In this document: positions 1 through 64,000 of the stretch, piece by piece
Layout of the letters: each line of letters starts with the position of its first letter
How positions within the stretch are numbered: the first letter of the stretch is position 1
Assembly (NCBI GenBank): GCA_003278305.1
Contig: QCFU01000003.1
Coordinates: 1 to 64,000 of the forward strand
Origin: Prochlorococcus sp. AG-363-M21
GTDB taxonomy: Bacteria > Cyanobacteriota > Cyanobacteriia > PCC-6307 > Cyanobiaceae
Length of the DNA: 64,000 nucleotides
Direction of reading: 5' to 3'
The notes under the pieces: model-generated
Databases searched by the model: none
What the model saw: only the letters and a program-made list of their open reading frames with translations
What the model was told of the DNA's origin: nothing
Translations under genes and position numbers: made by a program

Positions 1-154
1 ATTATTAACTGTCTTTCGTAAATTTATTCCTCTACCCACTTCTTATTGCTATTAATAAAAAAGCTCTGGATTTTCAGCTTTCACTCTTTATTTCCACATT
101 AAGAGTCTTATTCCCTAACCAAAAAGCAACACCTATGTTCGAGGTATCTATAGC

Positions 155-475
155 ATGACTTCACTTGTTAAAAAAGCGATTGAGTTCTTGAGCAGAAAGA
201 AGGGAGAGTTGATTGAATTGAGCTACCAACCTAGAGTTTATAAAGGAAGGAAAGATCAGGGAAAGGTTTGCTCATTAACTCGTGAATTGGTTAATGCTCA
301 ATTTCAACTTTGCGATGATGAATTAACCAATAGGCTTTGGGAGGAAGTAGCCAATCTCAATATTGATCCTCAACGTATAATCAACCTAATGTATAAATAC
401 GATTCACATGATGATTTGACTGCCATGATTGATGCAGACTCTAAATATTTAGAAAGCTCTTTTGAAATAAAGTAA
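155..475 (+). CDS. Hypothetical protein, 106 aa
   Basis: I do not recognise this protein. It is soluble and charged, with no signal peptide and no membrane segment. The first third is rich in lysine and arginine and the last third in aspartate and glutamate, with the run DSHDDLTAMIDADSKYLE near the C-terminus. It starts with ATG and stands alone upstream of the nitrite genes on the same strand. The 154 bases before it show nothing beyond AT-rich sequence. A lineage-specific picocyanobacterial protein is the best description. Confidence 0.6.
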   Translation: MTSLVKKAIEFLSRKKGELIELSYQPRVYKGRKDQGKVCSLTRELVNAQFQLCDDELTNRLWEEVANLNIDPQRIINLMYKYDSHDDLTAMIDADSKYLESSFEIK

Positions 476-513
476 GTAATTTAAAAAGTTTTGAATGAGA
501 AAATATCTTTTCT

Positions 514-527
514 GTATCATCCAGTAC
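514..527 (+). promoter_or_regulatory. NtcA-type box 1 upstream of nirA
   Basis: The sequence GTA-TCATCCAG-TAC matches the NtcA consensus GTA-N8-TAC exactly. A TANNNT-type -10 candidate (TATTCT, 552-557) lies 24 bases downstream, close to the usual spacing of about 22. The site precedes a 57-codon ORF at 575 and, further on, nirA. NtcA activation of nitrite genes is well known in cyanobacteria; that this copy is used is inferred. Confidence 0.65.
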
Positions 528-574
528 AAACCTTAGCCTTGAAAAATGTTTTATTCTCAAATTTATAATTAGAC

Positions 575-748
575 ATGCTTAACAACGGATATTCATCAAG
601 TACCAACAAAGGAATCAAGAATAATAGGAAGAGAAATGTTTTCAAAAATACACTTGATAGAGATATTTATGCGATGAAAAAGGTTTTAAAAATGCTCCAA
701 GAAGGTTTCCTTACCTGGATAGGAGAACTAGGAAGTGGAAAGTATTAG
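575..748 (+). CDS. Possible small protein, 57 aa, between NtcA boxes
   Basis: An ATG-started frame of 58 codons including the stop begins about 18 bases after the putative NtcA-dependent -10 element. The product is basic and asparagine/lysine-rich in the first half and more hydrophobic at the end (VLKMLQEGFLTWIGELG). I recognise no family. Its position directly behind a consensus NtcA promoter is the main reason to keep it. It could equally be part of an untranslated leader or a decayed gene. Confidence 0.35.
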   Translation: MLNNGYSSSTNKGIKNNRKRNVFKNTLDRDIYAMKKVLKMLQEGFLTWIGELGSGKY

Positions 749-805
749 ACAAGAACATCGTTTTAGGCAAGGAGTCTCAATGAATCGATCAGAGGTACAA
801 GGGAA

Positions 806-819
806 GTATCGATTAATAC
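806..819 (+). promoter_or_regulatory. NtcA-type box 2 upstream of nirA
   Basis: GTA-TCGATTAA-TAC is a second exact GTA-N8-TAC match, about 140 bases before the nirA start and so better placed for nirA itself. No strong TANNNT element is obvious 22 bases downstream, so confidence is lower than for the first box. Confidence 0.5.
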
Positions 820-925
820 ACTAATGAAAGGTGATTTACTGGTTATCAAATCTGTGTAAATCGATACAACAAGAAATCCTAAATAAAATGTTAATAGTAA
901 TACTTTAAAAAATCTTCCTGATTAT

Positions 926-945
926 AGCTATTCACGAAAATAGCT
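926..945 (+). promoter_or_regulatory. Inverted repeat in the nirA leader
   Basis: AGCTATT-N6-AATAGCT is a perfect 7-bp inverted repeat ending 11 bases before the nirA ATG. It could be an RNA hairpin near the ribosome binding site or a protein site. It has no T-run, so it is not a terminator. Confidence 0.3.
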
Positions 946-956
946 TATATAAGCAA

Positions 957-2561
957 ATGAAAAGTTACTTAGAAGGCAAAAAATTAAATAAGGTTGAAAG
1001 TAACAAAGCCGAGAAAGATGGTCTGTTAGTTGGTAAGCAAATAGAAGAATTTGCAAAAATTGGTTGGGATAGAATGGATAAAACTGATTTAGAACTTAGA
1101 TTGAAATGGTATGGTTTTTTTTGGCGCCCTAAAACACCAGGTAAATTTATGCTGCGCCTTAGGATACCCAATGGAATCTTAACTACTAAGCAATTAAGAG
1201 TCATTGCTTCTATAGTTGCCAGGTATGATGAAAATGGAAGTTGCGATATAACAACAAGACAAAACTTGCAGCTCAGAGGAATATTAATTAATGATCTTCC
1301 AGAGATACTTAAAAGAATAAAAGAATCTGGACTTGAAACAATTCAATCTGGCTTCGATAATCCTAGAAATGTCACTGGAAATCCTTTAGCAGGGATAGAC
1401 CCTTGCGAAATTATAGATACTAGACCTTACACATTAAAACTAGATAAATTCCTCACTAATGAAGGAAAGGGTAATTCTGAATTTTCTAATCTACCTAGGA
1501 AATGGAATACAGCAGTTGCAGGGTCAGCAGATAATTTTCTCCTTCATAATGATATTATTTTTCATCCCATTAAAAAAGGCTCTGAACTAGGTTTTGGAGT
1601 ATGGGTCGGAGGCATACTTTCTTCACAATTAAATGATTATGCTGTACCACTTAATGTATGGATAAAAAAAGATCAGATTTGTAATTTAACTGGTGTAATA
1701 ATTTCAATATGGAGGGATAATGGAGAAAGGGAAAAAAGGCAAAGAGGAAGGTTTAGGTATTATTTAAATGAAATAGGATTATCAGAGTTTAGAAACTTAG
1801 TTGAACAAAGATTTGGGCCATTAGAGAATGATCCAGGATCTTCATTTTCAGAAAAACCGCGTTCCTTCTTTGGAATTAATCCCCAAAAGCAGAAGGATCT
1901 ATACTATGCAGGAGTTCATATTCCTGTAGGAAGGTTAAGTTCAGAAGATCTTCAAGATATAGCAACAACAAGCATGACTTTTGGTAGTGGAGAAGTACGC
2001 CTTACTGAAGATCAAAACATACTGATTATCGATATTCCAAAAGAAAAATTAAGTGATTTTAAAAATGATAATTTATTTAAAAAATTTAGTTTAAGCCCTA
2101 ATTCAATTTCTGCTGGAACTGTTGCTTGTACTGGGAAAACATATTGTAGTTTTGCTCAAGCAAGTACTAAAGAAAATGCTACAAAAATAGCGAAAGAACT
2201 CGAAGCAGAGATTGAATTACCAGAAGAGGTGAAGATTCATTGGACAGGTTGCCCAAATAGCTGTGGGCAAGCATATATGGGTGCAATTGGATTGACTGGA
2301 ACTAAAGCAAAAAATAGTTCAGGGAAAATGGTTGAGGCATTCAACATAACTATTGGTGGAAAGCAAGGTAAGAATAATAAAATTGGGGAATTAAAGTATA
2401 AAGGTGTCATAGTTGATGATTTAAAAGATAGATTAAAAGATATTTTGATTAACAATTACTCGGCGAAGCTTAAAAAGGGAACATATGAAGAGCCTATTAG
2501 TTTTCTAAAACACTCTCAAGAGCTAATCGAAAAGTCAATAAAAAGCAGTCAAGCTCCTTAG
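957..2561 (+). CDS. nirA: Ferredoxin-nitrite reductase NirA
   Basis: This enzyme reduces nitrite to ammonium with six electrons from ferredoxin in the cytoplasm. At 534 aa it has the usual length. It shows the nitrite/sulfite reductase layout of two ferredoxin-like half-domains and two siroheme/4Fe-4S domains. The cluster ligands are C391 and C397 (CTGKTYC) and C432 and C436 (GCPNSC), the C-X5-C plus C-X3-C pattern. The region DENGSCDITTRQNLQLRG (about residues 90-107) is the conserved first-half motif. Sulfite reductase is less likely, because a FocA/NirC-type transporter follows and NtcA boxes precede. No nitrate reductase or molybdopterin genes are nearby, so nitrite rather than nitrate appears to be the substrate taken up. 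Confidence 0.93.
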   Translation: MKSYLEGKKLNKVESNKAEKDGLLVGKQIEEFAKIGWDRMDKTDLELRLKWYGFFWRPKTPGKFMLRLRIPNGILTTKQLRVIASIVARYDENGSCDITTRQNLQLRGILINDLPEILKRIKESGLETIQSGFDNPRNVTGNPLAGIDPCEIIDTRPYTLKLDKFLTNEGKGNSEFSNLPRKWNTAVAGSADNFLLHNDIIFHPIKKGSELGFGVWVGGILSSQLNDYAVPLNVWIKKDQICNLTGVIISIWRDNGEREKRQRGRFRYYLNEIGLSEFRNLVEQRFGPLENDPGSSFSEKPRSFFGINPQKQKDLYYAGVHIPVGRLSSEDLQDIATTSMTFGSGEVRLTEDQNILIIDIPKEKLSDFKNDNLFKKFSLSPNSISAGTVACTGKTYCSFAQASTKENATKIAKELEAEIELPEEVKIHWTGCPNSCGQAYMGAIGLTGTKAKNSSGKMVEAFNITIGGKQGKNNKIGELKYKGVIVDDLKDRLKDILINNYSAKLKKGTYEEPISFLKHSQELIEKSIKSSQAP

Positions 2562-2599
2562 TCTGCTTCTAATCAAAACTAAATTATCACTACAAACCT

Positions 2600-2737
2600 A
2601 TGAAACAAAAATCCAAAAATCATTTCTCTAAATTTATCAACTGGCTCATGAGTATGGGGGATGAACTTCCAGAGATTAATAGAGAAAAAGGAGGTCAAGA
2701 TTTCTTCTCTAAAATAATGAATCGTATTAGCAATTAA
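2600..2737 (+). CDS. Possible small protein, 45 aa, between nirA and focA
   Basis: An ATG-started 46-codon frame fills most of the 217-base gap between nirA and the transporter. The product is basic at the N-terminus (MKQKSKNHFSKF) and then mixed, with no membrane segment. I recognise no family. The co-directional position inside a nitrite operon and the good reading frame make it plausible; nothing else supports it. Confidence 0.4.
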   Translation: MKQKSKNHFSKFINWLMSMGDELPEINREKGGQDFFSKIMNRISN

Positions 2738-2778
2738 TAGATTTATTATCCCCAAAAATTCAGGAACTAATTCAACAA

Positions 2779-3690
2779 ATGGAATCTAATTCTTCCCAAA
2801 TGGACTATGTACTACCAAATGAATTGGTAGATGGAATGATTGCAGCTGGAGGGAAAAAGTCTACTGTAAGCATTAAAAATCTAATGGTCAGAGGTTTTTA
2901 TTCAGGAGCAATACTCGGTTTAGCAACTTGTTTGGCAATTACAGTTGGGATTCAATCTGGCATGCCTTTCTTAGGTTCAGTTATTTTCCCCTTTGGATTT
3001 GCAAGTATTGTGCTATTTGGGATGGAGTTGGTGACTGGTAATTTTGCATTATTACCTATGGCAACTTGGGCAGGAAGATCCTCATGGAGAAATACATTTA
3101 GAAATTGGACTTGGGTTTGGATAGGGAATTTTCTTGGAACATTTCTAGTAGCCGTTTTACTATCCATTAGTCTTACGAGTGGAGGCAATGTAGATCCTTT
3201 GGCGGCAGCTGACGGGGGCAAGGGATGGGCTGTGGTAGCTGCAAAGATTATTGCTCTTAACAAGATAAATGTTCTTACCAAATATGAGGCTCTAGGTTCT
3301 ACAGGATTTTTCCTCGCATTCTTAAGAGGCGTAATTGCAAACTGGCTTGTATGCCTTGGAGTAACAATGGCTCTTGTGAGCAAAAGTGTCCCAGGCAAAC
3401 TTCTCGCTTGTTGGTTGCCAATTACAGCATTCCAAACAATGGGAATGGAGCACATAGTAGTCAATATGTTTTTGCATACAGCGGGGCCACTAATGGGGTC
3501 TGGAGTTCCATTCTACAAAGTTATTTTCTGGAACTTTTTACCTGTGACTATGGGAAATGTTATTGGTGGGATGGTATTTATTGGAATGTTGTTTTACAGC
3601 ACTCATCGGACAAAAATGTCTAATGTTTTACCAACAGTCCATGATGAGAAATTAGAGAGAGAATTAGCTGCCGAGCTTGGTGCAAGATGA
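2779..3690 (+). CDS. focA: Formate/nitrite transporter family protein (nitrite uptake)
   Basis: This is an FNT-family channel of 303 aa with about six membrane segments. It has the expected start (LPNELVDGMIAAGGKKS) and the family signatures FPFGFASIVLFGMELVTGNFALLP near residue 75 and WLPITAFQTMGMEHIVVNMF near residue 213. The family forms pentameric pores for formate or nitrite. Its place directly behind nirA argues for nitrite import. The last four bases overlap the next gene (ATGA), so the two are probably co-translated. The exact substrate cannot be read from sequence. Confidence 0.9.
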   Translation: MESNSSQMDYVLPNELVDGMIAAGGKKSTVSIKNLMVRGFYSGAILGLATCLAITVGIQSGMPFLGSVIFPFGFASIVLFGMELVTGNFALLPMATWAGRSSWRNTFRNWTWVWIGNFLGTFLVAVLLSISLTSGGNVDPLAAADGGKGWAVVAAKIIALNKINVLTKYEALGSTGFFLAFLRGVIANWLVCLGVTMALVSKSVPGKLLACWLPITAFQTMGMEHIVVNMFLHTAGPLMGSGVPFYKVIFWNFLPVTMGNVIGGMVFIGMLFYSTHRTKMSNVLPTVHDEKLERELAAELGAR

Positions 3691-4418
3691 GTGAAAATTC
3701 ACTGATTTGCAAAGAAGAAATTCTAAGAGAGAAAATTTATCTAACGAGAAAGGCCTCATCTCTTGATCCTTCTTGGTTAGCTGATATTTACTCCACTAGT
3801 CTTGAAAAAGATCTTCGCTATTTAATCGCAGAACGCCTAGGTTGGCTAGGCTCCAAAGGGTGGTATCACCTAAAAAGACTTATTGATCAAGAAGGTATTC
3901 AACCTGAATTCATTTTTGCATCTGGATTATGCTATCAAAATGAAGCCAAAGATTGGCTATTTAGACAACTCAATTACAGCGATAAATTTCAATTAGAAAC
4001 GCTTCAAGCACTCAGTTGTTGGGGAGCTGATTTTTCAATTCAACGATTAAAAAACATCTTATCTGAAGAATCTCAGGCTATTCGATTAGCAGGGTTGGAG
4101 ATATTAAATTTCAAAGCTCATCAGATCAATGATGAATTACTCGTTGAGATTCTGAAAGAACCAATTAGCGACTTTCGTGAAGCAGTAGTTTTAAAAGCCA
4201 TTCGTGTTCTTCAAAGAAAAGACGGGAGAATAGTCTGTAATGAACTTGCAAAAATAGTTAAACATAGTCCTGAAAAAATCTCCGATGCAGCACTAATAGC
4301 CTTAGGATCTATTGCAAATATAAATAGCAATCAAGTCTTATTACGACTAAGTCAATCATTAGAAAATAGTCAAAAAAAAGAAATGGCTTTAAAACAGCTA
4401 TCTCAGCAATTTAGATAA
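3687..4418 (+). CDS. HEAT-repeat protein in the nitrite operon
   Basis: This 243-aa soluble protein starts inside the last codons of the transporter gene (ATGA overlap). It is built of helical pairs typical of HEAT or PBS-lyase-type repeats, for example ALSCWGADFSIQRLKNILS near residue 110 and SDAALIALGSIANINSNQ near residue 200. Such proteins act as adaptors, chaperones or, in the CpcE/NblB branch, phycobilin-protein partners. No catalytic motif is visible. The tight coupling suggests a helper role for the transporter or the reductase, which is inference. Immediately after its stop the sequence passes into the first EVE 5'-repeat copy. Confidence 0.7.
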   Translation: MSENSLICKEEILREKIYLTRKASSLDPSWLADIYSTSLEKDLRYLIAERLGWLGSKGWYHLKRLIDQEGIQPEFIFASGLCYQNEAKDWLFRQLNYSDKFQLETLQALSCWGADFSIQRLKNILSEESQAIRLAGLEILNFKAHQINDELLVEILKEPISDFREAVVLKAIRVLQRKDGRIVCNELAKIVKHSPEKISDAALIALGSIANINSNQVLLRLSQSLENSQKKEMALKQLSQQFR

Positions 4419-4431
4419 AATAGAATAAAGA

Positions 4432-4532
4432 AATGAGGGTGAGATTATTAATCCATCCACACATCGCAATACCCCTGAGATCCCATAGCACAACAGGGAC
4501 CTAACTACTGGACCATAAAATGTGATGCATAA
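4432..4532 (+). repeat. EVE 5'-repeat copy A (decayed)
   Basis: This stretch repeats the upstream region and first codons of the EVE gene at 16007. From about 4432 it follows the type I leader shared with copy D (ATGAGGG...ATCCATCCACACATCGCAATA), then GAGATCCCATAGC and ACCTAACTACTGGACCAT. The position of the start codon is ATA (4485-4487) instead of ATG. The frame reads AQQGPNYWTIKCDA and stops at 4532. Similarity begins at about the stop codon of the HEAT gene. Confidence 0.8.
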
Positions 4533-4598
4533 GTAATTGCGAGGAATTAGAGGGAAGAAAAAAATTTATTCGAATTTTTCATCAGATTTATTACCTAT

Positions 4599-4626
4599 GT
4601 TTTCCATATAAGTGATAATAGAAGTA
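4599..4626 (+). repeat. Promoter-like repeat before the small membrane gene
   Basis: TTTCCATATAAG-T-GATAATAG followed by AAGTAA is nearly identical to sequences at 13794-13820 and 15903-15930 and, in part, at 5008-5022, all upstream of EVE 5' copies. GATAAT resembles a -10 box. Here it lies directly before the gene at 4631 instead of an EVE start. An ATTTATTCGAAT stretch at 4564-4575 is shared with the palindrome at 13617. Confidence 0.5.
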
Positions 4627-4630
4627 ATCA

Positions 4631-4828
4631 GTGGCATTGAGAATGAATCCCTTCCTGGCGCTGATCCTTCCTCTATTAATTCTTGGATTCATTTACATCC
4701 TGATCATCGACAACAAAGGGCTTCCTCCATGGATGGAAAGACTATCGGATAACAGTGGGACTATCTGGACATACGGAGTCATTACGATCACTGTTTTATC
4801 AATCTGGAAATACTGGAGCAATAGTTAG
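4631..4828 (+). CDS. Small membrane protein, 65 aa
   Basis: Two hydrophobic helices make up most of the protein: about residues 6-26 (PFLALILPLLILGFIYILII) and 46-61 (IWTYGVITITVLSIW), separated by a polar loop. GTG at 4631 is used here; ATG at 4643 would remove four residues and is equally possible, as neither has a clear Shine-Dalgarno sequence. The stop codon abuts the ATG of the next ORF, so the two are probably one transcript. I recognise no family. It is cargo between EVE copies A and B. Confidence 0.65.
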   Translation: MALRMNPFLALILPLLILGFIYILIIDNKGLPPWMERLSDNSGTIWTYGVITITVLSIWKYWSNS

Positions 4829-4993
4829 ATGACTCTTAGTCCTCATCGACAACACAAAATTTATATCGCAGCAACTATGGGATATGGTCTTGGTTCAGAA
4901 GATCCAGAAGAAGTTGCTTATTACAAGCAGATTAAAGAAGAGATGAAAGACGATCGAGACAACGGAAATCTAGGAATATCAAGATCTGACTAA
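4829..4993 (+). CDS. Small hypothetical protein, 54 aa
   Basis: The ATG follows the preceding TAG without a gap. The product is hydrophilic, with an acidic and then lysine/aspartate-rich second half (GSEDPEEVAYYKQIKEEMKD). No family is recognised. About 15 bases after its stop the sequence joins EVE 5'-repeat copy B. Confidence 0.55.
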   Translation: MTLSPHRQHKIYIAATMGYGLGSEDPEEVAYYKQIKEEMKDDRDNGNLGISRSD

Positions 4994-5007
4994 AACTTTT
5001 CTTGACT

Positions 5008-5154
5008 TAAGAGATAATAGAAGCAACCAAGAGTGAATTAGATCAAGAGGCTCATTCACGATCCATTCACGGAAAGCAATTTCGCTGAGAACCCATGGCA
5101 TCACAGGAACCTAACTACTGGATCATGAAGTATGAGCCTTATTTGAGACAGTAG
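5008..5154 (+). repeat. EVE 5'-repeat copy B with a 19-codon remnant
   Basis: From GAGATAATAGAAGCAACC to about 5139 this is close to identical with copy E (13801-13931), including the type II leader with CATTCACGATCCATTCACGG. The ORF at 5095-5154 reads MASQEPNYWIMKYEPYLRQ and stops. The first 15 residues match the intact EVE protein at 16007 with few changes. Similarity to the full gene ends just after the GAGCCT codons. Confidence 0.85.
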
Positions 5155-5175
5155 TAATAGAAAGGGTTTATGCAT

Positions 5176-5799
5176 TTAAAAAGCGATGACCAAAAAACCT
5201 CCATCTAATTTTCTCAACCAACCAGTTTTCTTCAGTTGAGACAATATCCTTGTAATGGTTACACGCGTTAGTCCTACTGCATTAGCAATATCTTGATGAG
5301 TGATCGAGAAATCAATCATCAAGCCCTCTTCCACTGGCTTACCAAAATCAGTAGCTATCAATTCAAGGAATGCTTTAACCCTTTCTTCGCCAGTCTTGCT
5401 TAAGAGAATAGCCAAATTTAATTGTGTAGAACGATGGCGTAATGAGAGCGACTCCAAAATTGCCAAGGCCAAAGGTGGAGAATTAGATATTTCTTCAGAA
5501 GTGAAGTGTAGTAATTCACAATCAACCAAAGCAAATGGACTGCAGTCGTCAATCAAAGAAAACGCTTCTCCAAACACCTGATTTGGCCCCACAAAACCGA
5601 GAATTGATTCATCCCCATCACTTCTTGGCGCACGTAATTTAATTAATCCTTTAACAACAATCCAGATCTTGCCTTTAAACCAAGGAATATAATTTCCTTT
5701 GGAAATATGAACAATATTCTTTCTAGCAAAACTAGTTTCCAAAAATCTTGACAATCCGTCTAAAACCTTTGGTGAAACCGTGCAATTAGCTGCAGTCAC
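5176..5799 (-). CDS. ptrA: CRP/FNR-family transcription regulator (PtrA-like)
   Basis: This is a 207-aa CRP-type regulator. The N-terminal half is a cyclic-nucleotide-binding-like beta barrel (IWIVVKGLIKLRAPRSDGDES, then FGEAFSLIDD). The C-terminal winged helix-turn-helix covers about residues 165-195 (ITHQDIANAVGLTRVTITRILSQLKKTGWL). Picocyanobacterial genomes carry such a gene, ptrA, next to pstS and related phosphate genes, and the pstS gene here lies 350 bases away. The effector is unknown. An ATCAA-N6-TTGAT palindrome lies 38 bases upstream of its start, in the divergent promoter region. NtcA is an alternative member of the family, but context favours PtrA. Confidence 0.75.
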   Translation of the reverse strand: MTAANCTVSPKVLDGLSRFLETSFARKNIVHISKGNYIPWFKGKIWIVVKGLIKLRAPRSDGDESILGFVGPNQVFGEAFSLIDDCSPFALVDCELLHFTSEEISNSPPLALAILESLSLRHRSTQLNLAILLSKTGEERVKAFLELIATDFGKPVEEGLMIDFSITHQDIANAVGLTRVTITRILSQLKKTGWLRKLDGGFLVIAF

Positions 5800-5836
5800 A
5801 TTTTACTGATTAATCACACAAACAATGTAGCACTAA

Positions 5837-5852
5837 ATCAAGAATAGTTGAT
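5837..5852. promoter_or_regulatory. ATCAA-N6-TTGAT palindrome between ptrA and small ORF
   Basis: ATCAA-GAATAG-TTGAT matches the two tandem sites in the arsR-gap gap base for base in its arms. It abuts a TATAAT -10 candidate at 5852-5857, so a bound protein would block that promoter. The binding protein is unproven: ArsR is the simplest candidate, and the adjacent CRP-family regulator is the alternative. Confidence 0.5.
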
Positions 5853-5857
5853 ATAAT
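5852..5857 (+). promoter_or_regulatory. -10 element for the 58-aa ORF
   Basis: A perfect TATAAT lies about 20 bases before the proposed TTG start at 5879. No good TTGACA is present at -35, which is common in this group. Confidence 0.4.
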
Positions 5858-5878
5858 AAATGCCCACGCATTGCCTCA

Positions 5879-6055
5879 TTGGAAGAGTCTGATCGGTTAC
5901 TACATCAAGCTGCGGAACTTACAGAAACTCTCGACGCAGTTGTGCGTGATTTCTGTGATGCACAAAGGGTTAGTGGTGAAGTCGCCTGGCAATTAATTCA
6001 GGGATTAAGTGACATAAGACTCGAGCGTCTAAGGGGTGAAAGCAGCTCTGAGTGA
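5879..6055 (+). CDS. Small conserved-looking protein, 58 aa, upstream of pstS
   Basis: The frame is open for 59 codons and encodes an acidic amphipathic protein (EESDRLLHQAAELTETLDAV, then VSGEVAWQLIQGLSDIRLER). It has no membrane segment or signal peptide and looks like one or two helices. No ATG or GTG is available; TTG at 5879 is the best start, with ATT at 5870 as an alternative. It lies between ptrA (divergent) and pstS (same strand). I do not recognise the family. Confidence 0.55.
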   Translation: MEESDRLLHQAAELTETLDAVVRDFCDAQRVSGEVAWQLIQGLSDIRLERLRGESSSE

Positions 6056-6086
6056 CGACCTTCCATCATCGTTTTATAGTTTTTAA

Positions 6087-6102
6087 ATCAAGAAAAATTG
6101 AT
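6087..6102. promoter_or_regulatory. ATCAA-N6-TTGAT palindrome upstream of pstS
   Basis: AATCAA-GAAAAA-TTGATT has 6-bp arms containing the same ATCAA/TTGAT core as the arsR operator sites. It lies 50 to 66 bases before the pstS start. No clear tandem Pho box is visible in the same gap. Confidence 0.5.
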
Positions 6103-6152
6103 TAAAGCAACTCTTTTTGATTAATATATGAATGCAATCTTTGCTGTTTGTT

Positions 6153-7142
6153 ATGTCCTTCTCAAAGAAGGCTTTTGCTTTTATCTCACTTGCCGCTCTT
6201 GGCGCTGGTCTTGTTGCCTGTGGATCAAACAACTCTACTTCTGGAGTCAGGTTAAGTGGCGCTGGTGCTAGCTTCCCTGCCAAAATCTACACACGCTGGT
6301 TCTCTGACCTGGATAAAGAGGGTGGTCCTAGAGTGAACTATCAAGCTGTTGGTTCTGGTTCTGGACGAAAAGCTTTCATTGATGAAACAGTTGACTTTGG
6401 AGCGTCTGACGATCCAATGAAAGCCAAAGATATTGGCAAAGTTACACGTGGGTTAGTTCAAATCCCAATGGTGGGAGGCACCATTGCATTTGGCTATAAC
6501 TACGATTGTGACCTCAGGCTTACACAAGAACAAGCAGTTCGTATCGCCATGGGCAAAATCACGGACTGGAGCCAAGTTGGTTGTCCTGCTGGAAAATTAA
6601 CTTGGGCGCATCGTTCTGATGGATCTGGGACAACAAAAGCTTTTACCAATTCCATGCAAGCTTTTTCAAAAGAATGGACTTTAGGGACAGGTAAATCCGT
6701 AGCATGGCCTGTAGGTATTGGAGGGAAAGGTAATGCAGGGGTTGCTGGTCTTATTAGAAAGACACCTGGCACAATTGGCTATGTAAATCAGTCTTATATC
6801 CAAGGAGATGTCAAAGCCGCTGCTTTGCAAAATTTGTCTGGTGAGTTTTTAAAGCCAAGCACCGAAGCTGGTGCAAAGGCTCTAAATGGTATCAACTTGG
6901 ATCAAAACCTCGCAGGGAAGAACCCTAATCCAACGGCTAAAGGGGCATATCCAATTGCTACTTTAACTTGGATCCTTGCTTATGAAACTGGTAATGGCTC
7001 TAAAACAAAAGCCATACAAGAATCACTAAACTATCTTCTTAGTGATAAGGCCCAATCTAAAGCTCCTGACTTAGGGTTTGTTCCTCTGAAAGGGGAAATT
7101 CTGAACAAAGCTCGTTCAGCCGTCAAAAGAATTGGAAAGTAA
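6153..7142 (+). CDS. pstS: Phosphate-binding protein PstS
   Basis: This is the periplasmic phosphate-binding protein of the Pst ABC transporter. A lipoprotein-type signal (MSFSKKAFAFISLAALGAG) ends in the lipobox LVAC, with the cysteine at residue 23. The mature part shows LSGAGASFPAKIYTRWF, VNYQAVGSGSGRKAFI and RSDGSGTTKAFT, the phosphate-contacting loops of the family. An upstream in-frame ATG at 6132 would add seven hydrophobic residues; 6153 gives the better signal peptide. The permease genes pstC, pstA and pstB are not in the window. A strong terminator follows. Confidence 0.92.
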   Translation: MSFSKKAFAFISLAALGAGLVACGSNNSTSGVRLSGAGASFPAKIYTRWFSDLDKEGGPRVNYQAVGSGSGRKAFIDETVDFGASDDPMKAKDIGKVTRGLVQIPMVGGTIAFGYNYDCDLRLTQEQAVRIAMGKITDWSQVGCPAGKLTWAHRSDGSGTTKAFTNSMQAFSKEWTLGTGKSVAWPVGIGGKGNAGVAGLIRKTPGTIGYVNQSYIQGDVKAAALQNLSGEFLKPSTEAGAKALNGINLDQNLAGKNPNPTAKGAYPIATLTWILAYETGNGSKTKAIQESLNYLLSDKAQSKAPDLGFVPLKGEILNKARSAVKRIGK

Positions 7143-7168
7143 CTATCAACTTAAGAGTTTAAGAAAAG

Positions 7169-7194
7169 GAGGGGCTTGAACCCCTCTTTTTTTT
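7169..7194. terminator. Terminator between pstS and arsJ
   Basis: GAGGGG-CTTGAA-CCCCTC is followed by eight T on the plus strand and preceded by AAAA, so it can serve pstS and, less strongly, the convergent arsJ transcript. Confidence 0.9.
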
Positions 7195-7207
7195 GTCAAT
7201 AATTAAT

Positions 7208-8482
7208 TTAGGCTTGTGCAGAATCCTTTTCAAAAAAGTCAGGGTTATTTGTAGAAGGAAGCTCAAGACTGGTCAACCATGAGAAGAATACGAACAAACT
7301 TGAACACCATAAACAAACTTGCATTCCCATAGAGGCATTTGTCCCTAGCATAAATAAGACACCAGATAAGAGCGTACCAATCAGTCTCCCTGCCGCATTT
7401 GCCATGTAATAGAAGCCCACATTTAGACTTACGTTTTCCTTATCCGTATATGCAAGAACCATATATGAATGTATCGATGAGTTCATTGCAAAAATGAATC
7501 CAAATATTATTAATCCAACTGTAATTGCTATTTCTGGATTGCTTTGTCGCCATAGTGCTATAGCTATTAGAGCTGGTATTGCAGTTAAGACAGCGCTCCA
7601 GAATTGAACAGAAGAAACCCCTGGGCTTCTTTTATTTCCCCATAAATTTCTTAAAGACGGCGCAAACGCTTGGATAAAGCCATAACCAATAACCCACAAT
7701 CCTAGGAACGCTCCAATCTCAGAAAAATTCCAATTTAGATACGTTTCAAGAAAAACAGGTAATGCCACAACGAACCATACGTCTCTTGCCCCAAAGAGAA
7801 AAAAGCGTGCAAAAGAGAGGACATTGATCCCTTGAGATTTAGAAAATAAGTCTTTGAAGATTGGTTTGCTTTTCATCTTCCCAATGTCTCCAGGCAAAAT
7901 TAATGTCAATAAAAACGAAACACCTAAACCGATTGCCATTAATGCAACTGCTGTATTAAAACCAAAACTGGTCAGCAAAAGTCCACCAAGAAAAAAGCCA
8001 ACTCCTTTGAGTGCATTTTTTGAACCAGTTAAGATAGCAACCCATTTGAACAATTGATTATTTCCACCATCTTCTTCAGGGGAATCTGGAACGACAGTTT
8101 TGATTGCACTTTTGGCACTCATCTTATTGAGATCTTTTGCTATACCACTAATCGCTTGAGCAACCATGACATAAATGACACTCAAAAGTTTCGACCAACT
8201 ACTCGAAACTGGTATCAACATCAATAAGGCCACTATTTGTAAAAGAGTCCCGACCCATAGTGTTAGACGTAATCCATATCTTGCTCCAATCCATCCACCA
8301 TAGAGATTAGTGACGATGCCAAAGAACTCGTAAAAAAGGAATAAGAATGCGATTTCTAAGGTTGTATATCCAAGGCTATGAAAGTGAAAAATCACTAGCA
8401 TCCTTAGAGCACCATCTGTAAGTGTGAATGCCCAATAGTTGGTCGTTACGATTCCATATTGCTGTAATGACGATAATCTCAT
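7208..8482 (-). CDS. arsJ: ArsJ-type MFS exporter of arseno-phosphoglycerate
   Basis: This is a 424-aa major facilitator protein with about 12 membrane helices. The N-terminus (YGIVTTNYWAFTLTDGALRM, then LVIFHFHSLGYTTLEIAFLF and YEFFGIVTNLYGGWIGAR) is typical of ArsJ. ArsJ is known to export 1-arseno-3-phosphoglycerate, the unstable product that GAPDH makes from arsenate. The gene for such a GAPDH is directly upstream, 10 bases away on the same strand, and arsR is divergent. A generic MFS transporter is unlikely given this pairing. Confidence 0.85.
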   Translation of the reverse strand: MRLSSLQQYGIVTTNYWAFTLTDGALRMLVIFHFHSLGYTTLEIAFLFLFYEFFGIVTNLYGGWIGARYGLRLTLWVGTLLQIVALLMLIPVSSSWSKLLSVIYVMVAQAISGIAKDLNKMSAKSAIKTVVPDSPEEDGGNNQLFKWVAILTGSKNALKGVGFFLGGLLLTSFGFNTAVALMAIGLGVSFLLTLILPGDIGKMKSKPIFKDLFSKSQGINVLSFARFFLFGARDVWFVVALPVFLETYLNWNFSEIGAFLGLWVIGYGFIQAFAPSLRNLWGNKRSPGVSSVQFWSAVLTAIPALIAIALWRQSNPEIAITVGLIIFGFIFAMNSSIHSYMVLAYTDKENVSLNVGFYYMANAAGRLIGTLLSGVLFMLGTNASMGMQVCLWCSSLFVFFSWLTSLELPSTNNPDFFEKDSAQA

Positions 8483-8492
8483 GCTTTTATTT

Positions 8493-9518
8493 TTATTCTT
8501 TTTCTAGCTTTATTACATGTGACACCAGATCAGCCATCCGACAGCTATACCCCCATTCATTGTCATACCAAATATAAACTTTAAGTTGAGTTTTGTTGAC
8601 CACCATGGTTGAGAGAGCATCAATAATTGAACTCCTGGAGTCATTGACATAATCAATAGAGACAAGTGGTTTTTCTTCGTAACCGAGTATTCCTTTTAGC
8701 TCTCCTTCTGAAGCTTCTTTGAACACATGATTGACTTCTTCTTGCGTTACCTCTTTCTCTAATTCAAATACAGCATCAGTTAAAGATCCATTGAGGAGAG
8801 GAACTCGAACTGCATGGCCATTTAATTTGCCTTGTAATTCTGGGAAAATCATCCCTATCGCTTTTGCTGAGCCTGTTGTTGTTGGTATTAAACTTTGTGA
8901 TCCACTTCTGGCTCTTCTTAAGTCTGGCTTAAATGAATCAACTATGACTTGTGTATTTGTTAGGTCATGGAGAGTTGTAATGCTTCCATGCTTAATACCA
9001 AAGGCTTGATTAACGACCTTTACAACTGGAGCTAAACAATTAGTCGTGCAGGATGCAGCAGTTATTAAGCGATGTTTATTTGGTTTATATAAATCGTGGT
9101 TAATACCGTAGACGATATTCAGAGCATCCTCTCCCTGGATTTCACCTTTAACAGGACATGCAACGACAACTCTTTTCATCCCTAAAGTATCGAAATATGG
9201 ATTTAACGTTTGAGGAGATTTGAATTTTCCTGAGCATTCGAGAATTAGCTCTATCCCTGTCTCATCCCATTGAACTTTTGTGAAATCGCTTTCTTGTGAA
9301 AAAGATATTGAGTGCCCTTCTATAGATAGTTTGTTCTGGTCGGAACTTATTAATTTATCCCATCGGCCGTGAACAGAATCAAACTCCAGTAAATGTGCAG
9401 CCCCCTTTGCATCCCCGAATGAGTCATTGATATGTGTAATCTCGATATTTTCTCTATCCCAGAGAGCTCTAAGAACAAGTCGCCCTATACGACCAAACCC
9501 ATTAATACCAATGCGCAT
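8493..9518 (-). CDS. gap: Glyceraldehyde-3-phosphate dehydrogenase, arsenic-linked
   Basis: This is a full-length GAPDH with the Rossmann start [19 protein letters not shown], the active-site SCTTNC (Cys157) and the catalytic His184 in TLHDLTNTQ. The C-terminal [12 protein letters not shown] is the usual signature. The start at 9518 is chosen because the family begins at MRIGINGFG; two ATGs up to 9542 would add eight residues. GAPDHs paired with arsJ accept arsenate and make 1-arseno-3-phosphoglycerate for export. A purely glycolytic role is possible, but the operon with arsJ and the ArsR-type operators upstream favour arsenate detoxification. Confidence 0.88.
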
Positions 9519-9549
9519 AAAACTCCGCATGACAAAATGCATGTATAGT

Positions 9550-9587
9550 ATATATCAAGAATTATTGATATATCAATCTCTGTTGAT
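9550..9587. promoter_or_regulatory. Tandem ArsR-type operator between gap and arsR
   Basis: Two ATCAA-N6-TTGAT palindromes sit 18 bases apart (9554-9569 and 9572-9587). The first has perfect 9-bp arms (ATATATCAA and TTGATATAT). They fill the divergent region between gap-arsJ and arsR. Inverted repeats of this form are known operators of ArsR-family repressors. Dimers on the two sites would lie on nearly the same DNA face region, about 1.7 turns apart. Confidence 0.75.
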
Positions 9588-9637
9588 AGCTGTGGCAATT
9601 CTTGTAAAATTACAACATTACTCTGGCTGACTAATTA

Positions 9638-9949
9638 ATGAGTACAGGTGTCGCCAATAAAAAAGCAATAGATTCACTCAAAGCCTTAGCAGAACCTATC
9701 AGATTGGAAATAATTGAATCCTTGTCCAGTGGGGAAAAATGTGTTTGTGACCTTATGCAAGAGACAGGTTTAGCGCAATCCAAAATTTCTTTTCACCTCA
9801 AGGTTCTTAAAGACGCTGGGGTTATCACGGATAGGCAAAGTGGCCGCTGGGTATATTACCAACTCGATATAAGAACATTAAAGTCTTTGCAGAATTGGAT
9901 CAAAAAACTAAGAAAAGGGTGCCTGAATGAAGCGTCTACTTGTGAATAA
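9638..9949 (+). CDS. arsR: ArsR-family arsenic-responsive repressor
   Basis: This 103-aa winged helix-turn-helix protein has the ArsR/SmtB fold: LKALAEPIRLEIIESLSSGE, recognition helix AQSKISFHLKVLKDAGVI, and wing DRQSGRWVYYQL. It carries the arsenic-binding CVCD motif (C35, C37); further cysteines at 95 and 102 could complete a thiol site. Such proteins leave DNA when arsenite or antimonite binds. The gene is divergent from gap-arsJ, with the tandem operator between them. Confidence 0.88.
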   Translation: MSTGVANKKAIDSLKALAEPIRLEIIESLSSGEKCVCDLMQETGLAQSKISFHLKVLKDAGVITDRQSGRWVYYQLDIRTLKSLQNWIKKLRKGCLNEASTCE

Positions 9950-10082
9950 ATCACAAGGCATTGCGAATGACCAATGACCTAGTGCTTCACATGCCCCCGC
10001 GCTAAATCAATGCAGGATTAAGAATTAAGGTAAAGATGAATCCAACTTCTAATTCATATTACCTTCAAATTCTAATTAGATA

Positions 10083-10239
10083 GAGTAAAGAAAAGAGATG
10101 GAAGAATGAGGTTTCATTCCAACTCCATTCCAACCATCAAGTATCGCTAAGATTACAGACTATGACTGAACCTAACTACTGGATCATGAAGAGTGATCCT
10201 GATGTCAATAATTCTCAAAAAACTAGTTATACCAATTGA
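10083..10239 (+). repeat. EVE 5'-repeat copy C with a 25-codon leader ORF
   Basis: This copy is more diverged in its leader (GAATGAGG...CCAACCATCAAGTATCGCTAAGA) but keeps ACCTAACTACTGGATCATGAAGAG. The ORF 10162-10239 reads MTEPNYWIMKSDPDVNNSQK and five more residues. It ends four bases before the ATG of the nuclease gene, so it could serve as a translated leader for the nuclease-pilin pair. Confidence 0.8.
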
Positions 10240-10242
10240 TCT

Positions 10243-10653
10243 ATGCCATTTCTGCCTTATTTCTCTTTGAAAAGAATATCAATTATACCAATATTTTTAA
10301 TATTAATAGGGTGCTCAAAGCCTCTAATTAAAGAGAGTGTGGTTATTCAAGATTGCTATGACGGAGATACTTGCACCACAATCACAGGAGAGAAGGTCAG
10401 GCTTGCTTGCATCGATACTCCAGAACTCAAAGGAAAGGAAGCTGATCCAATCCCAGCCAAAGCAGCCAGAGACTATCTCAATGGTTTAGTTGCAGGAGAA
10501 ACTCTCGACATTCGACGCATTACTAAAGACCGCTACGGAAGAACAGTGGCAGAACTTTCCAAAGACGGAATGAATATTCAAGAGCGTCTCGTTACAGTAG
10601 GCCTAGCGAAGGTCTACAAGAAATATGCAAATCAATGTCCTTGGATTCAATGA
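10243..10653 (+). CDS. Secreted staphylococcal-nuclease-like lipoprotein
   Basis: This 136-aa protein has an N-terminal signal ending in the lipobox LIGC (cysteine at residue 24), so it is probably anchored outside the cytoplasmic membrane. The rest is one SNase fold: DCYDGDTCTT, VRLACIDTPELKG and KDRYGRTVAEL carry the calcium and catalytic Asp, Arg and Glu residues. Such enzymes cleave DNA and RNA and can help use extracellular nucleic acid. It overlaps the following pilin gene by 19 bases and follows EVE leader copy C. Confidence 0.82.
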   Translation: MPFLPYFSLKRISIIPIFLILIGCSKPLIKESVVIQDCYDGDTCTTITGEKVRLACIDTPELKGKEADPIPAKAARDYLNGLVAGETLDIRRITKDRYGRTVAELSKDGMNIQERLVTVGLAKVYKKYANQCPWIQ

Positions 10654-11195
10654 TAGTTAATTCAATTCAACAAAAAACATGGCGATCTCTTCAAGAAAAG
10701 GAAGAAGGATTTACTTTGGTGGAGCTAATAATTGTGGTTGTCATCATTGGGATACTCTCAGCAATAGCTATACCAAGCTTTCAAAATTCATCAGACAAAG
10801 CCAAGCAAAAGGAAGTGGCAATATTAATATCAAGTTATATAAAAGCGGCCCAAGCTTATAAAGCTGAATATGGAGGAAGTCTGTTTTATACAAATCAACT
10901 TGGCAATTATGTAAGCATAAGCGGTTGCCAAAATAACAACCCTGCTTTTTGCAGAGCCAATCAACCCATTGATTACACCCATGCACACCAAATTGACATG
11001 TGGTATTCACCAAGTGGTTTGTTCAAATTAAGAATTGATGGCGGAAGCTCTACAATTAATATTCGTGCAATCCCAGACGGCAGCTATTCAAATACTGGTT
11101 ATGGGGTCGCTGGTTGCTACAACCCAATGACTGGAATCACCAAAGTTATTAATATGACTTCTAAGGGAACTAGAGTTCCTATAGCCAATTGTTAA
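10635..11195 (+). CDS. Type IV pilin-like protein
   Basis: This 186-aa prepilin has a 25-residue leader ending in KEEG, followed by FTLVELIIVVVIIGILSAIA, the standard prepilin peptidase site and hydrophobic helix with Glu5 of the mature form. The globular part has two cysteines near residue 90-100 and a C-terminal cysteine, suggesting disulfide bonds. ATG at 10650 (ATGA overlap with the nuclease stop) is an alternative start giving a 20-residue leader. No pilus assembly genes are nearby, so it would use machinery encoded elsewhere. Its stop is directly followed by EVE copy D. Confidence 0.85.
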   Translation: MSLDSMIVNSIQQKTWRSLQEKEEGFTLVELIIVVVIIGILSAIAIPSFQNSSDKAKQKEVAILISSYIKAAQAYKAEYGGSLFYTNQLGNYVSISGCQNNNPAFCRANQPIDYTHAHQIDMWYSPSGLFKLRIDGGSSTINIRAIPDGSYSNTGYGVAGCYNPMTGITKVINMTSKGTRVPIANC

Positions 11196-11204
11196 TTAGA
11201 TAGA

Positions 11205-11449
11205 TTCAAGACATGAGGGAGAGAATGTTAATCCATCCACACACCATCCACACATCGCAATATCGCTGAGAACCCATGGCATCACAAGAACCTAACTATT
11301 GGATCATGAAGAGTGAGCCTGATGCATATTCAATTACTGACCTAAAAAAAGAGGTAGAAACATTATGGGATGGAATCAGAAATTATCAGGCACGAAACTT
11401 TATGAGATCAATGGAAATAGGTGACAAAGCTTTTTTTTATAGCTTTTAA
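11205..11449 (+). pseudogene. EVE 5'-repeat copy D: truncated EVE gene, 57 codons
   Basis: The leader is type I, like copy A. The ORF at 11276-11449 matches the first 55 residues of the intact EVE protein closely: MASQEPNYWIMKSEPDAYS, then VETLWDGIRNYQARNFMRSM and IGDKAFFY. It then runs into SF and a stop where the intact gene continues HSNCKPPG. It is the longest of the partial copies and would encode only the first third of the domain, so function as an EVE protein is unlikely. Confidence 0.85.
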
Positions 11450-11524
11450 TATATTTTTAAGTCTATATAGTGAATAATTTATTAATTTAGAGAAAACTCT
11501 AGAAATTGAATTAATGAAGTTCAT

Positions 11525-13546
11525 TTAGTTTACTTTTTTAGAGCTATAAATAAAATCTCTTAATATCGGACCAATTATATCTACTGTATTCTCATTCAGA
11601 TGGTCATCATCTTGATATAGTCTGACGCCATTTGAATCATGAGTAGAACAAACTCCATCTTTGCATAATATAGGAATCAAATCAAACAACCTTATGTTGT
11701 CTGAGCTTACAGCTAACTCTTTAAGTGACTTAGTTATATGAGATACTCTGGCTTGAGTTGTATTTAAATCCATTACTCCCGGTATTTCATAATTCATGCA
11801 TGTGTCGTAATAAGCGGCAGGATATTTACTGTTGGAAATATCAAACCACTGTTTTTCACTGCAGCTTCCTAATGGCTTTCCACCTGCATTAACCCAATCA
11901 AACTCTGGAGTTGGTAAAACTATTATAAAATCTACATTTTTCAACGCCATAGCAGTTTCCTTGATATTATTAATATAACTTTTGAGAGCCCTATTATAAT
12001 CTACTTTAGAGCCATCAATATCATAATAATCAGACACTTTCCAATCATAACTTGGTAATATTGATTTAGGATCTGCAAAGAATCCAGCCCAATAAGTACT
12101 TAAGATTACCCTCTTCAAAGGTTCTTTATTAGCTTGTTCTATAAAGTTTGAAGGGTTTTCTAAATTAACTTTCCTAATTGCCAAACCTTTATTAGTTCCA
12201 ATTATCTTACTATTAAATAGAAAAGAATATGAGACTGAATTTTTTTCTTTTTTCCTTACAACTTTGCAGTCACCATCTGTTGCATAATATGTAATATTTG
12301 AGAAGTATCCTGTATGACTATCTCCAACAATCCATGTTGATGATAATTCTTTGGAACATGTCTCCTTTTTATACTTTGAGTAGTTTATCTTCTTGCCTAG
12401 ATATAATTTATCCATATAAATTTTCCCATAAGTTGTAGGATAAGATGTCGAAAATAATATCAAAAATGTAGACAAAAAAAGTACTATTGGTTTATTTATA
12501 TTCTTTGTATTTCTGAAAGGTTCCTCTATCCAGTAATAAGATAAAGAAGAACACAAATAGATAACTCCTAATTGCAGAGGTAAAGTCCAAGATTGAATAC
12601 CAATTGTCCAGTTACTTATAGATAAAATTCCCCAATGCCATAGATATAATGAATAAGATATAAGGCCTATATGCCTAATACCTTTTTGTACCAAAAGTTT
12701 ATAGACCCCACTTTCTTCTTGGATGCATACGATAAGAAGCATGGTAAGAATCACAATTGAAATTGTTGACTGTACAGCCCATGAGTTAGGCAAAGTCATT
12801 ACAGAAATAATTCCAATGCCTATAAAAAATGGTTTTATACCATCTAAGCCTTGCTTAATTTTCAAATATTTATTTACTATTAAATAAGCAAGACAACCTG
12901 CAGATATTTCCCATAGCCTAGATGGCATTAAAAAGTATGCAGCTGGTTGATTAGTTTGATACAAATATATAAACAAACACAATGACAGGCTTGTAAAAAA
13001 TAGAAGGGTTATAAGAAAATTTCTAGAAGCATTATTCCTCTTTTGTCCAAAACCAGAAAACCAAATTAAAAAAGGGTACAAGAAGTAAAACTGTTCTTCA
13101 ACTCCTAAAGACCAGGTATGTGTAAAAGGATTTAAAACAGTTGAAGTTGAGAAATAATTTGTTGATTGTTTTAATAAATAGAAATTAGATAAACCTATAA
13201 GTGATGCAAAACCAGTTCTTAAAGAAATGATCGGATCAGGATTAAAAAGGCAAATACAAATACTAAGGCTAAAGACAAAAAAAGTAATTGTAGGTAACAG
13301 TCTTTTAACTCTCCGGGTATAGAAGTTAGTTATGAAATGTCCCAATGAGTGATATTCTCTTTTAGCTAATGAGGATGTAATTACATATCCTGAAATTACA
13401 AAAAATATATCCACCCCAAGATATCCACTGGGAAGAATATCTTTGCTAAAGTGGTTAATAATAACTGCTATTACCGCAAAACCCCTTAAACCATCTATTT
13501 CAGGCCTGTAATTTGATTTTCTTTGGCCTGATACAGCACTTTGCAT
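11525..13546 (-). CDS. Membrane O-acyltransferase (OafA-type) with SGNH domain
   Basis: This 673-aa protein has an acyltransferase-3 N-terminal half with about ten membrane helices, starting YRPEIDGLRGFAVIAVIINH and GYLGVDIFFVISGYVI, with the motif NPFTHTWSLGVEEQFYFLYP. The C-terminal part from about residue 395 is a periplasmic SGNH hydrolase-like domain with WIVGDSHTGY (Ser nucleophile) and DDDHLNE (Asp/His). Such proteins O-acetylate lipopolysaccharide O-antigen or other surface sugars. Base composition is even more AT-rich than its neighbours, and it is cargo between EVE copies D and E, typical of surface-variation islands. Confidence 0.85.
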   Translation of the reverse strand: MQSAVSGQRKSNYRPEIDGLRGFAVIAVIINHFSKDILPSGYLGVDIFFVISGYVITSSLAKREYHSLGHFITNFYTRRVKRLLPTITFFVFSLSICICLFNPDPIISLRTGFASLIGLSNFYLLKQSTNYFSTSTVLNPFTHTWSLGVEEQFYFLYPFLIWFSGFGQKRNNASRNFLITLLFFTSLSLCLFIYLYQTNQPAAYFLMPSRLWEISAGCLAYLIVNKYLKIKQGLDGIKPFFIGIGIISVMTLPNSWAVQSTISIVILTMLLIVCIQEESGVYKLLVQKGIRHIGLISYSLYLWHWGILSISNWTIGIQSWTLPLQLGVIYLCSSLSYYWIEEPFRNTKNINKPIVLFLSTFLILFSTSYPTTYGKIYMDKLYLGKKINYSKYKKETCSKELSSTWIVGDSHTGYFSNITYYATDGDCKVVRKKEKNSVSYSFLFNSKIIGTNKGLAIRKVNLENPSNFIEQANKEPLKRVILSTYWAGFFADPKSILPSYDWKVSDYYDIDGSKVDYNRALKSYINNIKETAMALKNVDFIIVLPTPEFDWVNAGGKPLGSCSEKQWFDISNSKYPAAYYDTCMNYEIPGVMDLNTTQARVSHITKSLKELAVSSDNIRLFDLIPILCKDGVCSTHDSNGVRLYQDDDHLNENTVDIIGPILRDFIYSSKKVN

Positions 13547-13616
13547 GAATTAATGCTATTTGAATTATCTGATAATAAAACTAGATCGTGAATTAAAAAA
13601 ACAATTAGATAATATA

Positions 13617-13632
13617 ATTTATTCGAATAAAT
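13617..13632. repeat. 16-bp perfect palindrome
   Basis: ATTTATTCGAATAAAT is a perfect palindrome. Its first 12 bases recur at 4564-4575, again upstream of the CATATAAG promoter-like repeat. It may mark one edge of the repeated unit or be a terminator-like structure or protein site for the small minus-strand ORF. Confidence 0.4.
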
Positions 13633-13665
13633 GGGCAGAGTAAACCACTTTGTCTAAGTCATATA

Positions 13666-13800
13666 TCAGTTTTCTAGAATTTGATTTCTAATTTCATTGG
13701 TTTCTTCTTTTAGTTTGTCGCAAGCACCTTTAACTTGCATCCATACCGCTTCCATTACTTCACGTTCTTCTTCTGAAGGTTTCCATTTAGGTGTTTCCAT
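13666..13800 (-). CDS. Small acidic protein, 44 aa, divergent from EVE copy E
   Basis: The ORF starts METPKWKPSEEEREVMEAVW and continues as one charged, probably helical protein. A second copy at 15808-15910, also divergent from an EVE start, keeps the sequence but has a frameshift and a stop, which supports this one as a real former or present gene. The start lies within the shared promoter-like repeat, so the two genes would be divergently transcribed. No family is recognised. Confidence 0.55.
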   Translation of the reverse strand: METPKWKPSEEEREVMEAVWMQVKGACDKLKEETNEIRNQILEN

Positions 13801-13975
13801 ATAAGAGATAATAGAAGCAACCAAGAGTGAATTAGATCGATAAGCTCATTCACGATCCATTCACGGAAAGTAATTTCGCTGAAACCCCATGGCATCACAA
13901 GAACCTAACTACTGGATCATGAAAAGTGAGCATTCAGTTATATCAATGGATCTAAACCAATTACAATTAAGGTAA
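13794..13975 (+). repeat. EVE 5'-repeat copy E with a 28-codon remnant
   Basis: TTTCCATATAAGAGATAATA and the type II leader are shared with copy B over about 130 bases. The ORF 13889-13975 reads MASQEPNYWIMKSEHSVISM and eight more residues before TAA. The following GTAACTAGCAAG (13972-13983) recurs at 15976-15987, just before the intact EVE gene. Confidence 0.85.
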
Positions 13976-14003
13976 CTAGCAAGAAGATAGATAAGGGGTA
14001 GAG

Positions 14004-14040
14004 AAGTCAGGGTTCGAACCTGCGACCTAGTGCTCCCAAA
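14004..14040 (-). tRNA. tRNA-Pro 3' fragment 1 (remnant, att-like)
   Basis: Read on the minus strand, the fragment begins in the anticodon loop (TTTGGGA), then GCACT-AGGTC and the T-arm GCAGGTTCGAACCCTG. The acceptor end is degraded. No 5' half is present, so this is not a functional tRNA. A break in the anticodon loop is typical of tyrosine-recombinase attachment sites. It pairs as a direct repeat with the fragment at 14996. Confidence 0.7.
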
Positions 14041-14068
14041 ACAGTTTGCTATTTGACATTATGGATAC

Positions 14069-14746
14069 ATGAAGCACTTATCACTTCCACAAAACAAACT
14101 TGCTCGACTTCTCATCAACATTAGCTTTGTTGTTGTTTGGAGTGATTGTGCAATGTTTATATGGAGAATGATGATATTCCGAGTAGGCGGCTTTCATTCT
14201 GAGACGCCTTTCTTCAATTTTTTTTCAGCTCTTTGGGTTTTCAGTCCACCAATAATAGAAAACTTTCATGCCTTCACTAGCTATCTTTTAATTCTTTTTA
14301 TCCCAATATCATTAGCAACTAGATATATCTGGTGGCAGAAAGTTTTCGGGTTTAATAAAAAAATTATTCTTTATGGTGGAGCTGGGTTGATTTTCATGAT
14401 CATCTCAGGTCCATTGCGTATTCGCCAACTGATTTGGAAATGCAGTAGAGGAGATATCGCTTATTCAAGATGTAAGAAAGAGGACAAACTCTTTGATTAC
14501 TTAAACAAAGTGAGGTATGAAAAAGAACGACAAATAATAAATATCTCTCAGATAAAAGCATGTGAGAGATATATCAAAAGCCAATTATTAGATCCAAGAA
14601 CCTACAAGAGGAATAATTCCATCTATTCGATAAAGCGATCAGGGTTAATTGACTACACCACATTGAATAAATACGGTGGTCCAAGTCGTCAAGTCTTAGA
14701 CTGCCATAAGGGTTGGGGAAAATTTAATAGAATGATGGACAAATGA
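14069..14746 (+). CDS. Hypothetical membrane protein, 225 aa
   Basis: I recognise no family. Hydrophobic helices lie at about residues 12-33, 50-56, 64-82 and 98-113, followed by a basic cytoplasmic or periplasmic domain rich in lysine, arginine and tyrosine with four cysteines. The N-terminus is positively charged (MKHLSLPQNKLARLL). The gene lies between the two tRNA-Pro fragments and overlaps the next small gene (ATGA). It looks like cargo of a small integrative element. Confidence 0.6.
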   Translation: MKHLSLPQNKLARLLINISFVVVWSDCAMFIWRMMIFRVGGFHSETPFFNFFSALWVFSPPIIENFHAFTSYLLILFIPISLATRYIWWQKVFGFNKKIILYGGAGLIFMIISGPLRIRQLIWKCSRGDIAYSRCKKEDKLFDYLNKVRYEKERQIINISQIKACERYIKSQLLDPRTYKRNNSIYSIKRSGLIDYTTLNKYGGPSRQVLDCHKGWGKFNRMMDK

Positions 14747-14904
14747 TTCCTTTATTCGCAACGTCTCCACAAGCCAACCTCCTATGGGTTTTAGGCGGTG
14801 GATTCGTCTTACTTGGTAGTTATTTCTTTGGACGCTTGGTTACATTCTTCTTTCCCAACAACCCATTAGTGAGGAAGGGTAAGAAGGAAGAAACAGGGGT
14901 ATAG
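14743..14904 (+). CDS. Small membrane protein, 53 aa
   Basis: The ATG overlaps the stop of the preceding gene (ATGA), suggesting translational coupling. One hydrophobic helix spans about residues 11-38 (ANLLWVLGGGFVLLGSYFFG), followed by a basic tail (RKGKKEE). No family is recognised. Confidence 0.6.
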   Translation: MIPLFATSPQANLLWVLGGGFVLLGSYFFGRLVTFFFPNNPLVRKGKKEETGV

Positions 14905-14995
14905 CAAGGGTTTCGGCAGAAACCCAGTAGAGAACGCTAGACAAAATTGTCCTCTTTTCGTCCTCCTTAGTTTTTCAGCATTGCTGAGATCCCAG

Positions 14996-15037
14996 TCGGG
15001 GCGACAGGATTCGAACCTGCGACCTAGTTCTCCCAAA
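14996..15037 (-). tRNA. tRNA-Pro 3' fragment 2 (remnant, att-like)
   Basis: On the minus strand it runs from the anticodon loop TTTGGGA through GAACT-AGGTC, the T-arm GCAGGTTCGAATCCTGT and the acceptor CGCCCCG with discriminator A. These are the 3' features of tRNA-Pro(UGG). The 5' half is missing: upstream sequence (GCATTCACTTTTGC) does not fold with it. It is a likely attachment-site remnant and a direct repeat of the fragment at 14004. Confidence 0.75.
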
Positions 15038-15087
15038 GCAAAAGTGAATGCCAATCGATGCATATAAAACAAACTAGGTGAAGTGCA

Positions 15088-15672
15088 TTATCTAAATTGC
15101 ATCAAATTGTCAGCAAAGTTCTGCCTGGATTGTTTAATATCATTCGCCTTTAAATTATTTACATGAGTTTTATCCATACAATCACCTTTGTAATAAGCTT
15201 GTCCAGGGATCTCACATCTTGGATCAACTATATATTCTCTAACCGCAACATTCTCAATTATTTTCATAAAATTCATAGCATCTTTCTCCTTACCAAAAAG
15301 TATTAAACCTTCACCTTTTGACTGATCTTTTCTTGCATAGGATATTAAGAATTCATATTGATTTTTTTGGCAAAAAAATATTTGGCCTGTGGAGCATGTT
15401 GAAGCAATCTCTTCATAAGTAAAACTTTTAATCTTATTGAATTTTACTGAATTAGTCCCATTAATAATTATTCGATCAGCAGCAAATTCAACTGTGCAAT
15501 TATCTCCTCTTTCCCCACACCATGCATCAAATCTCTTGCTATTATTATTTGTATCTGCTGGGCCAAAATCAGCTTTTATTTTAACAGGTTGAGTCAAGTC
15601 AATAGAAGAGACAGTAGCTAAGGCAGCAAGAAAACTAAATATAAAAAAACGCATTTGACGCAAAATTTTCAA
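15088..15672 (-). CDS. Secreted hypothetical protein, 194 aa
   Basis: A probable signal peptide (MRFFIFSFLAALATVSS, from the second methionine at residue 7) is followed by a soluble domain with seven cysteines, several in close pairs (WCGERGDNC, TCSTGQIFFC, RCEIPG...GDC), consistent with disulfide bonds in the periplasm. No catalytic motif is seen and no family is recognised. The start at 15672 could be replaced by the ATG at 15654. Confidence 0.6.
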   Translation of the reverse strand: MKILRQMRFFIFSFLAALATVSSIDLTQPVKIKADFGPADTNNNSKRFDAWCGERGDNCTVEFAADRIIINGTNSVKFNKIKSFTYEEIASTCSTGQIFFCQKNQYEFLISYARKDQSKGEGLILFGKEKDAMNFMKIIENVAVREYIVDPRCEIPGQAYYKGDCMDKTHVNNLKANDIKQSRQNFADNLMQFR

Positions 15673-15807
15673 GAGTAAGATTAATCTAATTCATCTAAAA
15701 ATAGTAAAAAGATACCTTTAACTTAACCTGATCAAGGTATGACCAGGAAAAATAATGACCGTAATCCATGCTAGAAGAATCTTCTTAATGTGTTCGTCTT
15801 GAGCATG

Positions 15808-15910
15808 CGTCTCTTCGTTTAGTTTCTGGCATGCACCTTTAACTTACATCCAAACAGCTTCCATTACTTCTCTGTCTTCTTCTGAAGGGTTCCCACTTAG
15901 ATGCTTCCAT
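15808..15910 (-). pseudogene. Decayed second copy of the 44-aa acidic ORF
   Basis: The minus strand reads MEASKWEP, then needs a one-base shift to continue PSEEDREVMEAVWM, where TAA replaces the CAA codon of the copy at 13666. The order (this ORF, CATATGAGAGATAATAGAA, EVE start) is the same as at copy E, so the whole divergent unit was duplicated and this half has decayed. Confidence 0.65.
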
Positions 15911-16006
15911 ATGAGAGATAATAGAAAGTATTAAAAGCTTGTAAGCGATCTTGCAATTGTCCTAGTGACTAGCAAGTAACTAGCAAGCTGTTTTCGCTGA
16001 GATCCC

Positions 16007-16483
16007 ATGGCATCAAAGGAACCTAACTACTGGCTAATGAAAAGTGAGCCTGATGCATACTCAATTAGTGACTTAAGAAATGAGGCGGAAACCATATGGG
16101 ATGGAATTAGGAACTACCAAGCAAGGAATTTTATGAGATCGATGAAAATAGGTGACAAAGCTTTCTTCTATCATTCCAATTGCAAGCCCCCAGGAATTGT
16201 TGGCCTAATGGAAGTAATAGAAACTAAAATCACAGATCCTACTCAATTTGAAAAATCTTCAAAATATTTTGATCCAAAATCTTTGAAAGACAAACCAAGA
16301 TGGGACTGCGCAAAATTGAAATATTTAGGGCAATTTAAGGAAAAACTAACTCTTGAAGAAATACGAAAAGAATTCAATTCAGATGAATTAGTTTTAGTAA
16401 GGAGTGGAAACAGATTATCTATTATCCCTGTAGAAGCAAATGTTGCATATAGGCTTTTTAATTTACTTGGTGATGCAAACTAA
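16007..16483 (+). CDS. EVE-domain protein, intact copy F
   Basis: This 158-aa protein is a complete EVE (PUA-like) domain: NYWLMKSEPDAYSISDL, WDGIRNYQARNFMRSMKIGD, AFFYHSNCKPPGIVGLMEV and, near the end, VLVRSGNRLSIIPV. EVE proteins bind modified bases in DNA or RNA, and in other bacteria they join restriction or defence systems. The cellular role in cyanobacteria is not known. The leader contains GAGATAATAGAA at about 15914 and TTTTCGCTGAGATCCC directly before ATG. Five partial copies of this gene's 5' end lie upstream on the same strand. Confidence 0.9.
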   Translation: MASKEPNYWLMKSEPDAYSISDLRNEAETIWDGIRNYQARNFMRSMKIGDKAFFYHSNCKPPGIVGLMEVIETKITDPTQFEKSSKYFDPKSLKDKPRWDCAKLKYLGQFKEKLTLEEIRKEFNSDELVLVRSGNRLSIIPVEANVAYRLFNLLGDAN

Positions 16484-16494
16484 TAAAAATCTAA

Positions 16495-16773
16495 TCAATT
16501 ACCTTTCAATAAAGAATTTGAGTCAAACATGTTGCCAACGTACAAACGAGTTATTTCTCTTGAGCTAATACCATTTTGAACTAGAAATCCAGCCAAAGCA
16601 GCTTGAATCAGTCGATACTGATCCCAGTTTGGATGGGTTTCAATAAAATCATTCATGGCATTTTTTAAAGGGATTGGCAACTGCGCATGAAAACTGATTA
16701 TTGATTCCTCAATAAGCCCCTGGGCTTCTTTTCGCACATTCCTAGGAGGCTCACTAACTTCGCTTGTGGGCAT
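16495..16773 (-). CDS. DUF2811 protein, 92 aa
   Basis: The central part (ISFHAQLPIPLKNAMNDFIE, then THPNWDQYRLIQAALAGFLVQNG) matches the cyanobacterial DUF2811 family. Function is unknown. It is convergent with the EVE gene, with 11 bases between stops. The N-terminal 25 residues are polar and probably disordered. This marks the return to ordinary picocyanobacterial gene content. Confidence 0.75.
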   Translation of the reverse strand: MPTSEVSEPPRNVRKEAQGLIEESIISFHAQLPIPLKNAMNDFIETHPNWDQYRLIQAALAGFLVQNGISSREITRLYVGNMFDSNSLLKGN

Positions 16774-16835
16774 TTGTACTTAAAATCTCATTAACTACTT
16801 CCTCATATTTTTAGAGAAACGTCAAGGAGAGCTTC

Positions 16836-17042
16836 ATAGCCGAATCTCAATATGTCTCAACACAAGATCGACTGCTATGGCAGGCTTTCGGAAAAGCAAA
16901 TTGCAAGCTTGCATATACCAGAGAATTTCTAGAAGTCAAGAAATTGGTGCTTAAATATCGTTTTCCACAGTCTCTAGTTACAGAAGAGCTGTTTGGGAAA
17001 TTCCTGTGGAAAGAATGTGAAATAACCTACTCAAAAGATTAG
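16836..17042 (+). CDS. Small protein, 68 aa, probable ATA start
   Basis: The frame encodes AESQYVSTQDRLLWQAFGKA, then CKLAYTREFLEVKKLVLKYR and FPQSLVTEELFGKFLWKECE, a convincing soluble helical protein. No ATG, GTG or TTG lies upstream in frame before a stop. ATA at 16836 is preceded at six bases by AAGGAG, a strong Shine-Dalgarno sequence, so it is the likely start or a mutated ATG. Family not recognised. Confidence 0.6.
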   Translation: MAESQYVSTQDRLLWQAFGKANCKLAYTREFLEVKKLVLKYRFPQSLVTEELFGKFLWKECEITYSKD

Positions 17043-17076
17043 GAAGCTTAATAAAATAAATCCTCAAATTTATTTT

Positions 17077-17454
17077 TTATTGATTGGAATCCCACATAGT
17101 TCTCATGGCGGATGTAATAAGCTGAGCTTTTGGTATTGGCCAATACAATTCTGCACTTCTGGTATTTTGGCTTTCTCCATTAAGAATTAATTTTAAACTC
17201 CAAGAATTTTTATCTCCATCCAGAAGGGCCCACCAGGGGGGTTTCTCAAACTCTAAAGAAATTTTTTCTTCAGGCATTAACTGATTTTTCACCTTTTTAT
17301 GTTGTTCTATTAATTCAATTACTGCTTGAACTAAAACTTCCCATTCTTGCTTAGAAACTTCTACTGCCCAATGATCATCACCTATAAGATAAGAGTAATA
17401 AGGCTTTGAAAAATCACTGGCCAATCTCCAACCAGGACCGTCATATTTAATCAT
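17077..17454 (-). CDS. DUF1818 protein, 125 aa
   Basis: The sequence [37 protein letters not shown] and [22 protein letters not shown] fits the cyanobacterial DUF1818 family, of unknown function. It overlaps rpoZ by four bases and would be its second cistron; this pairing is usual in marine picocyanobacteria. Confidence 0.75.
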
Positions 17455-17678
17455 CCAGGAAGCAAATCAGGTTGATCTTGCTCGTCGCTTAATTCAATAA
17501 TTGCTCTCTGGACTGGTTTTACTGATGACTCTTCTAGAAGACCATCAAAATCATCAAAACGTCTTTGTTTGGCTCTAAATGCAATTCGAACAGTTGTAAG
17601 GTATCGATTACTAGCTTGTCTTATTAAGCTCTCTCCTCGCTTTGCTAGATCTTTAGAGTCCAATCCTGTTCTAACCAC
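17451..17678 (-). CDS. rpoZ: RNA polymerase omega subunit
   Basis: At 75 aa it contains the omega core [20 protein letters not shown] and [14 protein letters not shown], then [21 protein letters not shown]-type C-terminus common in marine picocyanobacteria. Omega binds beta-prime and aids polymerase assembly. The start is GTG. The gene is divergent from the Hsp70 gene. Confidence 0.88.
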
Positions 17679-17742
17679 AAAACTTATTAAGTACTAAATT
17701 CATTTTATAGGAAAAAAGGACTTTTGAGGAATTAACGTTTAA

Positions 17743-19359
17743 ATGGAAATTCAAAACAACCCATTAGCAACAGAAAATTCGCAAGGTCTTGAGGTAACTG
17801 GAACTCTCGCCATAGACCTTGGAAGTTCAACAACTGTTGTTGCATTTAAACCAATTAATGAGAAGTCAATACAGCTTTTAGATCTAAGTCCAATCACTAG
17901 ATTTCCAGGTGAGGTACCCAGTCTTATTTGGCAATCTCCTCAAGATTGTAAAAGTTACTTATATGGTCATGAAGTAGATAAATTAAACCATTTAGAAAAA
18001 CAAGCGCCTTATTTAATTAGTGATTTTAAACGTTGGATTGGCGCCCCTAAAGAAACCATAATTATTAATCATCAATTATTACCAGAAGAAGCAGGAGAGC
18101 TTCTAATTAAGAAAATTTGGAAAGAACTACCCAATCATTTAAAAGTCACAAGACTTGTTTTAACAGCCCCTATAGAAACTTATAAATCATATAGGAAATG
18201 GCTTTATCAAGTTTGCTCAGAACTAGATGTAGAAGAAATTGCATTAGTAGATGAACCTACTGCGGCTGCAATTGGAGCAGGGCAAAAAGGTGGCTCTAAA
18301 TTGTTAGTTATTGATATTGGAGGGAGCACAATTGATATGTCAATGGTTGAGATTGAAGGGGGTGAAGGAAAAGCAGATCCTATAGCGCAATTAATTCGCT
18401 TTGACGGCAAAGATCTTGAAGGCAAGAGCAAGCAAGTACTTCGTTGTGCAAAAGTTCTAGGAAAGCAAGGGTTAAGAATAGGTGGGAGAGATTTTGACAG
18501 ATGGATAGCAAATTATCTTTACCCTGGTATTGAACAAAATGAATTACTTCTAAACGCTACAGAGATCCTTAAGTGTAAGCTAAGCAATATAAATATTCCA
18601 GATACCAAAAACCTTGTTCAAGAAAGTGTTTTTAATAATGAAGAAAAAATTACTTTAAAACTTAATAGAATTTTGTTAGAAGAAATTCTCAAAAACAATG
18701 GGCTAATAACTATCCTTCAAAAATTATTAGAACAAACCCTTGCGAGAGGAAGCTCCAATGGATGCGAATTAGAAGATCTAACTGGCGTTGTTTTAGTTGG
18801 AGGCGGCTCTCGAATACCAATTATAAGAAGATGGCTCGAAAAAAAAATTCACCCAATAAAACTATTAACACCTCCCCCTATAGAAGCTGTAGCCACAGGG
18901 GCATTAATGCTAACTCCAGGCGTAACTATTAAAGATTTGCTTACCAAAGGGGTTTCATTGCGCTGTTGGAACCAAAAAAATAACTCATATTCTTGGCATC
19001 CTATTTTTCTGCCAGGTCAACCATGGCCTACAAGTAACCCTTTAGAAATTATTCTGGCTACCAGTAAAGACAATCAAGACCAAATTGACCTCCAGATTGC
19101 TGACTATGATATTAGCAATATTCAAGAAATAATTTATATCAATGGCATACCAACTATTAAAGATGAAGAGTCAAAACCCAGACATATTTTATGGACTGAG
19201 AATGTTAGATCAATTAAGTTAAACCCGCCAGGAAAGAGTGGTGAAGACTGTTTAAAATTATTTTTCAGAATCGACAGCTTCTGTAAATTATTAGTTAAAG
19301 GGATAGATGTTAGAAGTGGGGAAGTCCTTCTGGAGGAAGAGCTTGGTTTAATTAGATAA
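17743..19359 (+). CDS. Hsp70-family chaperone, DnaK-like
   Basis: The 538-aa protein has the Hsp70 ATPase signatures: phosphate loop LAIDLGSSTTVVAFK (about residue 22), EIALVDEPTAAAIGAG (about residue 165), LLVIDIGGSTIDMSMVE (about residue 187) and VVLVGGGSRIPIIRRWLE (about residue 348). The remaining C-terminal part is shorter than in DnaK (usually about 640 aa in all) and lacks an obvious EEVD-like tail or lid, so this is a divergent Hsp70 rather than the housekeeping DnaK. Client proteins are unknown. Confidence 0.82.
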   Translation: MEIQNNPLATENSQGLEVTGTLAIDLGSSTTVVAFKPINEKSIQLLDLSPITRFPGEVPSLIWQSPQDCKSYLYGHEVDKLNHLEKQAPYLISDFKRWIGAPKETIIINHQLLPEEAGELLIKKIWKELPNHLKVTRLVLTAPIETYKSYRKWLYQVCSELDVEEIALVDEPTAAAIGAGQKGGSKLLVIDIGGSTIDMSMVEIEGGEGKADPIAQLIRFDGKDLEGKSKQVLRCAKVLGKQGLRIGGRDFDRWIANYLYPGIEQNELLLNATEILKCKLSNINIPDTKNLVQESVFNNEEKITLKLNRILLEEILKNNGLITILQKLLEQTLARGSSNGCELEDLTGVVLVGGGSRIPIIRRWLEKKIHPIKLLTPPPIEAVATGALMLTPGVTIKDLLTKGVSLRCWNQKNNSYSWHPIFLPGQPWPTSNPLEIILATSKDNQDQIDLQIADYDISNIQEIIYINGIPTIKDEESKPRHILWTENVRSIKLNPPGKSGEDCLKLFFRIDSFCKLLVKGIDVRSGEVLLEEELGLIR

Positions 19360-19401
19360 TAAATTCTTTCAGAAATTCACGTCAAATTAATGGTTGCTTT
19401 A

Positions 19402-19953
19402 TCAGATCTCTTTTGTGAGGTATACACCCTCGTATCCATCTGTTTGCATTAATTTAATATGAATAGCTTCTTTTCTTCTTGTTGGGACATTCCTGCCACA
19501 AAAGTCTGGTTGAATAGGCAATTCTCTATGTCCTCTATCTACCATTACTAAAAGCATTATTTTTTCTGCTCTTCCCCATGCTTGAAGAGCTTCAATAGCA
19601 GCTCTAACAGTTCTTCCTGTAAAAATCACATCATCTACTAAAACCACTTGTCTTCCCTCTAAGCTTGAAGTTATATCAGTTGATCTAGATAACCTTGTGC
19701 CAACTCTAACAAGATCATCCCTATGAAAAGTAGGGTCGATGACTCCTTGCTCTATTTGATGTCCAGTTTTCTCTTCTAAATGCGCTGCTAACACTGACGC
19801 CAATTGAACACCTCTAGTTGGGATACCAACAAGTAAAAGTTTTTTCGTATCAGATACCTGTTCTAATATTTCAGAGGTAAGGCGAACAATAGTTCTCCCT
19901 AACTCTTCTTGAGAAAGTATTTCCAGGTTTCCTGTGTTAATGGGATCATTCAT
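19402..19953 (-). CDS. pyrR: PyrR uracil phosphoribosyltransferase/regulator
   Basis: The protein has the PRPP-binding loop VVLVDDVIFTGRTVRAAIEA and LLLVGIPTRGVQLASVLAAH, and at 183 aa matches PyrR. It converts uracil and PRPP to UMP and in some bacteria also binds pyr mRNA; no attenuator is visible in this window. It is convergent with the Hsp70 gene and divergent from gpmI. Confidence 0.88.
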   Translation of the reverse strand: MNDPINTGNLEILSQEELGRTIVRLTSEILEQVSDTKKLLLVGIPTRGVQLASVLAAHLEEKTGHQIEQGVIDPTFHRDDLVRVGTRLSRSTDITSSLEGRQVVLVDDVIFTGRTVRAAIEALQAWGRAEKIMLLVMVDRGHRELPIQPDFCGRNVPTRRKEAIHIKLMQTDGYEGVYLTKEI

Positions 19954-20008
19954 TTTAAATCAAACCAAACATCACTTATTTGATAGAAAAACTAAAAAAA
20001 TTTGTAAT

Positions 20009-20058
20009 TGAATTCGCAAAAGCTGACGGAAATTGATAAAAATTGGGTGAATTCGCAA
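20009..20058 (+). repeat. Direct repeat TGAATTCGCAA in the pyrR-gpmI gap
   Basis: TGAATTCGCAA occurs at 20009-20019 and again at 20048-20058, start to start 39 bases, upstream of gpmI. It could be a pair of regulator sites or chance. Confidence 0.3.
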
Positions 20059-20115
20059 CAAAGAAGTAATTTGATACTAAGGCTTCTAATACAAACAAGG
20101 AACGCCTCCTATTAA

Positions 20116-21738
20116 ATGCCTCAAACAAGCTCCACTTCCAAAGCAAGGTTCACTCCAGTAGCACCTGTAGTACTAACTATTCTTGATGGATGGGGTCATA
20201 GTGAAGTTAAAAGGGATAATGCCATTCATCTTGCTAAGACTCCAGTAATGGATTCATTGTGGGAAGCCTACCCTCACACTCTTATTGAAGCTAGCGGAGC
20301 AGAAGTAGGTCTTCCTAATAATCAAATGGGAAATTCAGAGGTTGGGCACTTAACAATTGGCGCAGGTCGCATAATCCAACAAGAATTAGTCAGAATAACT
20401 AATACCATTCGCTCAAATCAGCTAAGTAAAATACGTTCATTAGAAGAAATAGCTTCGAATATTAAGGCTAACAATAAAACACTACACTTAATTGGGTTAT
20501 GTTCTGATGGAGGAGTACATAGTCACATTAATCACTTAGAAGGCCTTTTAGATTGGGCAGCTAATAAAAATATCACTAAAGTTTCTATACATGCATTTAC
20601 TGATGGGAGAGATACTCCCGCTGAAAGTGCTGACAAATATTTAAACTTAATAACAGAAAAAATTCAATCTACTGGAGTTGGTGAGCTCGCTAGTATATGT
20701 GGACGATATTGGGCTATGGATAGAGATCAAAGATGGGAAAGAACTCAAAAAGCCTATGATTTATTAACAAATCCAGAAATACAGATTAATCCTAAAAGTT
20801 TTAAAGACGTTCTCAGTACAAGCTATCAAGATGGCATAACAGATGAGTTTTTAGAACCAACTCGCTTAACCAATTCCTACCTTAAGGAAGGGGATGGATT
20901 AATAATGTTCAATTTTCGACCAGATAGGGCAAGACAACTAATACAGTCTCTCGTTTTAGATGAATTTGAAGGTTTTAAAAGGAATTACAAGCCAAAACTA
21001 GATGCCATAACCTTTACTCAATACGAATCTAATCTTCCAGTTTCAATCGCATTCCCTCCAGAACCACTAAATGATCTACTAGGGCAGGTCGTTTCCAATC
21101 ATGGCTTGAAACAATTCAGAACAGCAGAAACAGAGAAATACCCTCACGTCACATATTTTTTAAATGGCGGCATTGAAAAACCTCTTCCTGGTGAAGATAG
21201 ATATTTAGTTCCATCTCCAAGAGTCGCAACTTATGATATGACACCTAGCATGTCTGCTCAGGCACTTACCGAAAGCTGCCAAAAGGCAATTGAAAGTGGG
21301 GTTTACTCCTTAATAATCATCAACTATGCAAACCCAGATATGGTTGGTCATACTGGAGTTCTAGAGGCGGCGACAGCTGCAATCCAAACCGTTGACACTT
21401 GTATAGGGAAAATTCTTGAATCAACTGGGAAGGCAAGTGGAACTTTAATAATTACTGCTGACCATGGAAATGCTGAAGTAATGAGAGGTCCTGACGGTCA
21501 ACCTTGGACAGCTCATACAACTAATCCTGTCCCAGTTATTCTAATTGAAGGAGAAAAAAGCAAAGTTCCTGGTCATGGGAATTCAATTCAATTAAGGGAA
21601 GGCGGAGGCCTTGCAGATATTGCCCCTACTATTCTCCAGTTATTATCCTTACCAAAACCCAGCGCAATGACTGGCTATTCTTTAATAGAGAATGTACAAA
21701 GTCCTCAAGAACCTACATTAGTGGCACAACAAGCTTAA
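20116..21738 (+). CDS. gpmI: Phosphoglycerate mutase, cofactor-independent
   Basis: This glycolytic enzyme interconverts 3- and 2-phosphoglycerate using two manganese ions. Motifs seen are [10 protein letters not shown] (metal Asp), [18 protein letters not shown] (catalytic Ser), [23 protein letters not shown] and TADHGNAE. At 540 aa it has the family's usual length. It lies six bases upstream of secG and probably shares its transcript. Confidence 0.94.
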
Positions 21739-21743
21739 AAATT

Positions 21744-21974
21744 ATGCTTATTTCAATAATTACATGGGCCTGGGTATTTAGCGGTCTTTTACTGATTCTA
21801 TTAGTTCTACTACATAGCCCAAAGGGAGATGGAATGGGAGGATTGGCAGCAAGTGGAAGTTCAATGTTTTCCAGCGCAAGCAGTGCAGAGTCAACTTTAA
21901 ATAAAGCTACCTGGTCATGTTTAATTATATTTTTAGTTCTTGCAATTACGCTTAGTGCTGGATGGTTAAAATAA
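21744..21974 (+). CDS. secG: Preprotein translocase subunit SecG
   Basis: A 76-aa protein with two membrane helices (about residues 3-22 and 55-73) joined by the glycine/serine-rich loop GDGMGGLAASGSSMFSSASS, the SecG pattern. It works with SecYE in protein export. The gpmI-secG pair is conserved in cyanobacteria. Confidence 0.9.
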   Translation: MLISIITWAWVFSGLLLILLVLLHSPKGDGMGGLAASGSSMFSSASSAESTLNKATWSCLIIFLVLAITLSAGWLK

Positions 21975-22279
21975 TTGCTTTTATAAATCCAAGATTTGTT
22001 GCAATACTATTATTCATTATTCCCTCTATCGTTAATTCACCAAATGCATATACTCAACAACGAATATGTGAAATCAAGTATGGAGAAAAAGGCGGTGAAA
22101 AAAGATTAGAAAAGAAATTTTTTCCAAATGACCTCCCAGAATCAATTCTCAAAAAATATGCATTTGACTGTTATAAAATAGGCGTTGAGCATGATTCAAA
22201 TAAAATTCCCTTACAAAATAAACCCATCTATGCATGCTGCTATAATTACAATCCTATAAATTTAGGGCCAAGCAACTAA
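21962..22279 (+). CDS. Secreted small hypothetical protein, 105 aa
   Basis: It overlaps secG by 13 bases. An N-terminal signal-like helix (PRFVAILLFIIPSIVNSPNA) precedes a basic soluble part with four cysteines, including a CC pair near the C-terminus. No family recognised. The overlap suggests co-expression with secG, but it may only be a recent arrangement. Confidence 0.5.
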   Translation: MVKIIAFINPRFVAILLFIIPSIVNSPNAYTQQRICEIKYGEKGGEKRLEKKFFPNDLPESILKKYAFDCYKIGVEHDSNKIPLQNKPIYACCYNYNPINLGPSN

Positions 22280-22446
22280 GATAAATGAAGGATTCTCAAT
22301 AAGGCAAAGATAATATATGTTTTTATAAACTTAACCTTACAAAGTATAATTCAAATCCTTCATATATTTAGATAAATTAATCACATTATTATGCTAAGCA
22401 AAATTATTAATTCTTTTAAAAATTCCTATAAATTTCTATTTATATT

Positions 22447-22480
22447 AAAAAAGGGCTGAGTTAATACCCAGCCCTTTTTT
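22447..22480. terminator. Bidirectional terminator after groEL
   Basis: AAAAAAGGGCTG pairs with CAGCCCTTTTTT across a 10-base loop. The A-run and T-run make it usable from both strands; it serves groEL on the minus strand and the secG transcript on the plus strand. The 130 bases before it hold only AT-rich DNA. Confidence 0.9.
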
Positions 22481-22506
22481 AATTACTTAAAGAAAATGAA
22501 CTTTGA

Positions 22507-24195
<1,689 letters not shown>

Positions 24196-24210
24196 TTAAA
24201 AGCTAAAAAG

Positions 24211-24522
24211 TCAGTTGACAACTGCTAAAATGTCTTTTTCTGACAACAGAACATATTCGTCCCCACCGAGCTTTATATCGGTGCCGGCATATTTGCTGTA
24301 AAGAACTTTGTCTCCTACGCCAACCTCAGGGGCCTGACGAGAGCCATCTTCATTTCTTTTGCCAGGGCCTACTTGGGCCACTTCCCCAACTTGGGGCTTT
24401 TCTTTAGCGGTATCAGGAAGCAAAATCCCGCCCGCAGTTTTCTCTTCTGATTCAGAGACTTTAATGAAAATACGATCTCCAAGAGGCTTAACAGTGGAGA
24501 CGCTGAGAGATACAGCCGCCAT
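24211..24522 (-). CDS. groES: Co-chaperonin GroES
   Basis: The 103-aa protein has [29 protein letters not shown] (read as two adjoining blocks), including the mobile loop that binds GroEL, and the C-terminal [15 protein letters not shown]. The start ATG at 24522 is standard. It is divergent from atpD across 225 bases with no heat-shock inverted repeat that I can recognise. Confidence 0.95.
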
Positions 24523-24714
24523 GAATGAAATACAAGATCAAAAATAAAGCGCAATGCGCTGATACTGGAACGAGTTTTTCTCGAAACGTATGTTCAACAA
24601 CATATTCACCTAAGCAGCCAGACGACTACAACTGTTCTGTGCGGGTGACCGAACCGGATTACATAGTTTGCATTCATGATGGTAATCTTGCTCGGAATAG
24701 GAAGATTTGCCTAA

Positions 24715-26214
<1,500 letters not shown>

Positions 26215-26280
26215 TTAATAAAAACAAAAATTACTTAGCCCTACATCACGATTCAATTTCTCTAATCACAAGTTTTTTCA

Positions 26281-26688
26281 ATGTCTCTTTCATTGCGTGT
26301 TTTAGCTCCAGACAAAAGTGTATTTGATGGTGATGCTGAAGAAGTAATCCTTCCCAGCACAACAGGACTATTAGGTATACTTCCAGGTCATATCTCAATG
26401 GTTACTGCTATTGATATAGGGGTCCTCAGGGTACGTATTAACGGGAATTGGGATTCAATTGCTTTAATGGGGGGATTTGCAGAAGTTGAATCTAATGACG
26501 TTACAGTATTAGTAAATGGAGCTGAATTAGGTACTTCAATTAACACATCTGAAGCGGAAAAAGAATTTGAAACAGCTCAAAACGAACTCAATCAATTAGA
26601 AGGTCAAAATAATTCTACTCAAAAATTAAAGGCACAAGAAAGCTATAACAAAGCAAGAGCGAGACTTCAGGCAACTAAATCTTTATAA
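26281..26688 (+). CDS. atpC: ATP synthase F1 epsilon subunit
   Basis: At 135 aa it has an N-terminal beta-sandwich (LRVLAPDKSVFDGDAEEVIL, PSTTGLLGILPGHISMVTAI) and a C-terminal helical hairpin rich in Glu, Gln and Lys. It links the F1 rotor to the c-ring and limits ATP hydrolysis. It follows atpD by 66 bases. Confidence 0.95.
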   Translation: MSLSLRVLAPDKSVFDGDAEEVILPSTTGLLGILPGHISMVTAIDIGVLRVRINGNWDSIALMGGFAEVESNDVTVLVNGAELGTSINTSEAEKEFETAQNELNQLEGQNNSTQKLKAQESYNKARARLQATKSL

Positions 26689-26745
26689 AAGGAAAAAGAT
26701 ATATCTATATTCAAAAGATCGTCTAAATTAAATACTAAAAAACAA

Positions 26746-27237
26746 TTAAGCAGTTCCACAGAATGTGACTTCAGGAAACTTGGCCTTTGCCTCATCGAGT
26801 GTTTTCCCCTTACCTTCTTCCTGCCAATAATTAATTACTTCAGTTGCCTTATTTAATATCTCAACTCTTTCATTGTCAGTAATCCAGCCTTTAGTTTCCA
26901 ATTCTGTTTTGAGTACTTCCCAAGCGTCTTCACGAGGCCAAAAGAAATATGCAGTAAGTGGGCTAGGGCCTCCACCGACTATTTGATCGACAGCTAACGC
27001 AACATTATCTGGCAACCAAAGAATTTTGAGTAAAAACCTTCCTTCATCAGCTTTAGGCGTTTGCCCTGAGGGGACGCCATCTGCATCAAATGTTGCTGAA
27101 GCCAGCGCTTCTACTGCTCCTAACATTCCTGGCCGACTACCTTTGACCTGTTGATCACCTTTATTATTAGCTGTATTGTGCTCGTTTTGAACACCTGAGG
27201 ATCCATCGGAAACCGTCATTTCGTAAGTTGTACTCAT
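26746..27237 (-). CDS. 30S ribosomal protein PSRP-3/Ycf65, extended
   Basis: The C-terminal 100 residues match PSRP-3/Ycf65: [36 protein letters not shown] and [17 protein letters not shown]. This ribosomal protein is specific to cyanobacteria and plastids. The N-terminal 60 residues are an extra low-complexity polar segment rich in Gly, Ser, Asn and Gln, longer than the usual protein. No internal ATG near the domain start would remove it cleanly. It is convergent with atpC. Confidence 0.85.
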
Positions 27238-27282
27238 CTAACAAACATCTAGGCTATCAGTCTAAGTTGCAAATTAATTTTT

Positions 27283-28080
27283 TTGAACCTAAAAGGACTG
27301 ATTCTCTTTGACATTGATGGAGTCATTCGTGACGTATCTGCTAGCTATAGGCTTGCAATACAGGAAACTGTTGCCAAATTTTGCAATTGGAAACCTAGCT
27401 TTACGAATATCGATGAACTGAAAGCAGAAGGATCTTGGAATAATGACTGGGATGTAAGCATGGAATTAATTAAAAGACATATTCATTTAAAGAAACTATC
27501 TATTAAACCTCCTAAAAAACGAATTCTCGAAGAGACTTTCAACGATTTTTATTTTGGAGGAGATCCCAGTGGTGATCCTTCTAACTGGCATGGATTTATT
27601 AACAATGAATCTCTTTTGGTTACTAAAGAATTATTTACAGATCTTACTAAAAATAATTTCACTTGGGGATTTGTCAGTGGAGCAGAAAGGTCTTCCGCGA
27701 ATTTTATTTTAGAGAAACGACTTGGCCTACAACAACCCCCATTAATAGCAATGGGAGAAGCACCTGAGAAACCAAATCCAATTGGATTAATTAGACTTTC
27801 AGAACAAATATTTTCAAACCCTTTAGGCTCTGAACAGCCAATAATTGTATACCTCGGAGATACTGTTGCTGATGTTCTCACAATAGCAAGAGCTCGTGCA
27901 AAAGTTCCTAGTCAAAGATTTTTAAGTTTTGCACTTGCACCACCACACCTTCACACAAAAGAAACAATAAATCAGCGCTTAAATTATGAAAATACACTCA
28001 GAATATCTGGTGCTGACTGTATACTTAAATCAACTAAAGACATAGTTAATATTTTAGAGCAATACAACTTTGAATCTTAA
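27283..28080 (+). CDS. HAD-superfamily phosphatase-like protein
   Basis: The N-terminus LILFDIDGVIRDVSASYRLA carries HAD motif I (DIDGV), and IVYLGDTVADVLTIARARA carries motif IV with the acidic pair. At 265 aa it resembles the HAD subfamily related to imidazoleglycerol-phosphate dehydratase phosphatases. The substrate is unknown. The start is TTG, with no ATG in reach. It is convergent with pepP, eight bases apart. Confidence 0.75.
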   Translation: MNLKGLILFDIDGVIRDVSASYRLAIQETVAKFCNWKPSFTNIDELKAEGSWNNDWDVSMELIKRHIHLKKLSIKPPKKRILEETFNDFYFGGDPSGDPSNWHGFINNESLLVTKELFTDLTKNNFTWGFVSGAERSSANFILEKRLGLQQPPLIAMGEAPEKPNPIGLIRLSEQIFSNPLGSEQPIIVYLGDTVADVLTIARARAKVPSQRFLSFALAPPHLHTKETINQRLNYENTLRISGADCILKSTKDIVNILEQYNFES

Positions 28081-28088
28081 CAAAGAGC

Positions 28089-29408
28089 TTAATTTTCCAT
28101 TTCCTCTAAAGACTTTAAAGCAGATTCAGTAAGGACTTCAGGCCTAGAGTCTGTTACCACCACATCATCTTCAATACGTATACCTATACCTTTCCATCTG
28201 CTATTTATTTCTGGTTGCCCATTGGGCACTGGAATCCTATCACTAATATATATTCCAGGTTCAACTGTTAAAACCATACCTGGTTCAAGTTTGACTTCAT
28301 AATCTCCAAGACGATATGCACCAACATCATGAACATCCAAGCCCAACCAATGTCCAGTCCTATGCATATACAAATGAGTATATAAATTATTCTCAATAAC
28401 TTCATCAATACTTCCTTTCAACAAGCCAAGTTCAAGTAAGCCTTCAACTAAAACTCTTACAGCAGAGAAATGCACTGCTTCGGTAGTATTCCCATGAACA
28501 ACACTATCTATTGCCACTTTCTGTGAAGCTAGAACTATTTCATAAATACTTTTTTGTTCAGATGTAAATCTTCCATTAATTGGGAAAGTACGTGTCAAAT
28601 CTGCATTGTAATAATCTTCTAGAGAACACCCTGCATCAATAAGTAACAAGTCCCCATCTTTCATAAGGGAATTGTTAGAGGTGTAATGAAGGATGCATGC
28701 ATTATCTCCACTTGCAACAATTGATCCATATGCCGGACCGCGAGCCCCTTCTCGCAAGAAATGTTTTTCAATTATTGCTTGAATTTCTCTTTCATTCATT
28801 CCAGGACAAGACATTTGACGAGCTAGCTCATGAGCTTTTGCTGTAATTAATGCGGCCTCACGCATTCGTTGTATCTCCCATTCATTCTTGTAAAGCCTAA
28901 GGTTATGAATCAATGGACAAGGTGAAATTAATGAATAAGGAGTAAAACCAGTCCTAGGTGATTTATCTAATTGTTCAGCCCAAACTTTTAAGACAATATT
29001 TTCTATATCCGAATTGCGGCCTATGCGAAAAGCAATACCTTCAGCACCTGACAAATATTCACTCAATAAAGTTGGAAATTGATCGATAGGGTGTGCAATA
29101 TCTACTCCGAAATTATTAATTGCTCCTTGTTCTCCCCATCTAAAACCATTCCAAACTTCAATTACAGGATTTTTGGGTAAAACAAATAATATATATCTTT
29201 CCCCTTGAGGTCTATGTGGTAAAAAAAGTGCTATGGCATCTGGCTCATCAAAACCTGTTAAGTACCAAAAGTCACTATCTTGTCGAAAAGGAAACTCACA
29301 ATCAGCATGATGCATTACCAATTTTGCAGCAGGAATAATTGCTGCATGACCTTTTAAGTTAGATAAAAAGCATCTTCTGCGCTCTTTATATATGTTCTGA
29401 TTAGTCAC
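28089..29408 (-). CDS. pepP: Xaa-Pro aminopeptidase (aminopeptidase P)
   Basis: A 439-aa metallopeptidase of the pita-bread fold. The N-terminal aminopeptidase-P domain contains FPFRQDSDFWYLTGFDEPDA. The metal ligands are in LLIDAGCSLEDYYNADLTRT (two Asp), MHRTGHWLGLDVHDVG (His), VEPGIYISD (Glu) and RIEDDVVVT (Glu). It removes N-terminal residues before proline in the cytoplasm. Confidence 0.92.
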   Translation of the reverse strand: MTNQNIYKERRRCFLSNLKGHAAIIPAAKLVMHHADCEFPFRQDSDFWYLTGFDEPDAIALFLPHRPQGERYILFVLPKNPVIEVWNGFRWGEQGAINNFGVDIAHPIDQFPTLLSEYLSGAEGIAFRIGRNSDIENIVLKVWAEQLDKSPRTGFTPYSLISPCPLIHNLRLYKNEWEIQRMREAALITAKAHELARQMSCPGMNEREIQAIIEKHFLREGARGPAYGSIVASGDNACILHYTSNNSLMKDGDLLLIDAGCSLEDYYNADLTRTFPINGRFTSEQKSIYEIVLASQKVAIDSVVHGNTTEAVHFSAVRVLVEGLLELGLLKGSIDEVIENNLYTHLYMHRTGHWLGLDVHDVGAYRLGDYEVKLEPGMVLTVEPGIYISDRIPVPNGQPEINSRWKGIGIRIEDDVVVTDSRPEVLTESALKSLEEMEN

Positions 29409-29472
29409 GGATAAATCATTTGTTTATTTAAAGATGGCCAGAGATTGAAGTTAATGGAAAAATAAAGGTCTA

Positions 29473-30492
29473 ATGATTCTTCATGATTCCGAAGTTCACA
29501 AACCAATGGACTCAGATCTTTTCTTTCTAGTAATTCTAGTTCTTGTAGTACTTATTGGATCCGCATTATGCTCGGGTTCAGAAGCTGCATTCCTCGCTGT
29601 CAATCCATTACGAGTACATGAGCTTGCTGCAAAACGCGACCCAGTCAAAGGAGCAAAAAAATTAGCAAAACTGAAATACCGATTAGGCAGAACCTTAACA
29701 GTGCTCACAATAACCAATAACAGCTTTAATGTATTTGGAAGTTTAATGCTAGGGATATACGCAACAAAAGTGTTTTCGGACAGTATCCCCATAGCATTGC
29801 CATTTTTTTCAATAAGTCTAACGATACTAATCTTAGTTTTGGGAGAAATCCTTCCTAAATCAATTGGGACAAAAAGATCCTTGCAAGTTGCACTAGCCAG
29901 TGCAGCGATTATTAATTTTTTAAGTATTTTAATGCGGCCTATAGTCTTGCTATTAGAACAACTACTTCCTGTAATTACTACGGAAAGTGAAATAAGTACT
30001 GATGAAGAAGAAATCAGGCAAATGGCAAGGATTGGTTCACAGAAAGGTCAGATCGAAGCAGATGAAGCAGCAATGATTTCAAAGGTTTTTCAACTGAATG
30101 ATCTTACTGCACGCGATCTCATGACTCCACGAGTTGCTGCACCTACGTTAGATGGTTATCAGACTTTAGAGAAACTAAAGTCAATACTAATTACTAACAA
30201 CTCAGAATCATGGGTTGTCCTTGGAAAAGGAGTTGATAAAGTCATAGGTATAGCCAATCGAGAACGCTTGCTAACCGCATTACTTCAAGGTCATAACCAA
30301 CTTACAGCTAAGGACTTGTCCTATAAAGTAGAATTTGTCCCAGAAATGATTCGTATAGATCGTTTACTTACTAGCTTCAATAAAAACACAAATAGCATAA
30401 AGGTAGTCGTAGATGAATTTGGAAGTTTTGTTGGGTTGATAGGTGCAAAATCTGTTTTGGATGTTCTTGCTGGCTGGCATGGAAAATCTTAA
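29473..30492 (+). CDS. CNNM/HlyC-CorC-family membrane protein with CBS domains
   Basis: The DUF21 region has about four membrane helices (ILVVLIGSALCSGSEAAFLA, TITNNSFNVFGSLMLGI, FFSISLTILILVLGEILPKS, ASAAIINFLSILMRPIVLLL). It is followed by a CBS pair from about residue 195 (LNDLTARDLMTPRVAAPTLD, VIGIANRERLL). These proteins are linked to magnesium or cobalt transport. The C-terminal CorC domain of longer members is missing. The first in-frame ATG at 29473 is used; ATG at 29506 is possible. Confidence 0.82.
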   Translation: MILHDSEVHKPMDSDLFFLVILVLVVLIGSALCSGSEAAFLAVNPLRVHELAAKRDPVKGAKKLAKLKYRLGRTLTVLTITNNSFNVFGSLMLGIYATKVFSDSIPIALPFFSISLTILILVLGEILPKSIGTKRSLQVALASAAIINFLSILMRPIVLLLEQLLPVITTESEISTDEEEIRQMARIGSQKGQIEADEAAMISKVFQLNDLTARDLMTPRVAAPTLDGYQTLEKLKSILITNNSESWVVLGKGVDKVIGIANRERLLTALLQGHNQLTAKDLSYKVEFVPEMIRIDRLLTSFNKNTNSIKVVVDEFGSFVGLIGAKSVLDVLAGWHGKS

Positions 30493-30494
30493 GA

Positions 30495-31814
30495 ATGAAT
30501 TACACATCCACTCCTGAGCTCTGCAAAAAACTGCTAAGGGAATGGCGTCAGAAGCTAGCTCTTAGTGAACTTGAAAAAGAGCAACATGCAGGTAGCTTGA
30601 TAGCCTTAGATCGCCAATTAAATTGCTTAACCAATAGGCACTTAAGGATTGCTGTCTTTGGCAGAGTAGGAGTCGGGAAATCAAGTCTGTTAAATGCTTT
30701 ACTTAAACGAGAAGTTTTCGCTACAGATGTTGCTCATGGTTCAACTCGTCGTACCAAAAGCGTCAGTTGGCATCAACCTATATACAACCTCAAAAAAGTT
30801 GAGTTAATAGATACTCCTGGAATTGATGAAATTGCTGCTTCTGGGAGAGCGAGACTAGCCTCTCGCATTGCGCTAAATAGCGATTTAGTGCTTTTAGTAA
30901 TAGATAATGATTTAAGTCTAATTGAACTAGAAGCCCTTGAAACACTTCTAAAATGCGGGAAGCCTATCTTGTTGGTCTTAAACAGGTGTGACCAATGGAA
31001 TCCCAATGAAATCAACCAAGTATTAGGAAGCATAAGAAATCGTCTACCAGACAAAGCTAAGCATCTGAAAATTGAGGTCATTTCGGCTGCTCCTCGGATC
31101 GCAAAAATCCAACCTAATGGCCTCATAAGAAGCAAGAAATCTCGCCCAAGAATCAAGTCCTTAGAAAAAGCATTGATTAATCTTCTAGAACAACAAGGAG
31201 AATTATTGTTAATGTTAAATGCTCTTAGACAAGCAGATAATTTTTCTGAATCAATAAAAAGTGAAAGATTAAAAAGAAGAAAAGTTGAAGCACAAGGTAT
31301 TATTGGAAAATTTGCCGCCATTAAAGCTTCTGGCGTTGCAATGAACCCCATGGTAATGCTTGATTTAGCAACAGGACTTGCATTAGATACAGCGCTAATT
31401 GTTCAACTCAGCAAGTTGTATGGGTTGCAACTCAAAGGGACTTCTGCCAGAAAGTTGTTAAAACAACTCTCGATTCATAATTCACTACTTGGTGGTGCAC
31501 AAATTAGCATTCAATTTTGCCTAGGAATAATACGACATATCTTAGTAATGGCTACTCCATTGACTGGTGGTCTAAGTCTTGCGCCTGCAGGCCCAATTGC
31601 TTTAGTTCAAGCAGCAGTAGCAGTTCAGACAACTAAAATGACTGGTAGATTGGCAGCGAAAGAATTTCTACACGGAAGTCATCACAAAGGTTCTCAACCA
31701 AGTTCAATTATTTATCGTCTTGCCTCAAAAGATCCGAGAATAAAAAGTTGTCTGAATTATTGGCCAATTTACAAAAGGACAGAAATGAACATGGTTCATA
31801 CACTACTTCCGTGA
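30495..31814 (+). CDS. Era/YcjF-like GTPase with membrane-associated C-terminus
   Basis: The G domain shows G1 GRVGVGKSSLLNALL (about residue 57), G3 LIDTPGID (about residue 104) and G4 LNRCDQW (about residue 160). The C-terminal half is hydrophobic and glycine/alanine-rich (GGLSLAPAGPIALVQAAVAV), as in DUF697-type GTPases. It lies two bases downstream of the CNNM gene and overlaps nadD by four. Function in cyanobacteria unknown. Confidence 0.78.
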   Translation: MNYTSTPELCKKLLREWRQKLALSELEKEQHAGSLIALDRQLNCLTNRHLRIAVFGRVGVGKSSLLNALLKREVFATDVAHGSTRRTKSVSWHQPIYNLKKVELIDTPGIDEIAASGRARLASRIALNSDLVLLVIDNDLSLIELEALETLLKCGKPILLVLNRCDQWNPNEINQVLGSIRNRLPDKAKHLKIEVISAAPRIAKIQPNGLIRSKKSRPRIKSLEKALINLLEQQGELLLMLNALRQADNFSESIKSERLKRRKVEAQGIIGKFAAIKASGVAMNPMVMLDLATGLALDTALIVQLSKLYGLQLKGTSARKLLKQLSIHNSLLGGAQISIQFCLGIIRHILVMATPLTGGLSLAPAGPIALVQAAVAVQTTKMTGRLAAKEFLHGSHHKGSQPSSIIYRLASKDPRIKSCLNYWPIYKRTEMNMVHTLLP

Positions 31815-32386
31815 ACAATGTTCCTAATCAAATAGCATTACTAGGGACTAGTGCCGACCCCCCAACCTTTGGGCATGCAGCGCTTTTAGAGGGTTTATGC
31901 AAGCTTTTCCCAAAAGTAATTACTTGGGCTAGTAATAATCCATTTAAATCTCATAGTAGTTCTCTATATCAAAGATATGAACTTCTAAGTATGCTTGTAA
32001 ATGACTTATCTATTCCTAATTTAGAGATCAACCAAAGTCTTAGTAGCAGATGGGCTATAACAACTCTTATTCAAGCAGAAAAATTATGGCCAGAGTCAAA
32101 ACTAATATTCATTATAGGTAGTGATCTAATAACACAAGTTTCAACTTGGAATCAGATATCACAAGTCCTTCAAAAAGCCCATCTAGGAATTGCACCTCGC
32201 AATGGATGGCCAATCAATAAGATAGATCTGCAAAAATTAAAAGAGTTAGGAGGCAAAATAGATATTTTACCTTTAGAGATTCCTACTACTTCAAGTTCAA
32301 GCATTAGAAGTATGGCAAGAAAATCAGATATACCTCAAGCCATACTTCCAACTCTAATTCAGAAGAATCTCTACGGTATGAAATGA
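31811..32386 (+). CDS. nadD: Nicotinate-nucleotide adenylyltransferase NadD
   Basis: The protein begins NVPNQIALLGTSADPPTFGHAAL, where GTSADPPTFGH is the nucleotidyltransferase HxGH-type loop, and ends with the TTSSSSIRSMAR signature. It makes deamido-NAD from nicotinate mononucleotide and ATP. GTG at 31811 is preferred because it overlaps the preceding stop (GTGA); an upstream ATG at 31748 would run 67 bases into the GTPase gene. nadE follows four bases later, so this is an NAD operon. Confidence 0.88.
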   Translation: MNNVPNQIALLGTSADPPTFGHAALLEGLCKLFPKVITWASNNPFKSHSSSLYQRYELLSMLVNDLSIPNLEINQSLSSRWAITTLIQAEKLWPESKLIFIIGSDLITQVSTWNQISQVLQKAHLGIAPRNGWPINKIDLQKLKELGGKIDILPLEIPTTSSSSIRSMARKSDIPQAILPTLIQKNLYGMK

Positions 32387-32390
32387 GAAA

Positions 32391-34091
32391 ATGAAAATCG
32401 CATTAGGGCAAATCAATCCTATTATTGGAGATCTTAAGGGGAATTGTGACCTAATTCTTGATGCTTGCCTGAAAGCAGCGAAAGAAAATGCCAATTTACT
32501 CGTTACTCCCGAGCTTTCCTTATGGGGCTACCCACCAAAAGACCTGCTATTAAACTCTGTCCTGATTAATGAACAATGGGCAATACTTGACACCATAGTG
32601 GCAAGTATTGCATCAAAGACTCCAGATTTAACGTTAATTGTAGGCATTGCCGAAACAATTGAAGATGCGAAATTCCCACCTCTATTTAATTCCATAGTCC
32701 TAATCAATCAAAAAGGCTGGGAAGTTATTGCGAGGAAACAACTACTACCTACATATGATGTTTTCGACGAAAAGAGATATTTCCGCTCAACAAACAAGAG
32801 CAATCACATAACTATTCAAGAAGGTAAAAAATCATGGAATATAGGTCTAACAATTTGCGAAGATCTATGGGTAGAAGAAGAAATTCAAGACAAACGTGTA
32901 GAGGGAACAGACCCTATAACGCAATTAGAAACAGTCAATGTAGACTTCCTTCTAAATCTTTCTGCATCACCATTCGCGCATCAAAAATACTCTCTTCGGC
33001 ACAATATTGCTGCAAAAGCAGCAAAAAGACTTAAATGTCCTGTTGTTTATGTAAATCAAGTTGGAGCTAATGATGAGTTGGTTTTTGACGGCGGAAGTTT
33101 TGTAGTCGACTCTGAAGGCAAGATATTAATCGCTCTTCCTCATTGCCAAGAATCAATTGCAATCTGGGAGACAGGATCTCAACAAATAGCTCCTCTATTT
33201 ATAGATGACCCAAAAAAAGTCCTACTAGATGCTTTAGTTCTTGGAGTAAGAGATTATGCTAAAAAATGTGGGTTTAGTAGTGCATTGATAGGTCTTAGTG
33301 GTGGAATAGACTCAGCATTAGTAGCGGTAATAGCAACAGCTGCCTTAGGGAAAAAAAATATCTCAGCAATTCTAATGCCATCACCATGGAGTTCATCAGA
33401 TTCGGTGACAGATGCTAATAGTCTTGTGCAGCGCCTTGGTATTAACTCTGAAATAATTCCTATAGAATCTCTCATGACAAGCTATGACCTTGCTCTAAAA
33501 ACAACGTTAAAAGGATTGCCTCACGGACTAACTGCAGAGAATCTCCAGGCTCGCATTAGAGGTACTCTCTTAATGGCAATAGCCAACCAAAATAATCATC
33601 TACTTCTTGCTACTGGTAACAAGTCAGAACTTGCTGTTGGTTACTGCACTCTTTATGGAGATATGAACGGAGGGCTTGCTGCTATTGGTGATCTTTACAA
33701 AACTAGTGTGTTTAAACTATGTGATTGGATCGATAGTCCTGCCGCTAGTAAATGGAAAGAGTTTTATCAACTTCCTAACAACAAAGAACTTGTTGGATTA
33801 TCAATACGTCAAAAACAACCAAGTGCAGAATTACGTCCTGGACAACTTGACATAGATTCTTTACCTGAATATGAAAAACTTGACCCTATTCTTAAAGGTC
33901 TAATAGAAAAGAAAAGAAGTTTAATTGAACTAGTCAATCAAGGCCATGAACCAAATTTAATAAAGAAAATTCAAAAATTACTAAAGAAATCAGAGTTCAA
34001 GCGAAGACAAGCACCACCAATGCTCAAAGTAAGCAATCAAGCATTTGGTAGTGGATGGAGAATACCTATAGCAGCGACATATTCTGAATAA
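32391..34091 (+). CDS. nadE: NAD synthetase, glutamine-hydrolysing
   Basis: This 566-aa two-domain enzyme has an N-terminal nitrilase-type amidase (Glu in VTPELSLWGYPP, Lys in ARKQLLPTYDVFDEKRYF, Cys in GLTICEDLWVEEE) and a C-terminal synthetase with the ATP loop ALIGLSGGIDSALVAVIAT. It amidates deamido-NAD using glutamine. It ends convergently with the DUF3326 gene. Confidence 0.94.
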   Translation: MKIALGQINPIIGDLKGNCDLILDACLKAAKENANLLVTPELSLWGYPPKDLLLNSVLINEQWAILDTIVASIASKTPDLTLIVGIAETIEDAKFPPLFNSIVLINQKGWEVIARKQLLPTYDVFDEKRYFRSTNKSNHITIQEGKKSWNIGLTICEDLWVEEEIQDKRVEGTDPITQLETVNVDFLLNLSASPFAHQKYSLRHNIAAKAAKRLKCPVVYVNQVGANDELVFDGGSFVVDSEGKILIALPHCQESIAIWETGSQQIAPLFIDDPKKVLLDALVLGVRDYAKKCGFSSALIGLSGGIDSALVAVIATAALGKKNISAILMPSPWSSSDSVTDANSLVQRLGINSEIIPIESLMTSYDLALKTTLKGLPHGLTAENLQARIRGTLLMAIANQNNHLLLATGNKSELAVGYCTLYGDMNGGLAAIGDLYKTSVFKLCDWIDSPAASKWKEFYQLPNNKELVGLSIRQKQPSAELRPGQLDIDSLPEYEKLDPILKGLIEKKRSLIELVNQGHEPNLIKKIQKLLKKSEFKRRQAPPMLKVSNQAFGSGWRIPIAATYSE

Positions 34092-34132
34092 CTTGCTAAG
34101 GATTCAGATTTAAATTGTTAGTCTAAATGATA

Positions 34133-35227
34133 TTAAACAATAGGTGCTATTGGACGGCACAATGATGATATAGATATCCCTTCACGTAATCCAAGCAGTA
34201 ACCCTGCAGCCTCAAAATAACTACTTGCTATTAATACTGGTCTTTGACCATTTAATGCAATATCTTCGATACATAAAGCCTCTACATCTACATCTAGTAC
34301 ACCCTTGTTCAAGACAACAATAACTGGGACATCTTTTTCAATACAAGCCAAAACAGAAGCTCCCCCAAGCGCACCTTGAGGAGCAATTACTGCACCTAAA
34401 TCCTCAATGCCTAATAAATCATTGTAAAGCCCTCTCCTGGTGTGGATCACTTTATCAACGGGCACCAAGTTAGGCGCTCTACTCAGTCCGACTAAAACAC
34501 TCGGCAGAAAAGTATAGCCAATCTCTTCCGCCATTGTTCGAGGGTCTAGATTATATGAAATAGGCAATGAAGACATTGCAGGTGCATGTGCACATGGAAT
34601 GGATAAATGCTTAACTATTAAATGACTAATAACTGCTTCAGCACCAGACAAAGGGTCTACTCCTTTGCCCATACGATATGATTCAACCGAAGCAATGTTA
34701 TTTTCCTCAGGGAACTTGGTAACGACTGCTACAGCAGTAGCACCAGCATCCTTTAATTTCTCACCTGCCTTTAGAAGGCAATCAGGATATTCAACTCCCC
34801 CCCAGCTAGAACCACTAGGACCCTGCCGCAAAAAAACACCTAATGATTTTTCTGTAGTAACGACTGGGCCAATATCCAAACCCAAACTTGCATAACAAGC
34901 ATTTGCCACTTGCATATGCCTCTCTCGTAATTGATTATCTATACCTCTATCGAAAAGTAATCCTATTTTCTGTTGACGTACAGGTTGAAGGTATATCATG
35001 CCAGATGTAAAGAGATCGATTCCATAGCCTTCCACATATTGAATTCGATTATCGTTCCAATAAAGAGAAGCTGCATTCATCACATTTGGATGTGTAATTA
35101 AACAGCCAGTAGCAGCAGCCAATATTCGAGCTGACGGAATAGCATCTCCGGCGTAACCTCCAATAGGGCAACCAATGCCTGTCGGAATCAACAAAAGAGA
35201 TGGTAATACAGGCGATTGAATGGACAA
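34133..35227 (-). CDS. DUF3326 protein, 364 aa
   Basis: The sequence LLLIPTGIGCPIGGYAGDAI, ITHPNVMNAASLYWNDNRI and ECGS-free glycine-rich C-terminal part fit the DUF3326 family, found in cyanobacteria and plants. Function is unknown. There is no signal peptide or membrane helix. It stands between nadE (convergent) and the small gene before atpG on the same strand. Confidence 0.75.
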   Translation of the reverse strand: MSIQSPVLPSLLLIPTGIGCPIGGYAGDAIPSARILAAATGCLITHPNVMNAASLYWNDNRIQYVEGYGIDLFTSGMIYLQPVRQQKIGLLFDRGIDNQLRERHMQVANACYASLGLDIGPVVTTEKSLGVFLRQGPSGSSWGGVEYPDCLLKAGEKLKDAGATAVAVVTKFPEENNIASVESYRMGKGVDPLSGAEAVISHLIVKHLSIPCAHAPAMSSLPISYNLDPRTMAEEIGYTFLPSVLVGLSRAPNLVPVDKVIHTRRGLYNDLLGIEDLGAVIAPQGALGGASVLACIEKDVPVIVVLNKGVLDVDVEALCIEDIALNGQRPVLIASSYFEAAGLLLGLREGISISSLCRPIAPIV

Positions 35228-35266
35228 ATCAAAAATTAATAATAAAAGAATTTCTCATGCCTATTC

Positions 35267-35461
35267 CTAATCAATTATGACCACTGCTTCAATACCTAAT
35301 ATCTTGCTATAAGCGACGTTGTTAGAAGCATTGGCATAAGATATTGACCAACGCAAAGGCTCACCATGAGTTCTGATTCTATCTAAAATAAATAGACGTA
35401 AATCGGATAGAGGTAAATCCTTAGGCCACCGAATCTCTAGTTCAAGAGACTTTAATTGCAT
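35267..35461 (-). CDS. Small conserved protein, 64 aa, after atpG
   Basis: The product (MQLKSLELEIRWPKDLPLSD, then LRTHGEPLRWSISYA-like beta strand) looks like a compact alpha/beta protein without membrane segments. It lies nine bases after atpG on the same strand, so it may be the last gene of the ATP synthase operon. The family is not recognised by name. Confidence 0.6.
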   Translation of the reverse strand: MQLKSLELEIRWPKDLPLSDLRLFILDRIRTHGEPLRWSISYANASNNVAYSKILGIEAVVIID

Positions 35462-35470
35462 CGAGAATAA

Positions 35471-36421
35471 CTATGTGCTTGCTCCACCAACAACCTCAAG
35501 TATTTCTTGAGTAATAGCAGCTTGACGAGCTTTGTTATATGTAAGATTTAAGGTCTTTGCAAGTTCTTTTGCATTATCACTAGCATTATTCATAGCAGTC
35601 ATCCTACTAGCCAGTTCAGAAGCAGCCGCTTCCTGTAAAGCTCTCAAAAGTTGATTTTGCAAATACAACGGAAGTAGTGCATTTAACAATTGATCTGGAC
35701 TTTGCTCAAAAACAATATCTGAAGGCAAAGATGGTTGCTCATTGGCAGGTGCTGTACCTTTCTCAATTGTTAAACGACTATCTTTAGTTGTAAGCCGAAA
35801 AATCTCATCATCTTCTTCTGCTATACCTTGTGGATCTAATGGCAAAAGAGTCTGGACTACAGGATTGCAACTAACCAAACTAATAAATTTAGTATAAATG
35901 ACTTCTATTCGATCAGTACTGCCAGAAAGAAATTCAGCTAAAACCTCACTAGTTACTTTTTCTGCATCTTGTGAAGTAGGCACTTGTTCTAAATCCTGGA
36001 AAGAAGTCCGAATAACATACTGACTCGATCTGTTTTGAAAATAAGTAATCGCCTTACGTCCAATCAAAATTAAATCTGGACGAAAGCCTTGATTTTTTAA
36101 TTCTGCATATCTCTGTTCAGTACGCTTAATAATATTTGTGTTATAGCCACCACATAGGCCTCGATCTCCTGTAACAGCTAGAAGGGTAATTTTTTCTACC
36201 TCTCTTGTCTCCAATAAAGGAGCATCCGCAGTTTCAAATTGCATTCTACATTGTATGTTCTCAAGAACTCTTGCAAGCCTGTCTGCGAAAGGTCTACTGC
36301 GTAAAACCTGCTCTTGAGCTCGACGTACTTTTGCAGCTGCGACAAGTCGCATTGCCTCAGTAATCTTTCTTGTGTTCTTGACAGAAACAATTCTGTCTCT
36401 GATCTCTTTTAGGTTTGCCAT
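35471..36421 (-). CDS. atpG: ATP synthase F1 gamma subunit
   Basis: The 316-aa rotor shaft begins [20 protein letters not shown] and ends with the matching C-terminal helix [18 protein letters not shown]. It contains the cyanobacterial insertion around residues 195-240 but without the chloroplast redox cysteine pair. It is the last atp gene of the operon. Confidence 0.96.
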
Positions 36422-36450
36422 TTGGAAAGTCTCCTATATCTCCTGAGGCC

Positions 36451-38034
<1,584 letters not shown>

Positions 38035-38586
38035 TTAGCTTACCTTTGCAAGCTCAAGGCCTAATCGACGCACTTGCCCTGCAAGGCTTGCATCGATGAC
38101 CTTAGAACCAACATTGACCACAAAACCACCAATCAAATTGGGATCAACTTGAAGATTCAATTCCAAGTTTTCAGTTCCAGCTATTGCTTGAACCTTTCTT
38201 AGAATTTCTTCTTCCTGGCCTTCATCTAAAGCAGTAGCCGAAGTAACCGTTGCAAGAGCAATATTACGCTGCTCTCTATAAATCTCTAATAATCTTTCAA
38301 GCACAGAATCTAAAAAACCTATTCTTTGTCTATCCGCCAATAATTTCAAAAAATTCAAAAAAGATGGTGTAATTTTTTTTGAAAAGATTTTCTGAATAGC
38401 GGCCTTTTTAGATTCAACTTCAAGCACCGGAGAAGCCATTGCTTCTCTTAAGTCAGATGATTCATTCCAGAGTTGCAAAATTTCTTTTGCTTGAGAAATC
38501 ACTTTGTCAATTTCTTTAGAATTCTCTGCGACTTGAAGAAAGGCTTCTGCGTAGGGAGTGGTAATTGTATTTAAAAGAGGCATCAA
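38035..38586 (-). CDS. atpH: ATP synthase delta subunit
   Basis: At 183 aa it has the N-terminal helical bundle (ITTPYAEAFLQVAENSKEID) and the C-terminal family signature DPNLIGGFVVNVGSKVIDAS. It is part of the stator. It overlaps atpF by four bases. Confidence 0.94.
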   Translation of the reverse strand: MMPLLNTITTPYAEAFLQVAENSKEIDKVISQAKEILQLWNESSDLREAMASPVLEVESKKAAIQKIFSKKITPSFLNFLKLLADRQRIGFLDSVLERLLEIYREQRNIALATVTSATALDEGQEEEILRKVQAIAGTENLELNLQVDPNLIGGFVVNVGSKVIDASLAGQVRRLGLELAKVS

Positions 38587-39098
38587 TCCTTACCCATTGT
38601 TTTAATAGATTGACTAATTAATTTGGCCTGAGCATTGTCATCTAATTTGCCAGGAAGGGCAGCCAAGGCTTTTTGAATAGCAAGCTTGGCAGCTTCTCTT
38701 CTCAATTGAGCGCTTACTCTTGAGGCTTCAGAATTAAGATCTGATGCAGCCCCTTGCTTGATTCGGGCCATTTCTTCAACAGTGCGTTTCTCGCTCTCTA
38801 AGCGAATTGCCTCTGCTCGCGACTTCCCATCACTAATAATCTTTTGTGCCTTTTCTTCAGCAGTTGCAAGATCCTGCTTGGCTTGATTTAGTGAAGAAGT
38901 CGCTTCATGAAGTCTTTTTTCAGCATCATCAAGATCTGCCAAAATAGAATTTCTTCTTCTTTCCAGCATTCCTCCGAGAAAATTAGGAAGAAACTTATAA
39001 AGCCCAAAAATAACTACTGCCCAATTAATAATGTTGGTCTCAAATAAATTAAAATTGAGTCCAAATCCTTGAGTAGCAATGATGTTAAAAGAAATCAT
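38583..39098 (-). CDS. atpF: ATP synthase F0 subunit b
   Basis: One N-terminal membrane helix ([20 protein letters not shown]) is followed by a long charged coiled coil up to residue 171. It is half of the peripheral stalk. It overlaps both neighbours by four bases (ATGA), giving a tightly coupled b'-b-delta set. Confidence 0.93.
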
Positions 39099-39553
39099 TT
39101 TTCAGCCAAAAGTCGTTGAACTATTAAATCGCCAAGCTGGTCAGAATCTCGTTTCAACTGATTAATAGCTGAATCTTTTTGAGAATCAATTTCTCTTCTG
39201 GCTTGTTCTCTTGAAGCATTCGCCTCAGAGGTCGCTAGTGACAATGCCTCTTGATAAAGCTTATTGGAATCCTCCTCAGCTTCATTAATAACAGACTGGG
39301 CTGACTGTCTAGCTTCCTTAAGTTGTTGCTTTAAATCCGCTTCAAGGGTTTGAACCTCTGCAAGTTTCTTTTTTGCTTCTGCACGACTTTTAAAAACATA
39401 ACCTTCTCTTTCTTCTACAACCTTACCAACAGGCTTAAAAAAGAGAGAATTTAAAATAAATGTGAGGAGAACCACCTGAACTGCCATTAAAGGCAGAGTG
39501 GCATCTAAGTCAAAAAGACCTCCTTCAGCACCGAACAGAATAAAACTAGCCAT
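39095..39553 (-). CDS. atpG2: ATP synthase F0 subunit b'
   Basis: The same architecture as subunit b: membrane helix at about residues 17-38 ([20 protein letters not shown]), then a coiled coil. Photosynthetic bacteria have separate b and b' genes. Its position between atpE and atpF is standard. Confidence 0.92.
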
Positions 39554-39693
39554 TTTGCAGGGTTAAAAGCGGTTAAATTAAACTCTTCAAATGGAAGAGC
39601 CAAAAGCAAAACTAAAGTTCAATAAACCTCTCATAGGAAAAACTTTTTTACGCCTTATTCAGATGAGAAGTCAATTTTGGGAAACTTTTCTAC

Positions 39694-39945
<252 letters not shown>

Positions 39946-40098
39946 TTATCGAAGGAAGAAAAATTGCGTTAAACGCTAAATAGTTAGACCGTGAGTTTAT
40001 ACCTAAGCGGGGACATCTAATGATTTTTAGATGGGTCCTTGAAATATTGGGACCAAAGCAAAGGGTTTTAGACAGTTAATACTGGCTAAAAAGTTTGA

Positions 40099-40824
40099 TT
40101 AATGGTGTTCTTCAACTGCTTCTCCAATGTAATAAGCAGCTAAAGTTGCAAAAATCAACGCTTGTATTGCGCTTGTAAAAAGGCCAAGGAACATTACAGG
40201 AATTGGCAAAGCCAAAGGAACTAGAAAAACTAGAACTGCAACAACCAATTCATCAGCCAATATGTTCCCAAACAAACGAAATGAAAGTGAAAGAGGTTTG
40301 GTGAAATCTTCAAGAATTTTAAAAGGGAGCATTATCGGAGTGGGATGAACGTAGTACTCGAAGTACCTCAAACCCTTATTACTAAGACCCGCATAGAAAT
40401 AAGAAAGCGAGACTAATAATGCCAATGCAATCGTGGTATTGATATCTGCAGTAGGAGCACCAAGCTCACCACTAGGCAAATGAATCAATCTCCATGGGAC
40501 CAAAGCCCCCCCCCAATTACTTACAAAAACAAACAAGAAAAGAGTGCCTATAAATGGCATCCAATCTCGATAAACCTTTTCACCTATTTGAGTGCGAGCC
40601 AAGTCACGAATATAATCCCATAGAAATTCCAATAGATTTTGCATTCCTTTAGGATCGCGTTCCATTTTTTTGGTCCCAACGACCACAAATGCAATTAATG
40701 CTCCAAGCAATATCCAGGAAGTAATAAATACTTGACCATGAACTTTGATATTTCCAAATTGCCAATACAGATGCTGACCAACCTCTAGTTCGGCAAAAAG
40801 CAAATTAAATGGAGATAGACCCAT
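40099..40824 (-). CDS. atpB: ATP synthase F0 subunit a
   Basis: A 241-aa membrane protein with five to six helices. The conserved Arg of the proton path lies in [20 protein letters not shown], and the C-terminal helix is [20 protein letters not shown]. It couples proton flow to c-ring rotation. Confidence 0.96.
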
Positions 40825-40913
40825 TGTGATTTAAATGAAAAGTTCGCAAAAAGCGATTATGTGTCTTGATCGTGCCTTTTACCAAATCTTTAAAAACAGA
40901 AAACTCTTGAGTT

Positions 40914-41390
40914 TTAACTCTCGAGGACAAACTGCAATATTAAACTTGGCTTATAGAGAAAGAAACCTAACAAAGAAGGTAATAATTGGAGATCAGGCAA
41001 TCGTATGACTGCCAAGAATAAAACTACTGGAACTAGTAATTGAACATTACTGACCCCTGATGTCTTTTTCCCTAAATTGCCAATACTGCGAGAAAGTAAA
41101 CGCAAATAAAACAATCCAGATAATGCACCAACCAGAAGGCTAAAAGCAACTGTGAAACCAGAAAAAATGGCTGTTAAACAAACCGCAAAGGCTGAAACAA
41201 CCAAATGCAAAATAAATATGCGTCGCTGAAGCAAAACATATTCACTGACAGAACCTTCAAACATTTCGCCTGAAGGATGAAGCTGAGTTCCTTGATCCAA
41301 TGTTGGACTGACTTCCCTTGATTCTTCAGCAACATTAGACTCTTCCAAGGAAGAGTTTTTTGAGGATTTAAGAAGTGAGGATGCCAGCAA
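40914..41390 (-). CDS. atpI: ATP synthase subunit I (Atp1)
   Basis: A 158-aa protein with a polar N-terminal 45 residues and four membrane helices (RIFILHLVVSAFAVCLTAIF and following). It helps assemble the c-ring and starts the operon. The long polar N-terminus is variable between species. Confidence 0.8.
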   Translation of the reverse strand: MLASSLLKSSKNSSLEESNVAEESREVSPTLDQGTQLHPSGEMFEGSVSEYVLLQRRIFILHLVVSAFAVCLTAIFSGFTVAFSLLVGALSGLFYLRLLSRSIGNLGKKTSGVSNVQLLVPVVLFLAVIRLPDLQLLPSLLGFFLYKPSLILQFVLES

Positions 41391-41749
41391 AGGCCCCGAT
41401 GCTCTAAAGGCCCGCGGAATCTACCATGCTGCAGGTATAAAACCTATCCTTGAAGTACCAGATAATGCAAATTATGCCGTTTCATTAAATAAACTAATAG
41501 AACCGATGCAGATTGAACAAAAAATCAAATGCATTCACAAAATTAGTATTTATCAAATTGCTTGAGAAGAAGGTTTGTCAATTCTGTTTGTTGTACTTTC
41601 ATAGAATCCAAAAAGCTAAAACAATCTTTTATGTCTTGTTTTGATATTGAAGCAAGATTGGAATATTTAAAGTTTTTTGTTTTCTATACTAAAGACTTGG
41701 CAAAACCTCTTTTAAACGTATCAATGGAAAGAAATTAATTTCTCAAATT
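41391..41749. other. Intergenic region between the atp operon and ftsW
   Basis: These 359 bases hold the divergent promoters of the atp operon (minus) and ftsW (plus). A frame open from 41296 to 41564 on the plus strand has no usable start codon and mostly overlaps atpI, so I do not call it a gene. No terminator or known binding site is evident. Confidence 0.5.
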
Positions 41750-42988
41750 TTGAGAAGTCCTTATTTAAAAAACGATAATCCAAAGCTGCAATGGCAAGAA
41801 GGTTCATATGCAAAGCCAATAGAAAATATCAATCTTAAACAACGTTTCAACAATCTTCTACCTTTACCTTGGGAGCTTTGGCCTTCAGAAGCGAGACTAT
41901 TATTATCATTAATTTTATTTTGGTCTGTTTTTGGTCTTTTTATTCTTGGTTCAGCAAGTTGGTGGGTTGCTACTAAAGATATGGGAGACGGGGCTTTTTT
42001 TCTTAAAAAGCAAATAACCTGGCTTATAACAAGTTGGATATTCAGTTGGTTAGTTATATCAATAAATTTAAGAAAATGGTTAAAAGTATCAAGAATATGT
42101 TTATTAATTTTGTTATTGTTAATAGGCTCAACTTTAATATTTGGTAGCAATATAAATGGCTCTTCAAGATGGCTAATATTAGGGCCTATTCGTATTCAAC
42201 CTTCAGAGCTTATTAAACCTTTTGTAATTCTTCAGGCAGCAAATCTTTTTGCTCAATGGAAAAGAATTACTAATTCGCGCAAGCTTTTTCAAATAACTCT
42301 TTTCGGCGTCTTAATTACTCTGATTTTGATGCAACCAAATTTAAGTACAGCTTCACTAATCGGAATCCTACTTTGGATGATTGCCCTTTCCTCAGGCATT
42401 AGATTTAGATATTTATTTTCATTTGCTTTGCTAGGTATTACTTTAGGAGGCTTAAGTATTTACAATTATAAATATCAATTAATGCGAGTAACCTCTTTTT
42501 TAAATCCATGGGAAGACCCCCATGGTAATGGATATCAGTTAATACAAAGTTTACTTGCTATTGGCTCAGGAGGAATGTTTGGAGAAGGATATGGTTTATC
42601 TACTCAAAAACTTCTTTATTTGCCTTTCATAAGTACAGATTTCATCTTTGCAATTTTTGCTGAAGAATTTGGATTTGTAGGTTCTTTGATGCTTATTTTA
42701 TTTTTAGCTCTAGTAGCATTTGTTGGTCTAAGGATATCATTAAGATGCAGAAATAATTATTCAAAGTTAATTGCTATTGGCTGCAGCATTTTACTGGTAG
42801 GGCAATCGATTATGCATATAGCAGTCGCTTCAGGATCCATGCCTACAACTGGTCTGCCTCTACCAATGATCAGTTATGGAGGCAACTCTTTACTATCAAG
42901 TCTAACAATTTGTGGCTTATTAGTTAGATGCTCTCTTGAGTCAACTGGTTTAATTGGTGGCCTAAAAGTCAAAAAAAAATTCAGTTAG
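41750..42988 (+). CDS. ftsW: Lipid II polymerase FtsW (SEDS family)
   Basis: This 412-aa protein has about ten membrane helices and the SEDS motifs NGSSRWLILGPIRIQPSEL, DFIFAIFAEEFGF and TGLPLPMISYGGNSLLSS. SEDS proteins polymerise peptidoglycan strands. FtsW acts in division and RodA in elongation; the GGNSLLSS loop and the cytochrome-c neighbours favour FtsW. The start is TTG, with no ATG in frame before residue 75. Confidence 0.85.
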   Translation: MRSPYLKNDNPKLQWQEGSYAKPIENINLKQRFNNLLPLPWELWPSEARLLLSLILFWSVFGLFILGSASWWVATKDMGDGAFFLKKQITWLITSWIFSWLVISINLRKWLKVSRICLLILLLLIGSTLIFGSNINGSSRWLILGPIRIQPSELIKPFVILQAANLFAQWKRITNSRKLFQITLFGVLITLILMQPNLSTASLIGILLWMIALSSGIRFRYLFSFALLGITLGGLSIYNYKYQLMRVTSFLNPWEDPHGNGYQLIQSLLAIGSGGMFGEGYGLSTQKLLYLPFISTDFIFAIFAEEFGFVGSLMLILFLALVAFVGLRISLRCRNNYSKLIAIGCSILLVGQSIMHIAVASGSMPTTGLPLPMISYGGNSLLSSLTICGLLVRCSLESTGLIGGLKVKKKFS

Positions 42989-43130
42989 ATATTATTAAGC
43001 TTATAAATTAGAAGTTTATCCACCTAAAAAAATCGTTTTACTTAATCTTGCTATTTCAGATCTTGCTAGCAATAGCCAGCAATTAATTAGTAATGGTCTA
43101 GAGCGACCTGGTCCTTTAACAATATTAATT

Positions 43131-43751
43131 GTGTTTTTTGGTGGTCTTCTTACAAGCCTTGGTCCATGTTCGATTTCCCTATTACCTATAACCGTGGCTT
43201 ATTTAGCTGGATTTGGAGATGGTCAAAGACCTTTCCAAAGAAGTGTTGTGTTTTGTGGAGGGATTGTCCTTTCATTAGTAATGCTTGGGAGTCTAAGTGG
43301 TTTGTTAGGTCAGATATATGGGCAATTACCTTCTCAATTCAATTTATTAATTTCACTTATTGCAATAGTTATGGGGCTAAATCTTCTAGGAATTATAAAA
43401 ATACAATTCCCAGCAGGTCCAAATCTAGATTCATGGAAAGAGAAAATTCCTAAACCATTAGCCCCAGTAACTGCAGGCTTTGCATTTGGATTAGCTTCTT
43501 CTCCATGCACTACACCTGTATTGGCAGTATTACTGGCATGGATTGCCCAAAATGGAAACATTTTATCTGGAATCATTCTTTTAGCTGCATTTGGCTCAGG
43601 TCAAGTAACTCCTTTACTTTTAGCCGGAACGGCTGCAAGCACAATCCCAAATATTCTTGCTTTACGTCCTTTCAGCCGATGGATCCCAATTTTAAGCGGA
43701 TGCGTATTTATCACGACAGGTTCATTAACCTTATTAGCCAATTGGCTTTAA
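43131..43751 (+). CDS. ccdA: Cytochrome c biogenesis protein CcdA
   Basis: CcdA carries reducing power across the thylakoid membrane to cytochrome c assembly. The protein has six helices, with the paired cysteines in LTSLGPCSISLLPITVAYLA (helix 1) and FGLASSPCTTPVLAVLLAW (helix 4). GTG at 43131 cuts into helix 1. The same frame is open further upstream to about 43030 and reads like protein (NLAISDLASNSQQLISNGLE), but has no ATG, GTG or TTG, so the true start is probably upstream and non-standard. The ccs1 gene follows six bases later. Confidence 0.88.
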   Translation: MFFGGLLTSLGPCSISLLPITVAYLAGFGDGQRPFQRSVVFCGGIVLSLVMLGSLSGLLGQIYGQLPSQFNLLISLIAIVMGLNLLGIIKIQFPAGPNLDSWKEKIPKPLAPVTAGFAFGLASSPCTTPVLAVLLAWIAQNGNILSGIILLAAFGSGQVTPLLLAGTAASTIPNILALRPFSRWIPILSGCVFITTGSLTLLANWL

Positions 43752-43757
43752 ATTGAG

Positions 43758-45044
43758 ATGATATATATTAAAAGGATCTTTATATTCTTATCAAGTCTAA
43801 AAGTAGCGATTTCTTTATTATTTATAATTGCTTTATCCAGTGCAATAGGCACAGCAATACCTCAGGAAGATGAAAGAATTAACTATTTAAATAATTACAC
43901 AGATACTCCTTGGCTTGGAATAATAAATGGCGAGGAAATACTTAAACTTCAATTAGACCATGTCTATTCAAGCTATTGGTTTCTTACCCTTCTGGCATGG
44001 TTAACAATTGCCTTAATAGTCTGTAGCTGGAGGAGACAATTGCCTAGCCTTAGGTCAGCAATAAAATGGCTTCATTATGATAAGCCTGAACAAATAAGTA
44101 AATTAGCAATTTCAAAAATACTGAAATCGACTAATCCTTCAGAGAGTATTAACAAGTTAGAAGTACTCCTTAAGAAAAAAGGATGGCAAACAGAGAAGAA
44201 AAAAAATGGCCTTGCTGCAAGAAAAGGTATTGTGGGTCGCTTTGGCCCACCCATTGTTCACTTTGGCTTAATTCTTTTAATATTTGGTGCAACATTAGGT
44301 TCTATTAAAGGGCAAAAGTTTGAAAACTTTCTTGTTCCTGGAAGATCAATAGATCTGATAAGTCCCAATCAAAAAAATAAATTAAGTTTCTTTTTAGAAA
44401 GTTTTAAAATTGAAAGATCTCCAGAAGGGCAACCAGAACAATTTAAATCTTTACTAAAAATCATAGATTCAGCCAAGGAAAATCCTGTCTATCAAGAGAT
44501 TAGTGTGAATCATCCTTTAAGATATAATGGCCTAACTATTTATCAAGCTGATTGGTCATTAGCTGCTATTACAATTCAAATAGGAAATAGTCCTAAACTT
44601 CAATTACCATTAACTTCTATACCTGAATTAGGTGAACAAGTATGGGGACTAATCTTACCAAATATTGAGGATAATAATGAACAGATTCTAGCAACAATTT
44701 CTAGCGAGGAAGGTCCATTAAAAGTTTTCAACCAAGAAGGAGAGGTCCTTGGTTTTATAAGACCAAAAGGGAAATCTATAACAGTCAGAGAAAAAGAGTT
44801 AAACTTATATGCGGTATTAGCTAGTAGCGGTATATTAATCAAAAGAGATCCTGGAGTCCCTATTGTTTATATAGGTTTTGCCATTACTCTCTTAGGAGGA
44901 ATTATGAGTATTATCTCAACTAAATTCCTATGGGCTATATCAAAAGAAGATGGAAACACTATATATATAGGAGGAAAATGCAATAGAGACTTAACAGGAT
45001 TTTCCAAGGAATTTCCAAAATTGATTAAACCAGTATTAGAATAA
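43758..45044 (+). CDS. ccsB: Cytochrome c biogenesis protein Ccs1/ResB
   Basis: The 428-aa protein has three N-terminal membrane helices, a large lumenal domain (about residues 185-365) and a final helix (VPIVYIGFAITLLGGIMSI). The start FLSSLKVAISLLFIIALSSA with IGTAIPQ is the ResB/Ccs1 signature. With CcsA it delivers heme to apocytochromes in system II. It pairs with ccdA as in other cyanobacteria. Confidence 0.9.
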   Translation: MIYIKRIFIFLSSLKVAISLLFIIALSSAIGTAIPQEDERINYLNNYTDTPWLGIINGEEILKLQLDHVYSSYWFLTLLAWLTIALIVCSWRRQLPSLRSAIKWLHYDKPEQISKLAISKILKSTNPSESINKLEVLLKKKGWQTEKKKNGLAARKGIVGRFGPPIVHFGLILLIFGATLGSIKGQKFENFLVPGRSIDLISPNQKNKLSFFLESFKIERSPEGQPEQFKSLLKIIDSAKENPVYQEISVNHPLRYNGLTIYQADWSLAAITIQIGNSPKLQLPLTSIPELGEQVWGLILPNIEDNNEQILATISSEEGPLKVFNQEGEVLGFIRPKGKSITVREKELNLYAVLASSGILIKRDPGVPIVYIGFAITLLGGIMSIISTKFLWAISKEDGNTIYIGGKCNRDLTGFSKEFPKLIKPVLE

Positions 45045-45052
45045 GATATCAA

Positions 45053-45454
45053 TTATTTTTTAATACCATGACTGGCTTTAATAATAGTATGAACATTCCC
45101 TCTAGGGTTAAAATCTGCTTCTATGTTCATCCATATTGGATTACTAGATATTACCAACTTATCTAAGATATTATTAACTACTTCTTCATGAGATATTCTA
45201 ACCTCTCTAAAACTATTTATATAAAGCTTTAAAGATTTTAGCTCTAAAACTTTTTTCGCAGGTTGATAATTTAATGATAATTTTGCAAAATCTGGATAAC
45301 CAGAGAAAGGGCATTTACAAGTAAACTCAGGAAGTTCTATTGAGATTTCATATATCCTTGTAGTATTCGGATTAGGGAAACAAAGCAATTCTGCATTCTC
45401 GATAATCCTTTCACCATAAAGCTGGTCTTGGTCATTAGATCTTTGATTTTTCAA
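45053..45454 (-). CDS. queF: NADPH-dependent preQ0 reductase QueF
   Basis: The 133-aa enzyme reduces 7-cyano-7-deazaguanine to the aminomethyl form in queuosine synthesis. The catalytic cysteine lies in [20 protein letters not shown], and the NADPH-binding [14 protein letters not shown] follows. It is convergent with ccs1. Other queuosine genes are not in the window. Confidence 0.92.
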
Positions 45455-45568
45455 AATACTGAACTAGCACTAATAGAAAAATAATTCTGAACAGTTGGAA
45501 TACAAGCTTTTAATAAAATTTCCTAAACATTAATGATCTCACAATATAAAAGACAAATGGCAGATTTT

Positions 45569-45582
45569 GTATCATCAAGTAC
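45569..45582 (+). promoter_or_regulatory. NtcA-type box upstream of the 75-aa gene and glnB
   Basis: GTA-TCATCAAG-TAC is an exact GTA-N8-TAC site, differing from the first nirA site in two spacer bases. A weak -10 candidate (TAATAG, 45607-45612) lies 24 bases downstream. NtcA control of glnB is well known in cyanobacteria. Confidence 0.7.
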
Positions 45583-45634
45583 AAACACGATGACGATTCC
45601 ACCCCCTAATAGAAGTACTTAACTAGTTATCTAA

Positions 45635-45862
45635 ATGGACATTCGTGTTTTGAGAACTGAAGGCGGTGCTCATATCCAACCTACTAGTGTCCATGGAATG
45701 CTTTGGCTACAAACCCATTTTGAGAATATTCATTGGGACGCTATAGCCTCAAATCAAATCAAATTACCAAAAAAAGATACTGATGAGCTATCACTAGATG
45801 CTGAGCAAGCTGGCTTAACACTAAATATTTTTCCAGCATTGACGGAATCAAAGAAGTTTTAA
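45635..45862 (+). CDS. Small conserved protein upstream of glnB, 75 aa
   Basis: The sequence MDIRVLRTEGGAHIQPTSVH and GMLWLQTHFENIHWDAIASN reads as a soluble alpha/beta protein. I do not know its function. It stands between an NtcA box and glnB, 41 bases before glnB on the same strand, so it is probably in the same nitrogen-regulated transcript. Confidence 0.65.
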   Translation: MDIRVLRTEGGAHIQPTSVHGMLWLQTHFENIHWDAIASNQIKLPKKDTDELSLDAEQAGLTLNIFPALTESKKF

Positions 45863-45876
45863 CTAAATCTCACTAA

Positions 45877-47042
<1,166 letters not shown>

Positions 47043-47138
47043 ATATTCATAAAAGCAAACATGAAACGAAAAAAAAACCGCACTTAATGGGAAAAAAACA
47101 ATTTTGGCTACAAGATCTATCTAATTGAAAGGAATAAA

Positions 47139-47399
47139 GTGCCAAAAATCAGTTCCAAATTACTTTTTAGGGGTGAAAACTCTCGAAAAAGAAACCTACG
47201 CATAATTTCAAAAAAATCAACAAAGAAAATTCTTGATCTTTTACCTCCAGGCAGTTTTGCAAAGTTAGATGATCAACCGAACGACCTTCCTCCTTTTCAA
47301 GTCATCAACTGCAAAGGAGGAAGATGTCTAGTGAGGCAACAATCATGGGGGAAATATGTTCATTGGGAAGTGGAACATCACAGACTTAAGTCAGCTTGA
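47139..47399 (+). CDS. Small basic protein, 86 aa
   Basis: The N-terminal half is very basic (FRGENSRKRNLRIISKKSTK) and the second half resembles a small beta domain (FQVINCKGGRCLVRQQSWGK). It has no membrane segment. RNA binding is possible but only inferred from charge. The start is GTG. It precedes purB on the same strand by 44 bases. Confidence 0.6.
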   Translation: MPKISSKLLFRGENSRKRNLRIISKKSTKKILDLLPPGSFAKLDDQPNDLPPFQVINCKGGRCLVRQQSWGKYVHWEVEHHRLKSA

Positions 47400-47443
47400 C
47401 AAAAAAGATCTAAGTTCAAGTTCAAGTAACAAACAAATGTCCT

Positions 47444-48739
47444 TTGATTGATCGATACACACTCCCGGAAATGGGTGATGTTTGGACGGAGCACGCCAAA
47501 TATCAAACTTGGCTTGATGTTGAGCTAGCTGCCTGTGAAGCGAACTGGAAACTTGGGAATATTCCCGATAAGGCTATAAAGGAAATTCGCAATAAAGCGG
47601 CCTTCAATCCAAAGAGAATTCTTGAAATCGAGTCAGAAGTGCGTCATGACGTGATCGCATTTTTAACAAATGTCAATGAATTTGTTGGCGATGCTGGAAG
47701 GTATATTCATGTGGGGATGACAAGTAGTGATGTTCTTGATACAGGCCTAGCACTTCAATTAAAAACATCAGTTGCTCTATTAATTAGAGAAATAAAGCAA
47801 CTAGAAAAAGTAATTTTCGCCAAAGCAAAAGAACACAAAAATACTGCAATGATTGGCCGTTCACACGCAATACATGGTGAACCCATTACATTTGGGTTTA
47901 AGCTAGCAGGATGGTTGGCAGAGACAATTCGGAACCGGGAAAGACTGGAATTACTAGAAAAAGAAGTTTCTGTGGGGCAAATCAATGGTGCAATGGGTAC
48001 ATATGCAAATACTGATCCAAACGTAGAAAAGATTGCGTGTGAATATTTAAATCTAGTTCCTGATACTGCAAGCACTCAAGTTATTTCAAGGGATAGGCAT
48101 GCAAGCTATATCCAAACTCTTGCATTGGTTGGATCATCCTTGGATCGTTTTGCGACAGAAATACGAAATCTACAAAGAACAGATGTTCTGGAGGTAGAAG
48201 AAAGCTTTGCCAAAGGTCAAAAAGGAAGCTCTGCCATGCCGCATAAGAGGAATCCAATTCGTAGTGAGCGTATTAGTGGGCTATCAAGAGTATTAAAAAG
48301 CTATGTAATTGGTGCATTAGACAACATCCCTCTATGGCATGAAAGAGATATTAGTCATAGCTCCATTGAAAGAATGATGTTCCCAGACACTTCTACGACT
48401 CTACATTTTATGCTTCGAGAAATGACTGAAATCATTCAAGAACTAGGCGTTTACCCTGAAAACATGTTGAAAAACATGAATGTTTATGGAGGAGTGGTAT
48501 TTAGCCAACGAGTTCTATTAGCACTTACAGCAAAAGGCATGAGTAGAGAAGAGGCATACGGCATAGTACAAAAACATGCTCATTCAGCTTGGAATAAAGA
48601 CAGAGGTGATTTTAAAAGTAATCTTGAAAGTGATATTGCAGTCAAGCAAATACTATCTGCAGATGAGTTAAAGAAATGCTTTGATCCTGAAATACATCAA
48701 GCAAATCTAAATATTATTTGGGAGCGCTTAGGGCTTTAA
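47444..48739 (+). CDS. purB: Adenylosuccinate lyase
   Basis: The 431-aa enzyme cleaves adenylosuccinate and SAICAR in purine synthesis. Signatures are MTSSDVLDTGLALQL, RSHAIHGEPITFGFK (catalytic His) and the superfamily loop GSSAMPHKRNP with the catalytic Ser. TTG at 47444 is used; the ATG at 47437 is in another frame and stops at once. Confidence 0.95.
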   Translation: MIDRYTLPEMGDVWTEHAKYQTWLDVELAACEANWKLGNIPDKAIKEIRNKAAFNPKRILEIESEVRHDVIAFLTNVNEFVGDAGRYIHVGMTSSDVLDTGLALQLKTSVALLIREIKQLEKVIFAKAKEHKNTAMIGRSHAIHGEPITFGFKLAGWLAETIRNRERLELLEKEVSVGQINGAMGTYANTDPNVEKIACEYLNLVPDTASTQVISRDRHASYIQTLALVGSSLDRFATEIRNLQRTDVLEVEESFAKGQKGSSAMPHKRNPIRSERISGLSRVLKSYVIGALDNIPLWHERDISHSSIERMMFPDTSTTLHFMLREMTEIIQELGVYPENMLKNMNVYGGVVFSQRVLLALTAKGMSREEAYGIVQKHAHSAWNKDRGDFKSNLESDIAVKQILSADELKKCFDPEIHQANLNIIWERLGL

Positions 48740-48745
48740 AAACAA

Positions 48746-50140
48746 ATGACTAAATCTTTTAGACTAGAAAAAGACAGTTTAGGGACAATAAAAGTAAATG
48801 ACGATTCTCTCTGGGGGGCGCAAACACAAAGATCATTAAATAACTTTGCAATAGGGAATAATCGTATGCCATTACAAATCATTTATTCTTTAGCTCATAT
48901 CAAAAAGGCCTCTGCAATTGCTAATCATAAGCTAGGAATTATAGATGAATATAAAAAGGATCTAATCATATCGGCCTCCTCCGAAATATTAGATGGTCAG
49001 CATAATGAACAGTTTCCTTTAAATGTATGGCAAACAGGAAGTGGGACTCATACGAATATGAATGTCAACGAAGTTATTTGCAACCTTGCATCACAAAAGA
49101 CTCATCAACCACTGGGGAGCCATCAACCATTGCACCCAAATGATCACGTTAATTGTTCTCAGTCAACCAATGACGTATTCCCAGCAGCAATTCAAATAGC
49201 AGTAATTAACGATATTTCGAAAAATCTTTTACCAGAATTAAATCTACTTTTTAAAAGCTTAGCCAAAAGGAGTACTGAGTGGAATTCAATAACTAAAATT
49301 GGCAGAACCCACCTGCAAGATGCTGTTCCGCTAACTCTTGGTCAAGAAGTCTCAGCCTGGCGAGATCAAATTGATTCTGCACGTCTAAGGATACAGAATA
49401 GTTTAAAAGAGCTATATGAACTACCTTTAGGCGGAACCGCTGTAGGCACTGGACTAAATGCACCAAAGAGCTTTGACCGCGAAGTTGCAATTGAACTTGC
49501 ACAATCAACTGGTTTCCCTTTATCTACAACAAATAATAAATTTGCACTGATGGCAAGTCATGATGGCTTGGTCAACGTAATGACTCAATTAAAAATGCTT
49601 GCTGTCGCACTATTAAAAATAACAAATGATATTCGTTTACTGTCCTCTGGGCCAAGAAGTGGTTTGTCAGAAATTGAGCTCCCAGAGAACGAGCCAGGGA
49701 GTTCAATAATGCCAGGCAAAACAAATCCAACACAATGCGAAGCTATGTCTATGGTTTGTCTTCAGGTCATAGGTTTAGAGGTTGCTGTAACTATGGGTGG
49801 TAGTGGTGGTCATCTACAAATGAACGCCTATAAACCTTTAATAGGATTTAACTTAATTCAAAGTATTGAATTACTTTCAAATGCATGTCAAAGCTATAGG
49901 GAATTAATGATTGAAAATATGACACCTAATTTAAGAAATATTCAATCAGGTCTTAATAAGTCTCTAATGCTTGTGACAGCATTATCTCCAGCAATTGGAT
50001 ATAAAAAGGCTAGTGAAATTGCACAATATGCGCACAAAAAAAACTTGACTTTAAAAACTGCGTCTGAAGAGCTTGGTTATATAAATAATGATGATTTTGA
50101 CAAATTAGTTGACCCTACATCTATGACTCAATCACAGTAG
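48746..50140 (+). CDS. fumC: Fumarate hydratase, class II
   Basis: This 464-aa enzyme interconverts fumarate and malate. It shows WQTGSGTHTNMNVNEVICN, NCSQSTNDVFPAAIQIA, KIGRTHLQDAVPLTLG and the loop GSSIMPGKTNPTQCEA. It belongs to the same superfamily as PurB, which lies six bases upstream, so the two are co-transcribed. Aspartase is less likely, since the sequence follows FumC. Confidence 0.93.
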   Translation: MTKSFRLEKDSLGTIKVNDDSLWGAQTQRSLNNFAIGNNRMPLQIIYSLAHIKKASAIANHKLGIIDEYKKDLIISASSEILDGQHNEQFPLNVWQTGSGTHTNMNVNEVICNLASQKTHQPLGSHQPLHPNDHVNCSQSTNDVFPAAIQIAVINDISKNLLPELNLLFKSLAKRSTEWNSITKIGRTHLQDAVPLTLGQEVSAWRDQIDSARLRIQNSLKELYELPLGGTAVGTGLNAPKSFDREVAIELAQSTGFPLSTTNNKFALMASHDGLVNVMTQLKMLAVALLKITNDIRLLSSGPRSGLSEIELPENEPGSSIMPGKTNPTQCEAMSMVCLQVIGLEVAVTMGGSGGHLQMNAYKPLIGFNLIQSIELLSNACQSYRELMIENMTPNLRNIQSGLNKSLMLVTALSPAIGYKKASEIAQYAHKKNLTLKTASEELGYINNDDFDKLVDPTSMTQSQ

Positions 50141-50157
50141 AGATATCGCAAACTTCA

Positions 50158-52836
50158 TCAATCTAACGAGGCTCGTTCAGTTGCAGGATTTATATTAAGT
50201 TGATCAAAATCAGCCTTTACCAAATCCTCAGCTTCAGACACTGGAAAGCGATTAATAGCCTTTATAGCTGCTCTCGCAGATTGCCTTAACCCCATACTAA
50301 CTGCTTCACAATATGGCACTTGAGCTAGCAAATCTATCGTTCTTCTCATTACTCTTACAACATCTCCTTCATCTAAAGAGGTATTGCTAATTAAATCTGT
50401 CCAACTAGTTCCATGAGCCCATGATTCGACTAAACCTATTAGTTCAGAATCTCTCCATAAAGGAATATCAAGTTGTAAGCTTTGCTGGGCTTTACTAATT
50501 TCTTGATGAATGCTTCCTAAATCATGTAAAGCTTCCATAGATTCAGATGAAGGAAGAAACCCACACCATAAGTCTCGGCGCGATATTTCTAAACCAATAG
50601 ACTGCACTACAGCAGCAAGAGAGGGAGGCTTAAGACGATCCAAATGACCACTCATCAAAGCCATACCAAGCCATAACTCATTATCCCCTCTTAACGAGGC
50701 TACTGACCTTCCTATATCTGTAGCTTCAAGGTCATCAAGACAACCAAACCTTTGAAGAATTTTTAATAGGTTTAAGAATGTTTCCCAATGTTGATTAGCT
50801 CGATGATGAATTAATTGCTCACGATCCTTAATTTCAGCTTCAAGTTCATACATCCTTTTGCGATGTTTTTTTAATTTCTTTCGATCACCCCATTTATGAG
50901 CAGGGAGCTTTGTTAATTCATCCTCTAAATCTTTAACCAATTTAGCTTGTGAAATCACTTCGCCAGCTAAATCATATTGAGGTGTAGTCATATTTTGTAA
51001 TTTAGCTAAATCTGATATGGCAATAGCTACAGGGTTAGATCCATCATTACCATAAGCGATCTGATTAGGTCGGCTTATCTCAGGAATATCAAGGTGCTCA
51101 ACATCTAGACATTTCAGCTCGGCATGAAGACCTACAACAGATTGACAAGATACTAATGCCCAAATATTTTGATCAGTCAAGCATAAAAGCAAAGGAAATC
51201 TACCAGGACCTTGTTTTTTGGCAACAATAACTGCAGGATTAATTCTACTTCGCAACGAAGGCGCTTTCAAGCTCACAAGAGTGCCAATACTAGAAAACTG
51301 TAATGCCAAAGTAAGTTCATGAGAGAGAGTCTCGGCTGCTTGCTTTTGAAGAATCCTGAGAAGACGTCTCTCCTCCTTAAGCCTACTTTTTAACTTTTCG
51401 TAAATCTCAAAATCATCCCAGGGAATCTCCTCTCCAAAACTATGCAATTTATCTAATTGAATTCTTAATCGATCCAAGCACTCCTCATCATCAACTAGAT
51501 CCAATCCAGCTAAATAACGGCCAAAGCTTCTTTGCACCAATTCTTTTGCTTTGTGAAGGTCATAGCGTTGCAATAAATTAAGAACCATTCCATAACTAGG
51601 CGTAAATTGACTGAACAAAGGGTCAGCAGCGCTAAGTGCAAGATGCCCTGCTTCCCGTGCCCCTTCAAATCTAGTTTGTACAGTTACTACATAACCTTGC
51701 GCATCTAATCCTCTACGACCTGCTCTCCCAGCCATCTGTAGAAATTCACTACCTGTAAGTTGTCGATGGCCATCTTGTGTCCTTTTAGATATAGAAGAAA
51801 TTATTGTTGACCTAGCGGGCATATTGATCCCTGCAGCTAAAGTTTCAGTCGCAAAAACAACCTTGACTAAACCTTGCTGAAATAATTCTTCTACTAATTC
51901 TTTCCAAGCAGGCAAAACACCTGCATGGTGTGACGCTATTCCTCGCAAAAGAGCCTCTGGGTGAAAACCCTGACGAACAGCTTCAGGGTTTTGAGAAACA
52001 TATCTCTGCAAGCGATCCTGAATAAGTTTTTTCTCATCCAAAGATACTAAAACCACATTACCCAGATCCTTAACAGCCTTATCACAACCACGTCGACTAA
52101 AAATAAAACAAATAGCAGGAAGCATATTTCTCTCTGCTAAATTTTTAATTATAAAATCAATAGCCGGGGCTTCAGGTTGAGGTGGTTTAATAGAACGTCC
52201 TTTCCGTCGATGTGTTTTAGGAGGTCGCCAAACTTTGCAATTTGGGTGAAGGCCAGTACGAGCATCATTGAGTAGGGGATGCAACCCTTTTGCACTACAA
52301 AAGCTAAAATGTAAAGGGACTGGTCGGAAATCACTTGCGATCAATTCGGTAGGTCCATGAACTTGCTGAATCCAATCAGTAAGCTGCCCAGCATTCGCAA
52401 TTGTTGCAGACAAAGCTACAAGTTGAACAGAAGATGGGCAATGAATTATTGATTCTTCCCAAACAGTACCTCTTTGAGAATCATTCATATAATGACACTC
52501 ATCAAGGACAACTGACTCAACATCAATCAAAGGATCATCATCCTTCTCCGCATAAAGCATATTGCGGAAAATTTCGGTCGTCATAACAATAATTGAAGCA
52601 GCTCTATTTACGCTTAAGTCACCAGTCATAAGACCTACATTCTCGGCGCCAAACTGATTTCTAAAATCCCTCAACTTTTGATTTGAAAGAGCTTTTAAAG
52701 GTGTTGTATAAAAAACCTTTTGGCCATGCTGCATTGCTCTATATATTGCATATTCACCGATCAAAGTTTTTCCTGATCCAGTTGGAGCGGTGACAACTAA
52801 TGAATATCCCTGATTCAAGGTTTTAATCGCAGCCAA
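50158..52836 (-). CDS. DEAD/DExH RNA helicase with DSHCT domain (Mtr4-like)
   Basis: Motif I TAPTGSGKTLIGEYAIYRA, motif II VVLDECHYMND, motif III LVALSATIANA and motif VI QMAGRAGRRGLD are all present. The C-terminal DSHCT region identifies a Ski2/Mtr4-type helicase, as in cyanobacteria. It probably unwinds RNA for turnover. The frame continues upstream with VTTSKDDVKENLDPAEIFPF, a Q-motif-like FPFQLDDFQLAAI, so the TTG at 52836 cannot be the real start. The true start is likely near 52914 (GTT) and non-standard, giving about 918 aa. Confidence 0.88.
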   Translation of the reverse strand: MAAIKTLNQGYSLVVTAPTGSGKTLIGEYAIYRAMQHGQKVFYTTPLKALSNQKLRDFRNQFGAENVGLMTGDLSVNRAASIIVMTTEIFRNMLYAEKDDDPLIDVESVVLDECHYMNDSQRGTVWEESIIHCPSSVQLVALSATIANAGQLTDWIQQVHGPTELIASDFRPVPLHFSFCSAKGLHPLLNDARTGLHPNCKVWRPPKTHRRKGRSIKPPQPEAPAIDFIIKNLAERNMLPAICFIFSRRGCDKAVKDLGNVVLVSLDEKKLIQDRLQRYVSQNPEAVRQGFHPEALLRGIASHHAGVLPAWKELVEELFQQGLVKVVFATETLAAGINMPARSTIISSISKRTQDGHRQLTGSEFLQMAGRAGRRGLDAQGYVVTVQTRFEGAREAGHLALSAADPLFSQFTPSYGMVLNLLQRYDLHKAKELVQRSFGRYLAGLDLVDDEECLDRLRIQLDKLHSFGEEIPWDDFEIYEKLKSRLKEERRLLRILQKQAAETLSHELTLALQFSSIGTLVSLKAPSLRSRINPAVIVAKKQGPGRFPLLLCLTDQNIWALVSCQSVVGLHAELKCLDVEHLDIPEISRPNQIAYGNDGSNPVAIAISDLAKLQNMTTPQYDLAGEVISQAKLVKDLEDELTKLPAHKWGDRKKLKKHRKRMYELEAEIKDREQLIHHRANQHWETFLNLLKILQRFGCLDDLEATDIGRSVASLRGDNELWLGMALMSGHLDRLKPPSLAAVVQSIGLEISRRDLWCGFLPSSESMEALHDLGSIHQEISKAQQSLQLDIPLWRDSELIGLVESWAHGTSWTDLISNTSLDEGDVVRVMRRTIDLLAQVPYCEAVSMGLRQSARAAIKAINRFPVSEAEDLVKADFDQLNINPATERASLD

Positions 52837-53066
52837 TTGAAAATCGTCCAGCTGAAATGGAAAAATCTCAGCTGGATCAAGATTTTCTTTGACATCATCT
52901 TTGGAAGTCGTAACCCTCGCCCCTAAGCTATATAAAACAAATATTAATCAGCTAAATGTTGCTTCTCCCTAATCTTTCTATGAAGGTGAGGTTTTGTGAA
53001 TAGATAACGCAAAGCAATCACATTTAAATCCAAATCAAATCCAATTTCAAAAAGAAAACTAAAGTT

Positions 53067-54197
53067 ATGGAAAGAATTCCTTTAGATCGAATAAGAAGAA
53101 TACGAATCTGGGAACATGGAAAGGAAGAAGGCCTATTGCATGGTCTTAATGAAAAGAATAAAAAAATATCCCTTTTGGATCTTGCGAGCAATGATTACCT
53201 ATCACTAAGTACAAATCCAAAGTTAGTAGAGGCAGCCAATTTAGCCATGATTTCGCAAGGAGTTGGTGCTGGTGGCTCTCGATTCATAACTGGCAGTCGT
53301 CCAATCCATAAGAAATTAGAAAATGCTTTAGGAGAATGGTTAAATCGAGAGCATGTCTTACTTTTCCCAAGTGGGTTTCAAGCAAATTTAGCTGCAGTAA
53401 TTGCTTTGGCAAATCGTAATACTCTAATACTTGCAGACAAATTGATTCACCATTCTTTATTAGTAGGGATACATGCAAGTGGAGCAAAGTTCAAACGTTT
53501 CGCTCACAATGATCTAAATGAACTGCAAAAATATTTAACGCTCTCACACGGGCAAAAAGTACTAGTTATTACAGAGAGTCTCTTCAGCATGCAAGGAACT
53601 AGCCCAGATCTAGAAAAAGTTTGCTTGCTTTGCAAAAAATACAATGCGAACCTCTTAGTAGACGAAGCACATGCTCTTGGAGTGATGGGATATCAAGGTA
53701 GAGGGCTATGTTATGGACTTTCCGATCAAGTCTCACTGATTAGTGGCACTTTTGGTAAAGCATTTGGAAGCGGAGGTGCCTTTCTAGCAAGCAACAAATT
53801 TATTGGAGAAGATTTAGTCCAAAAAAGTGGCGCGTTTCGTTATACAACAGCTCTGGCACCTCCTCTTGCTGCAGCAGCTTTAGAAGCACTAAAAATAATT
53901 CAACAGAATCCTTCATGGGGGGAAGAATTACAACTGGAAGCCAAAAGATGGCGCAATCAAATTAACACTCAAGGATGGGATTACCCGCCGGGTGAAGGTC
54001 CTATTATTTCGATAGTAATAGGCTCCAATAAACAATCACTTGCTTACCAAAAAAAGCTTGAGCAGAATGGATTGTTATGTGTAGCAATTCGACCTCCAAC
54101 AGTTCCTGAAGGCACTTCTAGGCTAAGAATTGTAGTAAGAAGAAATCTTCCTAAAAATACCTTACAAAAATTGACTTCATCATTAGCCAAACAATGA
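53067..54197 (+). CDS. bioF: 8-amino-7-oxononanoate synthase
   Basis: The first biotin-ring enzyme, PLP-dependent, joins pimeloyl-ACP and alanine. It shows ASNDYLSLSTNPKLVEAA, GVGAGGSRFITGSRPIH, LLVDEAHALGVMGYQGRG and the PLP-lysine SGTFGKAFGSGGAFL. It opens the operon bioF-K-C-D-A and overlaps the next gene by four bases. Confidence 0.93.
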   Translation: MERIPLDRIRRIRIWEHGKEEGLLHGLNEKNKKISLLDLASNDYLSLSTNPKLVEAANLAMISQGVGAGGSRFITGSRPIHKKLENALGEWLNREHVLLFPSGFQANLAAVIALANRNTLILADKLIHHSLLVGIHASGAKFKRFAHNDLNELQKYLTLSHGQKVLVITESLFSMQGTSPDLEKVCLLCKKYNANLLVDEAHALGVMGYQGRGLCYGLSDQVSLISGTFGKAFGSGGAFLASNKFIGEDLVQKSGAFRYTTALAPPLAAAALEALKIIQQNPSWGEELQLEAKRWRNQINTQGWDYPPGEGPIISIVIGSNKQSLAYQKKLEQNGLLCVAIRPPTVPEGTSRLRIVVRRNLPKNTLQKLTSSLAKQ

Positions 54198-54898
54198 AAG
54201 AAGTTATTGCAATGCATGGCTGGAGTAGTGATAGCAAAAGCTGGTTTTCCTGGGAAGAGTCTTTCCTAACAAATGGGTGGGTCTGGACCAGTGCAGAAAG
54301 AGGTTATACAAGCACTACAGCAATAGAGCCTTGCTGGAGCAAGTATTCAAAAACAAGAGTAGTGATATGTCATTCCTTAGGGATCCATTTGATTGATAAA
54401 TCCGTCTTAAGTAAAGCTACTCATATAGTGTTAATCAACTGCTTTGGACGCTTTATACCAATTGCAGGAAGAGAAAGAAGATCTTTGCAAATTGGTCTTA
54501 AAGGAATGCAAAAAGCATTAGAAACAGAAAATAAAAATGAAATGCTTGAACTTTTTTGGGAAAAAGCAAATTCGCCGAATCTAATGCAAAATTTCAAGCC
54601 ACAAGTTCTCTATAAAAAGCTTTCAATGAAAGGAGAAGAAAAACTTAAAACTGATTTAGAACTACTTATTAATACAGAAAAATTGCCATGTGATATTAAT
54701 CGAAATGCAAGAGCTTTAGTAATTGACGGGGAAAAAGATAAAATAGTAATTGGTTCAGTTAAGCATCAGCTTTTCGAAGAACTTTCATCAAAGCTCAATG
54801 TAAAACCAAAGCATTGGGTTCTTCCAAACCAAGGGCATTTAATCTTAATGCAGGAAATAATTAATAATACAAGACTTTGGCTCGAAACATTGAAATGA
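54194..54898 (+). CDS. bioK: Pimeloyl-ACP methyl ester esterase, BioK type
   Basis: A 234-aa alpha/beta hydrolase with nucleophile elbow VICHSLGIHLID (Ser at about residue 58), an Asp in ALVIDGEKDKIV and a His in PNQGHLILM. It sits between bioF and bioC in place of bioH. Prochlorococcus-type cyanobacteria are known to use the BioK esterase here to remove the methyl group from pimeloyl-ACP. The assignment rests on position and triad. Confidence 0.8.
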   Translation: MKEVIAMHGWSSDSKSWFSWEESFLTNGWVWTSAERGYTSTTAIEPCWSKYSKTRVVICHSLGIHLIDKSVLSKATHIVLINCFGRFIPIAGRERRSLQIGLKGMQKALETENKNEMLELFWEKANSPNLMQNFKPQVLYKKLSMKGEEKLKTDLELLINTEKLPCDINRNARALVIDGEKDKIVIGSVKHQLFEELSSKLNVKPKHWVLPNQGHLILMQEIINNTRLWLETLK

Positions 54899-55650
54899 CA
54901 ATGGTATGGCAAGATAATATTCTCAAGAATTTCGACAAGGCTTGTAACAGCTACAATAGTGAGGCAACTATTCAAGATCTTATTGCAAAGCAATTAGCTA
55001 AAGAATGTTTTAACCATCAAATTCCACCAGGACTTTGGTTAGATTTAGGAACAGGGACTGGTCTACTTGCAGATGCTCTAGAAAAACTCAATAAGGATCA
55101 ATCTGTCATAAGAGTCGACGGCTCACTAATGATGCTAAAGCATCACTCTAAAGATCATTCAGTCAGACTTTGGGATTTAAATCTAGGCCTTCCCAATATT
55201 TCAGAACCTCCTGTTTTAATAGCATCAAGTTTTGCACTACATTGGTTAAATAATCCACAAGCAAGACTTCAAGAATGGTTCTCAGTACTTAAGCCTGGAG
55301 GATTGTTAGCTTTGGCCTTACCAGTTCATGGCAGCTTCCCTGAATGGCATCAAGCAGCAGCTTTATCTAACGTTCAATGTACTGCAATGGACTTTCCGTC
55401 TCAACAAGCAATAATTAATACTTTCCCAGTAGAGTGTATAAGGTATCAAAAAACTGAAAAAATTACACAAAGCGCGAATGGAGTAACCCCTTTACTAAAA
55501 CCATTTATCAAAATTGGTGCTCAAGCCACTCATCACAAACCACTAAAAATTAGTGAATGGCGACGCTTGCAAAAAGCATGGCGCGTTTCAGAGAAAACGT
55601 CGAAAAATCAACTGACTTGGTTAATACAACTAGTCTTGGCACAAAAATGA
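54895..55650 (+). CDS. bioC: Malonyl-ACP O-methyltransferase BioC
   Basis: A SAM-dependent methyltransferase with LWLDLGTGTGLLADALE as motif I, and ASSFALHWLNNPQARLQEWF and LKPGGLLALALP typical of BioC. It methylates malonyl-ACP to start pimelate synthesis. The ATG at 54895 overlaps the preceding stop (ATGA); the next gene overlaps by four bases in the same way. Confidence 0.9.
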   Translation: MTMVWQDNILKNFDKACNSYNSEATIQDLIAKQLAKECFNHQIPPGLWLDLGTGTGLLADALEKLNKDQSVIRVDGSLMMLKHHSKDHSVRLWDLNLGLPNISEPPVLIASSFALHWLNNPQARLQEWFSVLKPGGLLALALPVHGSFPEWHQAAALSNVQCTAMDFPSQQAIINTFPVECIRYQKTEKITQSANGVTPLLKPFIKIGAQATHHKPLKISEWRRLQKAWRVSEKTSKNQLTWLIQLVLAQK

Positions 55651-56303
55651 ATTACTTATCACCCAAAATAGTAATTTGCGGAACAGATACTGATGTAGGG
55701 AAAACAATTGTAAGTTCTTTCCTTGTACAAGGTCTTAATGCTTCATATTGGAAGCCTATTCAAAGTGGCTTAAAAAATAATGGTGATAAAGGCACAGTCT
55801 CTAAATTACTTTCTTTGCCAAACGAAAGATTAATTCCAGAAACATATAAATTTGAAGCCGCTGTATCTCCTCATTGGGCAGCTGAAAAAGAAAATCGTAT
55901 GGTTAACCCTTCGGAGTTAAAGCTGCCTATAACCCAAAGAACCCTGATCATAGAAACTGCAGGAGGATTAATGGTTCCATTAAATAGAGCATTCTTACAG
56001 ATCCAACAATTAAAGGCATGGAAGCTTCCAGTTATTCTCGTAGCAAGAACAGGGCTTGGCACACTTAATCACACCTTATTAAGTATTGAAGCTTTACAAA
56101 ATAGAAGCATCCCTCTAATGGGGCTCATCCTAAATGGACACAAACATGAAGATAATCCAAGAACTCTTGAAGAATTTAGTGGCGTTTCTGTGATTGCACA
56201 ATTACCAAGATTTGACAAAGTCTCCGCAAAACAGCTTTCAGAAGAATGGGAAAAACAAAAGCTTGGAGCGGTATTTCAAAAACTAATGCGACAATATTGC
56301 TAA
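55647..56303 (+). CDS. bioD: Dethiobiotin synthetase BioD
   Basis: After the ATG at 55647 (overlapping the bioC stop) it begins MNYLSPKIVICGTDTDVGKT, with the P-loop GTDTDVGKTIVSSF. SYWKPIQSGL and ETAGGLMVPLNRAFL are the other BioD motifs. It closes the ureido ring of dethiobiotin with CO2 and ATP. The upstream ATG at 55557 lies inside bioC and gives no domain. Confidence 0.92.
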   Translation: MNYLSPKIVICGTDTDVGKTIVSSFLVQGLNASYWKPIQSGLKNNGDKGTVSKLLSLPNERLIPETYKFEAAVSPHWAAEKENRMVNPSELKLPITQRTLIIETAGGLMVPLNRAFLQIQQLKAWKLPVILVARTGLGTLNHTLLSIEALQNRSIPLMGLILNGHKHEDNPRTLEEFSGVSVIAQLPRFDKVSAKQLSEEWEKQKLGAVFQKLMRQYC

Positions 56304-56338
56304 GTTAACTACAAAGCTTTGAGACTGTTAACCAAATA

Positions 56339-56370
56339 AAAATAATTAGTGCTTATAGACTAATTATTTT
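56339..56370. promoter_or_regulatory. 12-bp inverted repeat between bioD and bioA
   Basis: AAAATAATTAGT pairs perfectly with ACTAATTATTTT across an 8-base loop. It is AT-rich. It is not a BirA-type operator by sequence. It could be a weak terminator or a regulator site, in the only sizeable gap of the biotin operon (158 bases). Confidence 0.4.
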
Positions 56371-56461
56371 CCAAGCCATCTTTATGGCAAACGAAGTTTA
56401 TTGGAATTCCTTTGATCCTTTCTTTTAATCAACTTCTATATAACAAGCACGTAGCTACAAC

Positions 56462-57769
56462 ATGAATTCTTTCAACAGTCTAGAAGCATTACCCTCTGGC
56501 GAGTGGAACAGCAACATATGGCCACCATTCACACAAGTCCCGTTATCAGAGCCTCCAGAGAGGATATCAAAAGCAAGTGGAGCCCTACTATTTAGAGACA
56601 ATAAACCTCCATTAATTGATGCAATAAGTAGTTGGTGGGTTACTCTTCATGGTCATGCAAATCCTGATATTGCAAGTGCAATCTCATCTCAAGCAAATCA
56701 ATTAGAACAAATTATTTTTGCAGATTTTATACATCCTCCAGCAGAAGAGCTAGCAAAAAGATTAAGCCATGCCACAAGACTTCAAAGACTATTCTTTTCG
56801 GATAATGGGTCAACCGCTGTAGAAGTTGCGATTAAGATTGCATGCCAATATTGGTATAACAAAGGCGATTCAAGGTCTCAAATCATTGGTTTTGAGGGCG
56901 CTTACCATGGAGACACCTTTGGAGCAATGGCAGTAGGCGAAAGGAACTTATTTAATCAACCTTTTGAGAAAATGCTGTTCCCTGTAAAAAGGGCACCTTG
57001 GCCTGCTACATGGTGGGATGACGAAAGTGTAGAGCAACGAGAAGAAGAAGCCTTACTAACACTTGAAAAACTACTTAAAACACCTACTTTGGCAGTCATT
57101 CTTGAGCCACTGGTTCAAGGGGCAGGTGGCATGCGTATGGTAAGGCCAGACTTTCTCAAAAAAGCCGCTGAACTTGTTAAGCAGGGGAACAGTCTGTTAA
57201 TTGCTGATGAAGTAATGACAGGGTTTGGAAGATGTGGCGATTTATTTGCCTCTCAAAGAGCAGATATTGCTCCAGATTTAATGGCTCTTTCCAAAGGTTT
57301 AACTGGCGGCTGTCTTCCCATGGGAATCACTATGGCAAGTGAAAGTATCTTCCAAACATTTATGGATAAAAAGCCAGAAGCAACTTTCTGGCATGGTCAC
57401 AGTTTTACTGCAAACCCATTAGGTTGTGCTGCGGCAAATGCAAGCTTAAATTTATTAGAAAACAATCCAAAGAATTACAAAGAATTTGAGGCCAGGCATA
57501 TAAAACATCTAAAAGAATTAACAAAACACTCGAGAGTTGAAAAGCCTAGAGTTATGGGAACTATTGCTGCTTTTGATATCAAAACAAATGAAAGCAAAGG
57601 GTATTTAAATCATGCTGGTAAGCAATTAAAACAATATGCGGTGCAAAAAGGAGTTTTTATAAGGCCACTTGGAAATGTAGTTTACTTGCTTCCTCCTTTA
57701 TGCATAACTAATGAACAACTAGAAAAATGCTACAAAACTATTGAAAACGGTTTAAACGATCTTTTCTAA
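56462..57769 (+). CDS. bioA: Adenosylmethionine-8-amino-7-oxononanoate transaminase
   Basis: The 435-aa PLP enzyme shows WPPFTQVPLSEPPERI, DAISSWWVTLHGHANPDI, LIADEVMTGFGRCGDLF and the PLP-lysine LMALSKGLTGGCLPM. It makes 7,8-diaminopelargonate. Many cyanobacteria use BioU instead; here a classical BioA is present and completes bioF-K-C-D-A. Its stop overlaps that of the convergent DUF3143 gene. Confidence 0.93.
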   Translation: MNSFNSLEALPSGEWNSNIWPPFTQVPLSEPPERISKASGALLFRDNKPPLIDAISSWWVTLHGHANPDIASAISSQANQLEQIIFADFIHPPAEELAKRLSHATRLQRLFFSDNGSTAVEVAIKIACQYWYNKGDSRSQIIGFEGAYHGDTFGAMAVGERNLFNQPFEKMLFPVKRAPWPATWWDDESVEQREEEALLTLEKLLKTPTLAVILEPLVQGAGGMRMVRPDFLKKAAELVKQGNSLLIADEVMTGFGRCGDLFASQRADIAPDLMALSKGLTGGCLPMGITMASESIFQTFMDKKPEATFWHGHSFTANPLGCAAANASLNLLENNPKNYKEFEARHIKHLKELTKHSRVEKPRVMGTIAAFDIKTNESKGYLNHAGKQLKQYAVQKGVFIRPLGNVVYLLPPLCITNEQLEKCYKTIENGLNDLF

Positions 57770-58032
57770 GGTCCTTGTTGTAAAGCAGCTTCAATATCTT
57801 GACGTGACAAACCATACGGAAAACTAAATTGGCTTTCTTTTCTTTTGGACATCCAAGTTACTTTTAATTCATCTTGCATCATCTCAATTTCAGCAGAACT
57901 TTCACTTGTCTCCCATTGCCAAATACAAGGATTGTTCTCATTTTTCTCAGCCCCTAAAGTCTTAAGCCATAATTCAAGCTCTCCTAAAGAATGCTGATTT
58001 AAAGCTGTGGCTGGAGAAGGCAATTGTGTCAT
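57766..58032 (-). CDS. DUF3143 protein, 88 aa
   Basis: The sequence LNQHSLGELELWLKTLGAEK and FSFPYGLSRQDIEAALQQGP fits the cyanobacterial DUF3143 family of unknown function. Its start lies 59 bases inside the J-domain gene, an overlap longer than usual. A poly-A run at that point suggests a possible frameshift that extends the J protein. Confidence 0.75.
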   Translation of the reverse strand: MTQLPSPATALNQHSLGELELWLKTLGAEKNENNPCIWQWETSESSAEIEMMQDELKVTWMSKRKESQFSFPYGLSRQDIEAALQQGP

Positions 58033-58516
58033 TTTTATTTCTTTTTAAATTAAGAACAGGCAAGGGATACTCAATAACAAGCCAACTAGGAGTAACTTGC
58101 AATTCTCTACCTTCTAATAAAGCAAAGCCTATCCCTAAAAGTAGGCTAAGAAAGATAGCGATAAACAAAAGAAGTAAAGAAAATAACTCACCACCGGATA
58201 AAGGTCTTCTTGAATCAACAGAATAAACTGTCTTAGATGAAGATAAGCTGGTCTTGAAAGTATTTTTTTCTGAATGGAGAGTCTTTAAATTAATATTATT
58301 AATCTCCTTGTCATAAGCCTCTCTTAAAACAGGGTCTGACAAAAGTTCATATGCTTCATAAACTTTTTGAAACTTCTTAGCTGCCTCATCTACTGGAAGC
58401 GAGGTCGTGTCAGGGTGAAGATCCTTACTTAAGCGATGAAAGGCCTTACGTAAGCTTTTAGGATCAACAGACTGCAAGACACCAAGAATTTCGTAATAAT
58501 TCCGATCAGAGCCCAA
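57974..58516 (-). CDS. J-domain (DnaJ-like) membrane protein
   Basis: An N-terminal J domain (NYYEILGVLQSVDPKSLRKA, HRLSKDLHPDTTSL with HPD) is followed by a linker and one membrane helix at about residues 110-130 (LFSLLLLFIAIFLSLLLGIG). It would recruit an Hsp70 to a membrane. The last 20 residues overlap the DUF3143 start; one added A in the run near 58034 would end it at an ATGA overlap, so the tail may be an artefact or recent frameshift. Confidence 0.8.
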   Translation of the reverse strand: MGSDRNYYEILGVLQSVDPKSLRKAFHRLSKDLHPDTTSLPVDEAAKKFQKVYEAYELLSDPVLREAYDKEINNINLKTLHSEKNTFKTSLSSSKTVYSVDSRRPLSGGELFSLLLLFIAIFLSLLLGIGFALLEGRELQVTPSWLVIEYPLPVLNLKRNKNDTIAFSSHSFKSAFFRRA

Positions 58517-58577
58517 CAGAAAAGTTCAGATAACATATTTAGGTTAAAAACTCATACACAAAATTGCATTATTTTTG

Positions 58578-59321
58578 ATGCCAAAGGAAAAAATCCTCCA
58601 AACAAATCAACTACTCATTTCAAAAGCGCTCAATTGGACGCCATCAATAAACCAGATTGAGAAGTTTACAAAGCTACAATTGTTGTTAAGAGACTGGAAC
58701 CGGAAAACAAATCTTACTCGACTTACAGAAGGAAATGACTTTTGGATCGGACAAGTAATTGATAGTCTTTGGCCATTAAAAAAAGAGCTTCAAAACTCGC
58801 AAACATCTTGCAAAATTATTGATGTTGGATCTGGCTGTGGCTTACCAGGATTAGCTATTGCCATAGCACTTCCCAATTCATCTTTAACACTAGTAGATTC
58901 AATCAACCGCAAAACAATTGCTATAAAAAAAATTGCAGAAGGACTTGGCCTTACCTCAAGAGTAAATGTAATAAATAAAAGGATAGAACTTTTGGGTCAA
59001 GATTCTTCATACCGCAATTCATTTGATCTCTCACTAGCAAGGGCAGTGGCCACTTCGGAAATAGTGGCTGAGTACCTTATCCCATTTTTAAATAATATTG
59101 GCGAAGCCCTTATTTATAAAGGTAAGTGGACATTTGATGAACAACGCAAACTCAAAAAAGCATTAATACTCTTAAAAGGTGAAATCAATCAAATACAACG
59201 CTTTGATCTTCCAGAAAACAAAGGAACAAGACATATCATTAGAGTCAAATGCTTAGAAAAATGTCCTGAACAATATCCTCGAGGAATTGGCATTCCGAAC
59301 AAAAGACCTTTAGGTACTTAA
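58578..59321 (+). CDS. rsmG: 16S rRNA m7G527 methyltransferase RsmG
   Basis: It shows the RsmG pattern LLRDWNRKTNLTRLTEGNDF, HVIDSL-like GQVIDSLWPLK, and the SAM loop IIDVGSGCGLPGLAIAI, with SLARAVATSEIVAEYLIP near the end. It methylates G527 of 16S rRNA. The ATG at 58578 is taken in preference to the TTG just before it. It overlaps the convergent aldo-keto reductase gene by four bases. Confidence 0.92.
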   Translation: MPKEKILQTNQLLISKALNWTPSINQIEKFTKLQLLLRDWNRKTNLTRLTEGNDFWIGQVIDSLWPLKKELQNSQTSCKIIDVGSGCGLPGLAIAIALPNSSLTLVDSINRKTIAIKKIAEGLGLTSRVNVINKRIELLGQDSSYRNSFDLSLARAVATSEIVAEYLIPFLNNIGEALIYKGKWTFDEQRKLKKALILLKGEINQIQRFDLPENKGTRHIIRVKCLEKCPEQYPRGIGIPNKRPLGT

Positions 59322-60526
59322 ACACTTGATAATCTTTGAACAGCATCACCTTTTAAACGTTCTCTAGTTTTACGCAAGATCATAGGTATTTGATCCACCC
59401 AAGGACTCTTAGCAAGGACCTTCTTGATTTCTTCTTCAGTTACTTCATTATCTAAACTATCCGCATTACATCCTGGGAACCAATGACCAGCGCCACCTAG
59501 TAATCGATAACGTGCCTTCGCAAATTCTTCCATATCCCAAGATTCCATAAGGTTATATAGCCAAAGCAAAACAGGAATATTCATCTTCCCTGGAGTATCC
59601 TCCCATTTAGGCAATCCTTCTTTCCATGTATTAAGCCAGTCATGACCAAGTGAATCGCACGAAGCATCTAGCAAGCATTGTTCAATATTTGGTAAAAAAT
59701 CATTTACCTGATTCAATAATGTTAAAGCTTCCATATGAAGCATGAAATCTTGAACAGTAGATGCACCAACGCTAATAGTATGAATTCTCTTATCAGCTAA
59801 GCAAAAGAGATCGTTAAAAATTATTGGATGCAAAGGAGAACATAGACTCCTGAGTTTTGCAGATGGTGAATGTAGATGACCTCCTTTATCAGTAGGACTA
59901 ATAATAAATACTCCTAAATCAAATTTAGCCGCTGCCTCTAATGCAGGCTCATTATCTTGAAAAATAAAATACCAATGAAGATTAACGTAGTCGAATTCTC
60001 CTGTCTCTATAGCACTCACAATCAACTCTGTAGGGGCATGAGTAGAAAATCCAACATGACCAATAAGACCTTGATCCTGCCAACGACGTATTACATCTAA
60101 ACAACCACCTGAGCGAATTGTTTGATCAAGGTGCTCTGAGAGATTAATTCCATGAATTGACAACAAGTCAATTTTTTGACACTTCAATCTGCAAAAACTA
60201 ATTTCGAGTTCTTTCTCAAATTCAATAGTATTTTCTCTAGGTGGAATTTTTGTTTGAAGAATTCTTTTATCGTCATGAATTTTTTGCAACGCACAGCCTA
60301 GTTGAAGTTCAGAACTTCCATAGTGTCTTGCAGTTTCTATATGGTGCAAGCCATTTTCTGCCGCAAACAGAAGAATCTCTTCAAGGTTCAACTGATTCGA
60401 TTTTAAAATTTCCTTAGCATTAATATCAGTCCAACTCTGTTGAAAACGCATGCCTCCTAATGATAAAACAGGCATATTCAATTCACTTCTTCCAAAACGT
60501 CTACAAGGTATTGATCTATAAGGCAT
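59318..60526 (-). CDS. Aldo/keto reductase family protein
   Basis: The protein has MPVLSLGGMRFQQSWTDI, HHIETARHYGSSELQLGCAL and LQTKIPPREN, with the Asp, Tyr and Lys of the active site in an AKR barrel, and GLIGHVGFSTHAPTELIVSA. The C-terminal 80 residues extend beyond the usual barrel, with NADPH-site-like features unclear. Its substrate is unknown. It follows the ferredoxin gene by nine bases, so electron transfer from that protein is possible. Confidence 0.78.
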   Translation of the reverse strand: MPYRSIPCRRFGRSELNMPVLSLGGMRFQQSWTDINAKEILKSNQLNLEEILLFAAENGLHHIETARHYGSSELQLGCALQKIHDDKRILQTKIPPRENTIEFEKELEISFCRLKCQKIDLLSIHGINLSEHLDQTIRSGGCLDVIRRWQDQGLIGHVGFSTHAPTELIVSAIETGEFDYVNLHWYFIFQDNEPALEAAAKFDLGVFIISPTDKGGHLHSPSAKLRSLCSPLHPIIFNDLFCLADKRIHTISVGASTVQDFMLHMEALTLLNQVNDFLPNIEQCLLDASCDSLGHDWLNTWKEGLPKWEDTPGKMNIPVLLWLYNLMESWDMEEFAKARYRLLGGAGHWFPGCNADSLDNEVTEEEIKKVLAKSPWVDQIPMILRKTRERLKGDAVQRLSSV

Positions 60527-60535
60527 TTTGAATTT

Positions 60536-60925
60536 CTAAGTTTTCTGATCAGGCTTGATTCTTCGTGAAATTTTAGGAAGCATGCCCAAAGGATAGACGC
60601 CTTGCTCTTCGAGCTGTATTCGCAACTTATCTAAGTCTTCAAAGTTAACCCAGTGAATACAATTAACAGGGCAAGTATCAATTGCTTCTTGTATGATTTC
60701 TGTAGTGTCACCATCCTGACGGAAAGCCCTGGCTCTTCCCATATCTGGCTCCATTGAGAAAGTATTACTAGCAACTGAATTGCAATATGTACATCCTATA
60801 CAGGTTGATTCATCAACCCATACGGCTCTTTCACGCAACTTACCCCCTAAAATTGGTTCACGACCATTAGGGCCTACTTCATCAAACGACTTAGCTTGAA
60901 AAGCTGCCGATGGATTATTAGACAA
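60536..60925 (-). CDS. 4Fe-4S ferredoxin-like protein
   Basis: Three cysteines in CIGCTYC and one in DTCPVNCIHW form a single [4Fe-4S] site; the second site of bacterial ferredoxins is gone. The N-terminal 35 residues are a leader with no signal peptide. It sits between the aldo-keto reductase gene and ycf35 and probably passes electrons to one of them. Confidence 0.82.
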   Translation of the reverse strand: MSNNPSAAFQAKSFDEVGPNGREPILGGKLRERAVWVDESTCIGCTYCNSVASNTFSMEPDMGRARAFRQDGDTTEIIQEAIDTCPVNCIHWVNFEDLDKLRIQLEEQGVYPLGMLPKISRRIKPDQKT

Positions 60926-60934
60926 TTTATAAGC

Positions 60935-61327
60935 TCAGGGATCCCAACGAGTTACAACTAATTCAATTGATCCATCTATATGATTCTTTTTTTCAGCGAT
61001 CTCAAAGCCTTCCTCTTTAGTTGATGAAAGAACTGTATTAAGAGCATATTGTTGAGTTAATTTGGCCAAAAAACGATCTACTGGGATATTTTGTTTCCAC
61101 AAATCCAAATCAGTTACCAATTCATAAGACTGTGAATTTTCATTCCATTTAAAACCAATATCTCCTCCATCAGGCATCTCTACAGAAACTTCTGCAGCAA
61201 CTGTCTGCCCTCTATATCCTCTTACTAGTTGTTCTCCCTGTTGTGGAATAAACCCTAAATTATGTAGAGCCTGAACTAAGGGTTCTTTCTTGCGTAATTT
61301 GGTTTTGACTGTACTAAAATGTGACAT
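60935..61327 (-). CDS. ycf35: Ycf35/DUF1257 protein
   Basis: The 130-aa protein begins MSHFSTVKTKLRKKEPLVQA and contains GYRGQTVAAEVSVEMP, DIGFKWNENSQSYELVTDLD, the DUF1257/Ycf35 pattern also found in algal plastids. The function is unknown. The order DUF2997, ycf35, ferredoxin is conserved in cyanobacteria, and adjoining stops and starts (TGACAT overlap) suggest one operon. Confidence 0.85.
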   Translation of the reverse strand: MSHFSTVKTKLRKKEPLVQALHNLGFIPQQGEQLVRGYRGQTVAAEVSVEMPDGGDIGFKWNENSQSYELVTDLDLWKQNIPVDRFLAKLTQQYALNTVLSSTKEEGFEIAEKKNHIDGSIELVVTRWDP

Positions 61328-61530
61328 CAGATAATCTCTGCGGGTTGTGTCTGAGATTGAGTTTTCTCTTGAAGATAAGCCTCTGGTTTCAGCTCCTTCT
61401 GCTGAACAACTCCCAAAGCAGCCTCAAGCTTTTCAGTGAGCTGATTGCAGGAATCACCAGTCATTCCTTCAACAGATTCTTCAACTACACCATCTTGACG
61501 AATCCGAAATCGCATAATGCGTTGAGGCAT
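61327..61530 (-). CDS. DUF2997 protein, 67 aa
   Basis: The sequence MPQRIMRFRIRQDGVVEESV and EGMTGDSCNQLTEKLEAALG matches DUF2997, a small partner of Ycf35. It has a single cysteine in the C-terminal half of the domain. Its stop codon shares a base with the ycf35 start. Function unknown. Confidence 0.8.
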   Translation of the reverse strand: MPQRIMRFRIRQDGVVEESVEGMTGDSCNQLTEKLEAALGVVQQKELKPEAYLQEKTQSQTQPAEII

Positions 61531-61618
61531 TCATCCAAGTTAGAAGGTACTAAATGTTATATAAAATGCGCCAAACTAGTGAACTCATTTGTTACATCTA
61601 AACATTAATTTTTACTCT

Positions 61619-62428
61619 TCAAGTCAAGAAACCCTGATCTACAAGGCTTTTAAGGCGATCTTGCACCGAAGGATTATCAATTTGCTCTAATGAAATCTTG
61701 CACTCATATCGCACAGAAGGTTCTAAATCATTCAATAAAATCGAGATAAAAAGATCAACTAATTCATTTTTTAGCTCTTCTGAGAGGAAATCATAGAGTC
61801 TTCCCAAAGCCCAGATGCAATTACTCCTAACAATTGGTTCTTGGTCAATTTGCAAACTCAGAAGCAATTCAGGGGCTATAACATTTGCATCTGCAGATGC
61901 ATTTGAACCAACTTCAGCTAACGAGCTAGCAGCCCACAAACGAACAGCTGCAACATCATTTCTTAAAGCTTTGACAAGTGGTCCCATAACTGGTGCATTC
62001 GAATAGTTACCTAGACTCCAAGCTGCTGCTTTCCTTACATAAGCATTTCCATCAGTTTGCAATAACTCAAGAAGAATCTTTACAGCACTGGGGGAAGGAT
62101 TTCTACCCAATGCATAAACTGCACTCATTCTTTCTACTGGGCAAGGTTCTGAAAGCAAAGGTATAAGCAAAGGGAGGGCCCTGGGATCTCTATGCTCACA
62201 AAAAACTCTTAGCCCTTGTAAACGTTCTTCATGACCTTGCTGTAACCACTTCAACCCCATCTCACATTCAGTAGCAACTCTTACTCGATCTGAATCCAAA
62301 GTATCTAAATCAATCTCATCCAATGGGTCTCCCTCTACCTCAGCTGCTAATTCTTCAGCAAGGACATCAGGATCAATAGCCAAATCATATTGGCCATCCT
62401 CATAAAACTTTGAATTCTCTTCTTGCAT
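61619..62428 (-). CDS. HEAT-repeat protein
   Basis: The 269-aa protein has an acidic start and then at least five HEAT/PBS-lyase-type repeats (ERMSAVYALGRNPSPSAVKI, YVRKAAAWSLGNYSNAPVM, VRLWAASSLAEVGSNASAD, VRSNCIWALGRLYDF, VRYECKISLEQI). Such proteins act as scaffolds and often bind phycobilin enzymes or proteases in cyanobacteria. The partner is unknown. Confidence 0.82.
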   Translation of the reverse strand: MQEENSKFYEDGQYDLAIDPDVLAEELAAEVEGDPLDEIDLDTLDSDRVRVATECEMGLKWLQQGHEERLQGLRVFCEHRDPRALPLLIPLLSEPCPVERMSAVYALGRNPSPSAVKILLELLQTDGNAYVRKAAAWSLGNYSNAPVMGPLVKALRNDVAAVRLWAASSLAEVGSNASADANVIAPELLLSLQIDQEPIVRSNCIWALGRLYDFLSEELKNELVDLFISILLNDLEPSVRYECKISLEQIDNPSVQDRLKSLVDQGFLT

Positions 62429-62457
62429 GCTCAGATATTAAATCCAAAAATTAAGTA

Positions 62458-62583
62458 TTACGACATTGGAGCAGGAGCATTCATATCTCCTGGCAACCAA
62501 ATTCGAGCACTAACTGCCAAAAAAGCTAGCCCAAATAGGGCAACTATAATTATTGGCAAAACTGTTGAACGTAAGAAGCTCAA
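62458..62583 (-). CDS. Small single-helix membrane protein, 41 aa
   Basis: The frame encodes MSFLRSTVLPIIIVALFGLA, then FLAVSARIWLPGDMNAPAPM and a final Ser: one membrane helix with a short soluble tail. It begins with TTG and follows the sodium symporter gene on the same strand. Conservation cannot be checked here, but the composition is that of a real small membrane protein. Confidence 0.65.
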   Translation of the reverse strand: MSFLRSTVLPIIIVALFGLAFLAVSARIWLPGDMNAPAPMS

Positions 62584-62635
62584 GGTAATAAAACATTTTT
62601 CACCATTCTGCTCTAAAAAAACAGAAATAGAAAAT

Positions 62636-64000
62636 TCAATGCAAGAAAAAAGTTTTGTGCAAAAGATTTCTATTCATAGCAAAAAAGCAAAAAACACAAA
62701 TGATCAAAGCTAACCAGGCGCCCATTTCTTGATGTAACAAAAATGCCCCTGTTAAAAAAATGCCACTAAATAGCAATCCTGAACTAAGAACAAACCTAAG
62801 GATCAACTCTTGCATAGAATTAACAGGCTTAACCTCAAGTCGCTTTCTAAAAGAACGCCATCCTGGACCTGGAGGTTGAACTAAATGCACAAACTTATCT
62901 AAGACTTCATTAGATTCTGGTTTGGTCGCAAACATAGAGATCAACCAAACAACAGAAGTAAAAGCAGTGGTAACCATTAATCTTGTACCGTAATCATCAA
63001 TACGAAAAATCGGAACAACAGACGTCATCAAACCAACGAAGAACCCACAAATCATTGCAGATAATTCTGCAACTGCATTAATTCGCCACCAAAACCATCT
63101 CAAAACAAGCACAACACCAGGGCCACTCCCTATAGCTATAACAAGGCGGAAAATTGTTCCAATACTGTCACTAATTAATGCTGTAAATACTCCAAAGACC
63201 AAAAGCAAACCACTTGTCAACTGACCAATTAGTAATAATTCCCTCTGATTAGCATTAGGTTTAATAAACCTCTTATATAAATCATGAGTAAGGTAACTAG
63301 CTCCCCAATTAATTGAAGTGCTTACAGTGCTCATAAAAGCAGCTACAAGTGAAACAACTACTAAACCTAAAACTATTGGCGGTAAATATCTAACTGCAAG
63401 CATTGGGTAACTTAACTCCCAATCTTGTTGATTGGGAAGAAGAACTAAACCAGCCAGGCCAACAACAATCCACAACCAACTTCTTAATAAATAGTTAATA
63501 ACAAGAAAAACCCAGCCTGCTAATTGAGCTTGGTTTTCATCTTTAGTTGCCAATAATCTCTGCACAAACTCACCCCCTCCATCACTACGACGAAAGCTCC
63601 ACCATTGAAGGGAAAGAAAAGCAATAAATGTAGGAATGCTAACCCCTGCTTCACCAATCCATTGAAATCCATCTTTAGTCTTTTCCCATGGAAAAATTGA
63701 CAATAATTCTGGTCTACCTAAAGCTCTTAATTCAGAAAGTAGATTCGTCATGCCACCAGACGCATGAACAGCCGCGATAGCCACGGCAAAAGCACCAAGT
63801 AAAGCTAGTACCAATTGGAATAAATCATTCATAACCACTGCCCATAAACCACCCACAACTGTGTAAGCAAGCATCAAAGCAGCAACAATAGTCAATAACA
63901 ACAAAGTGTCACTAATGCCACCAAATAAAATATGACCATCGACTATTTGAAGTGCTTCAGCAACCTTTCGCATTGCCAAGAAAGCATAACCAATACCTAT
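62636..64000 (-). CDS. Sodium:solute symporter family protein (partial)
   Basis: This transporter fragment has at least ten membrane helices and the SSF signature SINWGASYLTHDLYKRFIKP near the middle, preceded by VSLVAAFMSTVSTSINWG. The gene runs off the end of the window, since the frame is still open at 64000, so the N-terminus is missing. The solute is unknown; members carry sugars, amino acids, urea or pantothenate. Confidence 0.85.
   Translation of the reverse strand: MGIGYAFLAMRKVAEALQIVDGHILFGGISDTLLLLTIVAALMLAYTVVGGLWAVVMNDLFQLVLALLGAFAVAIAAVHASGGMTNLLSELRALGRPELLSIFPWEKTKDGFQWIGEAGVSIPTFIAFLSLQWWSFRRSDGGGEFVQRLLATKDENQAQLAGWVFLVINYLLRSWLWIVVGLAGLVLLPNQQDWELSYPMLAVRYLPPIVLGLVVVSLVAAFMSTVSTSINWGASYLTHDLYKRFIKPNANQRELLLIGQLTSGLLLVFGVFTALISDSIGTIFRLVIAIGSGPGVVLVLRWFWWRINAVAELSAMICGFFVGLMTSVVPIFRIDDYGTRLMVTTAFTSVVWLISMFATKPESNEVLDKFVHLVQPPGPGWRSFRKRLEVKPVNSMQELILRFVLSSGLLFSGIFLTGAFLLHQEMGAWLALIICVFCFFAMNRNLLHKTFFLH

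Follow-up and report, generated by a model that had tools for sequence, protein, structure and literature searches.

The question raised by this locus is why one short palindrome should stand beside genes for both arsenic resistance and phosphate uptake, and which protein would read it. The window analysed here, a 64-kb stretch of a low-light-type Prochlorococcus draft genome, holds four exact copies of ATCAA-N6-TTGAT by pattern search (5837-5852, 6087-6102, 9554-9569 and 9572-9587, and none elsewhere in the 64 kb), where 0.33 would be expected; at least four exact copies occurred in 0 of 100 dinucleotide shuffles of the window. All four are intergenic and lie within 3.75 kb, from ptrA to arsR, an arrangement with P ~1e-8 at the genome background rate. 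The preliminary description had reported the first two copies, together with the sites at arsR, as four within 4 kb and none inside a gene, and this is confirmed, as is its remark that the first copy touches a TATAAT box, with which it has one T in common. It had also suggested a genome-wide scan for the motif. In the window the outcome depends on stringency: the exact form is clustered beyond chance, whereas a pattern allowing up to two mismatches matches 92 times in the window against 81 expected, which is chance level, so that the informative form is the exact palindrome only.

The genome as a whole (G000, a 1.16-Mb draft, 70% complete) carries 11 exact sites by pattern search. Six of the seven outside the cluster fall within coding sequence. 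The sole other intergenic site (G000:C6:39624-39639, locus L009) stands before a short-chain-dehydrogenase-like gene, and none of the 14 exact sites in the sister genome G016 is identical to it in sequence. On these two grounds, a wider regulon in this genome was rejected. The cluster itself is made up as follows.

5176-5799, minus strand: ptrA-like Crp/Fnr regulator, GTG start; best match the NCBIfam PtrA model (197.7 bits, under its 300-bit cut-off), with Pfam HTH_Crp_2 and cNMP_binding
5837-5852, no strand: ArsR-box 1, candidate operator between ptrA and the small ORF, ATCAAGAATAGTTGAT
5852-5857, plus strand: TATAAT box, one base common with ArsR-box 1, facing the small ORF
5879-6055, plus strand: 58-aa ORF, TTG start, no family
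6087-6102, no strand: ArsR-box 2, candidate pstS operator, ATCAAGAAAAATTGAT, ending 50 bp before the conserved pstS ATG at 6153
6098-6127, plus strand: probable pstS promoter, TTGATT 6098-6103 and TAATAT 6122-6127, spacer 18, read from sequence and alignment
6153-7142, plus strand: pstS, phosphate-binding protein with a lipoprotein-like signal (TIGR00975, 236 bits, cut-off 205)
7208-8482, minus strand: arsJ, organoarsenical efflux MFS protein (NF033734, 580 bits, cut-off 400)
8493-9542, minus strand: gapJ, ArsJ-associated GAPDH (NF033735, 555 bits, cut-off 450)
9554-9569, no strand: ArsR-box 3, candidate, in the arsR-gapJ intergenic region, within the spacer of the gapJ promoter
9572-9587, no strand: ArsR-box 4, candidate, 18 bp from box 3, overlapping the -35 of gapJ and of arsR
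9638-9949, plus strand: arsR, arsenite-type ArsR repressor with a CVC motif (NF033788, 94 bits, cut-off 55; PF01022, 2.2e-18)

The arsJ and gapJ proteins both score above curated cut-offs, and the ArsJ/GAPDH arsenate-efflux pair is thus present. Because Acr3 efflux was not found in the window clade, this pair appears to be the main arsenic efflux route there. An ArsC-type reductase was found in sister genomes and not in the incomplete window draft. The promoter scan gives TTGATA 9576-9571 and TATACT 9552-9547 for gapJ and TTGATA 9583-9588 and TAAAAT 9605-9610 for arsR. The probable pstS promoter is absent from the scan's matches; its TTGATT overlaps ArsR-box 2, and its -10 reads TAGAAT in aligned relatives. 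The pstS ORF is open also from ATG 6132. As a separate observation, a motif that codes for (E)PNYWIMK-like peptides recurs at six scattered places in the window (at 4500, 5110, 10171, 11291, 13904 and 16022), one long at 16022 and the other five shorter fragments; we take the motif to be the start of an apparent EVE-domain protein.

We propose, with a probability of roughly 0.85, that the arsenite-sensing ArsR encoded next to the palindrome uses it as its operator, and would repress the promoters of the cluster until arsenite releases the protein. Proteins of the ArsR family are established as repressors released by arsenite. The boxes overlap promoter elements, a layout like that of a repressor blocking RNA polymerase, and the likely mechanism is therefore repression lifted by arsenite. 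One ArsR dimer per box would sit over the promoter elements and repress arsR, gapJ-arsJ, pstS and the region of ptrA and the small ORF. Arsenate imported via the phosphate system would be reduced to arsenite, and ArsR would then be released; the cell would make the arsenate-exporting gapJ/ArsJ pair as well as additional high-affinity PstS and the phosphate regulator that goes with it. The expected outcome is that phosphate is favoured over arsenate in uptake as gapJ and arsJ export arsenate as 1-arseno-3-phosphoglycerate; the benefit is probably a more phosphate-selective uptake during arsenate export. The identity, enrichment and conservation of the sites, their overlap with promoter-like elements and their independence of PtrA were computed. 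What we infer is that ArsR binds, which way it regulates, that arsenite is its signal and that the cell benefits.

Evidence for maintenance of the sites comes from about 180 loci centred on ars or pstS, in which we counted distinct 200-bp upstream regions and used 19 permutations of the half-site as controls. Taken as counts over loci that are kin by descent and not as independent events, the box is found upstream of gapJ beside arsR in 80 of 87 distinct regions (Prochlorococcus, Synechococcus and Cyanobium), upstream of ars-linked pstS in 44 of 57 and upstream of unlinked pstS in 6 of 41, and the permuted palindromes have 0 or 1 occurrences each. The box is lacking in the other 35 unlinked regions, that is, the unlinked pst copy is mostly outside the putative regulon; one of the six positives, L114, in fact represents the linked pstS of G007. 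The genome G010, with two pstS copies, has the box only at the ars-linked one. Of 16 pstS loci from genomes in which no ArsR was found, some of these genomes being incomplete, 1 has a box. Counting against the proposal are the five truly unlinked pstS copies that carry the box and the high-light strains, in which it is mostly missing at pstS and found at phoB instead. (The high-light, NATL-type and Synechococcus-type labels used here are our assumption from genome size, grouping and the genome lengths of strains.)

Within the window clade both sets of half-sites are fully invariant while neighbouring non-coding columns vary. At ArsR-box 2, all 10 half-site columns are invariant, as against 1 of 6 in the spacer and 3 of 31 in the flank at 6056-6086. 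ArsR-box 1 likewise has 10/10 invariant half-site columns in 12 aligned sequences, with only 9/37 in the flank at 5800-5836 and, in the same alignment of the window clade, 4 of 6 in the TATAAT box. Across genomes, 37 different spacers occur at pstS boxes with the half-sites fixed. Box positions, single or tandem layout and spacers vary among clades, which argues that it is the half-sites themselves that are under maintenance. Some 140 bp beyond arsR on its downstream side, and close to a small ORF, L196 has a further conserved exact box (L196:8429), which about 13 NATL-type loci have at the corresponding position.

What binds these sites? The best candidate for all of them is the adjacent arsenite-type ArsR, because of its position and its invariant Cys-Val-Cys arsenite site (C35-V36-C37 in 20 aligned sequences). 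Its winged-helix domain is present (on the PF01022 and NF033788 matches), its recognition-helix region is mostly or nearly conserved across genomes having the box, and the window protein is identical to that of the related locus L172 (Prochlorococcus sp. AG-363-N16). From Cyanobium to Prochlorococcus, arsR stays beside the box. The cross-genome comparison thus strongly supports the earlier suggestion that ArsR would act at pstS and at a CRP-family regulator. That suggestion is refined in two respects: arsenic would be expected to induce pstS, given the repressor family, and the predicted reach extends to phoB where a lineage has kept PhoB.

The preliminary description had offered, as an alternative, that PtrA binds all four sites. 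One site does adjoin ptrA, and a 5-6-5 palindrome fits the dimensions of sites bound by the CRP family, to which this Crp/Fnr-type phosphate regulator belongs; the half-site orientation, however, is the reverse of that in the FNR consensus, TTGAT-N4-ATCAA. The complete genomes G052, G056, G058 and G172 contradict the alternative directly, since their best hits to PtrA, at ~1e-16 to 1e-17, are such as NtcA would be expected to give, and yet they retain boxes at pstS and/or arsR/gapJ. Moreover, no Synechococcus or Cyanobium ptrA examined has a box, though gapJ promoters in those genera do. We therefore rejected PtrA as the common binder and consider it extremely improbable. A different objection is that the arsR/gapJ pair of sites alone is functional and that the copies at pstS and ptrA are chance matches or inherited relics. 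The DNA is AT-rich and most exact sites elsewhere in the genome are genic and chance-like, as this would have it; but half-sites that are invariant between variable flanks, that recur at linked pstS promoters at a rate the control palindromes never approach, and that are kept as position, layout and spacer differ by clade make this reading very improbable as well.

A third explanation is that another repressor owns the site, either a second metal sensor of the ArsR/SmtB family or some unknown regulator. Two or more ArsR-like genes are present in some genomes, and binding by ArsR is itself a reading of the sequence. Nevertheless, the box adjoins this particular arsR in nearly all lineages, and at L071 a pstS-arsR pair without gapJ/arsJ still has two boxes before pstS. 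Nor can PhoB be the binder in genomes like that of SS120, since a search of them yielded no PhoB. We regard another owner as unlikely, and retain ArsR as the proposed binder.

With ArsR as the proposed binder, ArsR-box 1 could act on ptrA, on the small ORF or on the two together. The GTG of ptrA lies 37 bp from the nearer edge of the box. The preliminary description had placed this copy at ptrA and the small ORF, and the position of the box agrees; the status of the small ORF as a gene is doubtful. The 58-aa ORF has only a TTG start and, although unbroken in the window genome, is frameshifted or truncated in several relatives (L043, L045, L046, L048, L053); for these reasons it may not be a conserved gene. 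In the relatives with a broken ORF the box is kept, and usually the -10 before the ORF too; it is this decay of the ORF beside a lasting box that leaves the three targets. Some homologues of the ORF elsewhere in Prochlorococcus also sit behind ArsR-boxes. A box is upstream of ptrA in 18 Prochlorococcus loci, in three gene arrangements; the 14 ptrA loci without one are of Synechococcus/Cyanobium type, except for one Prochlorococcus single cell (AG-412-I05).

The box also reaches phoB, where it is present in 12 of 13 high-light and NATL-type loci (9/10 high-light, 3/3 NATL-type). The tenth high-light phoB (L277) has a box with one mismatch, and none of 17 Synechococcus-type phoB loci has one. 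At L268-L277, L285, L286 and L296 the phoB box lies 20-33 bp upstream of the aligned start. A search for PhoB found none in the genomes of the window clade, the 99%-complete G010 among them, and the pattern used for a tandem Pho box (CTTAACC-like repeats) found none in 98 pstS upstream regions; a Pho box, the PhoB site, was accordingly rejected at pstS. One candidate operator sequence is common to an ars promoter and a pstS promoter, as expected for control of the Agrobacterium ArsR1 type, and it recurs at a phosphate regulator gene, ptrA or phoB. Because it stands at pstS, ptrA or phoB according to lineage, the box in Prochlorococcus appears to mark pstS plus whichever phosphate regulator the lineage kept, and in the Synechococcus and Cyanobium loci examined gapJ/arsR only.

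The same element occurs in cyanophages. An exact box lies about 37 bp before a DUF680-pstS pair in P-SSM2 (L300:111-126), P-SSM5 (L302:424-439) and P-SSM7 (L305:430-445), just after a CTTAACC Pho-box-like sequence, and is absent from the other ten phage pstS regions examined. It abuts TATAAT in P-SSM2 and P-SSM5, as does ArsR-box 1 of the window, and TGTAAT in P-SSM7; the box-to-TATAAT arrangement TTGATATAAT recurs at NATL-type phoB and at P-SSM2 pstS. The recorded hosts of the three phages are NATL1A or NATL2A. P-SSM2 and P-SSM5 are one species, and with P-SSM7 the promoter block spans two phage genera; since it is common to all three, it may reflect a single transfer event. These promoters suggest that some phage pstS genes might listen to the arsenic sensor of the host.

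If the proposal is correct, arsenic, a phosphate analogue in seawater, probably switches phosphate uptake directly in Prochlorococcus, and a dominant ocean phototroph would have both phosphate uptake and its regulators (PtrA or PhoB) under arsenic control. Strain SS120 lacks phoBR, has two PstS and shows no PstS response to phosphate depletion, which has been called puzzling (PMC3349580). G010 is probably this strain, and ArsR control of the ars-linked pstS may explain the non-induction. It is tempting, if still rather doubtful, to go further and suppose that Prochlorococcus judges phosphate shortage by proxy, through its arsenic sensor: where PhoBR is missing, as in SS120, arsenite would report a high arsenate-to-phosphate ratio and directly switch on PstS and PtrA, lineages that keep PhoB would have ArsR gate phoB, and some cyanophages would carry the same operator on their pstS promoter.

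Among known cyanobacterial systems, Synechocystis 6803 also has an arsenite-responsive ArsR repressor, where arsR is unlinked and the ArsR regulon numbers just five genes and contains no pst gene (PMC4010505). Arsenic lowers phosphate-transport transcripts there (PMC4010505). Both the small regulon and this fall count against our model; as ArsR-family repressors are released by arsenite, arsenic should raise, not lower, the PstS of this cluster. Other cyanobacterial ars clusters bring arsR, pstS/sphX, GAPDH (gap3) and an MFS gene together, as here (PMC4284471; Nodularia, PMC9846622), and a review noticed pstS beside ars genes and suggested co-regulation from gene order (PMC4284471); the passages considered offer the gene-order suggestion only, and mention neither an operator nor a connection with ptrA or phoB. 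ArsJ and GAPDH export 1-arseno-3-phosphoglycerate in the GFAJ-1 arsenic island, which has pst genes alongside as in the window (PMC5930303), and in the V. cholerae var operon, a single ArsR-repressed operon whose ArsR has a changed arsenite motif (PMC9601151). The window differs from V. cholerae in keeping the ArsR motif intact, in the divergent orientation of arsR and gapJ, and in a separate candidate operator for pstS.

The closest parallel is Agrobacterium tumefaciens 5A, the soil bacterium for which alone we found an experimental demonstration of an arsenic sensor wired directly to phosphate uptake. There, pstS1 and phoB1 are both repressed by ArsR1, which binds in the region separating the two genes (PMC7965956). 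In both systems an arsenite-responsive ArsR is paired with a pstS next to it and with a gene for a phosphate regulator, and the unlinked pst locus is left out (PMC7965956). The motifs proposed for Agrobacterium misfit a 12-2-12 inverted-repeat model and lie mostly at least 100-150 nt upstream (PMC7965956), whereas Prochlorococcus has one 16-bp palindrome over promoter elements, PtrA or PhoB as the regulator depending on lineage, and gapJ/arsJ as the means of resistance. No matching operator appeared in the titles and abstracts of ArsR literature holding the half-site words, and the literature searched, mostly without subscription journals, gave no description of the candidate operator of the window, of its extension to ptrA and phoB or of how it varies by lineage. 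ArsR control of pstS and phoB was already known; what is new here is the candidate operator, its lineage-wide spread to ptrA and phoB, and its copies at cyanophage pstS promoters.

Follow-up and report, generated by a model that had tools for sequence, protein, structure and literature searches.

Two fragments of a tRNA-Pro gene enclose a 1-kb pair of genes in the DNA analyzed here, and sequence comparison supports reading both as attachment-site scars of a tyrosine-recombinase system. The window, by which we mean the whole stretch analyzed, comprises bases 1 to 64,000 of contig 3 in an assembly of 1.16 Mb that is spread over 26 contigs and is about 70% complete; its gene content points to a marine picocyanobacterium. 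In our best explanation, which we consider quite probable, the tRNA-Pro halves were left by rounds of integration by a tyrosine integrase, and the 1-kb unit was carried secondarily into a hotspot at the start of a gene for an EVE-domain protein. Comparison among genomes lends support to these elements of the account: the linkage of an integrase family to the tRNA-Pro core, breaks that fall at the anticodon loop or at EVE gene starts, and differing cargo at one site.

Identity and cargo of the two tRNA-Pro fragments

Both fragments lie on the minus strand and start in the anticodon loop, as an earlier note on this DNA had stated. Copy A (14008..14040) is a displaced 3' half of tRNA-Pro(UGG) that runs from the anticodon loop to the T-arm with 32/33 identity to the tRNA-Pro of relatives; its sequence departs from tRNA-Pro ahead of the acceptor end, which is unrecognizable. 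Copy B (14995..15040) is likewise a displaced 3' half of tRNA-Pro(UGG), with 45/46 identity, and reaches the 3' end of the gene. The description of both as 3' halves with a T-arm therefore holds for the T-arm of each copy and fails for the acceptor end of copy A; the loss of that end could mean that copy A predates copy B or has undergone alteration. The cores of the two copies are direct repeats that match at 33 of 36 positions, and 997 bp separate them.

Scored against the 17 tRNAs of this genome, the best rival to tRNA-Pro was tRNA-Asn, with 31 for copy A and 37 for copy B versus 61 and 87 for tRNA-Pro. A 15-base T-arm pattern allowing up to 2 mismatches had 2 matches in the window versus a shuffle mean of 0.04, and a 23-base T-arm pattern allowing up to 3 mismatches also had 2, versus a mean of 0 across 100 shuffles. 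Chance similarity as the source of the fragments was ruled out by these shuffles and match scores, and a better alignment to some non-tRNA sequence, an outcome for which the earlier note had allowed, did not emerge, tRNA-Pro being the best match. A cellular origin is also favored. It is very improbable that the halves stem from a tRNA-Pro gene carried by a phage and are unrelated to integration: cyanophage tRNA-Pro genes match 47 to 48 bases of copy B at 89 to 94%, but the cellular tRNA-Pro of relatives fits better (45/46 and 32/33), and displaced halves in other genomes share with both copies the cut at this edge of the anticodon loop. We rejected a phage tRNA origin on the better cellular match and on the integrase linkage presented below.

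ARAGORN detected no intact tRNA in the 64-kb window, and the 17 tRNAs identified in the 1.16-Mb assembly do not include tRNA-Pro; at about 70% completeness, this does not imply its absence from the real genome. Within the window and the assembly, the earlier observation that no intact tRNA-Pro lies nearby is thus correct. Rfam returned nothing at gathering score for the window and chance matches only below it.

The only frames between copies A and B are a 225-aa gene (14069..14746, plus strand) and a 53-aa gene (14743..14904, plus strand). Of 300 genomes, 6 others encode a match to the first ~91 residues of the 225-aa protein, whereas the 53-aa protein has relatives in 46, one of which directly adjoins an intact tRNA-Pro in genome G220. 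A 194-aa gene (15088..15672, minus strand) lies outside copy B, within the same segment bounded by EVE gene starts, and recurs in 20 other genomes of the 300. Family libraries assigned none of the three proteins to a family, the single Pfam match having an E value of 0.084. The two enclosed genes had been described as membrane genes between the fragments; their position is as described, and hydrophobic 19-residue windows over threshold bear out the membrane label for the 225-aa protein, whereas the 53-aa protein has 0 such windows, which makes the label weak for it. A scan of genome contigs for the 225-aa protein and one of viral contigs for the 53-aa protein confirmed no relative. No integrase gene or relic was present between or beside the two copies.

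The two genes differ in how they relate to tRNA-Pro. For relatives of the 225-aa N-terminal part, a tRNA-Pro core lies no more than 2 kb away in 4 of the 6 other genomes (G001, G003, G013, and G044), and none was found in the 20 and 16 kb of DNA surrounding those in G108 and G220, respectively. The 53-aa gene does not appear to be tied to the tRNA-Pro system, since a core lay within the examined flank at only 3 of the 29 other loci checked. That search listed matches with up to 7 mismatches; because a shuffled control gave one match at 7 mismatches, a match at 6 mismatches in that search (L111) and one at 8 mismatches in another (L198) were counted as chance.

Junctions in other genomes place the break at the anticodon loop. 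Window positions 14723-15040, which hold the 53-aa gene, a spacer, and copy B, align to G220 at 72.5% over 324 columns, and the homology ends at 15040; beyond that end, G220 completes an intact tRNA-Pro with its 5' half. Related DNA is hence joined to a complete tRNA in G220 and to unrelated DNA in the window, with the break at the anticodon loop. A second example comes from other genomes: a 107-aa frame belongs to a unit that adjoins an intact tRNA-Pro in G020 (L069) and trails a displaced half in G015 (L062).

The tRNA-Pro core and its adjoining integrase

The core of the tRNA-Pro halves recurs across the bacterial family. It was found in 29 of the 40 genomes searched as relatives, and a 28-base core with up to 3 mismatches, intact genes and halves being pooled, gave 591 copies in 300 family genomes, with at least one copy in 217, at least two in 128, at least three in 72, and 18 in one. 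At the loci of relatives, the core stands either inside an intact tRNA-Pro or after unrelated sequence, and the switch point is the anticodon loop. Among the matches listed, neighboring cores on one contig and up to 50 kb apart formed 40 same-strand and 4 opposite-strand pairs, and same-strand spacings were 3 kb or less in 21 of 43, a count that takes in the pair from the window and a single genome of the 40-relative search. The 1-kb interval in the window resembles the small units that are common between cores.

Five frames adjoining displaced halves in G005 (two), G006, G018, and G024 encode related proteins with about 28 to 52% pairwise identity over the aligned parts. Their alignment, A1, has invariant residues consistent with R, R, H, and Y, the catalytic residues of tyrosine recombinases. 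The five-sequence A1 profile matched 279 of the 300 genomes at an E value of 1e-10 or better, the weaker matches among which may be other recombinases, and it had no match in the assembly of the present genome. Testable integrases numbered 52 among the matches listed, all from the 72 genomes whose core places were listed in full. For 43 of the 52, a core lay 119 to 364 bp from the 5' end, divergent in 43/43; without the profile seeds (3 of the 52), the count is 40 of 49. The other 9 of the 52 had no core on their contig.

The same layout occurs on viral contigs. At 14 viral-contig loci with an integrase relative, an exact core was found in 6 and stood beside the integrase in the same layout in 5. 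This linkage of integrase and core, in chromosomes and viral contigs alike, indicates that the core is an attachment site of the A1 integrase family and that it serves chromosomal elements and at least one phage-like genome. What began as a suspected att pair can thus be tested as a system in which a tRNA-Pro integrase family has an adjoining core in chromosomes and viral contigs.

Viral contig L199 carries, at about 4762-6102, a tRNA-Pro core beside an A1-family integrase in the layout expected of attP. The contig also encodes a sigma factor, terminase, portal, and major head proteins.

The EVE gene start and the place of the unit

The window contains 5 EVE-start cores, all on the plus strand, and a complete gene follows only the last of them. 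The intact EVE-domain gene (16007..16483, core 16025; Pfam EVE E value, 9e-54) bounds the unit-bearing segment on the right, and a truncated EVE gene start recognized as a sequence repeat (13841..13931, core 13907) bounds it on the left. A third copy, also a sequence repeat, is a 57-codon truncated EVE frame (11193..11449, core 11294), and the remaining two (core 5113; and 10073..10204, core 10174) mark the left and right edges of an exchanged block. Relatives have similar sets, with 10 cores in 40 kb in G005, 6 in G108, 3 in G002, and 3 in G012, none reversed within a locus. The EVE core pattern, a strict one for a protein-coding site, was matched in 106 of the 300 genomes. Variable cargo is flanked by these repeats of the EVE start while the EVE gene itself remains whole.

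The exchanged block, 5063..10193, is bounded by the EVE starts at 5113 and 10174, and its genes are presumably a transporter, a GAPDH-like gene, and an ArsR-like gene. When alignments of at least 120 bases were listed, the block was 98.5% identical to G002, versus 70.7% for the DNA beyond the EVE gene; the corresponding figures for G012 were 93.7% (over 5063-10203) and 68.7%. In G001, DNA like that ending at core 10174 (94% over 152 bp) runs on into the intact EVE gene. These identities, the position of both ends in EVE starts, and the continuation in G001 together indicate that segments have been exchanged with breaks at the EVE start. The proposal that two insertion mechanisms share the island is upheld to this extent: the EVE gene start is a second kind of site, bounding exchanged DNA, and the comparisons support the presence of two kinds of site in one island. 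It is a protein-gene hotspot at which cargo appears to have been swapped at 94 to 98% identity where neighboring core DNA is at about 70%, and such exchange is relevant to trait acquisition by streamlined ocean bacteria.

EVE-start arrays (window 10073-16483, and loci L093, L097, and L099-L101) have different cargo after each start and two alternating kinds of upstream sequence. Contig 18 of this genome bears two more EVE-start cores, at 909-933 and 4858-4882, perhaps an array that continues past the start of the window.

How segments might move at the EVE start bears on how the unit came to be there. Homologous recombination, in which repeats of about 100 to 200 bp (EVE starts and tRNA halves) exchange cargo between the island DNA of different cells, is a doubtful account of the movement of the unit. 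EVE repeats within the window do have as much as 178 bp in common at 84%, repeats of this kind form the ends of the exchanged block, and no recombinase was found at EVE loci in the part of the frames scanned: PF00589, which missed one known A1 integrase, had 0 matches at the EVE locus in 14 genomes and 0 among 10 cargo proteins. Yet several EVE copies have only 26 to 37 bp in common with the intact start, which is short for such exchange; tRNA-Pro breaks coincide with one edge of a core that is a few dozen bases long and adjoins an integrase; and the origin of the repeats themselves is left unexplained by this account.

The unit seems to lie away from the tRNA-Pro locus. A gene that we take to be gpmI starts 4 kb beyond the EVE gene, and in relatives this gpmI-like gene and tRNA-Pro are distant from each other, near 1489 versus 467 kb in G005 and near 1443 versus 562 kb in G012; in G001 and G002, which belong to the same genus, they are on separate contigs. 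Unless this genome was rearranged, the unit is therefore not at tRNA-Pro, and with that caution we rejected the window as an ordinary tRNA-Pro locus, the home locus being elsewhere in relatives. The small gene upstream of the G001 tRNA-Pro was not found in this genome, a result that, lacking a positive control, says little.

Content at this place varies. With edges taken from tblastn matches, the distance from the ArsR-like gene to the EVE gene measures about 6.06 kb in the window, 6.07 kb in G002, 1.57 kb in G012, 0.13 kb in G003, and 0.12 kb in G014, these being the 5 genomes, window included, measurable at both edges. The fragment pair with this cargo occurred in none of the 15 relatives examined at the EVE/gpmI locus; the conserved pair without cargo variation that would have refuted the reading of the earlier note was accordingly not what we observed. 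A genome in which the flanks of the unit are joined and the unit is missing was not found. In the ArsR-EVE region, the window has two tRNA-Pro halves, G018 has one (4 mismatches, L106:8044), and the other loci examined there have none. In G005, near 1537 kb and beyond the stretch examined, two halves lie 582 bp apart with EVE cores on both sides.

Such halves are pertinent to a different route, by which the unit integrated directly: a 3' half already present in the EVE island would have served as a secondary attachment site, the two fragments would be the ends of the insertion, and the integrase would have been lost later. The direct-repeat arrangement of the fragments (cores matching at 33/36) agrees with this, and the halves in or near the EVE islands of G005 and G018 indicate that halves can preexist there. 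We nevertheless judge it unlikely, as neither fragment has an integrase gene or relic by it, copy A is without its 3' end, and no genome was found that has just one half here without cargo.

Proposed mechanism and likeness to known systems

We favor secondary carriage of the unit, after formation of the halves by integrase. An A1-type tyrosine integrase would recombine tRNA-Pro(UGG) at the anticodon loop and displace 3' halves: at the tRNA-Pro, the incoming copy would restore the tRNA while the old 3' half would be shifted downstream, and successive rounds would yield a one-orientation array of halves with cargo between them, an expectation for which the support is comparative rather than experimental. 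Some units measure only about 0.4 to 3 kb and have little room beyond an integrase, and those without one would be either trans-mobilized or remnants of larger elements; the 1-kb gene pair of the window would be one such small unit. Its simplest route here would be as passenger of the EVE-bounded segment 13907-16025. Each EVE-bounded segment would have come with an EVE upstream region and start of its own, which kept the EVE gene intact while older starts were left behind. Rearrangement within this genome could be an alternative way of placing the unit here.

Islands that target tRNA genes leave a displaced tRNA 3' end as a scar and encode a tyrosine integrase, as outlined in the available text on Islander (PMC4383910). 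The system proposed here is like these Islander-type islands, so far as that text describes them, in the displaced tRNA 3' end cut at a fixed sublocation, the tyrosine integrase, and the restored tRNA at the home locus of relatives. The window pair differs from that description in having two displaced halves, no integrase between them, and a site that is not a tRNA gene. Feature by feature, the unit has the fragment cut at a fixed sublocation and has neither a restored intact tRNA nor an integrase (no A1 profile or PF00589 match). In a strict attL/attR pair, one member would be a tRNA restored intact, whereas both copies here are displaced halves.

Tycheposons use one of seven tRNAs. In the description available, they measure 4 to 200 kb and have a flanking tRNA and a recombinase (PMC10872708). 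As islands of marine picocyanobacteria with a tRNA and a tyrosine recombinase, they resemble the present case; compared by that description, the window unit differs in being 1 kb long and without flanking tRNA or recombinase (PMC10872708), and we do not class it as a tycheposon because the size and recombinase features given in that source are lacking. Where the earlier note had seen the att marks of a tyrosine-recombinase element such as a tycheposon, the att scars stand, and a single self-mobile tycheposon is not supported (no integrase, 1 kb, and not at a tRNA gene).

Other islands offer partial parallels, each as its source outlines it in the text available. The tRNA-Met island of MIT9313 has five pseudo-tRNA-Met and five 36-bp copies that match the att site of the temperate cyanophage P-SS2 (PMC2784084); it is alike in being a picocyanobacterial island with repeated partial tRNAs and different in that the tRNA is tRNA-Met and the copies are near the tRNA itself, whereas here they derive from tRNA-Pro and lie away from it. 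A picocyanobacterial tyrosine integrase marks variable islands near tRNA-Phe or tRNA-Cys (preprint PMC10187409), and, compared with A1 by description alone, it is alike as an island-marking tyrosine integrase that uses other tRNAs. Islands associated with dusA integrate into a protein-coding gene at its 5' end (PMC4482086), as we propose for the EVE site; they have a dedicated integrase, and none was found at EVE among the frames scanned.

We recognized no paper on tRNA-Pro halves or EVE starts as picocyanobacterial insertion sites in a literature judged mostly without full text, and no priority is claimed. A repeated tRNA-Pro end in Prochlorococcus islands is said to have been reported before. 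The nesting of two site types in one island and the presence of tRNA scars away from any tRNA may be new, although earlier island work may cover part of this.

Relatives of window genes 6132-9949 sit in a tRNA-Pro array in G018, which suggests that cargo passes between EVE and tRNA-Pro places. A more ambitious and quite tentative extension would posit two linked cassette systems, integron-like tRNA-Pro arrays with a tyrosine integrase and EVE arrays with a putative recombinase, with cargo passing between them and across genera. On the tRNA-Pro side, units of 0.4 to 3 kb without their own integrase would each end in a 3' tRNA half; on the EVE side, the putative recombinase would use a site of about 25 nt at the 5' end of the coding sequence, and every segment would leave an EVE start. 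The cargo would comprise genes of metal-handling type, a nuclease, and small exported proteins, and would extend even to tRNA-Pro scars. The integron cassette array, with IntI, folded attC, and an attI platform, is only an analogy for small cassettes; in the present system, tRNA-Pro halves form the sites.

Copy number and arrangement of tRNA-Pro stand out in a few genomes. Genomes G302, G131, G205, and G193 of genus g17 have 12 to 18 tRNA-Pro cores each, far above the rest of the family, and G001 (L050:6702-7894) has two intact tRNA-Pro genes in tandem, 1.1 kb apart, with a 258-aa frame between them.
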